Origin: Virgibacillus doumboii
Lineage (GTDB): Bacteria > Bacillota > Bacilli > Bacillales > Amphibacillaceae
Length of the DNA: 64,000 nucleotides
Assembly: GCF_902806455.1 (NCBI RefSeq)
Contig: NZ_CADCWQ010000001.1
Coordinates: forward strand, 1,798,001 to 1,862,000
Direction of reading: 5' to 3'
Both the position numbers and the translations under genes were made by a program. The notes below the pieces were generated by a model. The model searched no databases and had not been told where the DNA came from. It worked only from the letters and a program-made list of their open reading frames with translations. Each line of letters opens with the position of its first letter. Within the stretch, counting starts at the first letter, position 1. Positions 1 through 64,000 of the stretch are shown one piece after another.

Positions 1-851
1 ATATACCGGGTCATACGAAACAGATCATCAACCAGCTGCCATATTCCTTACCGATGATGGATGTGTTACGAACTGCTGTATCATCTTTAGTGGATACAGA
101 AACGAATGATGATCTTGCGGTAAGAATGATTGCTGTTATTCCAACGATTATTGCTTATCGAAACAGGAAAAATAGCGGCAAAAATGAAATACAACCAACT
201 GACGGACTAAATCATGTCGAAAATTTTCTCTATATGCTTAATGGAACTTTAGATTTAACACAATCTAAATTGCTGGAAACATATATGATTTTAACCATGG
301 AACATGGACTCAATGCATCAACATTCGCTTCCAGAGTGACCGTTTCAACACAAAGTGATATGGTTTCTGCAATAACAAGTGCTTTGGGAACGATGAAAGG
401 ACCACTGCATGGCGGTGCACCATCAGGTGTTATTGAATTATTGAATGAAATTAAGTCAGAAGACAAAATATGTGAAATAATTCACATGAAATTAAAAAAT
501 AAGGAAAGAATTATGGGATTTGGCCATAGAGTCTACAAAACTGCTGATCCACGAGCAGAAACTTTAAAAGATATCATATTGAGGTTGGACAATCTGCCGG
601 ACTGGATGAATCTGGCGTTAAAAACAGAGTCTGAAACGATTGATATTTTAAAGCAATATAAACCTAATCAAAATCTTTATACGAATGTTGAATATTACGC
701 AGCAGCAATTATGAAGTCATTGGAGATTGACAGTGAATTATTTACAGCGATATTCAGTTCAAGCAGAATTGTTGGCTGGTGTGCACATGCAATCGAGCAA
801 GCGAACAATAATACGATCTTCAGACCAAAAGCTAAATATATCGGGAATTAG
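1..851 (+). CDS. Citrate synthase family protein (5' end outside window)
   Basis: The reading frame is open from base 3, so this is the C-terminal three quarters (about 282 residues) of a roughly 370-residue type II citrate synthase. Family hallmarks are MDVLRTAVS near the start of the visible part, the GPLHGGAPSG loop with the substrate-binding histidine, and MGFGHRVYKTADPRAE with the second active-site histidine and arginine. The enzyme condenses acetyl-CoA (or propionyl-CoA) with oxaloacetate in the cytoplasm. Whether it is a CitA-type citrate synthase or an MmgD-type 2-methylcitrate synthase cannot be decided because the N-terminus and upstream neighbours are missing. A hairpin terminator follows the TAG stop directly. 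Confidence 0.9.
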   Translation, partial: IPGHTKQIINQLPYSLPMMDVLRTAVSSLVDTETNDDLAVRMIAVIPTIIAYRNRKNSGKNEIQPTDGLNHVENFLYMLNGTLDLTQSKLLETYMILTMEHGLNASTFASRVTVSTQSDMVSAITSALGTMKGPLHGGAPSGVIELLNEIKSEDKICEIIHMKLKNKERIMGFGHRVYKTADPRAETLKDIILRLDNLPDWMNLALKTESETIDILKQYKPNQNLYTNVEYYAAAIMKSLEIDSELFTAIFSSSRIVGWCAHAIEQANNNTIFRPKAKYIGN

Positions 852-858
852 TTTATAG

Positions 859-900
859 AAATCACGTTATAATAAATACGATTTATAGCGTGATTTTTTT
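859..900 (+). terminator. Intrinsic terminator of the citrate synthase gene
   Basis: The inverted repeat AATCACG / CGTGATT is followed by a run of seven T on the + strand, just downstream of the stop codon. Beyond it, up to base 1017, the DNA is AT-rich and I see no gene. Confidence 0.8.
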
Positions 901-906
901 ATTTTT

Positions 907-1001
<95 letters not shown>

Positions 1002-1017
1002 AGATTTTAATTTCTGT

Positions 1018-1389
1018 CTACTCTATTCGATTTTTGTAGCTACTGTTTTTTATCCTATCAAAGTCAATAAATTGTACACTATATTCAACTATATCATTAA
1101 TATATAAATGATGGTCCTTAGCAAATAATTTTACATTCTGCAGTAATTCTTTATCATAAGTGGTTTTGTATTGTATACGATCTTTCGGTCTTAGATCCTT
1201 ATTATAATGAACAACTTCCTCGGATAATACATTTTCCAGACCATTTTCTAGTAAATAGTTAACATAGGTATCATGTTCTTCTGCTAATCTATTGAGATAT
1301 TCTAGTATAGATTTACTGATATTTGTCCTAAATTTAATTCTTGTTTCATCAATAGTATGAATTAATCTGCCATTTCCACGTTTCCACAT
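1018..1389 (-). CDS. Small internally duplicated helix-rich protein, second gene of LexA-box operon
   Basis: This 123-residue protein consists of two similar halves: residues 17-54 (RIKFRTNISKSILEYLN...) and 71-108 (RIQYKTTYDKELLQNVK...). Each has a short strand followed by two helices, a layout like a ribbon-helix-helix fold, so DNA binding is possible but not proven. I chose the ATG at 1389 because AGGGGTG lies six bases before it; a GTG nine bases upstream is the alternative. It begins about 20 bases after the stop of the LAGLIDADG gene and must share its promoter. I recall similar Bacillus proteins carrying an unsupported 'rRNA methyltransferase' label; nothing here shows a methyltransferase fold. 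Confidence 0.7.
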   Translation of the reverse strand: MWKRGNGRLIHTIDETRIKFRTNISKSILEYLNRLAEEHDTYVNYLLENGLENVLSEEVVHYNKDLRPKDRIQYKTTYDKELLQNVKLFAKDHHLYINDIVEYSVQFIDFDRIKNSSYKNRIE

Positions 1390-1408
1390 AATGTACACCC
1401 CTGATAAA

Positions 1409-2212
<804 letters not shown>

Positions 2213-2258
2213 CTATACTATTCTATTAATCTCTGATTATTTATCCACCTCTACTTTT

Positions 2259-2287
2259 ATTATACGAACGAATGTTTGTTATGGCAA
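2259..2287 (-). promoter_or_regulatory. Sigma-A promoter with LexA (DinR) box in the spacer
   Basis: On the minus strand TTGCCA (2287-2282), a 17-base spacer and TATAAT (2264-2259) form a near-consensus promoter. The spacer holds CGAACGAATGTTTG (2265-2278, given on the + strand), which matches the Bacillus LexA consensus CGAACRNRYGTTYG at every position. The same 14 bases occur next to lexA at 63491-63504. It lies about 60 bases upstream of the LAGLIDADG gene start. Confidence 0.85.
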
Positions 2288-2386
2288 ATTTAAAACAGAT
2301 TTTAATAGAAAATATTAATTAGTTCTCTAACACAATGGGGTAATAGCAACTATTGCAGGAGAGCCTTTCTTTTTAAATCAGAGAGA

Positions 2387-3481
2387 TTAAAATTCGTTCC
2401 AAAGCGGCAGCGTAAACCAAAACTTATGAAAATGACCATCAGTCTCCAAACCAATTTTTCCATTATGATGTTCAATAATTTCTTTGGAGATGGCAAGTCC
2501 CAGCCCAGTACTGCCCGTGTGATAACTTCTGGATGTATCTGCCCGATAAAAACGTTCAAATATCTTATCCGTATCTTGACCAATAATCGCCTGACCTGGA
2601 GCAGCCACCGAAACCCTGTAAATATTGTCCAATTTTTCACCTTTAACAATAATCGGGCCTGATCCCTGATAATATTGAATCGCATTATCAAGTAAATTAA
2701 CGATAACCTGTGATATAGCATCATAATCAACATTGACAATTCCATGATCGGAATGAACATCAACCGAAAGCCCTGCATCTTCCAGTGTCCAATGAAACAT
2801 CTCAACTGATTTTGCCACAGTATGATCCATATCAATTGGCTCTTTTTCCAAAAATATTTGATTTGAAATATAGTCCCATTCCTTCAACTGCTCCAATTGT
2901 TTAACCATGCCGGTAAGCCGCTGGGATTCATCGTGGAGTGATTGGAACAATTGTTCATCGCCGTTGATAACACCTTTACTTAATGCATTTAAATAACCGT
3001 TTAAATTTGATAAAGGAGTCCGGAATTCATGTGACAAGTCAGTAATAACCTTCTGGCGATGGTCATCATTTATTTTTAACTGTTGAATCAAATCATTAAA
3101 ATGACCAACTAGTTCTCCTGTCTCATCCTCAGTTTTGACATCAATCGGGGCCGGATAGTAACCTGTCTTCATGCTTTTTGTTGATTCGATTAATTTTTTT
3201 ATTGGTTTAATCAATTTTCTGGTTATATAAAAATGAGTCAAACTGCCGATTACGATAGCGGAAGCACTGAAAATCCACAAATATTGAAAGAGAACAGCGT
3301 TAAACTTTTCCTGTTTTTGTTCAGTCATCAACCCCAATCCATCCGCTAACGAGCAGGCTGCATTATATATGGACCAGCCGCTCAATAGAATAAATGCAGC
3401 AATTACAATTATATTGGTGATGGATAATCGCCATAGAAATTGTTTTGGCAACCAGGACTTTCCAGATTTATTCATCAGCAA
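2387..3481 (-). CDS. Sensor histidine kinase (HAMP, HisKA, HATPase)
   Basis: The 364-residue membrane kinase has transmembrane segments near residues 19-38 and 66-86, with a very short extracellular loop of about 25 residues between them. A HAMP linker (87-140), the H-box DLSHEFRTPL with phospho-acceptor H151, an N-box (NLLDNAIQYY) and a GTGLGL-type G-box (STGLGLAISKEI) follow. The small extracellular part suggests sensing within the membrane or through a partner protein. The start overlaps the stop of the response regulator by 14 bases, so the two are translationally coupled and form a cognate pair. Downstream of an operon of thiol-redox genes, it probably responds to an envelope or redox signal; the actual ligand is unknown. 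Confidence 0.92.
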   Translation of the reverse strand: MLMNKSGKSWLPKQFLWRLSITNIIVIAAFILLSGWSIYNAACSLADGLGLMTEQKQEKFNAVLFQYLWIFSASAIVIGSLTHFYITRKLIKPIKKLIESTKSMKTGYYPAPIDVKTEDETGELVGHFNDLIQQLKINDDHRQKVITDLSHEFRTPLSNLNGYLNALSKGVINGDEQLFQSLHDESQRLTGMVKQLEQLKEWDYISNQIFLEKEPIDMDHTVAKSVEMFHWTLEDAGLSVDVHSDHGIVNVDYDAISQVIVNLLDNAIQYYQGSGPIIVKGEKLDNIYRVSVAAPGQAIIGQDTDKIFERFYRADTSRSYHTGSTGLGLAISKEIIEHHNGKIGLETDGHFHKFWFTLPLWNEF

Positions 3482-4160
3482 ATTTATACCCCATTCCCCG
3501 CACAGTCAGGATTCGCTTAGGATTCGACGGCTTCTCTTCAATTTTTTCCCTTAGCTTTTTGATATGCGCATCAATCGTGCGGTCCAGTATTGTCTTATCG
3601 GCATATGGATACAACTGGTTAATCAAATCTTCTCTTGAAAGAACAACATTCGGATTTTCCATAAAATAATAAAGCAGATTAAATTCATGTTTGGTTAAGT
3701 TCAGTTGTTTGTCAAAAAGCAATACTTCACCTTTGCGAGGCTTGATACAAAGACCCCCGTAAGCTATTTTTTGGCAAAACTGTCCAGTCCTTCGTAAGAC
3801 TGCTTCGACGTGTGCAACAAGTTCGTCGGGATCGAATGGCTTCGTCAGATAATCATCCGCACCCATTTTCAAGCCGTTTATCTTATCATTTGTGCGTGCT
3901 TTTGCGGAAACCATAATAATCGACACTTCATTTCGTTCCTGTTCCCTTACCCATGTACAGAATTCTTCCCCACTCATTTTCGGAAGCATTAAATCCAGTA
4001 CTATTAAACAGGGGTGGTGTTTCAAGAAAGCCTGCTTAGCCTCTTCCCCGTCTGCGGATTTAATAACTTCATACCCTATTTTTTTCAGGTAAATACTGAT
4101 TAATTCACGAATCATCTTGTCATCTTCAACTACCTGAATGGTTTGCTTCACAATGACCAC
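3468..4160 (-). CDS. OmpR/PhoB-family response regulator
   Basis: The 230-residue protein has a receiver domain (acidic pocket VEDD at 11-14, phospho-acceptor D56 in LIVLDLMLP, and K107 in LTKPF) and a C-terminal winged-helix domain ending in RTIDAHIKKLREKI and VRGMGYKF, the usual OmpR-type signature. It is cotranscribed with the overlapping histidine kinase gene and follows the TlpA-like thioredoxin gene by 28 bases. Likely targets are its own operon, because sensor, regulator and redox genes run in the same direction without a visible terminator between them. Confidence 0.93.
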   Translation of the reverse strand: MVIVKQTIQVVEDDKMIRELISIYLKKIGYEVIKSADGEEAKQAFLKHHPCLIVLDLMLPKMSGEEFCTWVREQERNEVSIIMVSAKARTNDKINGLKMGADDYLTKPFDPDELVAHVEAVLRRTGQFCQKIAYGGLCIKPRKGEVLLFDKQLNLTKHEFNLLYYFMENPNVVLSREDLINQLYPYADKTILDRTIDAHIKKLREKIEEKPSNPKRILTVRGMGYKFADE

Positions 4161-4188
4161 CTCAAGTTCATTGTACTATAAACAGAAG

Positions 4189-4773
4189 TTAATACATCTT
4201 CTCAAGTTCCTGAACCATTAATTCATAATTCATTGCACCAAATGCTCTGAACCGGATTACCCCATCCGGGTCAATCATATAAGTAGTAGGTATCGGCTGT
4301 ATCTGATATGTGGCGGCAACTTCGACCTGTTCATCCATCAGTATTGGGAACGTTAAATCAAACTCATTCACAAAATCCGTCACATCTCCTATACCGGATT
4401 CCGTTTTGGTAAGGTTAACAGCTAAAATGGTTACGTCCTTATTTTGATGAAACTTTTCCATATCCGGCATTTCTGCTCGACATGGAGGGCACCATGTAGC
4501 CCAGAAATTAAGCATGACGGGACCACCCCTGTAGTCGGACAGTTTCACCTTTTCCCCATTTAGTGTTGTCAGTTGAAAATCCGGAGCGGTATCACCTATA
4601 TTAAGACCGACCGTATCCGTTTTATCAACATCACCGGAAGCTTCACCCTGTCCTTCTGATGCAGTTGCTTCATTTTTGGACGTCTCAGCTGTATTATCCG
4701 TTGAGCTCGCAAAATCGTACACTGCCCAGGCAAACATTCCAAGAATAATAACAATAAAAATTAATTTTTTCAC
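4189..4773 (-). CDS. Membrane-anchored TlpA/ResA-like thiol-disulfide oxidoreductase (copy 1)
   Basis: The 194-residue protein has an N-terminal signal anchor (residues 3-20), a low-complexity acidic linker rich in E, D, S and T (24-55), and a thioredoxin/AhpC-TSA-like domain with the active site WCPPC (C95, C98). The cis-proline loop (PIPTTYMID) is present. The family reduces disulfides on the outer face of the membrane, for example in apocytochrome c or spore envelope proteins, with electrons from CcdA. The start is GTG with RBS GGGGG upstream. It lies next to a CcdA paralogue, its probable electron donor. A close paralogue sharing the WAVYDF anchor motif is at 12071-12667, and a more distant one at 51387-51974. 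Confidence 0.9.
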   Translation of the reverse strand: MKKLIFIVIILGMFAWAVYDFASSTDNTAETSKNEATASEGQGEASGDVDKTDTVGLNIGDTAPDFQLTTLNGEKVKLSDYRGGPVMLNFWATWCPPCRAEMPDMEKFHQNKDVTILAVNLTKTESGIGDVTDFVNEFDLTFPILMDEQVEVAATYQIQPIPTTYMIDPDGVIRFRAFGAMNYELMVQELEKMY

Positions 4774-4790
4774 GGATTAATATCCCCCTA

Positions 4791-5549
4791 TTATCCTAAA
4801 TTAGATAACCATGTACCTTCCACCAGATCAAGCAGAAAACCAGTAATACGCGGCATCAGTCCGAAAAACAGCACCAGACCCATAATAATCATAATTACTG
4901 CCCCAACCTTCATAATGACCTGGCTGTGTCTGACAATCCATTTTGTCGAACCAAGGAAATAAGTCAACAAAAGAAACGGTAACGAAAATCCAATTACATA
5001 CATAACCGTGTAAAACACACCCTGATTGGGATTACTTGCGGCCAAAAGGAGAATGGATCCGAAAATCGGTCCTATGCATGGTGTCCATCCTGCAGCAAAA
5101 CCCAGTCCAATAAAAAATGTTCCAAGATACCCTTCAGGCCTTTTGGAGAACTGATGCCGTCTTTCCTTCATCAGTGATGAGATGCTAATCCAGCCGCCAA
5201 CAAAAAGTCCCATCACAATAATGAGAATTCCGGCAATCCGTTGAATAAGCAACCCGGATTCACCTATCAGCAAATTCTGCGCCCACTGACCCAGAAAGGA
5301 AGCACTTGCACCCAAACTCATGAATACCAAGGAAACCGCCGCCAGGAAAATAAGCGAATGACTTAACAGTTGCCGACGTATTTTCGTATTCTTGTCTCCC
5401 TGCAATTCTTTCACGCTGATTCCGGTAATGTACGACATATAAGCCGGGAAAATTGGCAGCACACAGGGGGACAAAAAGGATAAGGCCCCTGCCCCGACTG
5501 CCAGTAACATCCCGACGAGTAACATCGTATCTGCTTCAATTCCACCCAT
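4791..5549 (-). CDS. CcdA-like transmembrane thiol-disulfide electron carrier (copy 1)
   Basis: The 252-residue polytopic protein of the CcdA/DsbD-beta family has about six transmembrane segments and the two diagnostic cysteines, one in LSFLSPCVLPIFPAY near the N-terminus and one in GWTPCIGPIFGS in the fourth segment region. It passes reducing equivalents from cytoplasmic thioredoxin to extracytoplasmic thiol oxidoreductases. The adjacent TlpA-like gene (17 bases downstream) is the obvious partner. Its start codon overlaps the stop of the preceding membrane protein gene in a TAATG arrangement. A second CcdA lies at 58461-59165 in the conserved ccd locus, so this one is a duplicated, separately regulated pathway. 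Confidence 0.92.
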   Translation of the reverse strand: MGGIEADTMLLVGMLLAVGAGALSFLSPCVLPIFPAYMSYITGISVKELQGDKNTKIRRQLLSHSLIFLAAVSLVFMSLGASASFLGQWAQNLLIGESGLLIQRIAGILIIVMGLFVGGWISISSLMKERRHQFSKRPEGYLGTFFIGLGFAAGWTPCIGPIFGSILLLAASNPNQGVFYTVMYVIGFSLPFLLLTYFLGSTKWIVRHSQVIMKVGAVIMIIMGLVLFFGLMPRITGFLLDLVEGTWLSNLG

Positions 5550-6196
5550 TACAATCTCCTCTTTCTTTTACAAAATAGAATATATAAAAAACCAACGATG
5601 TAAAAAAGACTTAAAAACCATGGTGTGATTATATAACCAAACACTGTCACGAACGGCTGAATGAACAGCAGTGACATAACACCAAGACACCAGACCGTCA
5701 AAATAACGAGGATTAACGTCCCCGATGAAAAACGATTCTGGGAAAAAATAAATACTATCAACAGGACAGCCAGTAAAATGAGATACCCAAATGCAAATGG
5801 ATTGTCATTCCATATATATTGGGTAAATTCATATGTAAACGACGCCATCAATAAAACAAGCAGGAACGATTCCAGGAATAACAACGTATCCAGCTGCCAC
5901 TTTGAAGCCTTATAAAAAAATAACACCGCACTGAAAAACACCGCCAGATAAAATGAATTCGAATCACTTGGATATGCCAGTATGGACAGCGGATCCCCAA
6001 TAAAAATACTAAAATGCAAGATAATTTTTCCTGCCCAGACAAATATAATCAGATTAATGAGCTGTGAAACCATTTCATCCACATAAATTTTTCGCTTGTT
6101 TTTTGACAGACCGCCAAAAATATACAGGGCTATAAATCCGATTGAGAAACTGAAAACCATGATACCAATTGAGATTAATTTGCTTGCTGTCACCAC
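5549..6196 (-). CDS. Unknown polytopic membrane protein, first gene of CcdA-TlpA-two-component operon
   Basis: The 215-residue protein has about seven hydrophobic segments, short loops, few charged residues inside the membrane and a basic C-terminal tail (CKRKRRL). I do not recognise a family and see no heme-binding or CxxC motif. I prefer the GTG at 6196 because GGAGG is eight bases before it; an ATG at 6211 is in frame but sits on the ribosome-binding site. The stop overlaps the ccdA-like start (TAATG), so translation is coupled. Position suggests a role in electron transfer, substrate handling or sensing for the downstream TlpA/CcdA pair and kinase. Confidence 0.75.
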   Translation of the reverse strand: MVTASKLISIGIMVFSFSIGFIALYIFGGLSKNKRKIYVDEMVSQLINLIIFVWAGKIILHFSIFIGDPLSILAYPSDSNSFYLAVFFSAVLFFYKASKWQLDTLLFLESFLLVLLMASFTYEFTQYIWNDNPFAFGYLILLAVLLIVFIFSQNRFSSGTLILVILTVWCLGVMSLLFIQPFVTVFGYIITPWFLSLFYIVGFLYILFCKRKRRL

Positions 6197-6274
6197 TGCG
6201 TGTTCCTCCATTCGTACGCTGATTACATATTACATTAGCAATGTGAAAATTTGATTAAAATAATTTAAAAACAG

Positions 6275-6317
6275 TAAAAAAGCAATGAAGGTACGTAAAT
6301 CAATCCCTTCATTGCTT
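6275..6317 (-). terminator. Intrinsic terminator downstream of the methyltransferase gene
   Basis: A 12-bp perfect stem, AAGCAATGAAGG (6280-6291) with CCTTCATTGCTT (6306-6317), is followed on the minus strand by a T tract. It sits just past the original (pre-frameshift) stop of the methyltransferase gene at 6327. Confidence 0.85.
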
Positions 6318-6384
6318 ATCAGTTATTTATTTTGGTACAGCCTTGATTGCATAATTATCCGGATTCAGTTGGATTAATTCAGCC

Positions 6385-6891
6385 TTAACCGTTATTTTCC
6401 ATTGAATTCTTCATATCGTTGGAAGGAATCCGATGATTTAATGGCGGACCGGATTCGGTTTCAACAGCTTCCCACTCAATTATGAATAATTGTCCACCCT
6501 GTTTCAAAATCCGTTTTATTTCATCCAGTGTTTGTTTTATATCCGGTACTTCGTGGAGGACAAGCGAAATCATAACTTTATCCACAGATTTGTCATCGAG
6601 CCGGATGTGATCAAGGTCGCTTTCCACATAATGAATGTTTGCAAGCTGTTCTTGGATTGCATTTTCCTTCAGGATTCCCAGCATTTTCGGTTCAATATCG
6701 ACTGCATAAATTTCTTTTGTTTGTTTGGCTATGGGAATCGTGAAATAACCGGTACCGGCACCAAGGTCGGCAACCGTGTCATTCTGATCTAAATCCAAAT
6801 ACCTGATTATTTCTTCCGGCGGCAACTTTTTTCTGCGGTCAGCACTCATGAGTTTATGTGCTTTTTCCGGGTTAAAACGTTTATCAGTCAT
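6385..6891 (-). CDS. Class I SAM-dependent methyltransferase, C-terminus altered by a frameshift
   Basis: The 168-residue protein has the methyltransferase-11 fold: motif I DLGAGTGYFTIPIA (about residues 40-53), the acidic YAVDIEP ribose-binding loop, and a late VLHEVPD motif. The substrate is unknown. The frame ends early at ...MENNG followed by TAA. The +1 frame continues immediately with VKAELIQLNPDNYAIKAVPK and stops at 6327, just before the terminator, as expected for the normal C-terminus of this family. One inserted or two deleted bases near 6391-6395 explain this; it may be a real mutation or an assembly error. It is cotranscribed behind the CstR-like repressor gene. Confidence 0.85.
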   Translation of the reverse strand: MTDKRFNPEKAHKLMSADRRKKLPPEEIIRYLDLDQNDTVADLGAGTGYFTIPIAKQTKEIYAVDIEPKMLGILKENAIQEQLANIHYVESDLDHIRLDDKSVDKVMISLVLHEVPDIKQTLDEIKRILKQGGQLFIIEWEAVETESGPPLNHRIPSNDMKNSMENNG

Positions 6892-6928
6892 TGTTATCTC
6901 CTTTCACTTAATGTACGATTCGGGAGGA

Positions 6929-7189
6929 TTACCGGCTTTTTACAAGCAGATCTACTGCTTCCTTAATAATATCCTCAGAATTTCGACCGGATTCCTCCTC
7001 CTCGCGAATGCACGCTTCCAGATTTCTGCTGACAATTAATGCCGCTGTGCGATCGAGCGCGTTTCTGGCGGCTGTCATCTGATTCACTACGTCCCGGCAT
7101 TCTTTTCCCTCTTCCATTGCCTTTAATAGTCCCCTGATTTGACCTTCAATACGTTTCATTCTATTTTTTACTTGATCATCATAGTTCAT
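6929..7189 (-). CDS. yrkD: CsoR/CstR-family persulfide-type transcriptional repressor
   Basis: The 86-residue all-helical repressor of the CsoR/RcnR family has two cysteines at positions 31 (GKECRDV) and 60 (NLEAC). Copper-sensing CsoR has a Cys-His-Cys set with His in the HLxxC motif; here the position is Asn56, so copper binding is unlikely. The Cys31/Cys60 pair matches the persulfide sensor CstR. It heads a short operon with the methyltransferase and lies beside a large set of sulfur-transfer genes, as in the B. subtilis yrk and Staphylococcus cst loci. A site ATACCCC-N5-GTAT overlapping its -10 suggests autoregulation. Confidence 0.9.
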   Translation of the reverse strand: MNYDDQVKNRMKRIEGQIRGLLKAMEEGKECRDVVNQMTAARNALDRTAALIVSRNLEACIREEEESGRNSEDIIKEAVDLLVKSR

Positions 7190-7305
7190 TGAACAGCATC
7201 TCCCTTTTCATTCTTCAAACTTAAAATTTATTTAATTAATTCCAGTGGTGCGTTATACAAGATACATTCCTTCAATTGTAATGGGAATTACTTATCATCA
7301 TTTTC

Positions 7306-7324
7306 ATTATACATAGTGGGGTAT
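7306..7324 (-). promoter_or_regulatory. CstR-type operator (site A) over the -10 of the yrkD promoter
   Basis: Read on the minus strand, the 16-mer ATACCCCACTATGTAT (7324-7309) overlaps a TATAAT hexamer (7311-7306). It matches the pattern ATACCCC-N5-GTAT also found at 11922-11937 and 12008-12023. The G/C tract flanked by A/T is typical of CsoR-family operators. It sits about 120 bases upstream of yrkD; the remaining DNA between 7190 and 7386 shows no gene. Confidence 0.65.
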
Positions 7325-7386
7325 TAAAAATCACAAAAAAAGTTTCCATTCTTAAAGAAAAGAAATTTTTGTTACTATCAACAAGG

Positions 7387-7776
7387 TTAAATAATTTTAT
7401 CAATACATGCAATCAGTCTGTTTTCTATATCGGCTGCAAATCTATTTAACGATTCATCATTTACCATTTCAATTAATGCTGTTGGTTTTGGCATGCCAAT
7501 TTTAGTCTTGTTCGTTTCAACATCCTGGTACACAACAATCTTACATGGAAGAAAATAGCCTGCAAGTTGGTTTTCAGTTAACACATTATTCGCTTCTTTT
7601 GGATTACAAACTTCCAGAACTTGATATGGCTGCTCAAATTCAAAGCCTTTATTTTTTAGAGTCTCCTTGATATTAAATTGCCAAAGTACCCCGAATTGTT
7701 CTTCTTTTAGGCTTTCTTCAAGTGCACTGATTATTTCCTCCATTGACTTTTTCGTTTCAACTGTATAATGGAACAT
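7387..7776 (-). CDS. DUF302 domain protein
   Basis: The protein has about 129 residues. It starts at the ATG preceded by GGGAG at nine bases (MFHYTVETKKS), not at the upstream in-frame codon inside the gap after the rhodanese gene. The fold family is DUF302, a small alpha/beta domain often found with sulfur or thiol metabolism genes; the signature here includes the conserved VLEVCNPKEA segment with one cysteine and LPCKIVVYQD with a second. Biochemical function is not known. It is the last gene of the yrk-type operon, about 80 bases after the membrane-anchored rhodanese gene. Confidence 0.8.
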   Translation of the reverse strand: MFHYTVETKKSMEEIISALEESLKEEQFGVLWQFNIKETLKNKGFEFEQPYQVLEVCNPKEANNVLTENQLAGYFLPCKIVVYQDVETNKTKIGMPKPTALIEMVNDESLNRFAADIENRLIACIDKII

Positions 7777-7854
7777 ACCTAAAAACTCCCTTTCTGAAAT
7801 AAAATTATTTTTCCAGTTTGCCACTCCATCTGCCCAATCCGCCAACCATATCGT

Positions 7855-8220
7855 TCACCTTATACCCCAGGTACCCATTCCGCCTTTAACATTAGATACC
7901 TTTTCAAAACCCTGTTTCTTAAGAATTTTGGCAGCCTTTGCGCTGCGCATACCGCTTTGGCAGATAACGACTACTTCCTCGTTTTTATCCAATTCTCCTA
8001 TACGTTTTGATAAATTGGCTAATGGTACATTTGTAAATTTTTTCTGATGATTCGCTTTATACTCACCAGGTGTTCTTACATCAATGAATTGTATACCTTT
8101 TTCCGCAAATTTATCTTTTGCTTCTTTTGCGGTTATATTCGAGACCCCTTTTGTCGGGAGAAAAAAGTTCACCACAAATGCAATTATAATAATGAAAGAA
8201 ATCCATTGTAAAATTTCCAT
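7855..8220 (-). CDS. Membrane-anchored rhodanese-like sulfurtransferase
   Basis: The 121-residue protein has one N-terminal transmembrane helix (residues 5-22) followed by a single rhodanese domain. The active-site loop CQSGMRS carries the catalytic cysteine in VVVICQSG; the preceding FIDVRTPGEY motif is also typical. The family accepts sulfane sulfur as a cysteine persulfide and passes it on. The anchor places it at the membrane, perhaps receiving persulfide at the cytoplasmic face. RBS GGAGGGAG precedes the ATG. It belongs to the yrk-type sulfur operon between the TauE-like exporter and the DUF302 gene. Confidence 0.9.
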   Translation of the reverse strand: MEILQWISFIIIIAFVVNFFLPTKGVSNITAKEAKDKFAEKGIQFIDVRTPGEYKANHQKKFTNVPLANLSKRIGELDKNEEVVVICQSGMRSAKAAKILKKQGFEKVSNVKGGMGTWGIR

Positions 8221-8256
8221 CCAACTCCCTCCTAATCCATTAGATCAGTGGTTATC

Positions 8257-9039
8257 CTAGAAAAAATCCGACCATATTTTAATAGCTGTTGCCAGAATCA
8301 GAACGGCAAGAATGCCTTGTAATACTCTCGTATTAACCCGCTTACCGGCATTTGCACCAAGCGGAGATGCAATCAGGCTTGCAATAATCATAATGATAGC
8401 CGGAATAAGTAATACTTGGCCGGTTATTATTTTACCTGCTGTTGAACCGACAGCTGAAAGAAATGTAATAGCAAGTGAAGATGCTATCGTTACACGTGTC
8501 GGTATCTTTAGGACAAGCAGCATGATTGGAACCAATAAAAATGCACCAGCCGCACCTACGATTCCAGCTCCAATACCAGTTATAAATGCAAAAAATGCAG
8601 CCAGCCACTTGTTGAAGGAAACCTGGTCAAGCGGGGTATCATCGATCCCTTTTTTAGGAACAAACATCATAACAGCTGCGATGGTAGCCATTACACCATA
8701 CACAAAATTGATGCCGCCATCCGCCATGAAACGGGATCCATAACCACCAATAAAGCTTCCAAGCAGGATACTTATCCCCATATAAATAATAAGTGTTTTG
8801 TTTAGGTATCCACCTTTCCGGTATGCCCATACCCCGCCAATTGTGGCAAACAGAACCTGAACGGCGCTAATGCCGGAAACTTCATGCGCTGTAAACGCTG
8901 ATAGTCCTAATAAAGGCGGAATGTACAGCAGCATCGGATATTTAACAATTGATCCGCCGATACCAACCATCCCGGATAGGAATGATCCGCCAAATCCAAT
9001 TAAAAACAGGACCAATATGAACATTAAGCTGTATTCCAT
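8257..9039 (-). CDS. yrkJ: TauE/SafE-family anion exporter (sulfite or thiosulfate)
   Basis: The protein has about 260 residues and eight hydrophobic segments in two similar halves. It has the family patterns [15 protein letters not shown] near the N-terminus and [11 protein letters not shown] in the second half. TauE/SafE proteins move sulfite, thiosulfate or sulfoacetate across the membrane. I chose the ATG at 9039, seven bases after AAGGAG; an ATG two codons upstream is in frame but almost touches the ribosome-binding site. Placed between the membrane rhodanese and yrkI, it probably removes the sulfite or thiosulfate formed by the persulfide dioxygenase in this operon. Confidence 0.9.
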
Positions 9040-9089
9040 AGCCATACTCCTTCCATAAAAAGAAGAGACCCCTGAATAAGGGCCCCTTG

Positions 9090-9320
9090 TTAGGCTTTCT
9101 TAATCCAGAATTGCAGTACGTCATCTTCTTCGGTTTGATACACCAGCTCGTGACCACATGATTTAGTCCAAGCTGTTAAATCACTTTTTGCACCTTTGTC
9201 CGTCGCATGAACTTCCAGAATTTCACCCGATTCAATGTCATCGATTGCCTTTTTGGTTTTCACAACTGGCATAGGGCATGCCATTCCTTTTGCATCCAAT
9301 ACTTTCACTGCTTCCATCAT
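9090..9320 (-). CDS. yrkI: TusA-family sulfur carrier protein
   Basis: The 76-residue TusA/SirA-like domain has the CPxP motif [15 protein letters not shown], whose cysteine carries persulfide sulfur. The ribosome-binding site AAGGAGG fits either of two adjacent ATG codons (9320 or 9317), which differ by one methionine. It is nearly identical in its motif to the TusA half of the YrkF-like fusion in the same operon (10947-11537). Here it probably shuttles sulfane sulfur between the rhodaneses and the YrkH-type dioxygenase. Confidence 0.92.
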
Positions 9321-9389
9321 AAGTTCCTCCTTGTTCATTATTTTGTGGTTTAGTGCATTTACTGAACCCGGCTTTTCAGCGGGGTTGTA

Positions 9390-10520
9390 TCAGCCGTGTA
9401 CTGCACAACGATTGGGACCAATCTCCATTTCCCGTTGTTTTTCAGCTTTCGGGTTCATTTTACCCATATTGGTCTGACGAATATTGTCGTGTTCGTTTGG
9501 CTGCGGCGGCAGATTCTCCGTTACCATTTTCCGGAACTCCTGTCCATCTTCCACCTGCAGGCCTGAATTACGCTGATACAGGTCACCAAGCCGTGCCTTG
9601 ACGCTCCCATCATTTCCAAGCTCCTCCACAAAAGAATAGTGGGCAGGCAATACATTCAGATCGTCAGACAGTTCTCTATAACGACTATACAGTGTTTCCC
9701 GTAAATCTCCGACCCAATCTTCAGCCTTACCGGCCAAATCAGGGCGGCCAATCGATTTCACAAATAAAATATCGCCGGTCAGCAAGTATTTGTTATCAAT
9801 AATCAACGATGTGCTTCCAATTGTGTGTCCCGGTGAATAGATTGGCTGCACCTGAATGGTTGTGTTGCCGACAGTAATATCAGTTCCTTCTTCCAATGAT
9901 GCATAATCAAACGTTACTTCTACAGCATCTTTATCCGGCAAATGATACGTGCCACCAGTACTTTTGGCGAGTTGGTGTCCACCCGAAATATGGTCGGCGT
10001 GAAGATGCGTATCCATTGTGTGCTCAATCGATACACCTTTTTCTTCAGCAAATCGTTCATAAATATCTGTCATACGATTAGCATCAATGACTGCTGCTTT
10101 TTTGTCGGAAACGACCATATATGACAAACAGCCCTTCCCAAGGCGGACAAACTGATAAAGACTTCCACCTTCATTCAAGTCTGCTATTTTGACTGGCTCC
10201 AAATGTTCACTCCAGGCTTTCATGCCGCCCTCTAAGTCATAAGCTTGTGTAAAACCCTCTTCTTCCAAAAGGTCTCTCACCATTTTTGATGAGCCTCCCT
10301 TGGCACATACAACAATTACTTCCTGATTTTTGTTAACTTTATCCGCTATAGCATCAACACCATCCAGCAGGTTGAAATAAGGTTCATTGATTATTTCAAC
10401 GCTGTCTCCTTCTATCTTCCAATCATCAAACTCATCCGTATTCCGAACATCCAGAATGAGAGTCTCCTCACGGTTGACAACCCGTTTTGCAAGTTCATCA
10501 GTTGTAATACTCTTTGTCAT
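9390..10520 (-). CDS. yrkH: Rhodanese/metallo-beta-lactamase persulfide dioxygenase
   Basis: The 376-residue protein has an N-terminal rhodanese domain (residues 4-108, catalytic C72 in VVCAKGGSS) followed by a metallo-beta-lactamase domain of the ETHE1/glyoxalase II type. The latter carries the iron-binding THLHADH motif (H172, H174, D176, H177), a later SPGHTIGS histidine and TGDILF aspartate. The family oxidises glutathione-, bacillithiol- or CoA-persulfide to sulfite with molecular oxygen. The order rhodanese-MBL is that of B. subtilis YrkH and differs from staphylococcal CstB, in which the dioxygenase domain comes first. It lies between yrkE and yrkI. Confidence 0.93.
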
Positions 10521-10538
10521 ACATTAGCCTCCTACTAT

Positions 10539-10943
10539 TTAAAATGTCAGTGAGATATCGGCATCTTTGGCAAATTCAATGAAAGATGCTGCACCACCCA
10601 CCTCAATGCCTTCGACAAAATCGTCCTTTTCCAAATTCATAACATCCATCGTCATTTGACAGCCAATCATTTTCACGCCCATTTCCTGTACCATTTCCAA
10701 TAGTTCACTGATTGAAGGAACATTCGCTTTTTCAAAGCCTTCCTGAAAATGTTCTTTTCCTTCCGGCAGCGGCAGATTTTTATGGCCTTCTTTATGAATC
10801 AGGTTTAACCCTTCAAATGTGAAAAATATCCCTACCTCTTTGTCAGATGCTGCAGCTGCAGTTGCGATGTTGAATACTTTATAAGCATCGAACATACCCC
10901 CATTTGCTGCTATAATTGCTACGCGTGTGTTATTCTTTTCCAT
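10539..10943 (-). CDS. yrkE: DsrE/DsrF-like sulfur-relay protein
   Basis: The 134-residue protein of the DsrE/DsrF/DrsH superfamily has the nucleotide-binding-like N-terminus RVAIIAANGGMFDAYKVF and a conserved cysteine in MIGCQMTMDVM, the predicted sulfur-accepting residue. Partner TusA proteins and rhodaneses are in the same operon, and the spacing to the neighbouring genes is 3 and 18 bases. Its likely role is accepting or storing persulfide sulfur; the B. subtilis orthologue is in the same gene order. Confidence 0.9.
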   Translation of the reverse strand: MEKNNTRVAIIAANGGMFDAYKVFNIATAAAASDKEVGIFFTFEGLNLIHKEGHKNLPLPEGKEHFQEGFEKANVPSISELLEMVQEMGVKMIGCQMTMDVMNLEKDDFVEGIEVGGAASFIEFAKDADISLTF

Positions 10944-10946
10944 TGT

Positions 10947-11537
10947 TTATTCCTCCTTAAATGATTCCGTAGATTGTTCTGTCGGGCCATCCCATTCGGC
11001 CATGCCCGGCACTACATTTTTTACATTTCTAAATCCATTTTCCGATAATTTTTGAGCAGCAAGATTGCTGCGGCTCCCGGTTCGGCAAATAACATTGATT
11101 TCTTTGTCAAGCTTGATTTCACCCATACGATCGATCAAATTCCCAAGCGGAATATTAAGTGCTCCCGGAATATGGCTAAATGCATATTCGGCCTGCTCAC
11201 GGACATCAATAATCAGCATATCTTCCCACCTATCAACCTTATCGCGGAATTTCTCCAAATCAATCACATCACCATAGTTCGTTTCATTTTTCACTTCGTC
11301 ATCACTTGCTTTACGCAAATAATGCTTCAGCACTTCATTATCTTCAATCGTGCCAAGATATTGATGCCCCGTACCTTCAGCCCAGGCCTTAATATCAGCA
11401 GTGGAGCCTTTATCCGTTGCCTGTATTTCCATTACCTGTCCTGGGGCCAAATCAGAAATAGCCTTTTTAGTTTTGACAACCGGCATTGGACAAGCAAGAC
11501 CTTTTGCATCCAATGTTTCATTTGCTGTAATACCCAT
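10947..11537 (-). CDS. yrkF: TusA-rhodanese fusion sulfurtransferase
   Basis: The 196-residue fusion has a TusA domain (residues 5-76, CPxP cysteine C16) followed by a rhodanese domain (about 90-188) with catalytic C151 in NVICRTGSRS. Having donor and carrier domains in one chain lets sulfur pass internally from rhodanese to TusA. It resembles B. subtilis YrkF and the rhodanese/TusA portion of staphylococcal CstA. It is the second gene of the operon that starts with a short rhodanese. RBS GGAGGAGG is upstream of the ATG. Confidence 0.93.
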   Translation of the reverse strand: MGITANETLDAKGLACPMPVVKTKKAISDLAPGQVMEIQATDKGSTADIKAWAEGTGHQYLGTIEDNEVLKHYLRKASDDEVKNETNYGDVIDLEKFRDKVDRWEDMLIIDVREQAEYAFSHIPGALNIPLGNLIDRMGEIKLDKEINVICRTGSRSNLAAQKLSENGFRNVKNVVPGMAEWDGPTEQSTESFKEE

Positions 11538-11555
11538 CAGATAATACCTCCTCCT

Positions 11556-11852
11556 TTATTTTTCAACTTCATCCGTCCATGCGAGCATACCGCCGTCAAC
11601 ATTCGTGACATCAAACCCGTTAATCTCTAGATACTGACAAGCATTGCCACTCCTGCCTCCCGAACGGCAAATCAAATAATAGTGTTTATTTTTGTCCAGT
11701 TCATCGAGACGGTTTGGTACCTCTCCCAATGGAATGTGTTTCGCACCGGAGATTTTCCCTTGTGCCACCTCATCATCCTCGCGAACATCAATAACATGAA
11801 CCGTCTTATCATTTATGATTTCTGCGAGTTCATTCGACTTAATTTCTTTCAT
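11556..11852 (-). CDS. Single-domain rhodanese, first gene of the sulfur operon
   Basis: The protein is a 98-residue single rhodanese domain with catalytic cysteine in YLICRSGGRSG and the conserved HVIDVREDDE strand. Start is the ATG nine bases after AGGAGGTG, eight codons inside the longest open frame. It heads the operon that continues through yrkF, yrkE, yrkH, yrkI, yrkJ, a membrane rhodanese and a DUF302 gene. Two operator-like sites and at least one clear promoter lie upstream. It probably transfers persulfide sulfur to YrkF or YrkE. Confidence 0.9.
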   Translation of the reverse strand: MKEIKSNELAEIINDKTVHVIDVREDDEVAQGKISGAKHIPLGEVPNRLDELDKNKHYYLICRSGGRSGNACQYLEINGFDVTNVDGGMLAWTDEVEK

Positions 11853-11921
11853 TTTTTGATTCACCTCCTGAAACAATTTATATACTTCTTTTCTACCGCC
11901 AGTCGATTTTTGTTACTACAT

Positions 11922-11937
11922 ATACGAGTAGGGGTAT
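11922..11937 (-). promoter_or_regulatory. CstR-type operator (site B), proximal to the sulfur operon
   Basis: On the minus strand the site reads ATACCCCTACTCGTAT, matching ATACCCC-N5-GTAT. The hexamer TATATG overlaps its end at the same relative place as TATAAT in site A, so it probably covers the -10 of a proximal promoter 70 bases before the first rhodanese gene. No good -35 is visible, so this promoter is tentative. Confidence 0.6.
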
Positions 11938-11952
11938 TTATAAATGTTTAAA

Positions 11953-11984
11953 AATAGGGTTCGCTTTTATTGTGAACCCTTATT
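11953..11984 (-). terminator. Terminator-like hairpin in the leader of the sulfur operon
   Basis: The stem AATAGGGTTC / GAACCCTTATT (11953-11962 with 11974-11984) is followed on the minus strand by a short T run. It could end transcription from the TlpA-like gene (stop at 12071). A strong promoter lies between that gene and this hairpin, so transcripts starting there must read through it; it may act as an attenuator. Confidence 0.65.
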
Positions 11985-12002
11985 GAAAACATGACATCCA
12001 AT

Positions 12003-12031
12003 ACTATATACCCCTGCATGTATATTGTCAA
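12003..12031 (-). promoter_or_regulatory. Sigma-A promoter with CstR-type operator (site C) in its spacer
   Basis: On the minus strand TTGACA (12031-12026), 17 bases and TATAGT (12008-12003) make a near-perfect promoter pointing at the sulfur operon. Its spacer contains the 16-mer ATACCCCTGCATGTAT (12008-12023 on the + strand), the third member of the ATACCCC-N5-GTAT family. Repressor bound here would block RNA polymerase. Confidence 0.7.
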
Positions 12032-12070
12032 ACGCAATTTTATATCTTTCATTGAAAAAGATATGATTAA

Positions 12071-12667
12071 CTATTCCATCTTTGCCAATTCCTGAATCAT
12101 AAGGTCGTAATTCATTGCACCCAATGCAACATATTGTATATGGCCACTGGAATCAATCATATAGGAGGTCGGGTATGCCCTTACCTGGTACGTTTCAGCA
12201 ACATTGGATTCTACATCCATCAGGACCGGGAATGTCATGTCATACTCTTTTACAAATTCCCTGACATCCGATTTGCTGTTTTCTGTATTTGTCAAGTTCA
12301 CCGCTAATATTTCCACATCTTTATTATCATATAACTTTTGAAAATCAGGGATCTCCGCTCTGCAAGGCGGGCACCATGTAGCCCAAAAATTGACGATGAC
12401 ACATTCACCCCGAAAGTCAGATAAGCGCATCGTTTTCCCTTCAATTGTTTTTAATTTAAAATCTGGAGCGATTTGCCCAACTGAAATTCCTACTTCATCA
12501 GTCTCCTTGACCTGTCCATCTTCCCCGGCTGGCGATGGTGAAGTGATTTCGACCCCGCCTGAAGTAGTATTTTCATCAACAGCTGATTTATTAGTTGAGG
12601 ATGAGAAATCATAAACAGCCCAACTAAACATTCCTACTACAACAAGGGTAAGAATTACTTTTTTCAT
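12071..12667 (-). CDS. Membrane-anchored TlpA/ResA-like thiol-disulfide oxidoreductase (copy 2)
   Basis: The 198-residue paralogue of the protein at 4189-4773 has an N-terminal anchor with the same WAVYDF motif, a low-complexity linker, and a thioredoxin-like domain with active site WCPPC (C99, C102). An extra cysteine is at residue 89 (RGECVIV), just before the active-site strand, which copy 1 lacks. GGAGG lies nine bases before the ATG. It has its own upstream region and no adjacent ccdA, so it would have to use one of the two CcdA proteins encoded elsewhere in the window. Its location directly upstream of the sulfur operon suggests a link to persulfide stress, but that is inference. Confidence 0.9.
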   Translation of the reverse strand: MKKVILTLVVVGMFSWAVYDFSSSTNKSAVDENTTSGGVEITSPSPAGEDGQVKETDEVGISVGQIAPDFKLKTIEGKTMRLSDFRGECVIVNFWATWCPPCRAEIPDFQKLYDNKDVEILAVNLTNTENSKSDVREFVKEYDMTFPVLMDVESNVAETYQVRAYPTSYMIDSSGHIQYVALGAMNYDLMIQELAKME

Positions 12668-13043
12668 TGCTCGTAACCTCCAAACTTTCCTGAACGGACA
12701 ATCATTTCACTCAAGTCTTGATTTTCTTCTTGTTCTCCATAGTAAAGTATCAATATGAAAATTTGATGAAAATGAATATTTATTTTTAATTCAAGTGGGT
12801 AAATTGTTGAACTTCATGTAAATCCACATTATACCTATATCAAATACAAGACTATCCCAAAATACTCCCATTATCCTTGTAAAAGCGGTGCAGTTAGCTT
12901 GGAGATACTTTCATATATATCGATTTACATTAAAAATAAAAGGTGGAGAAAATGTACCACCTTTTAATAACGATGAGTTGGATAGAACCGCATTTCGCAA
13001 TATTAATGAAAAAAGACAGAACTTTTCTGTCTTTTTTACATCC
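12668..13043. other. Gene-free spacer with two hairpins
   Basis: This stretch has no gene I can support. It holds the upstream region of the TlpA-like gene, a hairpin AAAGGTGG / CCACCTTT (12938-12945 with 12957-12964), and a strong bidirectional terminator with stem AAAAAAGACAGA / TCTGTCTTTTTT (13009-13037) just after the metallo-hydrolase gene. A 64-codon open frame at 12911-13105 has no ribosome-binding site and overlaps that terminator. Confidence 0.75.
13009..13037 (-). terminator. Intrinsic terminator of the metallo-hydrolase gene
   Basis: The 12-bp perfect stem AAAAAAGACAGA / TCTGTCTTTTTT has a five-base loop, with T runs on both strands. It lies seven bases past the stop at 13044. Confidence 0.9.
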
Positions 13044-13805
13044 TTAAAATAAATATTTTTCTCCGTCGTCCGGCACTGACACATTAGAAGAGATTCCTTT
13101 TTCATTAATAAAACTTTTTAATTCTTTCCTTGATAAATCCCAATGGTTGACGGCTTCCATGTGTACAGTAATAATGGTTGCATCAGGAGCTGCTTCATAT
13201 ACGTTATAGACATCATCTTTCCCCATGACAAGTGAACCGCCTTCATTGAATTGGTTATCGCCAGCATTCACGACAATTACGTCAGGGTTGTGTGTATTGA
13301 TTTCTTTTTGAACTTCCTTATACCACACTGTGTCTCCAGCTACATACAACGTTTTTTCAGTTGGGTGTTTAAAAACAACCCCGCACACCAGACCAGCAAG
13401 TTTTAGGATTTCTCCTCTTCCGTGTTCACCTTTTGTTTTAACTAACTGGACTCCTTCAAAGACGGTGTCCTCTTGTAAAACTTCTACATCCTGGAATCCT
13501 GCATTACGGATTTCGGTTGCATCGTCTTCATTTTGAGAAAATATTTTGATGTCTTTTGGAAGCACCTCTTTGGCAGCATCATCCCAATGATCGTAATGTA
13601 AATGGGTAACAATCACAGCATCCACACCATCAATAACCTCGTCGATACTTACGGGCAGGCTGACCAGTGGATTGTTTTGGTCCTGTCTAGGTGAATCTGG
13701 AAAAGGCGGGTAGGTCCCTTTTTCTGCTAACATGGGGTCAATCAAAAACTTTTTACCTGCATATTCAACGACGATTGTCGCATTTCGTATTTGTTGTAAA
13801 TTCAT
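13044..13805 (-). CDS. MBL-fold metallo-hydrolase (UlaG/YtkL-like)
   Basis: The 253-residue metallo-beta-lactamase-fold protein has the metal-binding motif THLHYDHWDD near residues 68-77, a downstream VAGDTVWY aspartate and a C-terminal histidine in VHMEAVNHWD. The N-terminal NATIVVEYAGKKFLIDPML resembles UlaG/YtkL-type L-ascorbate-6-phosphate lactonase relatives, which act on diverse phosphoesters or lactones. The substrate is not known. It is divergently transcribed from the Lrp-type regulator gene at 13924, which probably controls it across a 118-base shared intergenic region. Confidence 0.85.
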   Translation of the reverse strand: MNLQQIRNATIVVEYAGKKFLIDPMLAEKGTYPPFPDSPRQDQNNPLVSLPVSIDEVIDGVDAVIVTHLHYDHWDDAAKEVLPKDIKIFSQNEDDATEIRNAGFQDVEVLQEDTVFEGVQLVKTKGEHGRGEILKLAGLVCGVVFKHPTEKTLYVAGDTVWYKEVQKEINTHNPDVIVVNAGDNQFNEGGSLVMGKDDVYNVYEAAPDATIITVHMEAVNHWDLSRKELKSFINEKGISSNVSVPDDGEKYLF

Positions 13806-13923
13806 ATCAAATTCATTCCTTTCATTTAATATATCTCTAGTTTATACTATGGATATCATGAATTACATAGATAGAAACAAGTCTTTTTACCTTGTGACTT
13901 GAAAAATGAAAGGATATATAACG

Positions 13924-14334
13924 ATGTTGGATTCAACAGATATGAATATATTAAATGAACTTTTCCAAAATAGTCGCATCACCATGAAAGAATTAGGGGA
14001 GAAAGTCCATTTGACTGGACAAGCTGTTTCCGATAGGGTGACAAGATTAGAGGAACGTGGCATTATCGAGGGATATAGTATTAAAGTTGATCAAAGTAAA
14101 TTAGGCTGCTCGATACATGCTTTTATTACAATTATGATACAAAGAACCAATCATCAACCTTTTCTTTCTTTGATAAAAACCCATAAGAATTATGTCTTAA
14201 GAAACTATAAAATCAGTGGAGATGGTTGTTATCTTCTTGAATGCAGATTCCCCTCCAATAAAGTATTAAATGAATTTTTGGAAGACGTAAACGAACACGC
14301 GAATTATAAATTATCAATTGTTATCAAGAAATAG
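13924..14334 (+). CDS. Lrp/AsnC-family transcriptional regulator
   Basis: The 136-residue regulator has an N-terminal helix-turn-helix (LDSTDMNILNELFQNSRITMKELGEKVHLTGQAVSDRV) and a C-terminal RAM/ligand-binding domain. The ATG at 13924 follows AAAGGA and gives the usual MLDSTDMNIL start; an ATG six codons upstream is in frame but lies on the ribosome-binding site. Members bind small molecules, often amino acids. Being divergent to the metallo-hydrolase gene, it is a likely local regulator of it. Confidence 0.88.
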   Translation: MLDSTDMNILNELFQNSRITMKELGEKVHLTGQAVSDRVTRLEERGIIEGYSIKVDQSKLGCSIHAFITIMIQRTNHQPFLSLIKTHKNYVLRNYKISGDGCYLLECRFPSNKVLNEFLEDVNEHANYKLSIVIKK

Positions 14335-15045
14335 TGCTTTTAGTTATTTCGTTATACTAAACAGAAATTACTACACAAAGGGTGCTTTAACTGGATAATT
14401 CAAGCAGAGAATGATCAAACTTTTATAATGAAAATTCTTCAATACGGAATATTTTGAGAGACTGTGTTGATCAATCTTTTTAAACAACGCACCCTTTGTT
14501 CTATTGATTTATAAAGCACGGTGTATACATAAATAAAAACAATCGATGCTGGCAATAGTAAACGCTGATCAAAAACTTATAAAAAGTCTATTATTTATCT
14601 ATCCCAAAATATTTTTTACTATATGATGATTACTTGAAGAATCCTCATTTTTAGTTTGGACGTACAAGTGTAATAAACCAGAAAAAACCTATAATACAGA
14701 ACAAAGAAATTCCAATTATTAACTCCCAATATACCTATATTGTCTAAAAGTCTATTCTCACCTTTTTCGTAATGCTATTATATCTAGTATTATAAAAGAA
14801 GGGAGGCCCTACTAAGTATACTATTGGTAACAACACTTCCGGTAGAAATGATGTAAAATGCGAAAAAGATTAACAAAAGATAATACTCCCATTCCAAAAG
14901 ATGTATAGCTCAACCAAGAATATCTTTCATTTTGCAACATAATCACCACCATTATTGTTTTTTATTTCCCCTTTTTTACCTATACACTTTAAGCTACAGT
15001 AGATTATTATTCCGGATATGTGCTGATTGTATTATATGGCGTTAT
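14335..15045. other. 711-base gene-free region with decayed sequence
   Basis: No intact gene is visible. The region contains a 125-base element bounded by 11-bp inverted repeats (14375-14499, listed separately) and a 25-base stretch (14587-14611) identical to the 3' end of the serine hydrolase gene (20303-20327), preceded on the minus strand by stop-interrupted hydrophobic coding fragments. It looks like a graveyard of a mobile element and a pseudogene fragment. Confidence 0.6.
14375..14499. repeat. Short element with 11-bp perfect terminal inverted repeats
   Basis: ACAAAGGGTGC at 14375-14385 is repeated as GCACCCTTTGT at 14489-14499, enclosing 103 AT-rich bases without a gene. No target-site duplication is evident. 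It could be a miniature inverted-repeat transposable element, a solo remnant, or a long-range RNA stem. Confidence 0.5.
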
Positions 15046-15744
15046 TCACCCGCTCAAATAACTGTTCACTGGCTGCTGACCAATCGTTTCAGCAAACATC
15101 TCCCCCGTGAAATCGGGAAAATATACATCCAGAAAACACAGGTCTGACTCAGCAGACTGCCAGAGCAGAAAATTGCTTATCCGCTTCTCCCCGCCCGTTC
15201 GGATAATCATGTCAGGTGACGGCAGATCCCCCGTGTACAAATATTGCTGTATTTTTTCCTCATTTATATCATCCTTGCTGATTTTCCCACTGTTAACTTC
15301 CTCAATCAGCGTTCTAGCAGCATGGACAATATCACTCCTGCCACCATAATTGAAAGCGAAATTGACGATAATACCAGTGTTATTTTCTGTACGGGTAACT
15401 GCTTTTTCCAGCACTTCCCGGGTTTTAACGGGAAGCGGGGATATGTTTCCGGAAATCCTGATTTGAATATTTCGCTTCATAAATTCAGGAAGTTTTCTAC
15501 TAAAAAATCTTACAGGCAAATCCATCAGGTAATTTACCTCATCTGACGGTCTGGACCAGTTTTCCGATGAGAAGGCATACAGTGTCAGGACCTTGATGCC
15601 ATATACAATACCGGCATCAATAATCTCTTCCATTCGCTTTGCCCCAGCATAATGGCCTTCACTTCGGCTCAAACGTCTTTTTTTACCCCATCTGCCATTC
15701 CCATCCATAATGATTGCCACGTGGTTAGGACTTCCTCGATACAT
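15046..15744 (-). CDS. Isoprenyl transferase (undecaprenyl diphosphate synthase paralogue)
   Basis: The 232-residue cis-prenyltransferase has IMDGNGRWGKKR (catalytic D14), RSEGHYAGAKR, the FSSENWSRP loop and the RTGGEKRISNFLLWQ motif. It elongates farnesyl diphosphate with isopentenyl diphosphate to a long lipid carrier. The essential uppS of Bacillus sits between frr and cdsA; this copy is instead the last gene of a PadR/HAAS/DUF4173 operon and is probably a second, regulated copy. The usual WQSAYAELYF segment reads WQSAESDLCF, which puts Asp at the Mg-coordinating Glu position (E213 in E. coli). Chain length and role could therefore differ from the housekeeping enzyme. Confidence 0.88.
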   Translation of the reverse strand: MYRGSPNHVAIIMDGNGRWGKKRRLSRSEGHYAGAKRMEEIIDAGIVYGIKVLTLYAFSSENWSRPSDEVNYLMDLPVRFFSRKLPEFMKRNIQIRISGNISPLPVKTREVLEKAVTRTENNTGIIVNFAFNYGGRSDIVHAARTLIEEVNSGKISKDDINEEKIQQYLYTGDLPSPDMIIRTGGEKRISNFLLWQSAESDLCFLDVYFPDFTGEMFAETIGQQPVNSYLSG

Positions 15745-15750
15745 TCAACT

Positions 15751-17232
15751 TCACGCTCCTCCGTATTTGTCCAGTTCCAGACCGAGCAGCTGCTCGCGGA
15801 CCTCTTGCTTCGTAAAATTAAACGATTGCCAGTCATCCAATGGATTATTCTTCATCATTTGCTGACGGAAATACAGCATACGTTCAAGCTCCGGATAATC
15901 CGGATCCATTTTGTACAGTTCTATTAATCCCTCAACACCTGTGTATGAAAGAGAATTGAGGTAATGGATATCAATCTTACCGGTCTCCTCAAAACGTTCC
16001 AGATTCTCATCCACGATTATCTGTTCAATATGCATGACATTCAGTGCTGTATAAAACACAAGCCCTGTGATCAGATAGAAGTGCAGGAGTGCAAGTCGCT
16101 CAAGCCAGACACGAATAAATGTGTAGGTAAAAATCACAATCAGGAAAATCATGAATGCATGAGCCAAAATCCGGTCCATGGTAAATCCATATGCAGCTTC
16201 ATACATACTCAACCGCTGATAAGCGGATACCAGCATCACTCCGCTGACGAAAACCAGCAGCGAATACATCAGTTTAAGCACCAGCTTTAATCTGGCACCC
16301 TGTTCACTTACAAGTTTCAGACAACAAATCAGAATCGTCCAGTTAATCAATGTAACGATTACCAGTTCAAAAAAACCGCGCCTCGCGTACTCCGCGTAGG
16401 TAAAGCCTTCCTGAAGCCCATCGCTGAAGAAATAGGTGAACTGAATGATTGTAAAGAGGGCGTAAACCGCATTAAGCAGAATCAGAATTGTCACTGTCGT
16501 TATCCCATTCCAGCTAATGGTTGCTTTGACCTCATCTATTTTTTCCTGAGCGGGTATTCGTCTATTACCCCGCAGGACCTGCAAAAAGCCAAAAAACAGA
16601 AATGCGAATACCAACATAGTTGCTGCCCGGAATATAACTTCCAGGTTTAATTCAAAAATATACTGTGGCAGACTAAGCACTATCTCCTGAAAGACAGCAT
16701 CCGCTGACATGAGCAGGATGGTAATCAGGCCAAGAAGAGGGAGTCCGAGAAGAATTCCAAGAAGCACCCGCTTCACTGTCTGTGATGTGGATTTATCCAT
16801 ATTTTGGAACACCTGATTAAATAATCTGTTGCAAAATCGGGTGCTGTAGACGACACCCTGCCCAATTTTTGCCGCCACTCGCACCAAAAATACGGGCTTG
16901 CCCCATTTCAGGTTGCCGGAGCTTGTAATCAAGACCACATGGAAGAGCACAAGAAACGGGATAACTACAATATTCAGCAAGTAGAATAGCGCGTTGTCAT
17001 ACAATAAATAACTCGCTGCCAGTAGCCAGATACACCCCATTACTAAAAGGCCGATTCTTCGGTGGTTGAACCCCTGTCTAAACCGCACAAACACCACCAA
17101 ATAAAAACCTGTGAGACAGATTAGATACGAGACTCCTATCCGAGCATGAAAAAAGCTGATTTCCGCAAGTATGCCAAGCCCTAGACAACTAAGTATAAAC
17201 AGCCATTCATTCCTTTTAATTACGGTATCCAT
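15751..17232 (-). CDS. Polytopic membrane protein, DUF4153/DUF4173 family
   Basis: The 493-residue protein has about 12 hydrophobic segments and a soluble, charged C-terminal tail of roughly 90 residues rich in aromatic and acidic residues. The overall pattern and the TISWNGITTVTILILLN region match the DUF4173 group of DUF4153 proteins, which lack an assigned function. It lies between the HAAS-domain gene and the isoprenyl transferase gene, with only six bases to the latter. A role in envelope or lipid-linked processes is suggested by that neighbour only. Confidence 0.75.
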   Translation of the reverse strand: MDTVIKRNEWLFILSCLGLGILAEISFFHARIGVSYLICLTGFYLVVFVRFRQGFNHRRIGLLVMGCIWLLAASYLLYDNALFYLLNIVVIPFLVLFHVVLITSSGNLKWGKPVFLVRVAAKIGQGVVYSTRFCNRLFNQVFQNMDKSTSQTVKRVLLGILLGLPLLGLITILLMSADAVFQEIVLSLPQYIFELNLEVIFRAATMLVFAFLFFGFLQVLRGNRRIPAQEKIDEVKATISWNGITTVTILILLNAVYALFTIIQFTYFFSDGLQEGFTYAEYARRGFFELVIVTLINWTILICCLKLVSEQGARLKLVLKLMYSLLVFVSGVMLVSAYQRLSMYEAAYGFTMDRILAHAFMIFLIVIFTYTFIRVWLERLALLHFYLITGLVFYTALNVMHIEQIIVDENLERFEETGKIDIHYLNSLSYTGVEGLIELYKMDPDYPELERMLYFRQQMMKNNPLDDWQSFNFTKQEVREQLLGLELDKYGGA

Positions 17233-17340
17233 CTACCAACCACCCCTTACTATGTTATTCTATATACAAAGTATTTCTATGTAGTTATTCAAAAAAATAT
17301 CTACCTAAACAGGACCGACTCCCAGGGGATAATCACTCCC

Positions 17341-17970
17341 CTATACAGAAGTTCTTCTCCCCCAGCGAAAACCTGCCAAAGATACAGGATAGAGGAATCC
17401 GGTAAAAACAATACAGACCATAATGAACGGAAAGCTGAGCAATGGTGCGAACCACTCATAAGGTATTATCCTAAACAAAATCAGGTACATAAATAATAAA
17501 TTCGGCACTATCGATAACATAAACGTGCGCCGCAAAAGCTTTCGCCCGCCATCACCGAATTCCTTTCCTATCTCATAACCAAGCAGGCCCCAGAACATAA
17601 TATAGCCAACCATAATGATGAATGGTATATTGGTAAGTCGGGCCCAGAGAACCTCTACCCATTCCCAGTGAAGATAGTTATAGAAGAGGGTAAACACGAT
17701 GCCGCCAACAAAAATACCAACATTCAACAGAACAAACAACCATTGCATCCTACTCGGGGTGACCGTCTCCTGGTGCCATTGCTGGGCTAACTCCTGCGGT
17801 AAACCAATCCGCTGTGTAAGTTCATCGTATAATTTTTCTGGGTCATACGATTCTTCGTGCAGTAACTCCTCTATATGTAGTCGGTAATCCTCCATGATTT
17901 GTTTTTTATCAGGATGATTTCTGAGCGCTGTCTCAAGCTCCAGGAGGTACCTTTCGACCTGTTCGGTCAT
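17341..17970 (-). CDS. HAAS-domain (DUF1700-like) membrane protein
   Basis: The 209-residue protein has a cytoplasmic N-terminal HAAS-type helical domain (about residues 1-65, with [12 protein letters not shown] and [11 protein letters not shown]) and four or five transmembrane segments. HAAS proteins are regularly encoded next to PadR repressors and are thought to be anti-regulators or membrane partners. The start overlaps the padR stop by four bases (ATGA), indicating coupled translation. Confidence 0.85.
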
Positions 17971-18308
17971 GATTCATTTCTCCGGATCAAGTTATTCATT
18001 ACCTGCACATAACGATGCCATTCACTTGTCCGCTCCTCGAGAATCCCCTTGCCCTGATCAGTGATCCGGTAATACTTCCTGGCTGGCCCCTTCTCCCGAT
18101 TCTGCCAGTAACATGCAATATATTCCTGCTTCTCCAGTTTGTGAAGTGCGGGATATAATGTGCCTTCCTTTATTTGAAAATTATGGTCGCTGCGCTGATC
18201 CATCTCTTTCACAAGTTCATATCCATACATATCCCGTTCGTTAAGCAATTGCAGGATTAGAAGGGATGTACTCCCTTTAACAAGCTCCCGATTAAACATA
18301 TCTTTCAC
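17967..18308 (-). CDS. PadR-family transcriptional repressor
   Basis: The 113-residue PadR winged-helix protein has the usual [21 protein letters not shown] start, the wing sequence [18 protein letters not shown] and [10 protein letters not shown]. The short C-terminal helix is for dimerisation. It is the first gene of the PadR-HAAS-DUF4173-isoprenyl transferase operon and probably represses it: an inverted repeat ACCTA-N7-TAGGT lies directly in front of the gene, downstream of a good promoter. Confidence 0.93.
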
Positions 18309-18310
18309 CT

Positions 18311-18362
18311 ACCTAGAAATATTAGGTATCTTTACTATAACGGTTGAAATGGTATTTGTAAA
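18311..18362 (-). promoter_or_regulatory. padR promoter and candidate operator
   Basis: On the minus strand TTTACA (18362-18357), 17 bases and TATAGT (18339-18334) form a sigma-A promoter. The palindrome ACCTA-N7-TAGGT (18311-18327) falls just after the -10, over the first transcribed bases, a position suited to repression by the PadR protein itself. Confidence 0.65.
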
Positions 18363-18407
18363 GAACTGTGAACCTCTCCAACTAATCGCGTTGCAATTTG
18401 ATGGAGC

Positions 18408-18580
18408 ATCCCAAAAATACAAATGATTTATAGGATTTTCCTCCTTCAGTGATCGTTGCTTTGTTCGCTATGAACCGAGTCTTACACAATCTCCAGAGGC
18501 GTTGATTATACTGTTTGGGCGGGACCTCGACCTACAGTTTATCTATCGTTTATGCAGTTGGGCTGAGATCCATTTGGTCC
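18408..18580 (-). ncRNA. Candidate omega RNA (reRNA) of the TnpB element
   Basis: In this family the guide-scaffold RNA overlaps the 3' end of tnpB and runs to the right end, with the guide taken from flanking DNA. The segment after the stop codon holds a GC-richer stretch (GTAGGTCGAGGTCCCGCCC on the minus strand) that I recall as conserved at this place in related elements. It ends at the hairpin at 18408-18436. Bases just below 18408 would be the guide. The boundaries are estimates from family architecture. Confidence 0.5.
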
Positions 18581-19713
18581 AGTCCAGCCTTTTCGATGTT
18601 AAGCGCCGCATTATGATCACGGTCGAGTATGGTTCCGCAATCCTTACAGATATGCGTGCGAATAGAAAGTGACTTTTTCACTTTTTTGCCACAGCCTGAA
18701 CAGTTTTGACTGGTGTAATGGGGTTTTACTTTAACTAATACACCGCCATTTCGTTCACATTTATATGCTATCATATTACGAAAATTGCCCCATCCGGCAT
18801 CGTGAATGGATTTTGCTAAATGGCGGTTTTTAACCATATTTTTGATTGTTAAGTCTTCCACGAAAACCATGCTGTGATCATTCGAAATACGGAAGCTTTG
18901 CTTGTGATGAAAATCCCTGCGTTGATTCGCCACTTTTGTATGGATTTGTTGCACTTTTTCCAGTTGCTTTTTCCAGTTTTCGGAACCTTTTTCTTTACGT
19001 GATAATTTTCGTTGCATACGTTTGAGTTTCTTTTCCTCTTTACGCAGGAATTTTGGATTTTTAATTTCTGTTCCATCAGACAGGACGGCAAACTTTTTGA
19101 TGCCAACATCAATCCCGGTTGTACTATACTCACTACCAGTAGCCGTTTGATTTACGTGTTTTTCAACACTAAAAATCGCAAACCAACGGCTTCCTTGGCG
19201 TTTGATAACAACTTGTTTAACTGTTCTATCCAGTTTTCGGTGGAGATTGATTTTAAGCGAACCTAATTTAGATAAGCGAAGATTCCCGTTGTCATCAAAC
19301 GAAGCAGCATAACGAACAGGTCGCATACCAATCTTGCCTGTTTTCTTGTTCTTCACTTTTTGCATGCCAATCCCAAATTGTGTAAAGGTAATAGAGTTAT
19401 AATCTTTGTATTTCTTTTGTTTTGGATACTTTGCATCTCCTTTGAAAAACTTATCAAACGCTTTTTCCAGTCGAAAAAATACCTCCTGTAACGGTTGGGA
19501 GGGAATACTTTTCAAAATAGCAAATTTCTTCTTATCTTTTGTTTGTTGCTTTTGTAAGTTGTAACGTGACAACCCCTTTTTATGTTTTTTATAATAATGT
19601 TGTTTATCAAAGAGTGCAGAGTTGTACTGCTGGCGACAGATGGATATCCAGCTATCTAATAGTTGTATTTGCCTTTCAGTTGGGTATATTTCGTACTTGT
19701 AATTTAGTATCAT
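18550..19713 (-). CDS. tnpB: TnpB RNA-guided nuclease (OrfB, IS200/IS605 family)
   Basis: The 387-residue TnpB appears complete. It has an N-terminal HTH/OrfB region (MILNYKYEIYPTERQIQLL), RuvC-I TGIDVGIKKFAVL (D202), RuvC-II MVFVEDLTIKNM (E286), a zinc ribbon with CSGCG and CKDCG (C338, C341, C356, C359), and RuvC-III LDRDHNAALNI (D366). All three catalytic acids are present, so it is probably an active guided nuclease. TnpB proteins cut the donor site after excision and so help the element persist. It is transcribed from its own promoter (TTTACA-N17-TAAACT), with a LexA-box-like sequence over the start point. Confidence 0.93.
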   Translation of the reverse strand: MILNYKYEIYPTERQIQLLDSWISICRQQYNSALFDKQHYYKKHKKGLSRYNLQKQQTKDKKKFAILKSIPSQPLQEVFFRLEKAFDKFFKGDAKYPKQKKYKDYNSITFTQFGIGMQKVKNKKTGKIGMRPVRYAASFDDNGNLRLSKLGSLKINLHRKLDRTVKQVVIKRQGSRWFAIFSVEKHVNQTATGSEYSTTGIDVGIKKFAVLSDGTEIKNPKFLRKEEKKLKRMQRKLSRKEKGSENWKKQLEKVQQIHTKVANQRRDFHHKQSFRISNDHSMVFVEDLTIKNMVKNRHLAKSIHDAGWGNFRNMIAYKCERNGGVLVKVKPHYTSQNCSGCGKKVKKSLSIRTHICKDCGTILDRDHNAALNIEKAGLDQMDLSPTA

Positions 19714-19728
19714 CTGCCGCCACCATCC

Positions 19729-19776
19729 AGAACATGTGTTTGTATTTAGTTTACATTACTTTATACATTTTGTAAA
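19729..19776 (-). promoter_or_regulatory. tnpB promoter with LexA-box-like sequence at the start point
   Basis: On the minus strand TTTACA (19776-19771), 17 bases and TAAACT (19753-19748) form a good promoter. AGAACATGTGTTTG (19729-19742) matches CGAACRNRYGTTYG at 13 of 14 positions and covers the expected transcription start. The promoter is convincing; LexA binding is tentative. Confidence 0.5.
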
Positions 19777-19900
19777 GTTCAGTTTATTATTTGGCAAATA
19801 ATAAAAGCCATTCATCCCCCACTAAATCCGATAGATTTTGAAGGGGAATTCTGGCTGATTTATGTTAAATATTATTGATTAGCTTCTTCTGGATTTGCGT

Positions 19901-20206
19901 TTAAGGTGGAGTTTCAAAAAATACTCTAATAAATTCCATAATAAAGGCGAAAAAATATAAACATATAGGCAATGAATTCACAACTAAAGCAAAAATTCTT
20001 TTGATAAATTTTTCTTTGCTAAACATTGAAACAACACTCAAATGAACACCAAATAATGAGCCATAAAAAGCAAGAAATGCAAAGTAACTTGAGACAGACT
20101 CCATATCCCCGGCCGAAGCTCCTAAGTATAAAAAAAGTGATACAATAGTAACCAAAGCTGTAAAAAATGAGATTTTAGTGAATATATTTAGACTTTCCCT
20201 TTCCAA
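19901..20206 (-). CDS. Small membrane protein of unknown function
   Basis: The protein has 101 residues with three hydrophobic segments (about 12-32, 40-60 and 72-95) and basic residues between the second and third. I chose the TTG at 20206 because GGGGAGGG lies six bases before it; the longer in-frame start gives a hydrophilic N-terminal extension without a ribosome-binding site. I recognise no family. Confidence 0.6.
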   Translation of the reverse strand: MERESLNIFTKISFFTALVTIVSLFLYLGASAGDMESVSSYFAFLAFYGSLFGVHLSVVSMFSKEKFIKRIFALVVNSLPICLYFFAFIMEFIRVFFETPP

Positions 20207-20306
20207 ATATACCCTCCCCTTCCTTGAGGACTTGGTATCTCTTGTGTACATATGTATGAACGACGGACATTAGCAATGCTGGTTAATAATTCATATGATA
20301 AATCTA

Positions 20307-21344
20307 TTATTTATCTATCCCAAAATAATCTTCAATCGCTATTGTCACATCAAACGGACCCGACTCTTTATTTGAAGGTATAATCACTTTCAAGTCCAAA
20401 TCAGGATATACCGACGAACGGAAACTAACGCCCGGATCATATCCCATTAAATGATACTTATATACTCCATTATCCTTTTTGTTCATCCAAATACCGTAAC
20501 CATACTGCACTAAGTCGTTAACTTTAACGTGAGGCTGCAATAGTAGTTTGGTATATTTCTCACTTAACAACTCGTAGTTAAATAACGCATCCCATAATTT
20601 AATCATGTCTGGAGCCGTAACAAATGCTCCCCCATCGGCACTGCCTTTTGCGGGAATCGAGTAAATATTTGTTTTCCAGGTCCCGTCTGTTTTACTGTCG
20701 ATATATCCCAATGCAGTGTTGGCAGGAAGATAGTCCATGGAAAAATAACCTGAATCATTCATGCCGCATTGCTGAAATATTTCCGATTCAATATAATCGG
20801 TAAACCGAATACCTGTCTGTTTTTCGATGATTAGCCCCAAAACGATGTAACCGGCGTTATTATAGTGAAACCTTTCCCCGGGGTGGAACTTCATTTTGTT
20901 CGACTGAAATAAAGGTAGAAAATCATCAACCCCAGTCATCTGATAAACAGGCCGGTCTTTCCACAGCTCTTCATAGTCATCCATAACCTCTTCATCAAAA
21001 TAATCCGGTATTCCTGAAGTATGTGTCAAAAGATGGTGTATGGTTATATTCTCATCAAAATAAGGAAAATCAATAGTAAGACATTCGTTTAATCGGCTTT
21101 CAAATGTGATAAATCCTTTTTCAACAAGTTGACAAATTCCTATTGCAGTAAACAATTTGCAACCGGACGCAATCCCGAAACGAGTATGTATTTCATTGGG
21201 CAATTTTTCTGATCTGTTTGCATATCCATAAGCTTGACCGAAAATTATCTTCTCCGCTTTTTTAATATATACTGATCCGGAAAATCCCGCTTGATTACTT
21301 GAATCCTCGATAATACTATCCAAATTCGCCTTGTTTTTCATCAT
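20307..21344 (-). CDS. Beta-lactamase-fold serine hydrolase (class C/AmpH-like)
   Basis: The protein has about 345 residues and the penicillin-binding/esterase fold. The nucleophile motif SGCK (S-x-x-K in GIASGCKLFTAIG), YNNAGY (Y-x-N motif) and a late HLMGYDPG (H-x-G-like) are present. There is no signal peptide or transmembrane anchor, so it is cytoplasmic or non-classically exported; many such proteins are esterases or D-aminopeptidases rather than beta-lactamases. I chose the ATG at 21344, nine bases after GGGGG; a longer frame begins at a TTG that overlaps the upstream gene. A 25-base copy of its 3' end is found at 14587-14611. Confidence 0.87.
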   Translation of the reverse strand: MMKNKANLDSIIEDSSNQAGFSGSVYIKKAEKIIFGQAYGYANRSEKLPNEIHTRFGIASGCKLFTAIGICQLVEKGFITFESRLNECLTIDFPYFDENITIHHLLTHTSGIPDYFDEEVMDDYEELWKDRPVYQMTGVDDFLPLFQSNKMKFHPGERFHYNNAGYIVLGLIIEKQTGIRFTDYIESEIFQQCGMNDSGYFSMDYLPANTALGYIDSKTDGTWKTNIYSIPAKGSADGGAFVTAPDMIKLWDALFNYELLSEKYTKLLLQPHVKVNDLVQYGYGIWMNKKDNGVYKYHLMGYDPGVSFRSSVYPDLDLKVIIPSNKESGPFDVTIAIEDYFGIDK

Positions 21345-21378
21345 AAAAGTATTCCCCCGAAATCTAATTAGCTTTATA

Positions 21379-22020
21379 TTATTCTCTTTCAAATATCATT
21401 CTGGCCCCATAGGAAACAGGGCTTTCCTGTTTCAATAGTTCATTTCCATCAACCCCAACCCAATAATATTGAACATGTCCATCAAAATCCACTTCCAATT
21501 TCCAAGCCTCAACCAGTTCATTATGTTGTCGGGTTACCATTTCATTTGATACCACATTAATGTTTACCGTGATAACTTTTTCTTTTCCCGGATGAAATGA
21601 TGAAAGGGTTGCTTTGTATCCAAATTGCAATGGCAGCAACCGTATAATCATTTCTACGGTGTGCGTTTCAAATACCTGGGTTTTGATCGGAATCTTAGTT
21701 GAGTGATTTACTTCCACGTAAGAATCGTGATAGTTAACAGTTGTTGTTTCCCCGTTAGAAGTAACTTCATGATAAAGCGGCATAAAAGAATCTTTTTCGA
21801 CGATTGTCATTGCATTGATATTTCCAGCTTCTTCTGATTCCATAACTTGAATTCGTTTTAGATAATCCGTATTATTTCTCCGTTCGGCCACAATTTTTTC
21901 GGTTGTAACACCAGCTTTTTTTCTATCATTCTTTTCATCAATAAAAACTATTTTCTTGTCTTCCGATTCCGGAAAAGAAGACCAATAAACAGCTTGGTCG
22001 CCAGGCACAATTTCAGCCAT
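21379..22020 (-). CDS. DUF3108-like beta-rich protein
   Basis: The protein has about 213 residues. The start is fixed by GGGAGGAGG six bases before the ATG at 22020. It is mostly predicted beta strands, with no signal peptide or membrane segment visible. The pattern of EKDSFMPLYHE, a Y-rich middle and YYWVGVDGNELLKQE at the end resembles DUF3108 proteins, which form a lipocalin-like or MucB-like barrel of unknown function; I am only moderately sure. The gene lies just upstream of the serine hydrolase, whose start is 35 bases beyond its stop, so both are likely cotranscribed. Confidence 0.6.
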   Translation of the reverse strand: MAEIVPGDQAVYWSSFPESEDKKIVFIDEKNDRKKAGVTTEKIVAERRNNTDYLKRIQVMESEEAGNINAMTIVEKDSFMPLYHEVTSNGETTTVNYHDSYVEVNHSTKIPIKTQVFETHTVEMIIRLLPLQFGYKATLSSFHPGKEKVITVNINVVSNEMVTRQHNELVEAWKLEVDFDGHVQYYWVGVDGNELLKQESPVSYGARMIFERE

Positions 22021-22104
22021 ACACGTCCTCCTCCCCAACACGTTTTGTATTAACCTACCACTATATTGACTTACAATCAATACTTTTTACAAAAAATTGA
22101 AAAA

Positions 22105-22128
22105 ACGAACAGCTATTAAACTGTTCGT
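22105..22128 (-). terminator. Intrinsic terminator of the double-psi barrel protein gene
   Basis: The perfect 8-bp stem ACGAACAG / CTGTTCGT is followed by six T on the minus strand, nine bases past the stop at 22137. Confidence 0.85.
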
Positions 22129-22136
22129 TAGACGTA

Positions 22137-22784
22137 TTATACTTCACTGATATCAAATGAAATCACTCGATCTGTACTTGGATTATATATAACATTTCCC
22201 ATTACTGTGATTCTTTCCTGCGGTGATTGCAAAATAAATTCATACGATTCTTTTGTTTGTGAAGGTGAGACTTGCGTTTTCTGTATAAAATTATACTCTG
22301 TCACATTATAGTTAGGATATGCCAGTTGGGTAAGCTCAAGTAAATATTTTCCCCACTGCTGTTGTTCCAGCTCTGGAGAAGGGAGAATCTCGACATCAAT
22401 AACACCTTGCTGCGGGTTCGCCCCTAGTGCTTCAAATACTCGTTTATGCAGATTGATTTTATTTTGCGGGTAGCCTGGAACTTCATCCACTACCGTAACC
22501 AAAAGTTCTCTTCCGGTATTTCGGTTTCTTACTTTTATAGTCTGACCACATTGATATGGCGAATTTTCACCAACTGCTGCAGTCATATATTGGTTTTCCG
22601 ACCAGGGAATGCCACACTTTGTAACTTGTCCTCCCTCGGTCCACGTTGCCTGCCCTTGAATCGGTTGACGATATAAATGATTGAAATATGGATTTGTTAA
22701 ATAATATCGATTGTAATTGCAATATGGATAATGTGAAAAATATGCATAGTTCATATTTGAATAATATGGATTATTTGAATACAT
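22137..22784 (-). CDS. RlpA-like double-psi beta-barrel protein with Tyr/Asn-rich N-terminus and C-terminal DUF3889-like region
   Basis: The 215-residue protein has an N-terminal segment (1-42) unusually rich in Tyr and Asn (YSNNPYYSNMNY, PYCNYNRYY), as in spore coat or surface proteins. A double-psi beta-barrel domain follows (about 45-125: GQATWTEGGQ, CGIPWSENQY, VTVVDEVPGYPQNKINLHKRVFEAL). The C-terminal part (135-215) is DUF3889-like, as in B. subtilis YizB/YyaS relatives. There is no classical signal peptide. RBS AGGAGG lies before the ATG. A spore-coat or cell-surface role is inferred from composition only. Confidence 0.75.
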   Translation of the reverse strand: MYSNNPYYSNMNYAYFSHYPYCNYNRYYLTNPYFNHLYRQPIQGQATWTEGGQVTKCGIPWSENQYMTAAVGENSPYQCGQTIKVRNRNTGRELLVTVVDEVPGYPQNKINLHKRVFEALGANPQQGVIDVEILPSPELEQQQWGKYLLELTQLAYPNYNVTEYNFIQKTQVSPSQTKESYEFILQSPQERITVMGNVIYNPSTDRVISFDISEV

Positions 22785-22870
22785 GTTGGTCCTCCTGTCT
22801 AATCAAAACATTTTTGATAATGTATGCACATAAGGGGTTGGACCGTGACAGAAGTCTCCTTATAGTGTTC

Positions 22871-22884
22871 TTAGACAAGTCTAA
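22871..22884. promoter_or_regulatory. Perfect palindrome TTAGAC-AA-GTCTAA upstream of a small gene
   Basis: The palindrome is a 6-bp inverted repeat with a two-base centre. It lies six bases upstream of an ATATAATA -10-like sequence for the small gene at 22924. It may be an operator; no cognate regulator is adjacent. Confidence 0.4.
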
Positions 22885-22923
22885 TAGAAAATATAATAAA
22901 GAGAAGGAAAGGAGAGTGACGGC

Positions 22924-23070
22924 ATGAAGCAGTTTGATTGGCCTATGGTACTTTTTGCAGGGGTATCACTCGTACATGAATATTGGATTTTCTGGGGGCT
23001 CCCCAGGGTATATTACTGGGAAGTCAAACAATCATACGAAAACGAAGCGAACGATAAAAAGCTGGGTTAA
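22924..23070 (+). CDS. Small aromatic-rich protein of 48 residues
   Basis: This gene is short but has a good ribosome-binding site (GGAAAGGAG nine bases before the ATG), a -10-like ATATAATA upstream, and a terminator that begins inside its last codons. The protein starts MKQFDWPMVLF, has one hydrophobic stretch interrupted by HEYWIFWGLPRVYYW, and ends in a charged tail. The Trp/Tyr cluster suggests a membrane-interface peptide. I recognise no family. Confidence 0.6.
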   Translation: MKQFDWPMVLFAGVSLVHEYWIFWGLPRVYYWEVKQSYENEANDKKLG

Positions 23071-23080
23071 CCAGCCTTTT
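23056..23080 (+). terminator. Terminator of the small aromatic-rich gene
   Basis: The stem AAAGCTGG / CCAGCCTTT includes the TAA stop in its loop and is followed by TTTT. Confidence 0.7.
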
Positions 23081-23087
23081 ACCTAAA

Positions 23088-23753
23088 CTATTTTAATTTT
23101 TTTAGATATTTACTACCTTCGCGAACACTTAATTTCGGCAAACTGTTTTCCAAAATAAACTGATTTACAGATTCAGGGTTTGTTTTGGAATACTCTCTAA
23201 GCGCCCAACCAATTGCCTTTTGTATAAAAAATTCATTGCTGTCTGCATTGTGCAAAATGTAACGGTACAATAATTTTTCATCTGTATTTTCTTTATATTT
23301 TAATTGAAAAAGAATAGCTGAACGCCGGAGCCATAAATTATCTCCATGTGCCCATTTTTCGATTTTCTCTGGAATTACTTCAGGATATTCCCGGGCAATT
23401 TTTCCGACAGGCTTTTGGGCCAGCATATCAACGGTATCCCACCATGATTTTGATGTAATTATATCCTCAATAAAATTCAGATCATTTTTTTCCAATTTAT
23501 TTAATGACTTAGCAATATAGTCTAGCGCAGCATTCTGATATTCGCGTTCATCTTTTTTCCATAATTCCCGGACAAAGTCTTTTTGAAACGGACGTTTAAG
23601 AATTCCGCTTTCCTTGTAGTATTTCTTCATAATCTCTCGCCGCTCAGGTGTCTTAATTCCGAAGAACAAAAACTGTCCTTTCATATACTTCCCCATTGGA
23701 ACTGCTTGTTCCTCGTTCCGGTTTTCTTCAAATAATTGTATTAAATATTCCAT
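23088..23753 (-). CDS. AlkD-like DNA alkylation repair protein
   Basis: The 221-residue protein is built of HEAT-like helical repeats typical of the AlkC/AlkD DNA glycosylase superfamily. Conserved segments are KSWWDTVDMLA and WLRRSAILFQLKY (with the DNA-contacting Trp and Arg) and IQKAIGWALREYSKTNP near the C-terminus. AlkD removes 3-methyladenine and 7-methylguanine without base flipping. The neighbouring cysK gene is 19 bases upstream in the same direction, so they could share a transcript, although their functions are unrelated. Confidence 0.9.
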   Translation of the reverse strand: MEYLIQLFEENRNEEQAVPMGKYMKGQFLFFGIKTPERREIMKKYYKESGILKRPFQKDFVRELWKKDEREYQNAALDYIAKSLNKLEKNDLNFIEDIITSKSWWDTVDMLAQKPVGKIAREYPEVIPEKIEKWAHGDNLWLRRSAILFQLKYKENTDEKLLYRYILHNADSNEFFIQKAIGWALREYSKTNPESVNQFILENSLPKLSVREGSKYLKKLK

Positions 23754-23772
23754 TCCAATTGCTCCTTCAAAA

Positions 23773-24693
23773 TCAGCTGTCGAATAAATTCATACTTAAA
23801 TACCGCTCTCCTGTATCCGGTGCTATGCATAAAACCTTCTTTCCTTTACCGAGCCGTTTTGCAACCTTAATAGCTGCATATACTGCGGCTGCTCCTGATA
23901 ACCCGACAAACAAACCTTCAAGCTGGGGAAGTTTTTTATACATATCAACTGCATCATCATCTTCAATTTGCATTATTTCGTCAAAAACATCCGTGTTTAG
24001 TATGTCTGGGATGAATCCCGGGCTTGTACCAACTAACTTATGCTTACCTGGTTTTCCTCCAGAGAGTACAGGAGATCCTTCAGGTTCTGCAACAGTAATT
24101 TTCACATCCGGTATTTTCTCTTTTAACACTTCACCTGTTCCTGTTACAGTCCCGCCGGTTCCTGCTGTACAAACAAATGCATCCAACTCGCCGTCCATTT
24201 GATTATAAATTTCCAATGCGGTAGTTGTCCGATGGATATCCGGATTGGCAGAGTTTTCAAATTGCTGTGGTATAAAGCTTCCTGGTATTTTCCGCTGCAA
24301 TTCCTGAGCTTTTTCGATTGCACCAGGCATTTTTTCTTCACTTGGTGTTAGTACAATTTTTGCACCATATGCTTTCAATATATTTCTTCGTTCCCGGGTA
24401 CTATTGTCAGGCATAACCAGAATAGCCTTATACCCTTTTGCTGCAGCATTCATCGCAAGGCCTATTCCGGTATTTCCGCTTGTTGGCTCGATAATTGTAT
24501 CACCGGGTTTAATTAATCCTTTATCCTCTGCTGCTTTTATCATATTGTAAGCAGCGCGGTCTTTAACACTTTTAGTTGGATTATGGGATTCCAGTTTAAT
24601 ATAAACGTCAGCTCCGTCCTCAGGAATAATTTTATTTAGTCGAACAACTGGAGTTTCACCGATAAGCTCTGTCATATTCGCTGCTACTTTCAT
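23773..24693 (-). CDS. cysK: Cysteine synthase (O-acetylserine sulfhydrylase)
   Basis: The 306-residue fold-type II PLP enzyme has the PLP lysine in NPTKSVKDRAAYNM (K43 region), the substrate loop EPTSGNTGIGLA, and the phosphate-binding GTGGTVTG. It makes cysteine from O-acetylserine and sulfide. The sequence KLVGTSPGFIP in the active-site cap is typical of CysK. It follows the D-serine dehydratase gene by 15 bases; both use PLP and act in serine/cysteine metabolism. Among CysK paralogues in Bacillus (CysK, YtkP, MccA), this one cannot be assigned with certainty. Confidence 0.9.
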   Translation of the reverse strand: MKVAANMTELIGETPVVRLNKIIPEDGADVYIKLESHNPTKSVKDRAAYNMIKAAEDKGLIKPGDTIIEPTSGNTGIGLAMNAAAKGYKAILVMPDNSTRERRNILKAYGAKIVLTPSEEKMPGAIEKAQELQRKIPGSFIPQQFENSANPDIHRTTTALEIYNQMDGELDAFVCTAGTGGTVTGTGEVLKEKIPDVKITVAEPEGSPVLSGGKPGKHKLVGTSPGFIPDILNTDVFDEIMQIEDDDAVDMYKKLPQLEGLFVGLSGAAAVYAAIKVAKRLGKGKKVLCIAPDTGERYLSMNLFDS

Positions 24694-24708
24694 GTTATAC
24701 CAACCTTC

Positions 24709-26037
24709 CTAAAGCAAACTCTTACCCTTGTCATAAAATGACTTCATATCACTTTCTGGTACAAGATCTCCGCCTGTAGCCCATGCAATATGTGTTGTGT
24801 TTTTGGCATTAATATTTTTTTTCTCCATATAACTTAACACCCGCTCAGGTCCAGCAAGCCCAGCTGTTGCTGAGGGTTCAAGAAATATTTCCTCTGTATC
24901 TGCAAGTATCGCCAGTAATTTATACAAATCATTATCTTCTATCGTATATATACCACTAACTAAATTGTCACTTACTGCTGTTGCAAAACTTGATGGACGG
25001 CCAACTGCCAGTCCGTCCGCTTCCGTTCGATTATCAATTCCAAAATCCTGTACACTGACCCGCTCCATTTCACCGGTCAAGAGTCCAATCAGCACCGATG
25101 GGGAATGTGTTGGTTCTACAAAAAAACAATGTACATTGTCACCAAATACCTGTTTTAATCCGTATGTTATTCCACCTGGTGAACCACCTACTCCGCATGG
25201 AAGATAAACAAATATTGGGTGTTCTTCGTCAACTGCAATTTTTTTCTGATCCAGTTGTTTTTGTAATCGTAAGGCAGCTACACTGTAACCTAAAAATAAA
25301 TGCTTTGAATCTTCATCATCCACAAAGTAACCTTTGGGATCTGCAATTGTCTTTTCCCTGCCTGAAGCGATTGCTATGCTAAAGTCACCTTCAAATTCAT
25401 GAACGTTAACACCTTTTTCGCGGAGCAGGTCTTTTTTCCATTGTTTTGCATCAGCTGACATGTATACAAACACATTGAAACCAAGTTTTGCACTAATGAT
25501 ACCGATGCTTAGACCCAGGTTGCCTGTCGAACCAACTCCAATCGAGAACTGGCTGAAAAATTCCTTAAATTCTTTAGATGAAAACGCTGTGTAATCATCA
25601 TCCTTCGTTAAAATCCCAGCCTCAATTGCTAATGTTTCGGCATGCTGGAGTACTTCGTATATCCCGCCTCTGGCTTTAATTGACCCGGCAATAGGAAGTT
25701 CATTGTCACATTTCAGATAGAATTCCCCTTCGACGGGAGTTGAAAGCGTACGTTTAAATTTATCTATATTAGCTAAAGGAGATTCAATAATTCCATTTGA
25801 TTCTTTTGTTTCGGGGAATTCAGCCGCAAGAAAAGGTGCAAAACGGTGCCATAATAATTCTGCTTTTTCCATGTCCTCTCTTGTTAATGGAAGTGAAGCA
25901 CTGGCTTCGTTTTTCTTTAAATTTGGATTAATCCAGAAAACTGGTTCTAATTCTATTATATCTTTAAGTAATGGGTATCTATGCTGCCAATCATTTATAT
26001 CTTTCTGTGAATAAACTATTGGGACCACCCTCTTCAA
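24709..26037 (-). CDS. dsdA: D-serine ammonia-lyase (D-serine dehydratase)
   Basis: The 442-residue fold-type II PLP enzyme of the DsdA family has the lysine loop [12 protein letters not shown], the characteristic [12 protein letters not shown] phosphate loop, and [18 protein letters not shown]. It converts D-serine to pyruvate and ammonia, removing an inhibitory D-amino acid. The start is uncertain: TTG at 26037 gives a normal-length N-terminus, while a GTG three codons later touches an AAGAGG site. It forms a likely operon with cysK. Confidence 0.92.
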
Positions 26038-26116
26038 CGTAGATTAGATTATTCTTATTATTTCCCTGATTAAATTTTATCATGATATCCGTTCCAATCC
26101 TAATAAAGGGATACTT

Positions 26117-26943
26117 CTAAAAACGGCCAATCTTCCACCTGATTTTATTTAAATATTCTTCGCTTAAAAAATCATTACCACCACGGAGAATCTCTGTTGC
26201 GTACAACTGAGTTGGTGCCGTTTCCGGAGACTTTTCCACGCCGATAAATGTTATGGCCTGATCCATCAAATCATTGACCAATACAGGAACGATTGCCGGC
26301 CTGTATGCACCTGCATAAACTCCTTCCCGTTTATATAAATACCTTACTGCATCATGTGGTATCTGATAAACCTTCCCTTCAACCACTTCATGCTTATTTT
26401 CTACAAGATCTGCTTTCCCGCCGTCTTTCGTACTTCGGGAAAATTGAAACGCAAACCCATCCAATATTCCTTCCTAAAATATTGTTCCACACCCGCTTTC
26501 TGAAACCGTTCATTATCCATGCAGGATCCATAAGCGAAGTATAATAATGAATCACGTTTTAAGTAATTATGTACAGACCAGTCTCCTGATGGTATTTTTT
26601 TGGTTGAATTACTTAATGAATTTCCTGCTGTATAGATAATACCCTTATGTTCTTTGCCTCTGTCATCGAATACAGGAACATTCTTTCGGTTGTACAGATT
26701 ATCTGAATCCCCGTCGACATATCCTTCTAATCGATCGATGATTGTCAGGTTTGATTCACTAATTTTATAGAGTTCCCCGAAAACCTTCTCTTTGGCACTT
26801 TCTTTTATCACAGGATAATCACTGTTCGTGTCATACAGTGCTCCATACGTCCAGCATTGCTGGAAAATACATGAAGCTCCATCCAAATAATGATGATTCC
26901 TTTCTCCTTTTCTTAATGTTCCATAGACAAATACGTTTGGCAT
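26117..26943 (-). pseudogene. Two-domain gamma-glutamylcyclotransferase-like gene (YkqA type) broken by a frameshift
   Basis: The first frame (26943-26401) encodes an N-terminal GGCT domain (FVYGTLRKGERNHHYL) and the start of a second one (LLYFAYGSCMDNERFQKAG), then runs into unrelated residues. The other frame (from about 26468 to 26117) carries the expected continuation (LDGFAFQFSRSTKDGGKADLVE). A single missing A in the GGAATATTGG segment near 26468 restores one open frame of about 275 residues, the size of YkqA-like double GGCT proteins. Either the gene is inactive or the assembly has a base error. Confidence 0.85.
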
Positions 26944-27071
26944 CTTTTTACTCCCCCTGTTTATCTATAATATTTCTCTTTAATCAGCTCAGAAGTGATA
27001 CAAAACACATTCCATTAACTTTTCTTTTGCTACACTTATGATGGTATTGGATTGATGAAGGGGTGCTGTTT

Positions 27072-27917
27072 TTGTCAAAATTTACATTTATTACCATATT
27101 ACTTACATATACGTTAATTGTTTTTGGTGGTTATGTTGCATCATCAGAATCCGGCATGGGCTGTGGACCGGATTGGCCACTATGTAATGGAGCAGTTATT
27201 CCTCAGCTGGAAGGTGCCACTTTAATTGAATTTGGTCATCGGGTTATAGGCGCGGCGCTGTTTGTATTGGTTTTAATTCTCTTCGCCAAAATAAGAAGAA
27301 GAGACCGGAGCAACCTCGAAACAAAGGTTGCCTGCTGGATGATAGGTCTATTAACAATGCAGCTTATAATGGGGGCAATCGTTGTCTTCTATCACCTTCC
27401 ATCACTTATTATAACAGTTCATTTACTGATTGCTATGGTCTTTATGGCTTTATTAATCTGGTTCTGGCGACAAGACAGACCCGATGATTATCAAAAATCC
27501 GGAACAGAGCCCCGTTTAAAAAATCATTTTAATCAGGTAATCGGATTGGTGTTTATTACAATCGGCCTCGGTGCTTATATTAAGCATCAGCACTATGGGT
27601 CAGCGTGCGGTTGGCTTAGCTGTGGAGAGGATTCATTTTTACCTGTTACAATTCCGGAGATACTGCAAACCTCACATCGGTTTTTGGCATTTGTTGTAAC
27701 ACTGTATATCCTATTTCTGACGTATAAAGTCTTTAAAGAAAACATAAAGCCTATTACTTACCGGATGCTAATAGCTTCAACATTAATTATTATCCAAATT
27801 GGGGCAGGCATTATAACAATCCTTACGTTTATTCCAATCACAATGGCAGTACTGCATTTAGCAATTGGAACATTACTGTTTGGTGTACTGGTTGAAACAA
27901 AATTTAAGTTGAATTAA
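27072..27917 (+). CDS. ctaA: Heme A synthase (COX15/CtaA family)
   Basis: The protein has about 281 residues and eight transmembrane helices in two four-helix halves. Each half has two histidine heme ligands: IEFGHRVIG and IITVHLLIA, then LQTSHRFLA and MAVLHLAIG. A redox-active cysteine pair lies in GMGCGPDWPLC, and a second pair in SACGWLSCG. The enzyme oxidises heme O to heme A for aa3 oxidases. I prefer the TTG at 27072 after AAGGGG over a GTG three codons upstream. It stands alone here, apart from ctaB and the cytochrome oxidase genes, and ends in a strong bidirectional terminator. Confidence 0.93.
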   Translation: MSKFTFITILLTYTLIVFGGYVASSESGMGCGPDWPLCNGAVIPQLEGATLIEFGHRVIGAALFVLVLILFAKIRRRDRSNLETKVACWMIGLLTMQLIMGAIVVFYHLPSLIITVHLLIAMVFMALLIWFWRQDRPDDYQKSGTEPRLKNHFNQVIGLVFITIGLGAYIKHQHYGSACGWLSCGEDSFLPVTIPEILQTSHRFLAFVVTLYILFLTYKVFKENIKPITYRMLIASTLIIIQIGAGIITILTFIPITMAVLHLAIGTLLFGVLVETKFKLN

Positions 27918-27958
27918 AAAAAGCGGAGCTCATCGTGTACAATGCGTTCCGCTTTTTT
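27916..27958. terminator. Bidirectional terminator between ctaA and ypcP
   Basis: The stem AAAAAAGCGG / CCGCTTTTTT serves both converging genes, with A/T tracts on both sides. Confidence 0.88.
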
Positions 27959-27967
27959 AATCCATAG

Positions 27968-28837
27968 CTAATTTACCAATTTGGCAAGATTTTTAAATTC
28001 CAGATCAGCAAATTTTTTCTCAATTATATTTTTATCATAGCCCCATTTTGCACGTTCCAGCGAACATTCAACAGGTATATCACATTTGATTTCTGCCAGG
28101 CTTCTTGAAAGGTGGAGCATATCCATGTTTGCCCGGATCTTCGTTTGAACTCCCTTAGGAAGATTGTCAATGTTTTCAAGCAGATTATCAATTGTTTCAT
28201 ATTCCTGGATTAGTTTTAATGCAGTTTTTTCGCCAATCCCTTTGACGCCAGGGTAATTGTCGGATGTATCACCCATTAGTCCTTTCAGATCGATTATTTG
28301 CTTCGGATAAACGCCTTTTTTCTCAAGAAAATTATTGTTTTCGAAAACGTCATAATTCCCCTGACCTTTTTTCATAATAGCAACACTGATTCCTTCGTCC
28401 ACCAGTTGAAGGATATCCTGATCACCGGTAAGGATTAATACGTCATTTTCCAAAGCAAATTGTCTGGCCAATGTACCAATACAATCATCTGCTTCAAAGT
28501 TTTCCAGTCCCACATTAGGCATGTCAAATGCTTCCACGACTTCCTTGATAAGGTCAAATTGCGGAATAAGTTCTTCCGGCGGTTCTGATCTATTTGCTTT
28601 ATATCCGTCAAACATCTCTGTCCGAAATGTTTTGCTTCCCATGTCCCAACAGCAGATTACATGTGTTGGTTCAAATTTATCCACTGCATCTAAAAAATAA
28701 CGTAAAAATTGATAGATTCCGTTTGTTGGCACGCCTTTACTTGTTTTCATAAAATTGCCTCTGAATGCTGTTGCAAAAAATCCCCGGAAAAGCAATGCCA
28801 TTCCATCAACCAGCATTATTTTATCTCTGTTCTCCAT
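27968..28837 (-). CDS. ypcP: 5'-3' exonuclease (PolA N-domain homologue)
   Basis: The 289-residue flap-endonuclease-type protein has the metal-binding acids in MLVDGMALLFRGFFA, ENFEADDCIGTLA, ILTGDQDILQL and LKGLMGDTSDNYPGVKGIG (helix-hairpin-helix). It processes 5' flaps and RNA primers on DNA. The start is the ATG at 28837, six bases after GGAGGTG; it overlaps the end of dynA by 17 bases. The ypcP-dynA order is the same as in B. subtilis (ypcP-ypbR). Confidence 0.93.
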   Translation of the reverse strand: MENRDKIMLVDGMALLFRGFFATAFRGNFMKTSKGVPTNGIYQFLRYFLDAVDKFEPTHVICCWDMGSKTFRTEMFDGYKANRSEPPEELIPQFDLIKEVVEAFDMPNVGLENFEADDCIGTLARQFALENDVLILTGDQDILQLVDEGISVAIMKKGQGNYDVFENNNFLEKKGVYPKQIIDLKGLMGDTSDNYPGVKGIGEKTALKLIQEYETIDNLLENIDNLPKGVQTKIRANMDMLHLSRSLAEIKCDIPVECSLERAKWGYDKNIIEKKFADLEFKNLAKLVN

Positions 28838-31800
28838 ACGTATCACCTCCATTTAGTTCGTGATCTGCTAATAGCATTTTCAGTTCATGGTGTTTATCTT
28901 TTAGCGTATCAATATCGATAGACTGATCTGTAACCATTGATAAATGATTCGTTATATACTTGTCTATATTCTGGTTTATTTCCAGTTTAACATCACTCAT
29001 TACAGCATTCCATTGGTCTATATAGGATTCTTTCATCTTTTGATGATTGTCGTTAATATATTCTTCTGCAAACGGGGATAACCGATTAAAAATATTCTCT
29101 TTCATTATTTCTTTTTCATTTTTAGCAAAAAAAGCTTTTGTTCCATTAAAACCTTTTAACTCTTTATGAAATGCTTGTGGTTCCAGGTTTTCAAATGCCT
29201 GTGAATAAGCAGGTGTTTCGATTTCTGCTTCAGTAAGGTCTGGCAGTGTAAATTTAGTATCAGTTTGCCCGATCAGTTTTGAATAGTCATGATGTACGTC
29301 ATTTCTAAGTTCATTGATCAACGCCTCAATACGCAAAGAGACTGCCCGTAATTCCTGCATCAGTTCATACCCTGTGTAATCAAGCAGATTCCTTAAACTG
29401 TTTTCCAATTGCAGCTTCGCTTTTTTGCCCGTTTCCGTAATCGTTGCCGGGTTAAATGTTTCTTTAAACATATCATGAAAACGGATTGATAGACGCTCAA
29501 GCACATAATATAATTGTTTTTCTATTTTTTGAGTTATTTTTTGTGCGTATATTTCATTATCCAGTTTATCGGTCAATCGTTTTAGCACAGCCTGTTCCGT
29601 ATGCATGTCTTCAATAAATTGTTCTTTTTCCTGCGCACTTAACCGTGATGAATCGATGAAATTATTGACCATTTGTGAAGCACGATCGATATCCCTGATT
29701 GCCGAATGAATTGTAATTGCGGCCAGTTCATCATGAATAAATGATTTAAAGGAATCTTCAAATGTTTTCATTTGTTGATTTACCGTTTTATTATTCAACT
29801 TATCCTTTAGCGACTGTTTACTCGATACCGGAAACAGTCTTGGAAAACGAATGCCTAATCGTGTCAGCTCACTCTCGACATAATTAATCACCATATTGAG
29901 TTCTTCGTTGTTTTCGGCCAGGTCTGCTGCATTCATAATAAAAAACATTTTGTCCAGTTGGAAAGCATCCTTGACCCTGCCCAATTGAAGTAAAAAGTCC
30001 TTATCAGCCCGTGATAATGCATGATTATAATAGGTGACATATAAAATGGCATCAGCATGCTTAATATAATCAAATGCCACATTTGTATGACGAGCATTAA
30101 CGGAATCCGCCCCTGGAGTGTCTACTAAAGTGATTCCTTCTTTTGTTAAAGATGATTCATAGTAAAGGTCGATTGATTCGATATAGCAGGCTTTTGTCTC
30201 ATCGGTAACGTAGTCGGCAAAATCATCAAGGGTAATAAAGATCTCCTGTGCAAGCTTATCTTTGCTTTGCTGATAGCCAGTTATCACAGCTTTTAAATAA
30301 CTTTGATGTGTTTTGTGCAGCTGCTCACTGTTATGGATATTACTTTCTCTAATCCAACCGATTAATTCATCGAGCCTTTCTGCTGTCGGTGAGAAATTTT
30401 TGGTTAAAAACCGAACATCCTCTACCAGTGTCTGCTCAGCTTTAAGTTTAACAACAACTGTTCCGTGTTTATATTCTTCTGTTATCGGGTTAATTCTATT
30501 GATCACGGCAGTTGTAGGATTCGGGGATACAGGTAATAGTTTCTTTCCAATTAAAGCATTAGCAAATGAAGATTTACCCGCACTGAATGCACCGAATAAT
30601 GCAATGGTATATTTCCGGTTTTGTAACCGGTCCTTTTTCCGGGTTAAATCATCAACGATTGATTGAAAACCTGGAAGATCATCAATTGTTTGAATCGTTT
30701 TTTCAATATTACTCAAAATGTTCTCGGCAGAAATATTAGAACGTTCATTTGATGGTTGGCTTTCGTTAACCGTTTCAGTCTTTACTGTCTTCTCGTTTCT
30801 GCAGCTTTCGTCTGCCTGTTTGATTGAACCGGTTTTAGCTTCAATCGCTTTATAAATCTGTTCCCAAACATATTCATCCGGCTTGGGATCGGCAAAAACA
30901 TTATCCGGAATCTGCAGTTTATCATGAAGTTCCTGTTCCAGTTCTTCTTTACGCAGTTGTTTCTCATACATAAAAGAAAGCTGATTCCGTTCATTTTCAA
31001 ACTTTGTCAGTTCATCACTTAAAGCATTGTTAAAAGAAACGTAAATCGTGTCCCATAATTTCCGTGCTTCCATTTTATATCGTTTTTTAATTTCAGAACT
31101 GACATCTTTTGTATAATTTAAAATGGACTCCCCGTTTATTTTTGCACCAGATTTCACTAACGAAAGGAGTGCCTCGGCATTATAATCAATCGATATTTCC
31201 TGTACCCACTGTAATAAAGTCTGATCATAAATGCTATACCGCTTTAGCAGGTTTGAAAATTTATCGCGTAATTTCCATTGAATTGAAGTTTCCACATTTT
31301 TTAATAAATGCTCCAAAAAACTTTCTAAACGTACGTTACGTTCTTCTTCCGTCTTCTTCTTTGCTGCAAACAAACCCACCTTAAAATCACTTTGCTGCGA
31401 TTCCAGGAACAATTCTGCCTTATCCCTTAATTCGGCAGGCATCAGATAGGCATTTTTCAATGTCGTATTTAAATCATTGTAAAATTCCTCTTCCAATCTA
31501 TCAGGCTTAGCTTTCAGGTCAGTAATTTTTTCGTCGATTTCTTCAATTCTGGCATAAGTATTATTATTAGTGTCACTATCATCCATTGAAACTTCGGCCA
31601 GTTTTTCCTCATAAAGATCACGCAAAAATTGCTGATGCTCTTTGATAATCTGATTTACTGATCTAGCAGCACCTGAAAAGGAATCATTTTTGGAATACAT
31701 CAATGAAAATAGTTTGTCTTTAATTTCAGGAAACTGATTATGTGGTGAAGAAGCTTTTACCAGTGAAGAATAAAAGAACATCTCAGGTGAAATACCCCAT

Positions 31801-32480
31801 TGATCAAACGTTTGTTTAATATTCTCATTGAACATTTTGAACGTTATTTCACTTTCTTCATGCTTATCAATCTGATTAATGATAAGGTAATAAGGAATCT
31901 CATAATCTTGTATTTTCTTTAAAAACTGTAAATTTACATCTGATTGTACATGGTTATAGTCCATTACATAAAATAATGCATCCACAAGATGTAATGAGGA
32001 TTCAGTAATCAGCCGGTCCGTATCATCAGCAGCATCGATCCCGGGAGTATCGATAAGAACACAGTCATCAGGTAAAATAGTTTCACTTGTATTAATCTCT
32101 ATCTCTTTGATGCTGGCTTTATCTTTTGCGAATTCTTTAATCATATCGATGTCATACGGCTCCTGATATTCCACTGGTGCATCATCATGAAAGTAAACAC
32201 GCGCATTCCCGTTTCCTGATTTAATTTTAACGACATTAGCACTTGTCGGGATTGGACTTTTCGGCAGGATGGATCTTCCTAATAGACTATTTATCATAGA
32301 TGATTTACCGGCAGAAAAATGACCTGCAAAGCTGATGACAAACTCTTGTTTATTAAGTTTTTCAAAAACATCCAAAACCTTGTTTGCATTTTTATTATCA
32401 TTATTTTCGGTCATTGCCTGGTAAAGACCAGCTAAATGCTGAAGCTTAATTTCAGCTTGATTTATTTTCGTTGATATCAC
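28821..32480 (-). CDS. dynA: Dynamin-like GTPase with two fused dynamin modules
   Basis: The 1219-residue protein has two tandem dynamin-like units. The first GTPase has GHFSAGKSS (residues 53-61), DTPGID and NQID. The second, starting near residue 625, has GAFSAGKSS, DTPGAD and NAAD. Each is followed by long helical stalk and hydrophobic paddle regions. DynA (YpbR) tethers and fuses membranes and protects against membrane damage, pore-forming agents and phage. Length is close to the B. subtilis protein (about 1190 residues). All nucleotide-binding motifs in both modules are intact. Confidence 0.95.
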   Translation of the reverse strand: MISTKINQAEIKLQHLAGLYQAMTENNDNKNANKVLDVFEKLNKQEFVISFAGHFSAGKSSMINSLLGRSILPKSPIPTSANVVKIKSGNGNARVYFHDDAPVEYQEPYDIDMIKEFAKDKASIKEIEINTSETILPDDCVLIDTPGIDAADDTDRLITESSLHLVDALFYVMDYNHVQSDVNLQFLKKIQDYEIPYYLIINQIDKHEESEITFKMFNENIKQTFDQWGISPEMFFYSSLVKASSPHNQFPEIKDKLFSLMYSKNDSFSGAARSVNQIIKEHQQFLRDLYEEKLAEVSMDDSDTNNNTYARIEEIDEKITDLKAKPDRLEEEFYNDLNTTLKNAYLMPAELRDKAELFLESQQSDFKVGLFAAKKKTEEERNVRLESFLEHLLKNVETSIQWKLRDKFSNLLKRYSIYDQTLLQWVQEISIDYNAEALLSLVKSGAKINGESILNYTKDVSSEIKKRYKMEARKLWDTIYVSFNNALSDELTKFENERNQLSFMYEKQLRKEELEQELHDKLQIPDNVFADPKPDEYVWEQIYKAIEAKTGSIKQADESCRNEKTVKTETVNESQPSNERSNISAENILSNIEKTIQTIDDLPGFQSIVDDLTRKKDRLQNRKYTIALFGAFSAGKSSFANALIGKKLLPVSPNPTTAVINRINPITEEYKHGTVVVKLKAEQTLVEDVRFLTKNFSPTAERLDELIGWIRESNIHNSEQLHKTHQSYLKAVITGYQQSKDKLAQEIFITLDDFADYVTDETKACYIESIDLYYESSLTKEGITLVDTPGADSVNARHTNVAFDYIKHADAILYVTYYNHALSRADKDFLLQLGRVKDAFQLDKMFFIMNAADLAENNEELNMVINYVESELTRLGIRFPRLFPVSSKQSLKDKLNNKTVNQQMKTFEDSFKSFIHDELAAITIHSAIRDIDRASQMVNNFIDSSRLSAQEKEQFIEDMHTEQAVLKRLTDKLDNEIYAQKITQKIEKQLYYVLERLSIRFHDMFKETFNPATITETGKKAKLQLENSLRNLLDYTGYELMQELRAVSLRIEALINELRNDVHHDYSKLIGQTDTKFTLPDLTEAEIETPAYSQAFENLEPQAFHKELKGFNGTKAFFAKNEKEIMKENIFNRLSPFAEEYINDNHQKMKESYIDQWNAVMSDVKLEINQNIDKYITNHLSMVTDQSIDIDTLKDKHHELKMLLADHELNGGDTYGEQR

Positions 32481-32567
32481 GATGTCATTTTCCTTCCAAT
32501 TTACACTTCTAGTATATATTATACGTACTTTTTACGCATATTTCCACCCAATCATCCATTTATCAAC

Positions 32568-33038
32568 TTAACCATCTGCTTTGTTTATTAAGTTGGTTGA
32601 AATAAACCGGATAATATCGCCGCGGCTAATAACCCCAACTACTTTGAAATCTTCATCGATTACAGGTATTTTTTTGAAGTGATATTTGGAGAAAATGTTT
32701 AATATCTCCTCAAGATCATCATCGGGGTGTACAGTATGGATATCCTTATCTTTCATTATATTTTTGGCGAGCTGGTTTATACTATTTTCAATTTTGTGGT
32801 TTAAATCCTCTTTTTCACTGACAAGGACAAGTGAAAACATATCATAAACAGACCTTCCTTTTGGTTGAAGGTAACGAATAATGTCTCCGTCACTAATTAT
32901 TCCCCGTAAACGGTTATTCGCATCAACTACAGGAACTCCGCCAATTTTATGTTTTACCAGTAATTCCAGTAATTCTCTTATCGATGTTTCTTTGTTTACT
33001 GAGATTACATCCGTAATCATGAAGTCTCTTACCTTCAT
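32568..33038 (-). CDS. CBS-domain pair protein
   Basis: The 156-residue protein consists of two CBS domains (residues 5-65 and 90-150), each ending in the typical GIISDGDIIRYL / GVISRGDIIRFI pattern. A CBS pair binds adenosine nucleotides and normally regulates other proteins. Its partner is unknown, since the adjacent dynA gene is not a known CBS target. RBS GAGGTGA is present. Bases 33039-33207 hold only AT-rich upstream sequence. Confidence 0.9.
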   Translation of the reverse strand: MKVRDFMITDVISVNKETSIRELLELLVKHKIGGVPVVDANNRLRGIISDGDIIRYLQPKGRSVYDMFSLVLVSEKEDLNHKIENSINQLAKNIMKDKDIHTVHPDDDLEEILNIFSKYHFKKIPVIDEDFKVVGVISRGDIIRFISTNLINKADG

Positions 33039-33207
33039 ATAATCACCTCACATTTTTCTATAAAAACCGATCATTTCCGCTTTTTACCCTCAAACATTCT
33101 AATATTAAAATATCACTTAAACAAAAGAATTAAAATAAATTAATTTTAGTTTACATAATAAAAATATGGTAAATCAATATTGAAAAACATATTAAACCTT
33201 TATATAA

Positions 33208-33239
33208 AAAGAGCCCTGAAAATATTTTCAGGACTCTTT
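33208..33239 (-). terminator. Intrinsic terminator of the isovaleryl-CoA operon
   Basis: The stem AAAGAGCCCTGAAAAT / ATTTTCAGGACTCTTT has T-rich sequence after it on the minus strand, 12 bases past the yngE stop. Confidence 0.88.
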
Positions 33240-33251
33240 AAATTAATTTGT

Positions 33252-34781
33252 TTAAACAGGGTATACCCCATGTTTTCTTTCGGTAAATGTTGTATTCTTT
33301 GATTCGTATATACTGTACCGATTAACTAATTCAGCACGAAGTTTATCAGGATCGACTACTGCGTCAACAACCATTTCGGATGCCAATCGATAAATATCAA
33401 TATTATCCTTGTATTCCTCCTGCTTTTCTTTTATAAATGCGGGGCGTTCCTCTTCCGGAAGTTCAGCAATTTTGTTCGCATAAACTGCATTTACAGCAGC
33501 TTCCGGTCCCATCACAGCGATCTGTGCCGTCGGTAATGCCAGACAGCAATCCGGTTCAAAGGCTGGGCCTGCCATTGCATATAATCCCGCACCATACGCT
33601 TTGCGTACAACAACCGAAATTTTCGGAACGGTTGCTTCGCTCATAGCAGCAAGCATTTTGGCACCGTGACGGATTATGCCTGCCCGCTCCACTTTTGTTC
33701 CGATCATAAATCCAGGAATATCCATCAGGAATAGAAGCGGTATATTAAACGCATCACACAGCTGCATGAATTTAGCTGCTTTATCCGCGGAATCCGGGAA
33801 TAAAACGCCGCCTTTCATCCGTGGCTGGTTTGCGATAATTCCAACTGATTTTCCATTTATTCTGGCAAGGCCGGTTATCAATTCCGGTGCAAATTTCTTT
33901 TTGATTTCACAGAAACTGTCTTCATCAATGATCCTGTTAATCAAATCTTTCATGTTAAATGGTGCATTTTGATTTTCTGGAATCAATTCAGCAATTGATT
34001 TTTCAAATTCTTTTACTTCCTTTGCGTTCACGGTTTGCGGTTTTTGCCGGAAGTTTGCCGGAAAATAACTTAGGTATTTCTTTGTATATTCAATTGCCTC
34101 TTCCTCGGATTTAACAAGAACGTCACCACATCCGGAAACCGAACAGTGCATATTTGCTCCGCCCATCTCCTCGAGACTTACTTTTTCACCAATTACTTTT
34201 TCTGCCATTCGTGGTGAGCCTAAATACATTGATGCATTCCCATCAACCATGACGACAATGTCGCAAAATGCCGGAATGTATGCACCGCCTGCTGCCGATG
34301 GTCCAAATAACAGACAAACCTGTGGCACCCGGCCTGACAGCTTTATCTGATTATGGAAAATCCTTCCTGCCCCACGACGTCCAGGGAACATTTCAACTTG
34401 ATCGGTTATTCTTGCACCGGCGGAATCCACAAGATACAACATTGGTATTTCCAATTTAGCCGCTGTTTCCTGTATGCGGATAATTTTTTCTACGGTGCGT
34501 TTGCCCCAAGATCCTGCTTTAACAGTTGAATCATTGGCCATTACACAAACAGACTGACCGCCAATCTCACCAATTCCAGTAACTACACCGTCGGATGGCA
34601 ATGAGTCATCCACGCAATTTGCAAAAAATGCATCTTCAATATTAATGCCATCATCAAACAGCAATTCCAGACGTTTGCGGACAAATAATTTTCCTTTTTC
34701 TTCGTTTTTCCGGTGGTATTTTTCCTTTCCACCACTCTCTATTTTTTCCATTCTGCTCTGCAGTTCTTCCAAATATGACAT
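33252..34781 (-). CDS. yngE: Acyl-CoA carboxylase carboxyltransferase subunit (methylcrotonyl-CoA type)
   Basis: The 509-residue biotin-dependent carboxyltransferase with two crotonase-type halves has the N-terminal LFVRKRLELLFDDG, the MYLVDSAGARI loop, CSVSGCGDVLV and the C-terminal GFMIGTKVERAGIIRHGAKML. It transfers CO2 from biotinyl carrier protein to a branched acyl-CoA, most likely 3-methylcrotonyl-CoA given the neighbouring leucine-pathway genes. It is the last gene of the operon yngJ-HA-HB-F-E and is followed by a strong terminator. Confidence 0.92.
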   Translation of the reverse strand: MSYLEELQSRMEKIESGGKEKYHRKNEEKGKLFVRKRLELLFDDGINIEDAFFANCVDDSLPSDGVVTGIGEIGGQSVCVMANDSTVKAGSWGKRTVEKIIRIQETAAKLEIPMLYLVDSAGARITDQVEMFPGRRGAGRIFHNQIKLSGRVPQVCLLFGPSAAGGAYIPAFCDIVVMVDGNASMYLGSPRMAEKVIGEKVSLEEMGGANMHCSVSGCGDVLVKSEEEAIEYTKKYLSYFPANFRQKPQTVNAKEVKEFEKSIAELIPENQNAPFNMKDLINRIIDEDSFCEIKKKFAPELITGLARINGKSVGIIANQPRMKGGVLFPDSADKAAKFMQLCDAFNIPLLFLMDIPGFMIGTKVERAGIIRHGAKMLAAMSEATVPKISVVVRKAYGAGLYAMAGPAFEPDCCLALPTAQIAVMGPEAAVNAVYANKIAELPEEERPAFIKEKQEEYKDNIDIYRLASEMVVDAVVDPDKLRAELVNRYSIYESKNTTFTERKHGVYPV

Positions 34782-34798
34782 GTAGTGCCCTCCTGCTC

Positions 34799-35581
34799 CT
34801 ATTTACCTTGATAGACAGGCTTTCGTTTTTCTTTAAATGCCTGTAATCCTTCGATTCGGTCTTCTGTTGGTATCGTTTCTTTATAACATAAGTGTTCAAT
34901 CGCAAGTCCTGTTGTAATATCTGTCTGAATACCTTTATTTATCGCTGTTTTCGCCTGTTTTAATCCAATAGGTCCATTTTTAGCGATCATATTTGCAGTT
35001 ATTATTGCCTCATCCAGCAGATTTTCAGATGATACAACCTGTTCAACCAATCCAAGTTCAAGCGCCTCCCGGGCTGTGACCGGCTTTGCTGTAAATATAA
35101 GCTTCTTAGCCTTTCCCGGACCAATCAGACGAGTCAGCCGCTGTGTGCCGCCAGCACCTGGAATAATTGCAAGAGACGTCTCTGTCAGGCCGGCTTTAAC
35201 ATGATCGGAAGAAATGCGTATATCGCAGCCCAAAGCAAGCTCCAGACCACCGCCAAAAGCAGCACCATTTAAGGCAGCTATTACAGGCATTTTCATATTT
35301 TCTATGTTTGTTATTGTTTCGCCAATATATTTAACAGCAGCCACCACCTGATCCTCCGACATCCCTTTTCGTTCCTTAAGGTCAGCTCCGGCACAAAATG
35401 CTTTTTCTTTTGAACCGGTAATAATAGTGCAGCGGATTTCTTCATTCGCGTTTATGTTGTGAACATGATTGTTAAGCTCATCTAGTAATGGTTTTGACAA
35501 AGCATTCATTGCTTCTGGCCTGTTCAGTGTTAATAATGCTACATGGTTATCTACTAATTTATATTCTACCAAGTCTCCCAC
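34799..35581 (-). CDS. yngF: Enoyl-CoA hydratase / methylglutaconyl-CoA hydratase
   Basis: The 260-residue crotonase-family protein has the oxyanion-hole motif FCAGADLKERKGM and AALNGAAFGGGLELALGCDIRI, including the catalytic acids in GLTETSLAIIPGAGGTQRL. In the operon it fits hydration of 3-methylglutaconyl-CoA to HMG-CoA in leucine breakdown. Seventeen bases separate it from yngE. Confidence 0.92.
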   Translation of the reverse strand: MGDLVEYKLVDNHVALLTLNRPEAMNALSKPLLDELNNHVHNINANEEIRCTIITGSKEKAFCAGADLKERKGMSEDQVVAAVKYIGETITNIENMKMPVIAALNGAAFGGGLELALGCDIRISSDHVKAGLTETSLAIIPGAGGTQRLTRLIGPGKAKKLIFTAKPVTAREALELGLVEQVVSSENLLDEAIITANMIAKNGPIGLKQAKTAINKGIQTDITTGLAIEHLCYKETIPTEDRIEGLQAFKEKRKPVYQGK

Positions 35582-35656
35582 TTTAATCCTCCTTCCCAGT
35601 AGTCTGATATATTTAAAAGTCTAATTGAAAAGCAGCTGTTTCTTGTAGTAATTTAT

Positions 35657-35866
35657 TTACTCAATAATAGCAATAACGTCGCCTTCGTTAACGAAATCGC
35701 CTTCCGCAACTTTTAATTCCTTTACAGTTCCTTTTTCAGCTGCAATCGGAATTTCCATTTTCATCGATTCCAGGATGACAATATCCTGATCCTCTTCCAC
35801 CTGTTCTCCTGCACTTACTACTATTTTCCAGACACTTCCTGCCATTGATGCTTTTACTTCACTCAT
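35657..35866 (-). CDS. yngHB: Biotin/lipoyl carrier protein
   Basis: The protein is a 69-residue single biotinyl domain with the biotin-accepting lysine in ILESMKMEIPI. It is the free-standing carrier for the carboxylase pair YngHA and YngE, which lack a carrier domain of their own. It follows yngHA by 12 bases. Confidence 0.93.
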   Translation of the reverse strand: MSEVKASMAGSVWKIVVSAGEQVEEDQDIVILESMKMEIPIAAEKGTVKELKVAEGDFVNEGDVIAIIE

Positions 35867-35878
35867 GATTAACTCCTC

Positions 35879-37234
35879 CTATTTTGCTTTAATTTGTGGT
35901 AAATAGAATTGCTGTACAAAACTTGTTGTCGTATTTCCTTTTTTAAATTCATTATTATCAATAACATCAAGCAGCATCGGTATATTCGTTTTAATACCCT
36001 CTACTTTATACGTTAGTAATGCTTCTTTCATTAAGGAAATAGCTTCGTCCCTGTCACTGCCTTTCACGATCAACTTTCCGATCATCGGATCATAAAACGG
36101 TGTTACATCATAATTTCCTGTCACCGCAGTTTCATTGCGGATATGTTCTCCTTCAGGAAGTTGGAATTCAGAAATATGCCCTGGTGACGGGAAGAACGTT
36201 TTCGGATCTTCTGCATAAATTCGAACCTCGATTGCATGACCATCAATTGTCAAATCACTCTGTTTTAACTGCAGTTCTTTTCCATCTGCAATTTCAAGCT
36301 GTTTTTCAACAATATCCAGTCCGGTAATTTCCTCTGTTACCGGATGTTCTACCTGGATTCGCGTATTCATTTCAAGGAAATAGAAGTTCTCCTGGTTATC
36401 TACTAAAAATTCAATGGTACCGGCGTTTGTATAGCCAAGTGATTTCGCTGCCTTTACGGCTGCATCGCCCATTTCCTCGCGTGTTTTTTCAGAAATGAAT
36501 GGTGAAGGAGCTTCTTCAACTACCTTTTGATTGCGACGCTGAATCGAACATTCCCGTTCGAATAGATGAACGGCATTACCATGGCTGTCAGCAAGCAGTT
36601 GAATTTCGATATGACGGGCGTTTTCCAGTTTTTTCTCCATAAACATAACACCATCACCAAAAAATGTTTTGGCACGTTTTGAATTGCTTTCAAATGCCTT
36701 CAGCAGTTCATCATCTGTATGGACAACCTGCATTCCAATTCCACCGCCACCGGCAGAAGCTTTCAGCATAATCGGATAGCCAATATCCTTGGCAATTTCA
36801 ATTGCTTCTTCAGCTGAGGCAACCGCGCCATCCGTACCGGGAACGACTGGCACGCCAGCTTTCTGCATCGCCTTCCGTGCTTCAATTTTACTTCCCATTT
36901 TTTCCATGACTGTTTTGGATGGGCCGATAAATATAATACCATTTTGCTCACATTTATCGGAAAACTGTCCACTTTCACTTAGGAATCCATAACCCGGGTG
37001 AATCGCATCCACATTGGTGTCTTTAGCAATGGAAATAATTTTATCCACATTTAAGTAGCTTTCATTAACACGGGGGGGACCAATCAAAAAACTTTCATCC
37101 GCCATTTTGACAAATGGCGCCTTCTGATCTGCTTCCGAATAGACAGCTACAGTTTTAATATCCAGCTTTTTACATGTTCGGATTACCCTTGCTGCTATTT
37201 CCCCGCGATTTGCAATAAGTACTTTTTTAATCAT
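35879..37234 (-). CDS. yngHA: Biotin carboxylase subunit
   Basis: The 451-residue ATP-grasp biotin carboxylase has KVLIANRGEIAARVIRTC at the start, the glycine-rich ATP loop KASAGGGGIGMQVV, HIEIQLL and the EMNTRIQVEHPVTEEI catalytic segment. It lacks a carrier domain, consistent with a separate YngHB. It carboxylates biotin using bicarbonate and ATP. It belongs to the acyl-CoA carboxylase of the isovaleryl-CoA pathway rather than to fatty acid synthesis, judging from its neighbours. Confidence 0.92.
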   Translation of the reverse strand: MIKKVLIANRGEIAARVIRTCKKLDIKTVAVYSEADQKAPFVKMADESFLIGPPRVNESYLNVDKIISIAKDTNVDAIHPGYGFLSESGQFSDKCEQNGIIFIGPSKTVMEKMGSKIEARKAMQKAGVPVVPGTDGAVASAEEAIEIAKDIGYPIMLKASAGGGGIGMQVVHTDDELLKAFESNSKRAKTFFGDGVMFMEKKLENARHIEIQLLADSHGNAVHLFERECSIQRRNQKVVEEAPSPFISEKTREEMGDAAVKAAKSLGYTNAGTIEFLVDNQENFYFLEMNTRIQVEHPVTEEITGLDIVEKQLEIADGKELQLKQSDLTIDGHAIEVRIYAEDPKTFFPSPGHISEFQLPEGEHIRNETAVTGNYDVTPFYDPMIGKLIVKGSDRDEAISLMKEALLTYKVEGIKTNIPMLLDVIDNNEFKKGNTTTSFVQQFYLPQIKAK

Positions 37235-37300
37235 TGACTCGCTCCTATTACATGATTTGTTCTTTTAAAAGACATGAAATTTCTTCCCACATAGTTAATA

Positions 37301-38443
37301 TCAGAGTCCCAATTGTCTTGCAATAACCAGCCGCTGCACTTCAGAAGTACCTTCCCCAATTTCCAGCAATTTCGCATCACGCAAATATCTTTCTACCTCA
37401 TATTCACGCATGTAGCCGTAGCCGCCGTGGATTTGAATTGCCTGGTTGGCAGCACGGAAAGCAGTTTCGGTTGCATATAATTTGGCATATGCTGCCTCTT
37501 TTGAGAATGGTTTTTCATTATCTTTCAACCAGGCGGCCTTATAAACTATGTTTCTGGCAAGCTCAACTTCCATCGCCATATCTGCCAGTTTGAACTGGAT
37601 TGCCTGAAAATCAGAGATTGGCTTACCAAATTGCTTACGTTCCTTTGCATAACTCAGTGCTTTATCAAGCGATCCCTGTGCAATACCAAGCCCCAGGGCA
37701 GCAATGGAGATTCTCCCGCCATCAAGCGTGTACAGGAATTGACTAAAGCCCTTATTGGGATCACCAAGCAGATTTGCTTTAGGAACACGAACATTATCCA
37801 ACACAATTTCTGCTGTATCTGAACCGCGAACCCCCATCTTGTCGTAATCACTCTTTATCGTTATACCCTCTGAGTCAGTTGGAACAATGATGGCAGAAAT
37901 AATATTCTTCCCGCGTTCATTTTTACCTGTAACTGCTGTAACGATAATAGTTTTCGCATAACTAGCATTGGTTATAAAGCACTTTTCGCCATTAATGATG
38001 TAGTCCTCGCCATCTTCCACGGCAGTTGTTTTCGTACCGCCGGCATCAGATCCCGCATTGGGCTCCGTCAGTCCGAATGCCCCCAGTGCTTTCCCTTCAG
38101 CCATCGGTGTTAGAAACTTTTTCTTCTGTTCCTCAGTTCCAAAATAATAGATTGGACTTGCACCAAGCGAAACAGTTGCAGCAAAGCTCAATCCGGTACT
38201 GCCGCAGACTCTTCCAACTTCTTCGACAGCGATTGCATAGGATACCGTATCGCCGCCTGATCCACCGTACTCTTCGGAAAAAGGGATTCCCAATAAGCCC
38301 AGTTCACCCATTTGTTCGAATGTATCCAATGGAAACTTAGCCTCTTTATCAATTTCTATAGCCTTAGGCTGAATAACATTCTGGGCAAAATCCTGAACCA
38401 TTTTTCTAATCATTGATTGTTCTTTTGTTAATTCAAAATTCAT
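37301..38443 (-). CDS. yngJ: Acyl-CoA dehydrogenase (isovaleryl/short-chain type)
   Basis: The 380-residue FAD enzyme has the signatures [16 protein letters not shown] and [22 protein letters not shown] with [13 protein letters not shown]. It oxidises an acyl-CoA to enoyl-CoA and passes electrons to ETF. First gene of the yng operon, it probably acts on isovaleryl-CoA. A TetR-type operator lies immediately upstream. Confidence 0.92.
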
Positions 38444-38470
38444 CTCAAACCTCCTCGTATTTTCCGCGTA

Positions 38471-38488
38471 AGACCGACTGGTTGGTCT
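38471..38488. promoter_or_regulatory. TetR-type operator upstream of yngJ
   Basis: The near-palindrome AGACC-GACTGGTT-GGTCT lies between the yngJ start and the end of the tetR gene, 28 bases upstream of yngJ. Its form (GACC...GGTC) is common for TetR-family fatty-acid regulators, and the adjacent TetR gene is the obvious source of the repressor. A short hairpin (AAAGAAA GCGG TTTCTTT, 38503-38520) next to it is a possible terminator of tetR. Confidence 0.65.
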
Positions 38489-38520
38489 GTCGATACCATT
38501 AAAAAAGAAAGCGGTTTCTT

Positions 38521-39141
38521 TTATTCGGGTAAAAAAAGACTTTCCTGTCCATTGTTTTTTTGGTATGTAGTTGTGTCCAGAACTGCTCGTAATATCAAAT
38601 CAACAAATATGTCCCCAATTTCATCGATTGATTTAGGTCCTGATTGGTTATACCATTTATACGTCCAGTTTACCATACCGAGAATTGCCATTCCTGTAAT
38701 ATCTGCAGGTATATCACTGCGAAAGTCTCCGCGTTTCTTGCCTTCATCGATTGACTTAATGATTATTTGTTTAAAATGATCTCGTTTTTTCTTAATCAGC
38801 GACTCATACTCCGGTTTCAAATAAATATTTTCCTGATAAAACACGGAAATATGTGCCTTATAAAGGTCAAACACTTTAACAAAATCTTTTACTATCGCTT
38901 CCAGCTTTTCCGTTGGTGAATCATAGGTACCGTTTGCGATCATCGCTTTATCCAATACATATGATATAAATGTATCGTGAATGACATACAGCAGTTCGTC
39001 CTTTGACGTGAAATGATGATAAAAACCGCCTTTTGACGTACCGACTTTTTCCACAATCTGGTTTACCGAAACACCATGGAAACCGTTTTTCTCAAATAAA
39101 AACAGTGATTCCTGAATGATTCTATTTCGCAGATCCGTCAT
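38521..39141 (-). CDS. TetR-family regulator of the yng operon
   Basis: The protein has about 206 residues with an N-terminal TetR helix-turn-helix (RNRIIQESLFLFEKNGFHGVSVNQIVEKVGTSKGGFYHHF) and a C-terminal ligand-binding helical domain. The ATG at 39141 follows AAAGGAGGG; the longer frame upstream overlaps the ribosome-binding site. It is immediately upstream of yngJ in the same direction, and the operator at 38471-38488 suggests it controls the operon in response to an acyl-CoA. Confidence 0.9.
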   Translation of the reverse strand: MTDLRNRIIQESLFLFEKNGFHGVSVNQIVEKVGTSKGGFYHHFTSKDELLYVIHDTFISYVLDKAMIANGTYDSPTEKLEAIVKDFVKVFDLYKAHISVFYQENIYLKPEYESLIKKKRDHFKQIIIKSIDEGKKRGDFRSDIPADITGMAILGMVNWTYKWYNQSGPKSIDEIGDIFVDLILRAVLDTTTYQKNNGQESLFLPE

Positions 39142-39324
39142 GAGCCCTCCTTTCAGCAATCTAATTTTACCCTATCATATTTTTCTGAAAATATAAAGTG
39201 TTATTAATGAGAAGATGATATAAACTGCGACATAATCTAGAAAAGAAGATTAAGTGCTATAACACCGCTGTGGAAATACACTTTGGTGCTCTTCGTGTTG
39301 CAAGTGATTTCACAGATTCATACA

Positions 39325-39584
39325 GAAGCCAGGCTTGTAATCATCGTGAGGGCTGTCTTAACAAAATTGGTGCCGATTTAGACTAGAAATAATCGAGAGT
39401 CAAGCTGTCTCGATGAAAAGGAAACCTATTTAGGATGGTAACCATTGAGAGGAACGCTGTCTTGATGAAAAGAAAAACGATTTAAGCTAGAAACCATTGA
39501 GAGGAGCGCTGTCTCGATGAAAGAGAGACCTATTTAGGCTAGAAATCATCGAAAGGAACTCTGTCTCGACGAAAAAGAATGGGA
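39325..39584. repeat. 52-bp tandem repeat array, four regular copies plus a decayed fifth
   Basis: Four copies start at 39377, 39429, 39481 and 39533, each exactly 52 bases with no insertions or deletions; a diverged copy with a 3-base deletion precedes them (about 39328-39376). Every copy contains an imperfect inverted repeat (ATCGAGA...TCTCGAT type, 7-bp arms, about 9-base loop). The differences between copies mostly keep Watson-Crick or G-U pairing. The period is not a multiple of three, which argues against a coding repeat. Confidence 0.8.
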
Positions 39585-39682
39585 AAGTGAGTATATTCCA
39601 GTTGCGGGGCATGAAAGCCTCAAAAAGTGAAACTTATAAAACTTAGTTCGCAATTTATATCAATATTCCGTTAAAAAGCTTA

Positions 39683-39710
39683 TGGTCAGTTTCCTGGAAG
39701 AAACTGACCA
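39683..39710 (-). terminator. Intrinsic terminator of parC
   Basis: The 11-bp perfect stem TGGTCAGTTTC / GAAACTGACCA has a six-base loop, with a T run further on in the minus direction. Confidence 0.85.
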
Positions 39711-39719
39711 ATTAGTGAT

Positions 39720-42170
39720 TTATTCAGCTATTTCGTCAAAAGGCTTTTCGTATACAGCATTTTTCCACACTTCAGTCACTTCTCCCTGATTGTCACTGTC
39801 TATCACAAATGAACCATTACTGTAACGGTCACTCACAGATAGCTCCAGTGGATACAAGTCCTCCATTTGCCCTTTGCTTGTTTCAAAACATATCGTTTCA
39901 TGATCATTAATCACAAAGAATCCTTTCACTCGATGTGGTTTGTTTTTTAATTCACGAAGCATGATTAATCCTCGTTTAGCCCGGCCGGATTTCTCAAACT
40001 CTCGTAATTTCATCCGTTTACAGGCACCACGTTGTGTTACAACCACAAGTGAAGGCTCTGACAAATCATCAAATACCTGACCATTTATAACATAGTCATC
40101 TTCTTTTAAGTTGATTGCTTTCACACCTGCTGCCCGCTGGCCTACTACCGAGACTTCCGATTCATGGTACCATAAACCATAACCTTTATTGGTAGCGACA
40201 AACACATCTGAATGTCCATTCGTCTGAAAAACATTAACAACTTCATCGTCACCTTTTAAATTCAGTGCAATAAGTGCTTTGGAGTAACGCTGTGCATTAT
40301 ATAATGAAAGTTCACTTCGCTTAACCATTCCGTTTTTAGTAAAGAAAATCAGGTAATTCTGATCACTGAATTCCCGAACAGGAACACATTGGACTATACG
40401 TTCATCCTTATCAAGTGTCACCATATTGGAAATGTGCTGTCCAAGATCTTTCCACCTGATATCAGGTAATTCGTGGACAGGAATGAATATATACTTTCCC
40501 TTATTTGTGAATAACATTAGTTTATCTGTTGTATTTATCTCCAGCAAACCAACAAGATGGTCCTCATCCTTCATGGCGAATTCTTTGCCATTTGAGGCAC
40601 TGTACGAACGAAGGCTCGTTCGTTTAACATATCCGTCCCTGGTTATGGACACAAGAACATCTTCACTTGCAACAGTCACTTCTATATTAAACGTCAATTC
40701 TTCAATTTGATCTTCAATGACAGTTTTACGACGATCAGCAAATGATTTCTTAATCTGCTTCAAATCATTTTTTATCGTTTGAAAAAGTTTTTTCTCACTT
40801 CCCAGTATCGCCTCTAATTTTTCAATCGATTTACGTAATTCTTCTGCTTCTTTCTCCAACGATGTTACGTCAGTATTGGTTAAACGATATAATTGCAGTG
40901 TGACAATTGCTTCAGCCTGTGCTTCGGTAAATTTATATTTCTCTATAATTCGCTTTTTGGCGTCCGATTTATCTTTTGAAGCCCGGATTGTTGCAATAAG
41001 TTCGTCCAAAATCGAGATTGCTTTTATTAAACCTTCAACGATGTGTGCCCGGTCATTTGCTTTTTTTAAATCAAATACAGTTTGTCTTGTAACAACCTCT
41101 TTTTGATGTGCAATATAAGCATCAAGCATTTGTGGCAGTGACAACAGTTTAGGTGTTTTATCCTGAATGGCAACCATGTTGAAATTATATGTAACCTGTA
41201 AATCGGTATTTTTATATAAATAGTTTAAAACACCTTTAGCGTTTGCCTCTTTCTTTAATTCAACAACAACGCGAAGACCTGTTCGATCGGTTTCGTCACG
41301 TACTTCGGCAATACCCTCCACTTTACGGTCAATCCTTAATTCATCCATTTTTTTAACCATATTTGCTTTGTTAACCTCATATGGAATCTCGTCAATTACA
41401 ATTTGCTGCCGGTTACCGCGTACATCTTCTATTGATGCTTTACCACGTACAACAATCTTTCCCCGTCCGGTTTCATAGGCTTTTTTGATTCCATCCACAC
41501 CCTGGATAATACCGCCGGTTGGAAAGTCCGGACCTTTCATTACTTTCATTAACTCGTCCACTGTAACATCCGGTTTGTCAATCTTCTTAATCACTGCATC
41601 AATAACTTCGGATAAGTTATGTGGTGGTATATCTGTTGCATAACCAGCGGAAATACCGGTGGAACCATTTACCAGCAAGTTTGGAAATTTTGCCGGCAGT
41701 ACTACCGGCTCAGAAATTGTGTCATCAAAGTTTGGGATAAAATCAACTGTTTCCTTACCGATGTCTCGAAGTAGTTCTGAAGCAATTTTAGAAAGTCTCG
41801 CTTCTGTATAACGCATTGCTGCAGGTGGATCACCATCAATGCTTCCGTTATTTCCGTGCATCTCTATAAGTCCGTTTCGAACTTTCCAATCCTGACTTAA
41901 TCGAACCATGGCTTCATAAACGGAAGAGTCTCCATGTGGATGGTAATTCCCGATTACTGTACCGACTGTTTTAGCTGACTTACGAAAGTTTTTATCATGT
42001 GTATTCTTTTCTTCGTTCATTGCATACAAGATTCTGCGCTGTACCGGTTTCAACCCATCACGGGCATCTGGTAAAGCACGGTCTTGAATAATATATTTAC
42101 TGTATCTTCCAAACCTGTCACCAATTACTTCTTCCAGTGGAAGGTCTAAATAATTCTCAGGTTGTGACAA
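39720..42170 (-). CDS. parC: DNA topoisomerase IV subunit A
   Basis: The 816-residue type IIA topoisomerase subunit has the catalytic tyrosine in [14 protein letters not shown] (Y121), the quinolone-resistance region [14 protein letters not shown] with unmutated-looking Ser82 and Glu86 (S80 and E84 in S. aureus GrlA), and a C-terminal beta-pinwheel. With ParE it decatenates chromosomes. It follows parE by 62 bases in the same direction. Homologous position in B. subtilis is the end of the lexA-parC segment. Confidence 0.96.
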
Positions 42171-42232
42171 ACCAATCCCCCCAATTTATTTTGCTGTTCA
42201 GTTTACATATCTCTTTAGTATTGGCTCTAGAA

Positions 42233-44185
42233 TTAAGAGTGTATCTTATCGTTTTCCAAAATACTGGCGTCTTCTGTCATGCCGAATTCAACGTGGCCCT
42301 CGATCCATTTCCTTCTCGGTTCAACCTTGTCGCCCATTAAAGTGGTAACCCGTCGTTCAGCCCGCGCTAAATCTTCAATAGTTACACGGATTAAAGTCCT
42401 TGATTCCGGATTCATGGTCGTTTCCCATAGCTGATCTGCATTCATTTCACCAAGACCTTTATACCGCTGAATGATATAACCATTTTTAAATTCCTTAATT
42501 GCCTTCTTCATTTCATCATCATCCCAAGCATAGACTACCTTTTCTTTCTTACCTTTACCTTTTGAAATTTTGTATAAAGGAGGTAGCGCTATATACACTT
42601 TTCCAGCTTCGACAAGTGGACGCATATACCGGTAAAAGAAAGTCAAGAGCAGAACTTGAATGTGTGCCCCGTCTGTGTCAGCGTCAGTCATGATAACAAT
42701 CTTATCGTATTGCACATCCTCTAAATCAAAGTCTCCGCCGACGCCAGCACCAATTGTATGGATAATTGTTGAAATTTCTTCGTTCTTAAAAACATCTTCC
42801 AATTTTGCTTTTTCCGTATTAATAACTTTTCCGCGTAATGGCAGTACGGCTTGAAATTTCCGATCACGTCCCTGCTTGGCAGATCCACCCGCAGAGTCAC
42901 CCTCTACCAAATACAACTCATTCTTTTTTGCGTTTTTTGACTGAGCAGGAGTAAGTTTCCCGCTTAACAACGTATCTTTACGTTTTTTCTTTTTGCCTGT
43001 TCTCGCATCTTCCCTGGCTTTTCTGGCAGCTTCACGGGCCTCTTTTGCTTTTATTGCTTTTTTAATTAACATTCCTGCAGCATCGGGATTTTCTTCAAGG
43101 AAATAGGACAGTTTCTCAGAGACAACCGCATCAACAACAGAGCGTGCCTCGGAAGTTCCCAGCTTGCCTTTGGTCTGACCTTCGAATTGAAGCATTTCTT
43201 CCGGAATACGTACGGAAACGATTGCAGTTAGTCCTTCACGGATATCTGTGCCTTCGAGATTTTTGTCCTTTTCTTTAAGAAGGTTGTTTTTTCTGGCATA
43301 ATCGTTAAACGTTCGTGTTATTCCGGTCCGCGCCCCGGATTCATGTGTTCCTCCATCTTTTGTACGTACATGATTAACAAAAGAAAGCATACTTTCAACA
43401 AATCCGTCATTAAATTGGAATGCGAAGTCAACCTCAATACCCTGCTGCTCCCCTTCAAATGAAACAACCTGATGCAATGTATCCTTTTCTTCGTTAATGT
43501 ATGTGACAAACGACTCCAGCCCATCCGGGAACTGGTATTCTTCCTTTATCTGATCCCGTTCATCGATTAGTTCAACTTTTAATCCTTTTAACAAAAAGGC
43601 TGCTTCACGCAGTCGTTCAGATAAGGTTTCAAAGTTATAAACGACCGTTGAAAAAATGGTTGTGTCCGGCTTAAAGTGAATGATTGATCCTTTTTTATTC
43701 GTCTTTCCAAGCTTTTGAATGGAACCTGCTGGCATTCCACCATTTTCAAAACGCTGGAAATACTTATTCCCTTCACGAAAAATAGTTACTTCAAGCCATT
43801 CTGATAATGCATTCACTACTGAAGCACCAACGCCGTGCAGGCCGCCACTCGTTTTGTATCCACCCTGGCCAAATTTCCCTCCAGCGTGGAGAACAGTGAA
43901 AATAACTTCCGTTGTTGGCTTGCCGGTGCTGTGCATTCCGGTTGGTATTCCTCTTCCGTTGTCTTCCACTGAAATGCTGTTATCTTTATGTACGGTAACC
44001 TTAATCACATCACCATATCCTGCCAAAGCTTCATCAACTGCATTATCTACAATTTCAAAAACCAAATGGTGCAATCCCCGTTGATCGGTGCTGCCTATAT
44101 ACATTCCTGGTCTTTTTCTGACAGCTTCCAGACCTTCGAGTACTTGAATTGAATCATCTGTATAGTTCATCGACTGTTTTACCAT
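42233..44185 (-). CDS. parE: DNA topoisomerase IV subunit B
   Basis: The 650-residue ATPase subunit has the GHKL ATP site (VFEIVDNAVDEALAGYGD, VEDNGRGIPTG, GLHGVGASVVNALS), the TOPRIM region with EGDSAGGSAKQGRDR and DADTDGAHI, and the C-terminal GEMNADQLWETTM. It forms the heterotetramer with ParC. The promoter upstream has a LexA-type box in its spacer, in line with parEC being under LexA control in B. subtilis. Confidence 0.96.
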   Translation of the reverse strand: MVKQSMNYTDDSIQVLEGLEAVRKRPGMYIGSTDQRGLHHLVFEIVDNAVDEALAGYGDVIKVTVHKDNSISVEDNGRGIPTGMHSTGKPTTEVIFTVLHAGGKFGQGGYKTSGGLHGVGASVVNALSEWLEVTIFREGNKYFQRFENGGMPAGSIQKLGKTNKKGSIIHFKPDTTIFSTVVYNFETLSERLREAAFLLKGLKVELIDERDQIKEEYQFPDGLESFVTYINEEKDTLHQVVSFEGEQQGIEVDFAFQFNDGFVESMLSFVNHVRTKDGGTHESGARTGITRTFNDYARKNNLLKEKDKNLEGTDIREGLTAIVSVRIPEEMLQFEGQTKGKLGTSEARSVVDAVVSEKLSYFLEENPDAAGMLIKKAIKAKEAREAARKAREDARTGKKKKRKDTLLSGKLTPAQSKNAKKNELYLVEGDSAGGSAKQGRDRKFQAVLPLRGKVINTEKAKLEDVFKNEEISTIIHTIGAGVGGDFDLEDVQYDKIVIMTDADTDGAHIQVLLLTFFYRYMRPLVEAGKVYIALPPLYKISKGKGKKEKVVYAWDDDEMKKAIKEFKNGYIIQRYKGLGEMNADQLWETTMNPESRTLIRVTIEDLARAERRVTTLMGDKVEPRRKWIEGHVEFGMTEDASILENDKIHS

Positions 44186-44237
44186 TCAGCTGCAGACTCC
44201 TCTCATACTACGTAAATTTCAAATTGGTATTATTTTA

Positions 44238-44266
44238 ATATTAGAACAAATGTTTGCAGATGTAAA
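44238..44266 (-). promoter_or_regulatory. parE promoter with LexA box in the spacer
   Basis: On the minus strand TTTACA (44266-44261), 17 bases and TAATAT (44243-44238). The spacer contains AGAACAAATGTTTG (44243-44256), a 13/14 match to CGAACRNRYGTTYG. The geometry is the same as at the LAGLIDADG promoter. Confidence 0.8.
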
Positions 44267-44302
44267 TATCCTGTAGTGTTTTCAAAGGCTGTTAAGAACT
44301 AT

Positions 44303-44323
44303 ATTAACGTAAAACACGTTAAT
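44303..44323. repeat. Short inverted repeat in the parE-yneT gap
   Basis: ATTAACGT (44303-44310) is repeated in inverted form at 44316-44323 with a five-base centre. It lies between the parE promoter and the yneT terminator; an operator role is possible but no cognate regulator is evident. Confidence 0.35.
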
Positions 44324-44351
44324 TAGTATACTACAATTTGTTCAGAGCTCA

Positions 44352-44380
44352 AAAAAAGAATGACCAGTAAAGGCCATTCA
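44352..44380 (-). terminator. Intrinsic terminator of yneT
   Basis: The stem AAGAATGACC / AGGCCATTCAT (one mismatch) is followed by seven T on the minus strand. Confidence 0.75.
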
Positions 44381-44390
44381 TACCATGTTA

Positions 44391-44807
44391 CTATTTCACA
44401 AGAATAGAATGTGCTACTTTTATACACATATCCATTATTACTGTGAAGTCCCGGTTTTTCAAATAATCATAAGCTTCCTGACTGATGATACCTTGTTGAG
44501 CCCAGAATACCCGACAATCGGTTTGTGCAGCTTCTTTTGCAATATCCGGCAAAAACTCTGGCCTCCGGAACACATTAATAATATCGATTTCCTCATCTAT
44601 ATCTGTCAGCGATTTATAAGCTTTTTCACCAAGAACTTCATCAATCGTTGGGTTAACAGGAATAATTTTATATCCCTGTTCCTGCATGATTTTTGATATT
44701 TGATAAGAAGTTCTATCAGGCTTATCAGATAGACCTACGACAGCCACAGTTTTTGCAGATTCTAAAATTTCTTTTATTGTTTCGTTTGATGGGTTTTCCC
44801 ATGACAT
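44391..44807 (-). CDS. yneT: CoA-binding domain protein
   Basis: The 138-residue Rossmann-type CoA-binding protein has TVAVVGLSDKPDRTSYQISKIM and IDIINVFRRPEFLPDIAKEA, with VFWAQQGI near the third strand; it is the single-domain form related to the CoA-binding part of acyl-CoA synthetases. B. subtilis YneT lies at the same place next to parE. Biochemical role is unknown. Confidence 0.88.
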   Translation of the reverse strand: MSWENPSNETIKEILESAKTVAVVGLSDKPDRTSYQISKIMQEQGYKIIPVNPTIDEVLGEKAYKSLTDIDEEIDIINVFRRPEFLPDIAKEAAQTDCRVFWAQQGIISQEAYDYLKNRDFTVIMDMCIKVAHSILVK

Positions 44808-44821
44808 TGTTATTACCTCCC

Positions 44822-46348
44822 TTACTTCTCAAGTAAACCTTGATCCACTAAATATTCCTTGGCAACCAATTCAGGTGATTGGTCTTCATAATCAACCTGA
44901 TAATTCATCTGCCGCATTTGATCATCCGTTATCTTACCCCCAAGCTGATTTAATATTTCCTTCAGCTCAGGATACTTTTCAAGTGTATCTTCTCTTAATA
45001 AAGGAGCACCTTGATACGGAGGAAACAGGTTTTCCGGATCATCAAGCGTTACCAGATTCAATTCAATCATATAACTGTCTGTTGCATACGCATCAATTAT
45101 GTCTACATTGCCATTAGCTAATGCTTCCTGGCGAATTCCCGGTTCCATTGTTTTAACGTTGGCAATATCCAGATTATACACATCCTGCATTCCTACATAC
45201 CCATCATATCGATCTTTGAACTCCAAAGTAAATCCGGCAGTAATATCATCCTCCAGCTTGTTTAAATCACCGATCGTTTGCAAGTTATGCTTTTCAGCAA
45301 GTTCTTTTGTTGTGGCAACTGCATACGTGTTATTAAACTGCATAGGCTTTAACATTATCATCCCGTATTTTTCTTTCATGCCTTTTTTGGCCTGCTTATA
45401 CACTCCTTGTTTCTTGTTGCTCTCTGCTTCCTGTTCCAAATGGGTTACAATTGCTGTACCGGTAAATTCAGGATAAATATCGATACTGCCATTTTTTAAT
45501 GCACTGAATACAAAAGCAGTTTTACCCAGACCTGGTTTAAGTTCTACGTTTAAGTCAGTTTCTTCTTCAATAAGCAATTTATACATATTAATTAATATTG
45601 CAGGCTCTGAACCAAGTTTACCTCCAATAGTCAAATCAGCTCTTTGTTCAGAGGTAAATACTAAAGGTGATCCCACGATAAGTATTGCGATGATTAACAT
45701 TGCAATGAACGATTTAAATCCTGCCCGCTTTGAAAACCGTTCAAAGCCTCGCAATATAAAATCCAGAGCAATGGCTAATAATGCAGCAGGGATGGCGCCA
45801 AGAAGAATCAGATTCAAGTCGGCACCACGGTCAATTCCAAGCAGGATTAATTCACCAAGCCCCCCTGCACCAATTAATGCTGCAATCGTCGTTGTTCCGA
45901 CAATTAATACCATCGATGTTCGGACTCCCGCCATAATTACCGGCATAGCAATTGGTAACTCTACTTTGGTCAAACGCTTTAATGAGTTCATTCCCATACC
46001 GGTTGCTGCTTCTTTTAAAGCGGGATTTACTTCCTTAATTCCAGTATATGTATTACGAAGGATAGGCAGCAAACCATATAATGTCAGTGCTATTATTGCT
46101 GGTCTTATTCCAATGCCGAAAAAGGGAATTAAAAATGCCAAAACCGCTAAACTTGGTATCGTCTGCATAATAGCCGATAAGCCGATAACCGGTTCTGCAA
46201 TTCGTTTATACCTTGTAAGTAACAAACCAAGCGGGACTGCAATAATAATCGCTATTATTAAGGATATCAATGAGACTTGCAGATGCTCCCAAATTGTCTC
46301 CAACAGCATATCCTGTCTTTTCTGGAAAACAGAAATAAATTCCTGCAT
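44822..46348 (-). CDS. opuFB: Glycine betaine/choline-type ABC transporter: permease fused to substrate-binding protein
   Basis: The 508-residue hybrid has an N-terminal permease (residues 1-215, about six transmembrane segments, EAA loop PALKEAATGMGMNSLKRLTKVELP) followed by a substrate-binding domain of the OpuAC/ProX type (from about 235, TIGGKLGSEPAILINMYKLLIE). The architecture matches the OpuF system of some bacilli, which imports compatible solutes such as glycine betaine. The fusion replaces the lipoprotein binding protein of OpuC. It directly follows the ATPase gene (stop and start overlap). Confidence 0.87.
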   Translation of the reverse strand: MQEFISVFQKRQDMLLETIWEHLQVSLISLIIAIIIAVPLGLLLTRYKRIAEPVIGLSAIMQTIPSLAVLAFLIPFFGIGIRPAIIALTLYGLLPILRNTYTGIKEVNPALKEAATGMGMNSLKRLTKVELPIAMPVIMAGVRTSMVLIVGTTTIAALIGAGGLGELILLGIDRGADLNLILLGAIPAALLAIALDFILRGFERFSKRAGFKSFIAMLIIAILIVGSPLVFTSEQRADLTIGGKLGSEPAILINMYKLLIEEETDLNVELKPGLGKTAFVFSALKNGSIDIYPEFTGTAIVTHLEQEAESNKKQGVYKQAKKGMKEKYGMIMLKPMQFNNTYAVATTKELAEKHNLQTIGDLNKLEDDITAGFTLEFKDRYDGYVGMQDVYNLDIANVKTMEPGIRQEALANGNVDIIDAYATDSYMIELNLVTLDDPENLFPPYQGAPLLREDTLEKYPELKEILNQLGGKITDDQMRQMNYQVDYEDQSPELVAKEYLVDQGLLEK

Positions 46349-47412
46349 TACTGAATCACCCCGTTTTCCAGCCTGGATTTACTTTTTAAAAACGAAACAA
46401 TATTTTTGTAGGTAAGTGTACCAACCAGTTCACCTGATTTTAGGACAGGGAACACCGTTTGGTTACTCGCTTGTAATATTTCTTCTGCCTTATAAAGTGG
46501 CATATCATTTTCCAAATGCTGTACTTGCCGTTCTTGCCCATCTTCCACGGCTCCTAAAAGTTTATTATTTTCATCCCGAATAACAAACATGCCACGGCCA
46601 GGGAATTTGTTTTGTTCGACATCACTTTTCGTTATGACCTGAGAACCGGTCTGATCTGCTATAACATCAACTGCAGTTTGCCATGGAGACTTTCTTTCAC
46701 CAATGAAGTCTTTTACAAACTGCGATTTTGGATTCAAAATAAGCCGCTGAGGCGTGTCAACTTGTACAATTTCCCCTTCTCTCATAAGACAGACTTTATC
46801 ACCGATTGCCATTGCTTCATCCATATCATGTGTAACAAAAATAATCGTCTTTCTGATCTCCTTCTGCAGTTTTCTAATATCATTCTGTAAGTATTCACGA
46901 CTTATTGGATCAAGGGCACTAAATGGCTCGTCCATTAAAATAATGTCCGGATCGGCAACCAATGCACGTATTACCCCAATCCGCTGCTGTTCCCCACCAG
47001 ACAGTTCGTCAGGCATCCGACCTTTAAATTTAGATGGGTCGAGTCCAACCATATCCAGCAATTCAATGCTTCTTTCCCTGATTTTATCCCGCCTCCACTT
47101 TTTCATTTCCGGAACTACAGCAATATTTTCCTCGATTGTCATATGAGGAAATAAGGCAATTTCCTGCAGCACATATCCAATATTCCACCGTAATTCATGT
47201 ATATTATAGTCAGTGATATTTTTGCCATCTATGTAAATACTTCCTGCTGTAGGTTCAATTAACCGATTTACCATCTTCATTGTGGTTGTCTTGCCACACC
47301 CGCTCGGACCGATTAACGTGACCAGTTCACCTTTATTTACTGTTAATGAAAAATTCTTAAGAGCCTCTGTACCATCAGGATATACTTTTTTTACGTTACT
47401 GAATTCAATCAT
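46348..47412 (-). CDS. opuFA: OpuF-type ABC transporter ATPase with C-terminal CBS domains
   Basis: The protein has about 354 residues with Walker A IGPSGCGKTTTMKMV, signature LSGGEQQRIGVIRAL, Walker B PDIILMDEPFSALDP, and a C-terminal tandem CBS region typical of osmolyte importers (OpuAA/OpuCA). CBS domains sense ionic strength or cyclic di-AMP in related systems. I chose the ATG at 47412, six bases after AAGGAAG. It is the first gene of the two-gene opuF operon. Confidence 0.88.
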   Translation of the reverse strand: MIEFSNVKKVYPDGTEALKNFSLTVNKGELVTLIGPSGCGKTTTMKMVNRLIEPTAGSIYIDGKNITDYNIHELRWNIGYVLQEIALFPHMTIEENIAVVPEMKKWRRDKIRERSIELLDMVGLDPSKFKGRMPDELSGGEQQRIGVIRALVADPDIILMDEPFSALDPISREYLQNDIRKLQKEIRKTIIFVTHDMDEAMAIGDKVCLMREGEIVQVDTPQRLILNPKSQFVKDFIGERKSPWQTAVDVIADQTGSQVITKSDVEQNKFPGRGMFVIRDENNKLLGAVEDGQERQVQHLENDMPLYKAEEILQASNQTVFPVLKSGELVGTLTYKNIVSFLKSKSRLENGVIQ

Positions 47413-47597
47413 ATAATTCTTCCTTTTCATTTTATAAAATAGGCTGCTCTTATAGTTAATAGTAACATTATTTAATACCCCATGAAACCTGGGGCTAAAC
47501 CTGATAACTATCCATATTTTAATTAAAGGTTCTTTGAATCATCACTTCATGGTAAAATATAAGTCAGATTAACTATTAATGGAAAGAAGGAAGTTGT

Positions 47598-48179
47598 GTG
47601 GAGTATATTGTTTTTGCAATCATTGCATATATTTTAGGGTCAATTCCCTCAGGACTTATTGTTGGGAAACTCGGTTACAATATTGATATTCGTGAACATG
47701 GAAGTGGTAATTTAGGTGGAACAAATACATTCCGTGTTTTAGGCATTAAAGCAGGTGCTCTTGTTACACTGGCGGATATCCTGAAAGGGACAGCTGCAAC
47801 GGTAATTCCTTTATTTTTCGATGCTGATGTATACCGGCTGGTAATTGGTCTGTTTGCTGTATTAGGCCACACCTACCCATTATTTGCCAAGTTTAAAGGT
47901 GGAAAAGCAGTTGCAACATCAGGAGGGATTATACTCGGGATTAATCCGATTTTATTTGCTATAATGATTGGCTCATTTATCCTGACTTTGTATATATCCA
48001 AATATGTTTCACTGTCATCGATAATTACCGGTATCGTTGCTGTTATCTGTTCAATTATATTTAAGGATGTCGGACTAATATTTGTCACGTCTGCCTTGAC
48101 TATATTTGTTTTCTACCGGCATACAGATAACATTAAACGTATTAAAAACAAAACAGAACCGAAAATAAAATGGATGTAA
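47598..48179 (+). CDS. plsY: Acyl-phosphate:glycerol-3-phosphate acyltransferase
   Basis: The 193-residue integral membrane enzyme of the PlsY (YneS) family has a [13 protein letters not shown]-terminal motif, the [15 protein letters not shown] substrate loop, and [16 protein letters not shown]. It starts phospholipid synthesis by acylating glycerol-3-phosphate from acyl-phosphate. The start is GTG with AAGAAGGAAG upstream. It is divergent to opuF, and the gap 47413-47597 holds the promoters of both. Confidence 0.93.
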
Positions 48180-48198
48180 TTGTTGATAAGCCAATAAA

Positions 48199-48227
48199 TT
48201 GAACAAAATTTACGTCTTCAGTATAAT
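48199..48227 (+). promoter_or_regulatory. Sigma-A promoter of folE2
   Basis: TTGAAC (48199-48204), 17 bases and TATAAT (48222-48227), 34 bases before the folE2 ATG. Confidence 0.75.
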
Positions 48228-48260
48228 TTGAAATAGACAGAATAGAAAGGGGTCATCGAT

Positions 48261-49193
48261 ATGGATAAAGCTAAGACCTTACCTAAAAAGCAGTTACCAA
48301 ACAAAGCACAACGACATAAATTATTTGGCTCAGTACAGCCAGGCCCAAAAACAAAACCAAGTGAAAAAAGTAAAATGGCCGATCTTCAAAACACGAGAGA
48401 AGACTTTCTGTTTGATCTGGATTCAGTCGGAATTTCCAATGTGAAACACCCGATTACAGTGACCAGTAATTTAAATCCAACTGTCCAAACGAGTATCGGT
48501 ACATTTAAATTTTCATCAAGTATCGCAAAAGAAAGCAAAGGAACAAATATGAGCCGTTTTACTGAACAGCTTCAAAAATATCATCAGCAAGGGTTTACCA
48601 TTGATTTTAAAACGCTAAAAACCTTTACGAAAGATTTAGCAGAAAGGTTAGACCAAAAAGATGCTGAAATTGAAGTGAGTTTCCCATGGTTTTTCGAAAG
48701 GAAAGGTCCTCAATCAGAGCTTTCCGGAATGAACCATGCGGATATTACAGTAAACGTATCCTATGATTCCGATTCAGGTTTTTCCATAAATACTTCACTC
48801 GCTGCACTTATAACAACACTATGCCCTTGTTCTAAAGAAATAAGTGAGTACAGCGCACATAATCAGCGCGGACAAGTGACAATGCGTGTTTCTTTAGCGG
48901 AAGATTTTGATGAGGATACGACAGATTGGAAGGAAATGCTGCTTGAAGCTGCCGAAAGTAATGCCAGTGCCAGACTTCACCCGGTTTTAAAACGTCCTGA
49001 TGAAAAAATGGTTACCGAACAGGCATATGAAAATCCCCGATTTGTTGAAGATATAGTTCGTTTAGTCGCTGCAGATTTATATGAAATGCCTTTTGTTACA
49101 AAATTTAATGTTCAATGCCGTAATGAGGAATCTATCCATATGCATGATGCGATAGCTTCAGTAACATATGATAAAACACAAGACCAATCTTAA
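48261..49193 (+). CDS. folE2: GTP cyclohydrolase FolE2 (type IB)
   Basis: The 310-residue FolE2/MptA-type enzyme is unlike FolE in sequence. Conserved features are HPITVTSNLNPTVQTSIGTF, ALITTLCPCSKEISEYSAHNQRG with the metal-binding Cys and His, and the C-terminal HMHDAIASV. It makes dihydroneopterin triphosphate for folate (and queuosine) when FolE is limited, often under zinc shortage. No Zur box was recognised upstream; the promoter is plain sigma-A. It starts a small operon with yidD and yneR. Confidence 0.93.
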   Translation: MDKAKTLPKKQLPNKAQRHKLFGSVQPGPKTKPSEKSKMADLQNTREDFLFDLDSVGISNVKHPITVTSNLNPTVQTSIGTFKFSSSIAKESKGTNMSRFTEQLQKYHQQGFTIDFKTLKTFTKDLAERLDQKDAEIEVSFPWFFERKGPQSELSGMNHADITVNVSYDSDSGFSINTSLAALITTLCPCSKEISEYSAHNQRGQVTMRVSLAEDFDEDTTDWKEMLLEAAESNASARLHPVLKRPDEKMVTEQAYENPRFVEDIVRLVAADLYEMPFVTKFNVQCRNEESIHMHDAIASVTYDKTQDQS

Positions 49194-49209
49194 TTAAAGG
49201 ATAAGGTTC

Positions 49210-49461
49210 ATGAAATATTTTTTTATAGGATTTATTAAATTCTACCAAAGGGTTATCAGTCCGTTTAAACCACGCACATGCAGGTTTTTTCCTACCTGTT
49301 CACAATATGGTCTTGAAGCGTACAAACGATTTGGTGCGTTTAAAGGAACCTATTTAACCATTAAGCGAATAAGTAAATGTCATCCTTTCCATCCAGGTGG
49401 TGTGGATTTAGTACCTGAAAAAAGTGATAAGCGTAAAAATACCAGCACATCAAGGAGTTGA
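49210..49461 (+). CDS. yidD: Membrane protein insertion efficiency factor YidD
   Basis: The 83-residue YidD/haemolysin-alpha family protein has the signature [25 protein letters not shown] and [14 protein letters not shown]. It is a small amphipathic protein at the inner membrane helping insertion by YidC/SpoIIIJ. Elsewhere in Bacillus it is near ytjA; here it is in an operon with folE2 and yneR, overlapping or abutting both. Confidence 0.93.
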
Positions 49462-49466
49462 CTGTT

Positions 49467-49751
49467 TTGAACTTAAGCGTGACTGAAAATGCAGCAAAGT
49501 GGTACAAAAGTGAATTCGAAATAGAGCAATCCGCACAAGTACAATTCTTTGTACGTTATGGTTTTGGGGGAATTATCCCCGGTTTCTCACTCGGAGTAAG
49601 GCTGGATAAACCAGTCGACATATATGCATCATGCGAATCTGAAGGAATTACTTTTTTCATTGACAGTAAGGATGCATGGTATTTTGATGATAAGAATTTA
49701 AAGATTCAACTGGATGAACAGACTGATGAACCGGAATTTATTTACTCATGA
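49467..49751 (+). CDS. yneR: HesB-like / IscA-related protein
   Basis: The 94-residue HesB/YadR/YfhF-fold protein of the YneR type has FFVRYGFGGIIPGFSLGVRLD and FIDSKDAWYFDD. Unlike iron-sulfur scaffold IscA it lacks the three conserved cysteines (only one Cys, in ASCESEG), so a classical scaffold role is unlikely. The start is the TTG eight bases after AAGGAG. It lies at the yneR position relative to yneP and yneQ in B. subtilis. Confidence 0.9.
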   Translation: MNLSVTENAAKWYKSEFEIEQSAQVQFFVRYGFGGIIPGFSLGVRLDKPVDIYASCESEGITFFIDSKDAWYFDDKNLKIQLDEQTDEPEFIYS

Positions 49752-49784
49752 AAAAGAGGGGCATTTTTAAATGCCTCTCTTTTA
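49751..49784. terminator. Bidirectional terminator between yneR and yneQ
   Basis: The stem AAAGAGGGGCATTT / AAATGCCTCTCTTT serves the converging genes, with A and T tracts on both sides. Confidence 0.88.
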
Positions 49785-50081
49785 TAAATCAAATTTCGCT
49801 ATATGATCCCATTTTTGTTCATATTTTAATATTTCTTTTTGTGTATCACCGAAAAGATCATAATGAGGAAAGCTTTCATTCCTGTCAATCCAGTTGGACT
49901 TAAGGCCATACCCTTTTCCCCATTCGATCAGCTTTTCGAGGTCATTGCATCCTACTTTTGTGACTGTATAACAGCCCGGAAACCGATCATCCAGCCAATA
50001 ATGAGTTAAAAATGCAATATTACCTTTTTCAACTTCATTCTTCCAGGAAATAAGTTCCCTTCTATTAATTCCAAATGCCAT
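49782..50081 (-). CDS. yneQ: YneQ-like small protein
   Basis: The 99-residue protein is soluble and aromatic-rich (GNIAFLTHYWLDDRFPGCYTV, ESFPHYDLFGD), matching the YneQ family. Its function is unknown. Its start overlaps the yneP stop (TAATG), so the two are coupled; gene order is as in B. subtilis. Confidence 0.85.
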   Translation of the reverse strand: MAFGINRRELISWKNEVEKGNIAFLTHYWLDDRFPGCYTVTKVGCNDLEKLIEWGKGYGLKSNWIDRNESFPHYDLFGDTQKEILKYEQKWDHIAKFDL

Positions 50082-50506
50082 TATGAATCACCATTAAGTT
50101 GTTCCGAATATGCCTGATGCCAATCCGGAAATCTTTTTTTCAATGACAATGGACGGAAACTGTCCTTCTTAACAATAACATGCTGCGTTGTACCACTAAC
50201 AGCAATTTTACCGTCATTATTAAGAATGTTATAGGCATACAACGTTCGGATTCCATCATATTTTTCAATCCATGTCTCAACTGTGACTTGTTCCCCATAG
50301 CGGATCGGTCTTTTAAACGATATTTGTGCATCCACCACAGGTGAAACGACATTATGCTTTTCCATTTCAGTATAGTTAAATCCTAAGTTTTCTATGTACT
50401 TGGTTCGTCCGATTTCAAACCAAACCAGATAATTGGCATGATAAACAACTCCCATTTGATCTGTTTCCTGATATCTTACTTCAATTGGTGTTTGTATCTT
50501 ATTCAA
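50081..50506 (-). CDS. yneP: Acyl-CoA thioesterase (4HBT hot-dog fold)
   Basis: The 141-residue 4-hydroxybenzoyl-CoA thioesterase-like protein has RYQETDQMGVVYHANYLVWFEIGR, including the catalytic Asp/His pattern D-x-M-G-V-V-Y-H. It hydrolyses acyl-CoA, substrate unknown. The start is TTG, eight bases after GGGAGG. Confidence 0.9.
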   Translation of the reverse strand: MNKIQTPIEVRYQETDQMGVVYHANYLVWFEIGRTKYIENLGFNYTEMEKHNVVSPVVDAQISFKRPIRYGEQVTVETWIEKYDGIRTLYAYNILNNDGKIAVSGTTQHVIVKKDSFRPLSLKKRFPDWHQAYSEQLNGDS

Positions 50507-50825
50507 CCATAAATCCTCCCTATCCTATCATTACATAAAACATTTTATCACAGTTAATTGATTTAAATAAGATACTTTGCTTATAAGTAATTCAACTTCG
50601 CAGCGTGACATGAACTGACTAATGCGATCGGATTTAGTCGTGGTTTATATATTTTGAATATAAAATCGAAAACAGCTTTTATTTTTATTAAGGTTGTCAA
50701 GATAACTATTTAAATCTATTCATGTATACAACATTTAACAGTTTATACTTACTTTATTGGCGTGAAAGTAGGGTAAGTAACAAAACCTCAAACCATTCAG
50801 TAATGGTCTGAGGTTTTTATTTCTA
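50507..50825. other. 319-base spacer with tlp terminator
   Basis: No gene is visible. Content is AT-rich; the only structure is a strong hairpin at 50783-50819 (AAAACCTCA...CCATT / AATGG...GAGGTTTT), the terminator of tlp. Confidence 0.75.
50783..50819 (-). terminator. Intrinsic terminator of tlp
   Basis: The stem AAAACCTCA-CCATT / AATGG-TGAGGTTTT has a small internal bulge, six bases past the tlp stop. Confidence 0.85.
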
Positions 50826-51056
50826 CTAATTATGCTGATTATGGTTGTATTCATCACTTATTTCCTGTCGCATGCCTTCAATTGCTCGTTCTCGGCGCTT
50901 ATTCTTTTCTTTTATATTCTGTTTTTCTTCACCGGATGAAAACTTCATTGTTTCATGAGCATCTTCAATATTCTCAATTGTATCCTGGACCATGCCTTGA
51001 AGTTTTTCAACATTATCACTGCGATCATCAGGTTTTGGTTTGTATTTATCGTTCAT
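50826..51056 (-). CDS. tlp: Small acid-soluble spore protein Tlp
   Basis: The 76-residue spore-core protein is highly charged and free of Cys, with the family start MNDKYKPKPDDRSDNVEKLQ and AHETMKFSSGEEKQNIKEKNKRR. The true start is the ATG at 51056 after AAGGAG; longer frames are out of register with the family. It is made in the forespore, normally from a sigma-G promoter, and confirms that the organism sporulates. Confidence 0.93.
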   Translation of the reverse strand: MNDKYKPKPDDRSDNVEKLQGMVQDTIENIEDAHETMKFSSGEEKQNIKEKNKRRERAIEGMRQEISDEYNHNQHN

Positions 51057-51138
51057 TTTGCATCTCCTTTTTAAAAATTTTCCACCACTCACGGTGCATC
51101 CAAACGTATTTTTTGCCGTTAACCTGATATTATACCTA

Positions 51139-51186
51139 AAAAAATAGCCTTGTCCATTTGATTCAGCACTGGACAAGGCTATTTTT
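51139..51186 (-). terminator. Terminator overlapping the fbpB-like stop
   Basis: The 17-bp perfect stem AAAAATAGCCTTGTCCA (51139-51155) with TGGACAAGGCTATTTTT (51170-51186) has a 14-base loop. It includes the last bases of the stop codon of the small gene upstream. Confidence 0.9.
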
Positions 51187-51328
51187 ATTTTGCTTTCTTT
51201 TTATTTAAAAGCTCGTGTTTCGTTTCAAGACCATTCTCTATTTCTTCTAATCGGCTGCGATCCTCTAATATCTGTCTTCTGTTTTCCTTTACCAGTTCAT
51301 CAAAGGAAACCCGTTTTTTTAAAGAAAT
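51185..51328 (-). CDS. FbpB-like small basic protein with apparent ATT start
   Basis: The 47-residue basic protein resembles FbpB-family peptides (KKRVSFDELVKENRRQILEDRSRLEEIE, read in part), which help the FsrA small RNA in iron-sparing in B. subtilis. The frame opens right after a TGA that overlaps AAGGAG, and it contains no ATG, GTG or TTG before the conserved part. An ATT nine bases after GGAG (51328) is the best start, with another ATT at 51334. Its place between tlp and yneN fits related genomes as I recall. Confidence 0.65.
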   Translation of the reverse strand: MSLKKRVSFDELVKENRRQILEDRSRLEEIENGLETKHELLNKKKAK

Positions 51329-51386
51329 AGTAATTCACTCCTTTTAGAAGATAGTATTACCATTTCTTAGTAAATTTATAATAAAA

Positions 51387-51974
51387 TTAATCTAATTTAT
51401 TTGCCATTTCAACCATATATTCGTATGTCATTGGCCCTAGCTTGGGAGGTTGTTGCACTTTTCCGTCTGTCCCGATAAAATAAGTGGACGGAACACCGGC
51501 AACGTTATACAATTCCTTTACCTTTCCTTTTTTATCAAGCGGCACAGGATATGTATACCCGTATTTATCAATGTAATTACGTACTTTCTTCACCCCGCCG
51601 CCTGTTTCACTATCGGTAAGGTTAACTGCAATCACTTCCACTTTATCACCGTACTTTTCATGGAATTTCTGCATTTCCGGCATTTCTTTTTTACAAGGGC
51701 CGCACCAGGATGCCCAAAAATTTAAAATTACTTTCTTTCCACGTAAATCCGATAACTGGAACGTATCACCTGAAAGGGTTTCAACTTTAAAATCCGGAGC
51801 CATCTTACCTACTTCAATACTCGATTGTCCGGGGGCAACAATCCCAGCACCTTGAGCATTACCTGAATCAGTGTTTGAGGTGCTTGTCTCACTTGTATTA
51901 TCGTCCATAAACCCAATGATGGCCACTACAATCAAAAAAGCCATTACTGCAACTCCGATTAATTGCTTTACCAT
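51387..51974 (-). CDS. yneN: YneN-like thiol-disulfide oxidoreductase
   Basis: The 195-residue protein has an N-terminal anchor (residues 3-22), an Asn/Ser/Gly-rich linker and a thioredoxin-like domain with active site WCGPC (C91, C94) and a cis-Pro loop GVPSTYFIG. The start is the ATG at 51974 after GGGG. It is a third TlpA-type protein in the window, more distant from the two WCPPC copies. CcdA at 58461-59165 is a plausible electron donor. Gene order next to acnA equals B. subtilis. Confidence 0.9.
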   Translation of the reverse strand: MVKQLIGVAVMAFLIVVAIIGFMDDNTSETSTSNTDSGNAQGAGIVAPGQSSIEVGKMAPDFKVETLSGDTFQLSDLRGKKVILNFWASWCGPCKKEMPEMQKFHEKYGDKVEVIAVNLTDSETGGGVKKVRNYIDKYGYTYPVPLDKKGKVKELYNVAGVPSTYFIGTDGKVQQPPKLGPMTYEYMVEMANKLD

Positions 51975-52073
51975 TTTATATCCCCTTATCATATACATTC
52001 ATATATTGTATCTTATTCTCAATATATATATATGTAAAGCAAATGGGTATAATATTCATAAATCGTTCAAATT

Positions 52074-52105
52074 AAGAAGCCAATGCGCTGGGCATTGGCT
52101 TCTTT
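52074..52105 (-). terminator. Intrinsic terminator of acnA
   Basis: The 13-bp stem AAGAAGCCAATGC / GCATTGGCTTCTT lies eight bases past the stop. Confidence 0.88.
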
Positions 52106-52112
52106 TATTAAC

Positions 52113-54809
52113 TTATTTAAGTTTGTTACGCAGAACCATTTGAAGAATTCCACCGTGACGGTAGTAGTCAACTTCAACATCACTGTCAAAACGTGCAACT
52201 GCATTAAATTCAGTTGTTTTACCGTCTTCTGCAACAGCAGTAACCTTCACAAGGTCATGTGGTTTTACATTTTCATCAACTTCCACGTTAAAAGTTTCTT
52301 CTCCTGTTAAGCCAAGTTTATCGGCATTTTCATCTTTTTCAAATTGCAGTGGCAGTACACCCATCATTACCAGGTTTGAACGGTGGATACGTTCAAAGCT
52401 TTCTGCAATAACAGTTTTAATACCAAGCAGATTTGTACCTTTAGCTGCCCAGTCGCGGGAAGATCCCATTCCATAGTCTTTTCCGCCAATAACGATTAAT
52501 CCGGTTCCATTCTCCTGATACTTCATAGCTGCATCGTAGAACGGCATAACTTCTCCTGTTGGCCAGTAAGTTGTATAGCCGCCTTCTTTGCCTTGTGCCA
52601 GCAGATTGCGGATACGGATATTTGCAAATGTACCACGCATCATTACTTCGTGGTTACCACGGCGTGAACCATAGGAGTTAAAGTTTCTTGGTGATACACC
52701 TTTATCCTGCAAATACTGTCCCGCCGGCATATCTTTTGCGATAGCCCCAGCCGGTGAAATATGGTCGGTAGTTACTGAATCGCCAAACTTTCCGATTGCA
52801 CGGAGTTTGTTTAATGGCTTCACCGTACCCGCTTCTTTTGATAACCCTTCAAAGAATGGAGGGTTTTGAATGTATGTTGATTCACTGTTCCATTCAAATA
52901 AAGGTTCGTCTGTTGTCTTGATTTCATTCCATCTTTCATTGGAATCAAATACACTTTCATATTCTTTCCGGAAGATTTCAGGTTTAACTGTGCTCTGAAC
53001 CGCATCTTTAATTTCCTCCATGGAAGGCCAAATATCGTTCAGATAAATTGGTTCACCATCAGCATCAGTTCCCAATGCATCCTCAGTCAGATCAACATCA
53101 ACTGTTCCTGCCAGTGCATATGCAACTACCAGTGGCGGTGAAGCAAGATAATTAGCTTTTACCAGTGGATGAATTCGTCCTTCAAAGTTTCGGTTACCTG
53201 ATAACACGGAAGAAACAGTTAAATCACTTTTTGAAATTGCTTCTTCAATTTCCGGGCGTAATGGTCCGGAGTTACCAATACATGTCGTACATCCATAACC
53301 AACCAGATTAAATCCCAGGCGATCCAAATATTCCTGTAAACCGGAGTCTTCCAGATAACGGGTAACAACTTTTGAACCTGGAGCAAGTGATGTTTTCACG
53401 TATTCCGGTACTTGTAACCCTTTTTCGACTGCTTTTTTAGCAATTAAACCAGCACCCAGCATTACGTATGGGTTGGATGTATTTGTACATGATGTGATTG
53501 CCGCGATAGCAAGCGCACCAGTTTTCATAACCGATTTTTCACCATTTGGATGTTCAACAATCGCTTCTTTATCAAATTCAGATTTATCCATGCCAAGGCC
53601 CTGATTTCCAGCAGGAGCTGTAACTGCTTTATTAAACTCTTTTTTCATATTTGACAGTGCAATTAAATCCTGCGGGCGTTTAGGACCGGAAAGGTTAGGT
53701 TCCAGTTCAGAAAGATTGATTTCCACAAGCTCCGAATACTCAGGGTCTGCCTGGTCTGATGAATACCAAAGACTATTTTCTTTACAATATTTTTCAACAA
53801 GAGCGATTTGTTCTTCACTTCGTCCTGTCAAGCGCAAATAATTTAATGATTCTTCATCAACAGGGAAGAAACCGCACGTTGCACCATACTCAGGTGCCAT
53901 GTTGGAAATAGTTGCACGGTCTGCCAGTGGCATATCTTTCAAGCCAGGACCGAAGTATTCCACAAATTTACCTACTACGTTCTGTTCACGAAGCACTTGT
54001 GTAACTTTTAGTGCCAAGTCTGTAGCAGTTGTTCCTTGTGGGAAGCTTCCAGTAAATTTAACACCAATTACTTCTGGTGCAGGGAAATAAGATGGTTGTC
54101 CCAGCATTCCTGCTTCAGCTTCGATACCGCCAACTCCCCAGCCAAGTACACCAAGGCCATTGATCATTGTTGTATGTGAGTCGGTCCCAACTAGTGTGTC
54201 AGGAAATGCATCATAGCTTCCGTCTTCATTTTCTAGCCCATGTACAACATTTGCAATATACTCCAGATTTACCTGGTGAACAATACCAGTTGCAGGCGGA
54301 ACTGCACGGTAGTTTTGAAACGCTTTTTGAGCCCAGTGTAAAAATTCGTAACGCTCTCCATTACGTTCAAATTCAAGGTCCATATTCGCTCTAAGAGCAT
54401 TCGGTGTACCGTATTGATCTACTTGTACCGAGTGGTCAATTACTAAGTCAACAGGTACTTCAGGATTGATCTTATCCGGTTCTCCCCCCATATCAACCAT
54501 TGCTTTACGTAATGAAGCTAGGTCAACTACAGCCGGAACACCAGTAAAGTCCTGCAGAATAACACGTGATGGTTTAAAAGGGACGTCTACACCTTCCCCA
54601 TCGTTTGTTCCCCACTTTGAAAGTCCTTCAACGTGTTCATCTTTAATTACATGACCATCTTTTTGACGGACAAGTGATTCCAAAAGAACACGAATGGAAA
54701 ATGGCAAGCGGGATACATTTCCAAGTCCTGCATCTTCAAGTGCTTTTAATTGATAGTAATTATACGTTTTACCATTCAAATCGAATTGCTTTTTTGCATC
54801 AATTCCCAT
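52113..54809 (-). CDS. acnA: Aconitate hydratase
   Basis: The 898-residue bacterial aconitase A/IRP1-type enzyme (citB in B. subtilis) carries a [4Fe-4S] cluster held by cysteines in [11 protein letters not shown] and [13 protein letters not shown]. Other hallmarks are [24 protein letters not shown] and the C-terminal [18 protein letters not shown]. It isomerises citrate to isocitrate and, without its cluster, can bind mRNA. RBS GAGAGGAG is present. The 209 bases upstream (54810-55018) show no gene. Confidence 0.96.
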
Positions 54810-55018
54810 CTGTTATACTCCTCTCTCTGCATTTTGTCACAACCTCAAGGGTAATTTTGACAAAATTATTACTCTACTAATATATCTTATATGAAAATAT
54901 TCTATAAAACAATTGATTCAAGGCATTTACTATATATAAATAAATTATTAAAAGTGATAACTAAAACTTATATGTATGAAAATTTAAGAAATCTATTGGT
55001 TATAATTTCAAAATCAGT

Positions 55019-56152
55019 TTATATATTATGCCTGGGCAAAATAATCCTGAATGTACTACCCTTGTCCTCATTCTCATTCTGCAGAATCTCAAGTTTTCCT
55101 TCGTGCTGTTCAAGAATCTGCTTTGTAATCATCAGCCCCAGACCTGTACCACTCTCTTTTGTTGTAAAAAAGGGTTCACCTAATTTATGTATCACTTCTT
55201 CAGGTATACCTGGACCCTGATCAATAACGTCTGTCAGAATTTGTTTCCCGTCAGTTGAAACAAATATTTTGATTGTTCCTGGTTTATCCATTGCTTCAAT
55301 GGCATTTTTCACGATATTGATCAATACTTGTTTTATTTGAGACCGGTCACAATAAACTGTAAGATTACCTGTATTCTCCCAAAGAAGATCAATGTTTTTC
55401 ATTTTGGCCTGTGATTTTAATAGTGTGACAACATCGTCAATCATTTCCTGTACTTTTTCGATTTCCTTGTTATCGGTAAGGGGTTTTGAGATGAAAAGCA
55501 GTTCTGAGGTGATGGATTCCATTTTTTCAATTTCATCAATCATTATTTTATAATATTCTTCTTTTCTATTTACTCCTGCCTGGAGCAACTGCAGAAAACC
55601 TTTTAGTGAGGTTAATGGATTTCGGATTTCATGTGCGACACCCGCAGCAAGCTGTCCGGCCACTGACATTTTTTCTGAACGGATCATCATTTCCTCTGCT
55701 TCCTTTTTATCGGTGATATCTTTTGTTACCGCAATATAATAAACATTTCCTGTCTCGTCTGATAACTGAGTTACCAGATTTTCCGTCCAAATATTTCTTC
55801 CGTAAACATTTTGAATATTAATATTAAAAAATTGTGTGGAAGACTTATTGTTGTCAAAATGTTTTTTAATATATTTAATATCGTCAGCTGATATTTTTTC
55901 ATACCATTGGGTTCCCAGCATGTCCGTTTTCTTATACCCTAACAATTGTTCAATCGATTCGGAAATGTAAACGATACTTCCATCTCTATCCCAGACAGTA
56001 ATAAAACCATTCATATTTTCATCTATCCATTTTAAAATTGAAGGGGGTAAATCAGAAATATCGTTAAAAAAGTTCGGAGACTTAGGAGTGGTTGTTGGGT
56101 TTTGCCTAGTTTCATTATTATTTGTATGTTGTTTACCGTATTTATTTAGCAT
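55019..56152 (-). CDS. PAS-domain sensor histidine kinase (sporulation-kinase type)
   Basis: The protein has about 377 residues and no transmembrane helix. It has a Ser/Asn/Pro-rich N-terminus, a PAS domain (about 42-150, MNGFITVWDRDGSIVYISESIEQL in part), then HisKA with H174 in GVAHEIRNPL, an N-box VKNAIEAMDKPG and G-boxes DQGPGIPEE and GTGLGLMI. The architecture and the H-box are those of KinA/KinE-type soluble kinases feeding the sporulation phosphorelay. The start is the ATG at 56152 after GGAGGG. No response regulator is adjacent, supporting an orphan phosphorelay kinase. Confidence 0.88.
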   Translation of the reverse strand: MLNKYGKQHTNNNETRQNPTTTPKSPNFFNDISDLPPSILKWIDENMNGFITVWDRDGSIVYISESIEQLLGYKKTDMLGTQWYEKISADDIKYIKKHFDNNKSSTQFFNINIQNVYGRNIWTENLVTQLSDETGNVYYIAVTKDITDKKEAEEMMIRSEKMSVAGQLAAGVAHEIRNPLTSLKGFLQLLQAGVNRKEEYYKIMIDEIEKMESITSELLFISKPLTDNKEIEKVQEMIDDVVTLLKSQAKMKNIDLLWENTGNLTVYCDRSQIKQVLINIVKNAIEAMDKPGTIKIFVSTDGKQILTDVIDQGPGIPEEVIHKLGEPFFTTKESGTGLGLMITKQILEQHEGKLEILQNENEDKGSTFRIILPRHNI

Positions 56153-56408
56153 CGTTTTCCCTCCATATCCCATAAAAACAACAAATTCTGGTTAATACAC
56201 TAATTAATATGACAAATAAAACGAAAATATGATACTTGTATGATTTAAAACATCCGATTATAATTGTATTAAATTAAAGTACAATTAAAACAATTATCCA
56301 GATAATAGTAATGTTACTATAAATAGTGATAAAAATAAATATTTGATGTGGGATATTTTACTAAAATATCATTTTATTATGTCTTTTTATGTAGAATTGG
56401 GTGGTATT

Positions 56409-56885
56409 ATGTCAGTTATTGTTGATTATTTAATCGTTTTATGGGGATTTTTGCTTCTTGGTCTGATGGGCATTGGCGGATTTTTTATGTTCCGCAAATT
56501 TCTGAAAAAATTACCAAAGGACGACGGAAAATCGGTAATGGACTGGGAAGAATATTTTGTAGATAAAACGAAAAAAATGTGGAGCGAAAATGAAAAAATA
56601 TTGTTGGAGGAATTAGTTGCCCCTGTACCTGAATTATTCAGAGATGTAGCAAGGCAAAAAATTGTTGGTAAAATTGGTGAAGTTGCACTGCAAAAAAATA
56701 TGAAAAAAATTACCAGAGATGTACTAATAGAAGGTTACATTTTAGCCACGCCAAAGCGGGACCATAAATTTTTAAGGAAAAAATTAAAAGAAAAAAAAAT
56801 TGATGTGAAGCCTTATGAACACTTATTTAAATTATCCCGTAATAACTATGTAGAAAACTGGAAATCCCGCTACAATAAAGGATAG
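56409..56885 (+). CDS. yneK: DUF2621 membrane protein YneK
   Basis: The 158-residue protein has one or two N-terminal transmembrane segments (residues 5-28) and a basic, helical cytoplasmic domain ending ENWKSRYNKG. It matches DUF2621, represented by B. subtilis YneK. The start is the ATG at 56409 (MSVIVDYLIV); longer frames add a hydrophobic stretch without a ribosome-binding site. Its function is unknown. Gene order matches B. subtilis, where yneK follows the ccd genes. Confidence 0.88.
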   Translation: MSVIVDYLIVLWGFLLLGLMGIGGFFMFRKFLKKLPKDDGKSVMDWEEYFVDKTKKMWSENEKILLEELVAPVPELFRDVARQKIVGKIGEVALQKNMKKITRDVLIEGYILATPKRDHKFLRKKLKEKKIDVKPYEHLFKLSRNNYVENWKSRYNKG

Positions 56886-56912
56886 ACAGGTAAATTAATC
56901 TAAACCGAAAGT

Positions 56913-56954
56913 AAAATGGCAATTATCCCTATCCATAGGGTTAATTGCCATTTT
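56913..56954. terminator. Bidirectional terminator between yneK and ccdC
   Basis: The stem AAAATGGCAATTA / TAATTGCCATTTT has an inner CCCTAT / ATAGGG pairing, one continuous long hairpin serving converging genes. Confidence 0.9.
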
Positions 56955-57027
56955 ATAGTTTCGTTTCGGTACTGCACAGAACGGACAACTGAATTCCCGA
57001 ATTTATTTTAGGTATTCAAATCCACTT

Positions 57028-57510
57028 TCATGTTGGTTTAGAATATTCAAGTTCTTTTTCAAGCTTTTTAAACTTATAAAGCATTGCCAGTCTCCACGAG
57101 ATAATCATGCCAAATGCCAGCAGAAAGAACATACCACTTGTCTCTCCAAAGGAAATCGTTGAGCCAATAACCAGCTTTATGATGATCCTGATAAATAATA
57201 ATCCAAATAAAATTAATACAAATGACTTCGATGGAATTAAATATATGTTGTTATCTCTTATTTCAAACTTGGAAGTTTTAATCAGAAAAACTGAAAAAAT
57301 AATCCCGACTGCAATAGCTTCCAATATCTGTAGCCAATCCACACGAAACACGGGAAATAAGAACATAAACGCACCAGTACTCATCATTAGCGGAGGCAAT
57401 ATTATCTTTTTAACCGAAGCTGGTTTCTTGGATGCCTTCAAGCGTACAAATATCATGGTAACAGCCATAAAAGCTGCAACTATTGTACTTGCTATTATCC
57501 AAAACATCAT
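57028..57510 (-). CDS. ccdC: CcdC-like membrane protein (YneJ)
   Basis: The 160-residue protein has four or five transmembrane segments and no cysteine pair, matching the YneJ/CcdC family of the cytochrome c defect locus. In B. subtilis CcdC is not essential for cytochrome c. It follows ccdB by 28 bases. Confidence 0.88.
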   Translation of the reverse strand: MMFWIIASTIVAAFMAVTMIFVRLKASKKPASVKKIILPPLMMSTGAFMFLFPVFRVDWLQILEAIAVGIIFSVFLIKTSKFEIRDNNIYLIPSKSFVLILFGLLFIRIIIKLVIGSTISFGETSGMFFLLAFGMIISWRLAMLYKFKKLEKELEYSKPT

Positions 57511-57538
57511 GAATCACTCTTTCCGTTTGTCCACTACC

Positions 57539-57916
57539 CTAGCCTATTTGCTCAAATTCATGTAAAACACGATTAATAGTCTCCAGTACCCGGTTTTCAT
57601 CAAACGGTTTTACAACAAAATCTTTAGCCCCAAGCTCGATTGCTTCCACTACTACTTTTTGCTGTCCCATCGCGGAACAAACAACTATTTTAGCCTCTGA
57701 ATCAATCTTCATAATTTCCTTGATTGCATCAATCCCGTTCATTATCGGCATAGTGATGTCCATCGTGACAAGATCCGGCTTCATTTCTTTGTAAAGTTTA
57801 ATTGCCTCTTCACCGTTTTGCGCCTCTCCAATAACTTCATGTCTCTCTTTTTTTACTATTGATCCTAAAGTGACCCGCATAAAATTCGCATCATCAACAA
57901 TAAGTATTCTCGCCAT
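57539..57916 (-). CDS. ccdB: CcdB/YneI single-domain response regulator
   Basis: The protein has about 125 residues and consists only of a CheY-like receiver domain, with acids in ILIVDDANF, phospho-acceptor Asp in DLVTMDITMP and Lys in DFVVKPF. It has no output domain, so it acts by protein interaction. The start is the ATG at 57916 after GGGGG; a longer frame would run back into the mnhB coding end. It lies at the conserved yneI place between the ccdA region and ccdC. Confidence 0.92.
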   Translation of the reverse strand: MARILIVDDANFMRVTLGSIVKKERHEVIGEAQNGEEAIKLYKEMKPDLVTMDITMPIMNGIDAIKEIMKIDSEAKIVVCSAMGQQKVVVEAIELGAKDFVVKPFDENRVLETINRVLHEFEQIG

Positions 57917-57938
57917 TCTATTATTCCCCCAATAATAG

Positions 57939-58364
57939 TTATCGATCATTTGCAATTGCCAAAATAATCGTAATTGTTACCCCTAAAACTGTAAAATATA
58001 CTCCCATGTCAAATAACATTGCGGTTGCAAGTTCAAGTTCACCAAAAATGGGGACGTGAAAGTAGTCGTATGTATGGGATAGGAAAGGTTCACCAAAAAG
58101 AAAGGAACCAATACCTGTACCCAGGGCCAGTATTAACCCGAAAGGTACTAACAAACGATAATTTACAGGCAATATTTTCTCAACTGCCTCTGCTCCGTAT
58201 GACATGTACATTAATACAATTGCTGAAGAAGTCATCAGTCCACCTACAAATCCACCGCCTGGTGAATTGTGTCCTGCCAGTAGCAAATATATGGAAAAGC
58301 CCAACAGAATAAAAACAATCAATGATGTTGTTGTTCGTAATATAAGATCATTCGGTTTGTACAT
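57939..58364 (-). CDS. MnhB/MrpB-type Na+/H+ antiporter subunit (orphan)
   Basis: The 141-residue protein with four transmembrane helices has the MnhB/MrpB domain, including the signature LLAGHNSPGGGFVGGLMTSSAIVLMY and FDMGVYFTVLGVTITIIL (in part). In Mrp antiporters MnhB works only with six partner subunits, none of which is in this window. It is inserted between ccdA and ccdB, where B. subtilis has no such gene. RBS is weak (AAGGGG about 12 bases before the ATG). Either it complements an Mrp operon elsewhere or has acquired a separate role. Confidence 0.9.
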   Translation of the reverse strand: MYKPNDLILRTTTSLIVFILLGFSIYLLLAGHNSPGGGFVGGLMTSSAIVLMYMSYGAEAVEKILPVNYRLLVPFGLILALGTGIGSFLFGEPFLSHTYDYFHVPIFGELELATAMLFDMGVYFTVLGVTITIILAIANDR

Positions 58365-58460
58365 TTACGGAGATGCCCCTTTTAATAATCAACTCTACTA
58401 TATTTTTCAAAAATTTATTTTAATTAGAGTGTAATACAAAATAATTAAAAAATCCACTTA

Positions 58461-59165
58461 TTAGAAACCTGTAAAGCCAAATAAGCCTGCTAAAAATGAA
58501 GTAAGGTCTGCCATCCAGTCAAAAAATAATGCTATACCCATAAATATCATAAGATAGCCACCAATTTTTACAATACGAGCACTATGGCGTTTAATCCATC
58601 CCAGTTTTCCGATAAAAAAGGAAAGTACGAAAAATGGTATAGAAAATCCTAATACATAGCTGATCATCATTACCATACCCATATCCGGATTTGTTGCGGC
58701 AAGCGATATAACAATTGCTAAAATAGGACCCATACAAGGTGTCCATCCCAACGAAAATGCCAACCCGATTAGAAATGTACCAGCAAAACCTGCCGGACGA
58801 TTTTTGAAAGTAACTTTTCTGTCCTTCATCAGGAATTCAAAATTAAATACCCCAACAATTACCAGACCGAAAAATACAATTAAAATTGCACCAATTTGTC
58901 TGATAATATCCTGGTTATCGTTTAGGAATTCGGCAATAAAAGAAGAACCGAAGCCAAGCATAACAAAAACAAGGGAAAAGCCCAGCAAAAAGAAAAGTGT
59001 ATGCAGCATGCTTTTCCGGTTAAGCATTTTGTTATCATCTTTAAGATCGCTGACACTCATTCCTGTTATATACGACAGAAAAGCCGGATATAACGGTAAA
59101 ACACACGGTGAGATAAAAGAAAGTATTCCCGCTCCAAACGCAATAAATACATTTATTTCCGACAT
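58461..59165 (-). CDS. ccdA: Cytochrome c biogenesis thiol carrier CcdA (copy 2)
   Basis: The 234-residue protein has six transmembrane segments and the two functional cysteines in LSFISPCVLPLYPAFLSY and GWTPCMGPIL. Orthologue of B. subtilis CcdA by position (next to ccdB, ccdC, yneF). It reduces extracytoplasmic ResA/StoA-type proteins. RBS GGGAGGG. It is a paralogue of 4791-5549, which has an independent operon. Confidence 0.95.
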   Translation of the reverse strand: MSEINVFIAFGAGILSFISPCVLPLYPAFLSYITGMSVSDLKDDNKMLNRKSMLHTLFFLLGFSLVFVMLGFGSSFIAEFLNDNQDIIRQIGAILIVFFGLVIVGVFNFEFLMKDRKVTFKNRPAGFAGTFLIGLAFSLGWTPCMGPILAIVISLAATNPDMGMVMMISYVLGFSIPFFVLSFFIGKLGWIKRHSARIVKIGGYLMIFMGIALFFDWMADLTSFLAGLFGFTGF

Positions 59166-59284
59166 AATAACCCTCCCAATAAGAGTCCTCTGTTTATTCT
59201 ATCAGAAGTTACTCGAATCAAAAGCAATTGAATTTGACAATCCTCCGAAAACTGACTGTTATCACGTTTTGAGGAAAATAAAAA

Positions 59285-59316
59285 TCCCCCTGTTAAACCT
59301 ACCGCTGTAACAAGGG
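59285..59316 (-). terminator. Terminator of yneF
   Basis: The stem CCCCTGTTA / TAACAAGGGG (one bulge) is followed by a T-rich stretch on the minus strand, between yneF and ccdA. Confidence 0.7.
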
Positions 59317-59369
59317 GTTCCTGTGCAATGCCTGTACAATATACTTACAGGATTATAATAAGTGCAGTT

Positions 59370-59591
59370 TTATTTACTTTGCTGATTATTCATTGCACGC
59401 ATCATTTGATTGATCTTCTTCTGGGATGGTTTTTGTCCCATTTGCATCATTAACGTACGAAGCATTTGTTCATTAATTGGTGGGTTTTTCTTTAAATAAT
59501 TCATCATATATTTTCTGGCGATGAAAAATCCCAAGGCAACACCAGCAATTAACGCTGCAACAGCTATTAATACAACCCAAATCGTGCCCAT
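59370..59591 (-). CDS. yneF: UPF0154 small membrane protein YneF
   Basis: The 73-residue protein has one N-terminal transmembrane helix (residues 4-26) and a basic tail with [25 protein letters not shown], the UPF0154 signature. Its function is unknown. Conserved order with ccdA and sirA. Confidence 0.92.
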
Positions 59592-59635
59592 TCAAGCTTT
59601 CCTCCTTCATGTTGTCTCTTATACAGTATAGTAAA

Positions 59636-60094
59636 TCAAAGATAAGAATACAATACTTGTTCTTTCCTGTCCTTCTTTCCCGGTGAAACAGGGGAAATCC
59701 AACCGTAATTATGCAGATTATTTCCGACAATAAATAAATAAGGCTGGAATTGCCGCAATGCAGGAAATAATAAATCTTCAGCATCCTGCAGCATTTCACT
59801 GTGAAAGTTTAAATGTTTATTATGTATATGTAAAGAAATATATTTCATATCTTTATAAATTTGCAGACAATCTTCCTTAGCTTTTAAATTAGTGGTTTCC
59901 GAATAATTGTCATTTAAATGAGCGATCAGTGAATCCTTTTGAAAATTCATTGTAATGTATTCAAACTGTTTTTTCAGATCTTCTCTGCTTTTATCATTTT
60001 CGTAATCTTTAATAAATCGATACAAAACGTCACTTTTATGAAAAAAATAATGTGCAAATTCTTCTTTAATCCAGTAAATAGAGTAATGATTCAA
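59636..60094 (-). CDS. sirA: Sporulation inhibitor of replication SirA
   Basis: The 152-residue protein starts at TTG (60094), eight bases after GGAGG, giving NHYSIYWIKEEFAHYFF as the N-terminus, the SirA/YneE signature. SirA binds DnaA and stops new rounds of replication as cells enter sporulation. B. subtilis SirA has 148 residues. A Spo0A-like box upstream (60175-60184) fits its known dependence on Spo0A-P. Confidence 0.9.
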   Translation of the reverse strand: MNHYSIYWIKEEFAHYFFHKSDVLYRFIKDYENDKSREDLKKQFEYITMNFQKDSLIAHLNDNYSETTNLKAKEDCLQIYKDMKYISLHIHNKHLNFHSEMLQDAEDLLFPALRQFQPYLFIVGNNLHNYGWISPVSPGKKDRKEQVLYSYL

Positions 60095-60174
60095 CAAAAT
60101 CCCTCCTCTTTTACCTTTCATTATACGCACTTCAGTTTAAAAGTTTGTCACACTGCGTAGCAAATATGCACTAG

Positions 60175-60184
60175 TTTTGTCGAC
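60175..60184 (+). promoter_or_regulatory. Spo0A-box-like sequence upstream of sirA
   Basis: TTTTGTCGAC resembles the 0A box (TGTCGAA core, one mismatch), 80 bases before the sirA start; a weaker TTTGTCAC lies at 60143-60150. Orientation and spacing are compatible with activation, but a single near match is weak evidence. Confidence 0.35.
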
Positions 60185-60199
60185 TTATTTAAAATGATA

Positions 60200-60226
60200 G
60201 ATGGCCCCTGAAAATAAAGGGCCATC
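60200..60226 (-). terminator. Intrinsic terminator of tkt
   Basis: The 8-bp GC-rich stem GATGGCCC / GGGCCATC is followed by TATCATTTTAAA on the minus strand. Confidence 0.8.
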
Positions 60227-60242
60227 AAGATAATTGAAATTA

Positions 60243-62246
60243 TTAGCTTAGAAGGGATTCTACATGCTTGACTACATTTTCAACAGTAAATCCATACTCT
60301 TCGATAATCTTATCGCCTTTTGCAGACGCTCCAAATGTATCAATTCCCATTATGGAACCTTGATCTCCGACATATCTCTCCCAACCGAATGGTGATGCCA
60401 TTTCGATTGCAAGTCGTTTTTTTACATTTTCCGGGAGAACTTCATTTTTGTATGCGTCACTTTGTTCATTGAAGCGATCCCATGATGGCATACTTACTAT
60501 AGATGCATCGATTCCTTTTTCTTTTAATGCATCTTTTGCTTTTACTGCCAGCTGTACTTCTGACCCGGTTGCCAATAACAGAACATCTGGTGTTTCTTTT
60601 TCGGCCTTACTGATTACATAAGCGCCTTTTTTTACACCTTCATATGCAAGTTCTGCGGTACCTTCCAGGGTAGGTAAGCCCTGGCGAGTCAGTACAAGTG
60701 CAGTCGGTTTGTTTTTGGATTCGAGCGCAAGCCGCCATGCAGCCTGAACTTCATTGCCATCGGCCGGACGGATAAGTGATAATCCAGGCATTGCCCGTAA
60801 TGAAGCCAGTTGTTCAATTGGTTCATGAGTTGGACCGTCTTCGCCAACTGCAATGGAATCATGGGTAAACACATAGGTTACTGGATTATTCATAATTGCT
60901 GAAAGGCGCATTGCCGGACGAAGGTAATCACTAAATACAAAGAATGTCCCGGCATATGGTTTCAGTCCGCCATGTAACCCCATACCATTCAGCGCTGCTG
61001 CCATTGCAAATTCGCGAACACCAAACCAGATATTTCGGCCAGCATAATTATTAAAAGAAAAGTCTTCCTCATCTTTAATAGTCGTCTTATTCGAACCTGC
61101 CAGATCGGCGCTTCCACCAAAGAAGTATGGAACTGATTTTGCTATTGCATTAAGCACCTCACCTGAGGATGCACGGGTTGCACTTGAATCTTTTCCCGCC
61201 TCATAAACTGGGAGTTTTTCATCCCAGTCTTTAGGAAGTTCGCCATTCATTGCCAATTCCAGCTCTTCGGCAAGTTGAGGGTATTTTTCTTTATAGGAAT
61301 CAAAAAGCTGGTTCCAGTTATCCTCGGCATCTGCACCATCTTTACCAATTTTTTCGTTAAAATCAGCATATACTTCCTCAGGTATATGAAAATCATCGTG
61401 GGTCCACTTATAATACTCTTTAGTTAGTTTCACTTCATCCTCACCAAGTGGAGCGCCATGTGACGCTGCTGAAGCAGATTTATTTGGTGAACCATAACCA
61501 ATAACCGTTTTAACCTCAATAAGTGCAGGCTGTTCCTTGTTATCTCTTGCTTCATTAATTGCGTTCCGAACTGCTTTTAAATCATTGCCGTCTTCAACAC
61601 GGATGACCTGCCATCCATATGCTTTAAAGCGCTCTTCGGTTTCATCAGAAAATGCCCGATCCAGATCACCATCCAAAGAAATATCATTAGAGTCATATAA
61701 AGCAATTAACTTTCCAAGTCCCAGGTGCCCGGCAAGAGAGGCAGTCTCATGTGAAATTCCTTCCATTAAATCACCATCACTCACTAACGCATACGTGTAA
61801 TGATCAATGATCGAAATGTCGTCCTGATTATATTTGGCTGCCAGATGAGCTTCTGCCATTGCCATTCCTGTTGCCATTGCAAGTCCCTGTCCCAGTGGCC
61901 CTGTTGTGGCTTCCACCCCATCTGTGTGATGTACTTCGGGATGCCCGGGTGTTTTTGAATCCCATTGACGGAATGATTTAAGATCATCAATAGTTACATT
62001 ATATCCAGATAAATGTAATAACCCATATAAAAGCATAGAACCATGACCAGCAGATAAAATAAATCGATCACGATTAAACCATTTTGAATTTTTTGGATTA
62101 TGATTCATAAAATCTGTCCATAATGTATACGCCATCGGTGCAGCGCCCATTGGGAGGCCCGGGTGACCGGAGTTTGCATTTTCAATTGCATCAATTGCTA
62201 ATGTTCGTATTGTATTGATGGATAATTGTTCGATGTTTTGTGACAT
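60243..62246 (-). CDS. tkt: Transketolase
   Basis: The 667-residue thiamine-diphosphate enzyme has the TPP motif [26 protein letters not shown] (in part), the N-terminal [20 protein letters not shown] and the transketolase catalytic [21 protein letters not shown]. It transfers two-carbon units in the pentose phosphate pathway. RBS AAAGGGG. B. subtilis has tkt at the same place after ynzC. Confidence 0.96.
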
Positions 62247-62332
62247 AGCGATTCCCCTTTCCGATTTTGAATATCCTTTTTCATTCTATACCGAATAAAC
62301 AACTGGGACAAGCATTAACCGAAACTTTTGGT

Positions 62333-62566
62333 CTAATGTTTTTTATTTCTTTCCTGCAACTCTCTCACTTTTTTAGGTGTAACATCATTGCCTTCACGAT
62401 CCATTACTGTCATTGATTTAAATTGATTTTTAAATGACTTTCTCACATTTTTCAGGTATTCTTGTCTAAGTTCTTTTTGTTCTTCCTTTTCTTTATCTGT
62501 TAAACCCCCATTTTTGGATTTATGGGCCAGTTCATTAATACGTTCCAATTTTTTCTTCGATATCAT
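62333..62566 (-). CDS. ynzC: DUF896 protein YnzC
   Basis: The 77-residue highly charged helical-hairpin protein begins [18 protein letters not shown], the DUF896 (UPF0291) signature. The ATG at 62566 follows AGGAGG. In B. subtilis ynzC is part of the LexA-regulated yneA-yneB-ynzC operon; here a hairpin at 62594-62618 lies between yneB and ynzC. Confidence 0.93.
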
Positions 62567-62593
62567 ACGAAAACCTCCTAAGAACAAATAAAA

Positions 62594-62618
62594 GCAAGAA
62601 CAAATTCAATGTTCTTGC
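62594..62618 (-). terminator. Hairpin between yneB and ynzC
   Basis: The 9-bp perfect stem GCAAGAACA / TGTTCTTGC has a 7-base loop and is followed by TTTTATTT on the minus strand. It probably ends most yneB transcripts or attenuates ynzC. Despite its GAAC/GTTC arms the spacing is wrong for a LexA box. Confidence 0.7.
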
Positions 62619-62627
62619 CTTCTAATA

Positions 62628-63290
<663 letters not shown>

Positions 63291-63306
63291 TTACGCTCCT
63301 TATATG

Positions 63307-63402
63307 TTATGCGCTGGTTACCATTGAAAAATATAAAAACCCTAATGCAAATGCAAATGCAACTAAATAGAATACATCTGTTTTCGTAATTTTTTCAAAC
63401 AT
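63307..63402 (-). CDS. 31-residue single-span membrane peptide in the yneA position
   Basis: This gene is too short for most predictors. It starts at ATG 63402 nine bases after AAAGGG and ends TAA, giving a peptide that begins MFEKITKTD, has one hydrophobic helix (about residues 10-28: VFYLVAFAF...FSM) and ends SA. It lies between lexA (divergent) and yneB and is the first gene after a promoter with two LexA boxes. B. subtilis YneA, at the same place, is about 105 residues with a transmembrane helix and a LysM domain and blocks division during SOS; this peptide keeps only a transmembrane helix. Confidence 0.65.
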   Translation of the reverse strand: MFEKITKTDVFYLVAFAFALGFLYFSMVTSA

Positions 63403-63429
63403 GTAAATCAGCCCTTTCATATTAAATAA

Positions 63430-63441
63430 GAACTTTTGTTC
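63430..63441. promoter_or_regulatory. LexA-type box just downstream of the peptide promoter -10
   Basis: GAACTTTTGTTC is a perfect GAAC-N4-GTTC palindrome, located about 14 bases past the TATAAT of the leftward promoter, in the transcribed leader of the 31-residue peptide gene. Confidence 0.7.
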
Positions 63442-63454
63442 GCATCTGTCTACT

Positions 63455-63482
63455 ATTATATACGAACATATGGTCTTGTCAA
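63455..63482 (-). promoter_or_regulatory. Consensus sigma-A promoter of the peptide-yneB operon with LexA-like box in spacer
   Basis: On the minus strand TTGACA (63482-63477), 16 bases and TATAAT (63460-63455) make a fully consensus promoter. The spacer contains the degenerate box GAACATATGGTC (63464-63475 on the + strand), one mismatch from GAAC-N4-GTTC. Strong promoter plus LexA control fits an SOS-induced operon. Confidence 0.8.
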
Positions 63483-63490
63483 TAGTTTTT

Positions 63491-63530
63491 CGAACGAATG
63501 TTTGCTTTTTGCTGTGGCAAATGGTAAACT
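63491..63530 (+). promoter_or_regulatory. lexA promoter with LexA box abutting the -35
   Basis: CGAACGAATGTTTG (63491-63504) matches the LexA consensus exactly and overlaps the -35 TTGCTT (63502-63507), which is followed by 17 bases and TAAACT (63525-63530). This is standard autorepression of lexA. Confidence 0.85.
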
Positions 63531-63566
63531 ATCATTAATAAATCCTATGCGCGAGGTGTTTGATAG

Positions 63567-64000
63567 ATGAATAAACTTTCTAAAAGGCAGGAAGCAATAC
63601 TCGAATATATTAAAGGAGAAGTAAATAAAAAAGGCTATCCACCATCTGTGAGAGAAATTGCAGAAGCAGTTGGCCTTGCCTCCAGTTCAACTGTACACGG
63701 TCATTTGGCAAGATTGGAAAGCAAAGGATTCATTCGAAGGGATCCTACTAAACCGAGGGCAATAGAGGTTTTGGATCAATCGGAAGAGAGTCATATTCCT
63801 AGAGAAGAAGCTCGCTATGCACCTGTTATTGGTAAAGTTACAGCTGGTATTCCAATAACTGCCGTTGAAAATATTGAAGAGTTTGTTCCATTACCAAATT
63901 CAACTGCGGGACCCGATGATAATCTTTTTGTGTTGATTATTGAAGGTGAAAGTATGATAGAGGCTGGTATACTTGATGGGGACATGGTAATTGTCAAACA
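63567..64000 (+). CDS. lexA: SOS repressor LexA (3' end outside window)
   Basis: The visible 144 residues contain the N-terminal winged helix ([33 protein letters not shown] in part), the self-cleavage site VTAGIP (A93-G94) and the catalytic Ser129 in EGESM; the catalytic Lys lies beyond the window or at its edge. RecA-stimulated self-cleavage relieves repression of the SOS genes. The start ATG 63567 follows AGGTG. It is divergent from the 31-residue peptide and yneB, as lexA is from yneA in B. subtilis. Confidence 0.96.

Follow-up and report, generated by a model that had tools for sequence, protein, structure and literature searches.

A single-helix membrane peptide in place of YneA behind LexA-type operators in Virgibacillus doumboii and its family

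In Bacillus spizizenii and other Bacillus species the SOS division inhibitor YneA, a protein of about 105 residues, is encoded between lexA and yneB and divergently from lexA. The same gap in the stretch of Virgibacillus doumboii DNA analysed here (64,000 nt in length, referred to as the window) holds a divergent frame of 31 codons. Is so short a frame a gene, is its product what remains of YneA, and could a peptide of this size act on cell division? A literature search, with preprints and most subscription papers outside its scope, found no report of the peptide, and frames so short are easily overlooked.

The frame and its control region

The frame lies on the minus strand, where it runs from an ATG at 63402 to a stop codon at 63309-63307 (63307..63402 with the stop) and encodes MFEKITKTDVFYLVAFAFALGFLYFSMVTSA, 31 aa. 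This confirms, at its place between lexA and yneB, the single-span membrane peptide frame proposed in a preliminary description of the window. A Shine-Dalgarno-like AAAGGG (63412..63417, minus strand) is found 9 nt 5' of the ATG, and a purine-rich stretch precedes the peptide start in 35 inspected loci. An alternative in-frame ATG at 63420 would give a product of 37 aa, but the Shine-Dalgarno sequence then falls inside the extra stretch; given this position and the start in relatives, we prefer the 31-codon start. The divergent lexA gene (63567..63998, plus strand; TIGR00498, 163.8 bits; Pfam LexA_DNA_bind) is cut by the window end. Downstream, 19 nt after the peptide stop, begins the resolvase-like gene yneB (62628..63287, minus strand; NF049883, 351.8 bits against a cut-off of 175), whose product is 79-80% identical to YneB of two Lentibacillus species. 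A ynzC-like DUF896 gene in the same orientation follows (62333..62575, minus strand; 80 aa; PF05979, 3.8e-30), for which the ORF list gives an earlier beginning, at TTG 62587, and after it comes a 667-aa frame that by eye looks like a transketolase. We take the gene order in B. subtilis to be yneA-yneB-ynzC-tkt.

The sequence of the peptide fits one membrane helix with about five residues outside. Residues 1-9 have a net charge of zero, no charge is found after residue 9, and the best 19-residue hydropathy is 2.18. The lysines precede the helix, and the N-terminus is therefore predicted to be inside. Unlike YneA, the peptide has no LysM part, as had been stated from the sequence: the frame ends about five residues past the helix and matches no Pfam model, nor does it match any NCBIfam model.

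The promoter is of full consensus, with TTGACA at -35 (63477..63482), TATAAT at -10 (63455..63460), both on the minus strand, and a spacer of 16, giving 12/12 matches to the sigma-70 consensus and bearing out the preliminary description. Its count of two LexA-type boxes falls short by one, as three lie within one mismatch of GAAC-N4-GTTC. Box 1 (63492..63503, one mismatch) is on the lexA side, box 2 (63464..63475, one mismatch) lies inside the spacer, between -35 and -10, and box 3 (63430..63441), downstream of -10, is perfect (GAACAAAAGTTC). When the 164-nt leader of the window was base-shuffled, three such boxes arose in 0/20,000 shuffles. The same elements recur across the 36 peptide loci described below, window included: the -35 within one mismatch in 36/36, the -10 in 35/36, and all three boxes within one mismatch in 36/36, box 3 being perfect in each. 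Counted from the start of lexA, the boxes of these loci stand at about 63, 90-94 and 120-145 nt. Single perfect sites are uninformative in this genome, since GAAC-N4-GTTC occurs at 23 places in the host against 32 for the backwards control, and the operator argument therefore depends on the conservation of all three boxes from locus to locus, not on lone sites. From this conserved layout we infer that the peptide gene would be controlled by LexA itself.

Some of the 23 perfect sites precede frames that by eye resemble a Y-family polymerase and a YolD-like protein. A perfect LexA-type box (G000:C1:905874-905885) also lies 19 nt 5' of a 314-aa frame that by eye is homing-endonuclease-like.

Conservation and the relation to YneA

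The preliminary description had looked to relatives for the frame and its start, and both are conserved there. A scan for YneB in named genomes gave 55 loci and, with the window, 56 lexA-yneB gaps; in 36 of the 56, window included, a homologue of 30-35 residues is encoded in the same place and orientation. These come from Oceanobacillus, Virgibacillus, Lentibacillus, Halobacillus, Terribacillus, Sediminibacillus, Thalassobacillus and Ornithinibacillus, together with one MAG; a relaxed extraction pattern yielded 35 of them (a stricter one, 21) and one, L019, was added by hand. Coding selection was evaluated using 28 unique 31-codon sequences, with the 30- and 35-residue forms and L019 excluded. 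The pN/pS ratio is 0.36 in the peptide frame (mean pS 0.71, pN about 0.27) and 0.57-1.36 in the other five frames, and differences per site at codon positions 1, 2 and 3 are 0.32, 0.22 and 0.51. Given a ratio of 0.36 and boxes kept in 36/36 loci, the frame is not due to chance; by the pattern of its substitutions it is a gene for a small, predicted membrane peptide.

In 33 of 35 loci inspected the end of the peptide frame and yneB are 15-60 nt apart, a spacing that would suit a functionless peptide whose frame serves as a leader for coupled translation of yneB. We regard this as very improbable. Selection acts at the level of the amino acids, and related peptides are encoded in phage-like regions away from lexA-yneB (see below). 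Further, the distance to yneB is 256 nt in Lentibacillus salicampi (L002) and 554 nt in Oceanobacillus sp. J11TS1 (L055).

Alignment of 30 of the 36 peptides (L008, L014, L023, L024, L026 and L028 omitted) shows D9, F16 and Y24 to be invariant and M1, F2, K4, Y12, L20, F22 and L23 nearly so. Over the helix, residues 9-27, conservation is one-sided (permutation p 0.0029, best angle 95 degrees; 29 alignment rows, L015 excluded). D9, Y12, F16, L20 and L23 form the conserved face, with Y24 at its edge and F22 and K7 off it. Such a pattern is to be expected of a helix that packs against another protein.

One-sided conservation, like the position at yneA, speaks against a toxin in the manner of TisB or DinQ of Escherichia coli, which would depolarise the membrane and slow growth without being a division inhibitor. 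The helix of TisB, a peptide of similar size, is amphipathic and charged. The peptide does not share these properties, having a hydrophobic moment of only 0.11 over residues 9-27 and no charge beyond residue 9. The likeness lies in control and size: DinQ and TisB are SOS-controlled membrane peptides of under 30 residues, and DinQ, at 27 aa, is described as LexA-controlled, two operators lying over its promoter (PMC3567139). Both are also subject to antisense RNA control, whereas none was seen here in two weak tests: no Rfam match around the peptide gene reaches its family cut-off, and a scan of 62400-63946 that also missed lexA's own promoter gave no promoter-like site on the opposite strand. 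Such a toxin is quite unlikely.

We next consider the distribution of the peptide and of LysM-type YneA. A profile of the peptide matches 137 of 159 genomes of the host family (E <= 0.01), in 36 of the 46 genera sampled. In a class-wide sample of 398 genomes there are seven matches at E <= 1e-4, all from members of the host family; the 391 other class genomes gave no match at this threshold, and neither did 31 genomes of the order's other families. YneA has the opposite distribution. Its profile finds nothing in the host or the 158 other family members (E <= 1e-6), where the preliminary description had left room for a true yneA elsewhere, although in many genomes only part of the candidates was scored (up to 30 per genome in the family, 12 in the order and class). 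The 18 LysM matches of the host all fall in frames of at least 203 aa. Among the order's other families YneA is matched in 28 of 31 genomes (E <= 1e-5); two of these 28 stretches contain stop codons, yet LysM frames occur there. Across the class it is matched in 211 of 398 (E <= 1e-5), many of the weaker matches possibly being other LysM proteins. The peptide replaces YneA in most of the host family.

Of 11 further loci, one being the host itself and at least one sharing a genome with a named locus, ten link the peptide to lexA and yneB and the remaining one is a mobile copy. Family genomes that lack a peptide match number 22: 11 have yneB over the family cut-off and 11 have none that reaches it, and by eye no peptide-like frame is present at the 11 yneB loci. 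One genome among the 137 (G070; L146, about 1378-1475) has a copy that looks broken, with promoter and boxes intact. The gene is thus conserved but dispensable, being absent from 22 of 159 genomes and apparently broken in one.

Many small membrane peptides act as regulatory subunits, and a one-sided helix face suits any membrane partner; a damage-induced subunit of some other membrane protein (a transporter, protease or kinase), unrelated to division, is accordingly a reading to be weighed. It is unlikely: the peptide occupies the locus, operators and start region of a division inhibitor and, among the sampled genomes, is confined to a family without YneA.

The anatomy of the locus points instead to YneA. 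The three-box layout, over and downstream of the promoter, is common to the peptide loci, 12 LysM-yneA loci and a locus of Siminovitchia thermophila, and box 1 is within one mismatch in these 13 comparison loci as well. The lexA-yneB gap measures 479-497 nt in 12/12 yneA loci and 275-318 nt in 34/36 peptide loci, the two remaining peptide loci having insertions in the gap. Because start codon and operators are similarly placed in both, the difference in length corresponds roughly to the LysM-coding part. From the arrangement of the operators, the start region and the spacing to yneB, the peptide is probably the membrane segment of a YneA that lost its LysM-coding 3' part. On the same grounds the independent, SidA-like origin suggested in the preliminary description is probably not correct.

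The profile comparisons are marginal. A first hhalign alignment of the peptide with YneA N-termini gave a probability of 3.3% and E 0.013. A second, using 32 of 38 YneA N-termini (four with cut starts and two from outside the order were dropped), gave 15.4% and E 0.0017, a result equalled or bettered by 13/300 column permutations and one in which the register is off by one from the key YneA residues. The yneA alignment comprised nine of the twelve yneA frames, with L038, L042 and L054 omitted. With YneA numbering fitted to a 105-residue Bacillus YneA, the register of the 3.3% alignment sets K5, F10, V11 and F14 opposite K7, Y12, L13 and F16 of the peptide, so that the lysine, aromatic and aliphatic residues with which YneA docks on FtsW have counterparts in the peptide; E6 stands opposite T8, one residue before the invariant D9. 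Changing any of K5, E6, F10, V11 or F14 to alanine nearly eliminates YneA toxicity, according to PMC13396833. Descent from YneA is likely from anatomy, while similarity at the level of sequence profiles is marginal.

Other variants occur at the position of yneA. Siminovitchia thermophila (L051 2793-2978) has a 61-residue frame there, with one hydrophobic stretch and without a LysM core, possibly a third form. In relatives from Ectobacillus and Gottfriedia (L044-L050) lexA and yneB are just 136-192 nt apart, and neither YneA nor the peptide is encoded between them. The yneA frame of a Bacillus mojavensis record (L042) stops early, at 77 aa from its ATG, through strain variation or sequencing error.

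Copies in mobile elements

Second copies of the peptide are found at a minimum of 15 places in 13 family genomes, one with an in-frame stop, and two IMG/VR viral contigs each carry a copy. A PHROGs search with ten neighbour proteins from seven loci (six genome loci and L143) returned a primase, an excisionase-like protein, a repressor, two anti-repressors, a Sak-type annealing protein, two integrases and an SbcC-like protein, and left one of the ten without a match. These support prophage-like or viral surroundings at L129, L130, L132, L136, L137, L140 and L143, while L128, L133-L135, L139 and L144 were judged phage-like by eye. The copies at L127, L131 and L141 lie near frames that by eye resemble serine resolvases and are possibly borne by plasmids or integrative elements; inspection by eye found no evident phage gene near L138.

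A profile built from 14 of the 17 mobile copies (omitting L133, which is the same as L132, L139 and L140) finds the window peptide with E 1.6e-11 and matches 134 of 159 family genomes (E <= 0.001); in a class sample of 299 it finds only four genomes, all from the host family. The shared core is roughly K-T-D-x-F-Y-x3-F-x2-T-L-x-F-L-Y, and the mobile copies are mostly without the N-terminal MFxK part. None of the 17 copies has a LexA-type box with up to one mismatch in the region from 250 nt upstream to 80 nt downstream of the start point used. Searches with the window peptide (tblastn, phage and plasmid records) and with a 29-aa viral copy (phages) gave no match, which for such short queries shows little.

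A possible parallel for the prophage copies is Gp11 of the staphylococcal phage phiNM1, a small membrane protein of the phage, expressed early, that prevents division of the host; it differs in its 53 aa and two predicted helices and in acting on MurG and DivIC (PMC11237401). One could picture a family that cut its SOS inhibitor down to a bare helix of 30-31 residues stopping FtsW with no domain for wall binding, and phages and other mobile elements carrying the helix free of LexA control to stall division of the infected host. We hold this fuller picture to be possible but doubtful.

FtsW as a possible target

Small SOS-controlled membrane division inhibitors that adjoin lexA are a kind already known; new here is a form with a single helix and no LysM that is widespread in a family and has mobile relatives. 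SosA of Staphylococcus aureus is, like the peptide, single-span, without LysM and next to lexA, and is under SOS control, but it has 77 residues and a long, essential outer C-terminal part where the peptide has a few outer residues (PMC6851548). In size the peptide is closer to SidA of Caulobacter crescentus, a 29-aa membrane peptide from another phylum that blocks division by interacting with FtsW (PMC4211646); SOS control, known for SidA, is suggested here by the operators. For YneA, PMC13396833 describes a membrane segment that docks on TM7 of FtsW and a LysM part that is needed to block septal wall synthesis.

These data allow us to propose a mechanism. DNA damage would lead to cleavage of LexA and the peptide would then be made from its strong promoter. 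It would insert in the membrane and pack its conserved face onto a protein of the divisome, with TM7 of FtsW as the likeliest site, and this docking would slow septal wall synthesis until repair is done. As to how inhibition could proceed without LysM, the simplest guess is that FtsW/FtsI would be held in an inactive state, as by SidA. Both FtsW as the target and division delay as the outcome are drawn by analogy with YneA and SidA. We lean slightly towards the explanation as a whole, in which a YneA-derived, SOS-controlled peptide docks on FtsW and delays division; that an SOS peptide docks there by its conserved face and delays division in the manner of SidA has, in our estimate, roughly an even chance.

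The doubt about inhibition comes from YneA itself, since in B. subtilis the segment alone is inactive: as reported in PMC13396833, YneA lacking LysM localises and binds FtsW, is non-toxic and does not inhibit division. The peptide may likewise dock on the divisome without blocking division, so as to modulate, mark or protect FtsW during SOS, for example by competing with another inhibitor. We consider this fairly unlikely. Conservation covers the whole peptide up to its outer end, FLYFSM-TS, and the core recurs in mobile elements, both of which suggest an active effect; moreover YneA, the one second inhibitor looked for, was not found in the host (E <= 1e-6).

We compared FtsW from eight genomes, four bearing the peptide and four bearing YneA (L190-L193 and L195-L198). 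The proteins that we took to be FtsW were chosen among the SEDS paralogues by gene neighbourhood, each genome's best-scoring match being another paralogue. Host FtsW keeps the TM7 proline and has alanine at the V204 position, and in the Halobacillus compared the P206 position is threonine; these two substitutions, at the sites of the published TM7 variants V204F and P206L, count against the proposed explanation. The proline does not discriminate, being kept in three of four genomes in either group. FtsW in the four peptide genomes, host included, is without seven residues directly after TM7, where FtsW of the four YneA genomes has no gap of more than three residues; the observation comes from four genomes of one clade.

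DdcA is an antagonist of YneA, and we also considered its loss alongside LysM. This was rejected, as a homologue is present in 71/71 genomes (E <= 1e-10), including three genomes of the order without a YneA match. The query was taken from beside leuD in two Bacillaceae and is presumably DdcA/YsoA. Being present in all 71 genomes, DdcA is neutral evidence.

Recent work on YneA of B. subtilis (PMC13396833) did not settle how binding to TM7 of FtsW leads to inhibition, the YneA segment alone being inactive there. In 36 of the 46 genera sampled, nature seems to have kept a segment of this kind under a full set of SOS-type operators. If the bare helix stops FtsW, an essential wall polymerase of the SEDS type would have a minimal natural inhibitor that works within the membrane, and the family would have kept by vertical descent an SOS checkpoint protein of about SidA's size. 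Otherwise, the SOS response of this family would use a divisome-docking peptide for another purpose. The copies in mobile elements add a phage-host angle to either outcome, and the peptide may show how little protein suffices to pause division.
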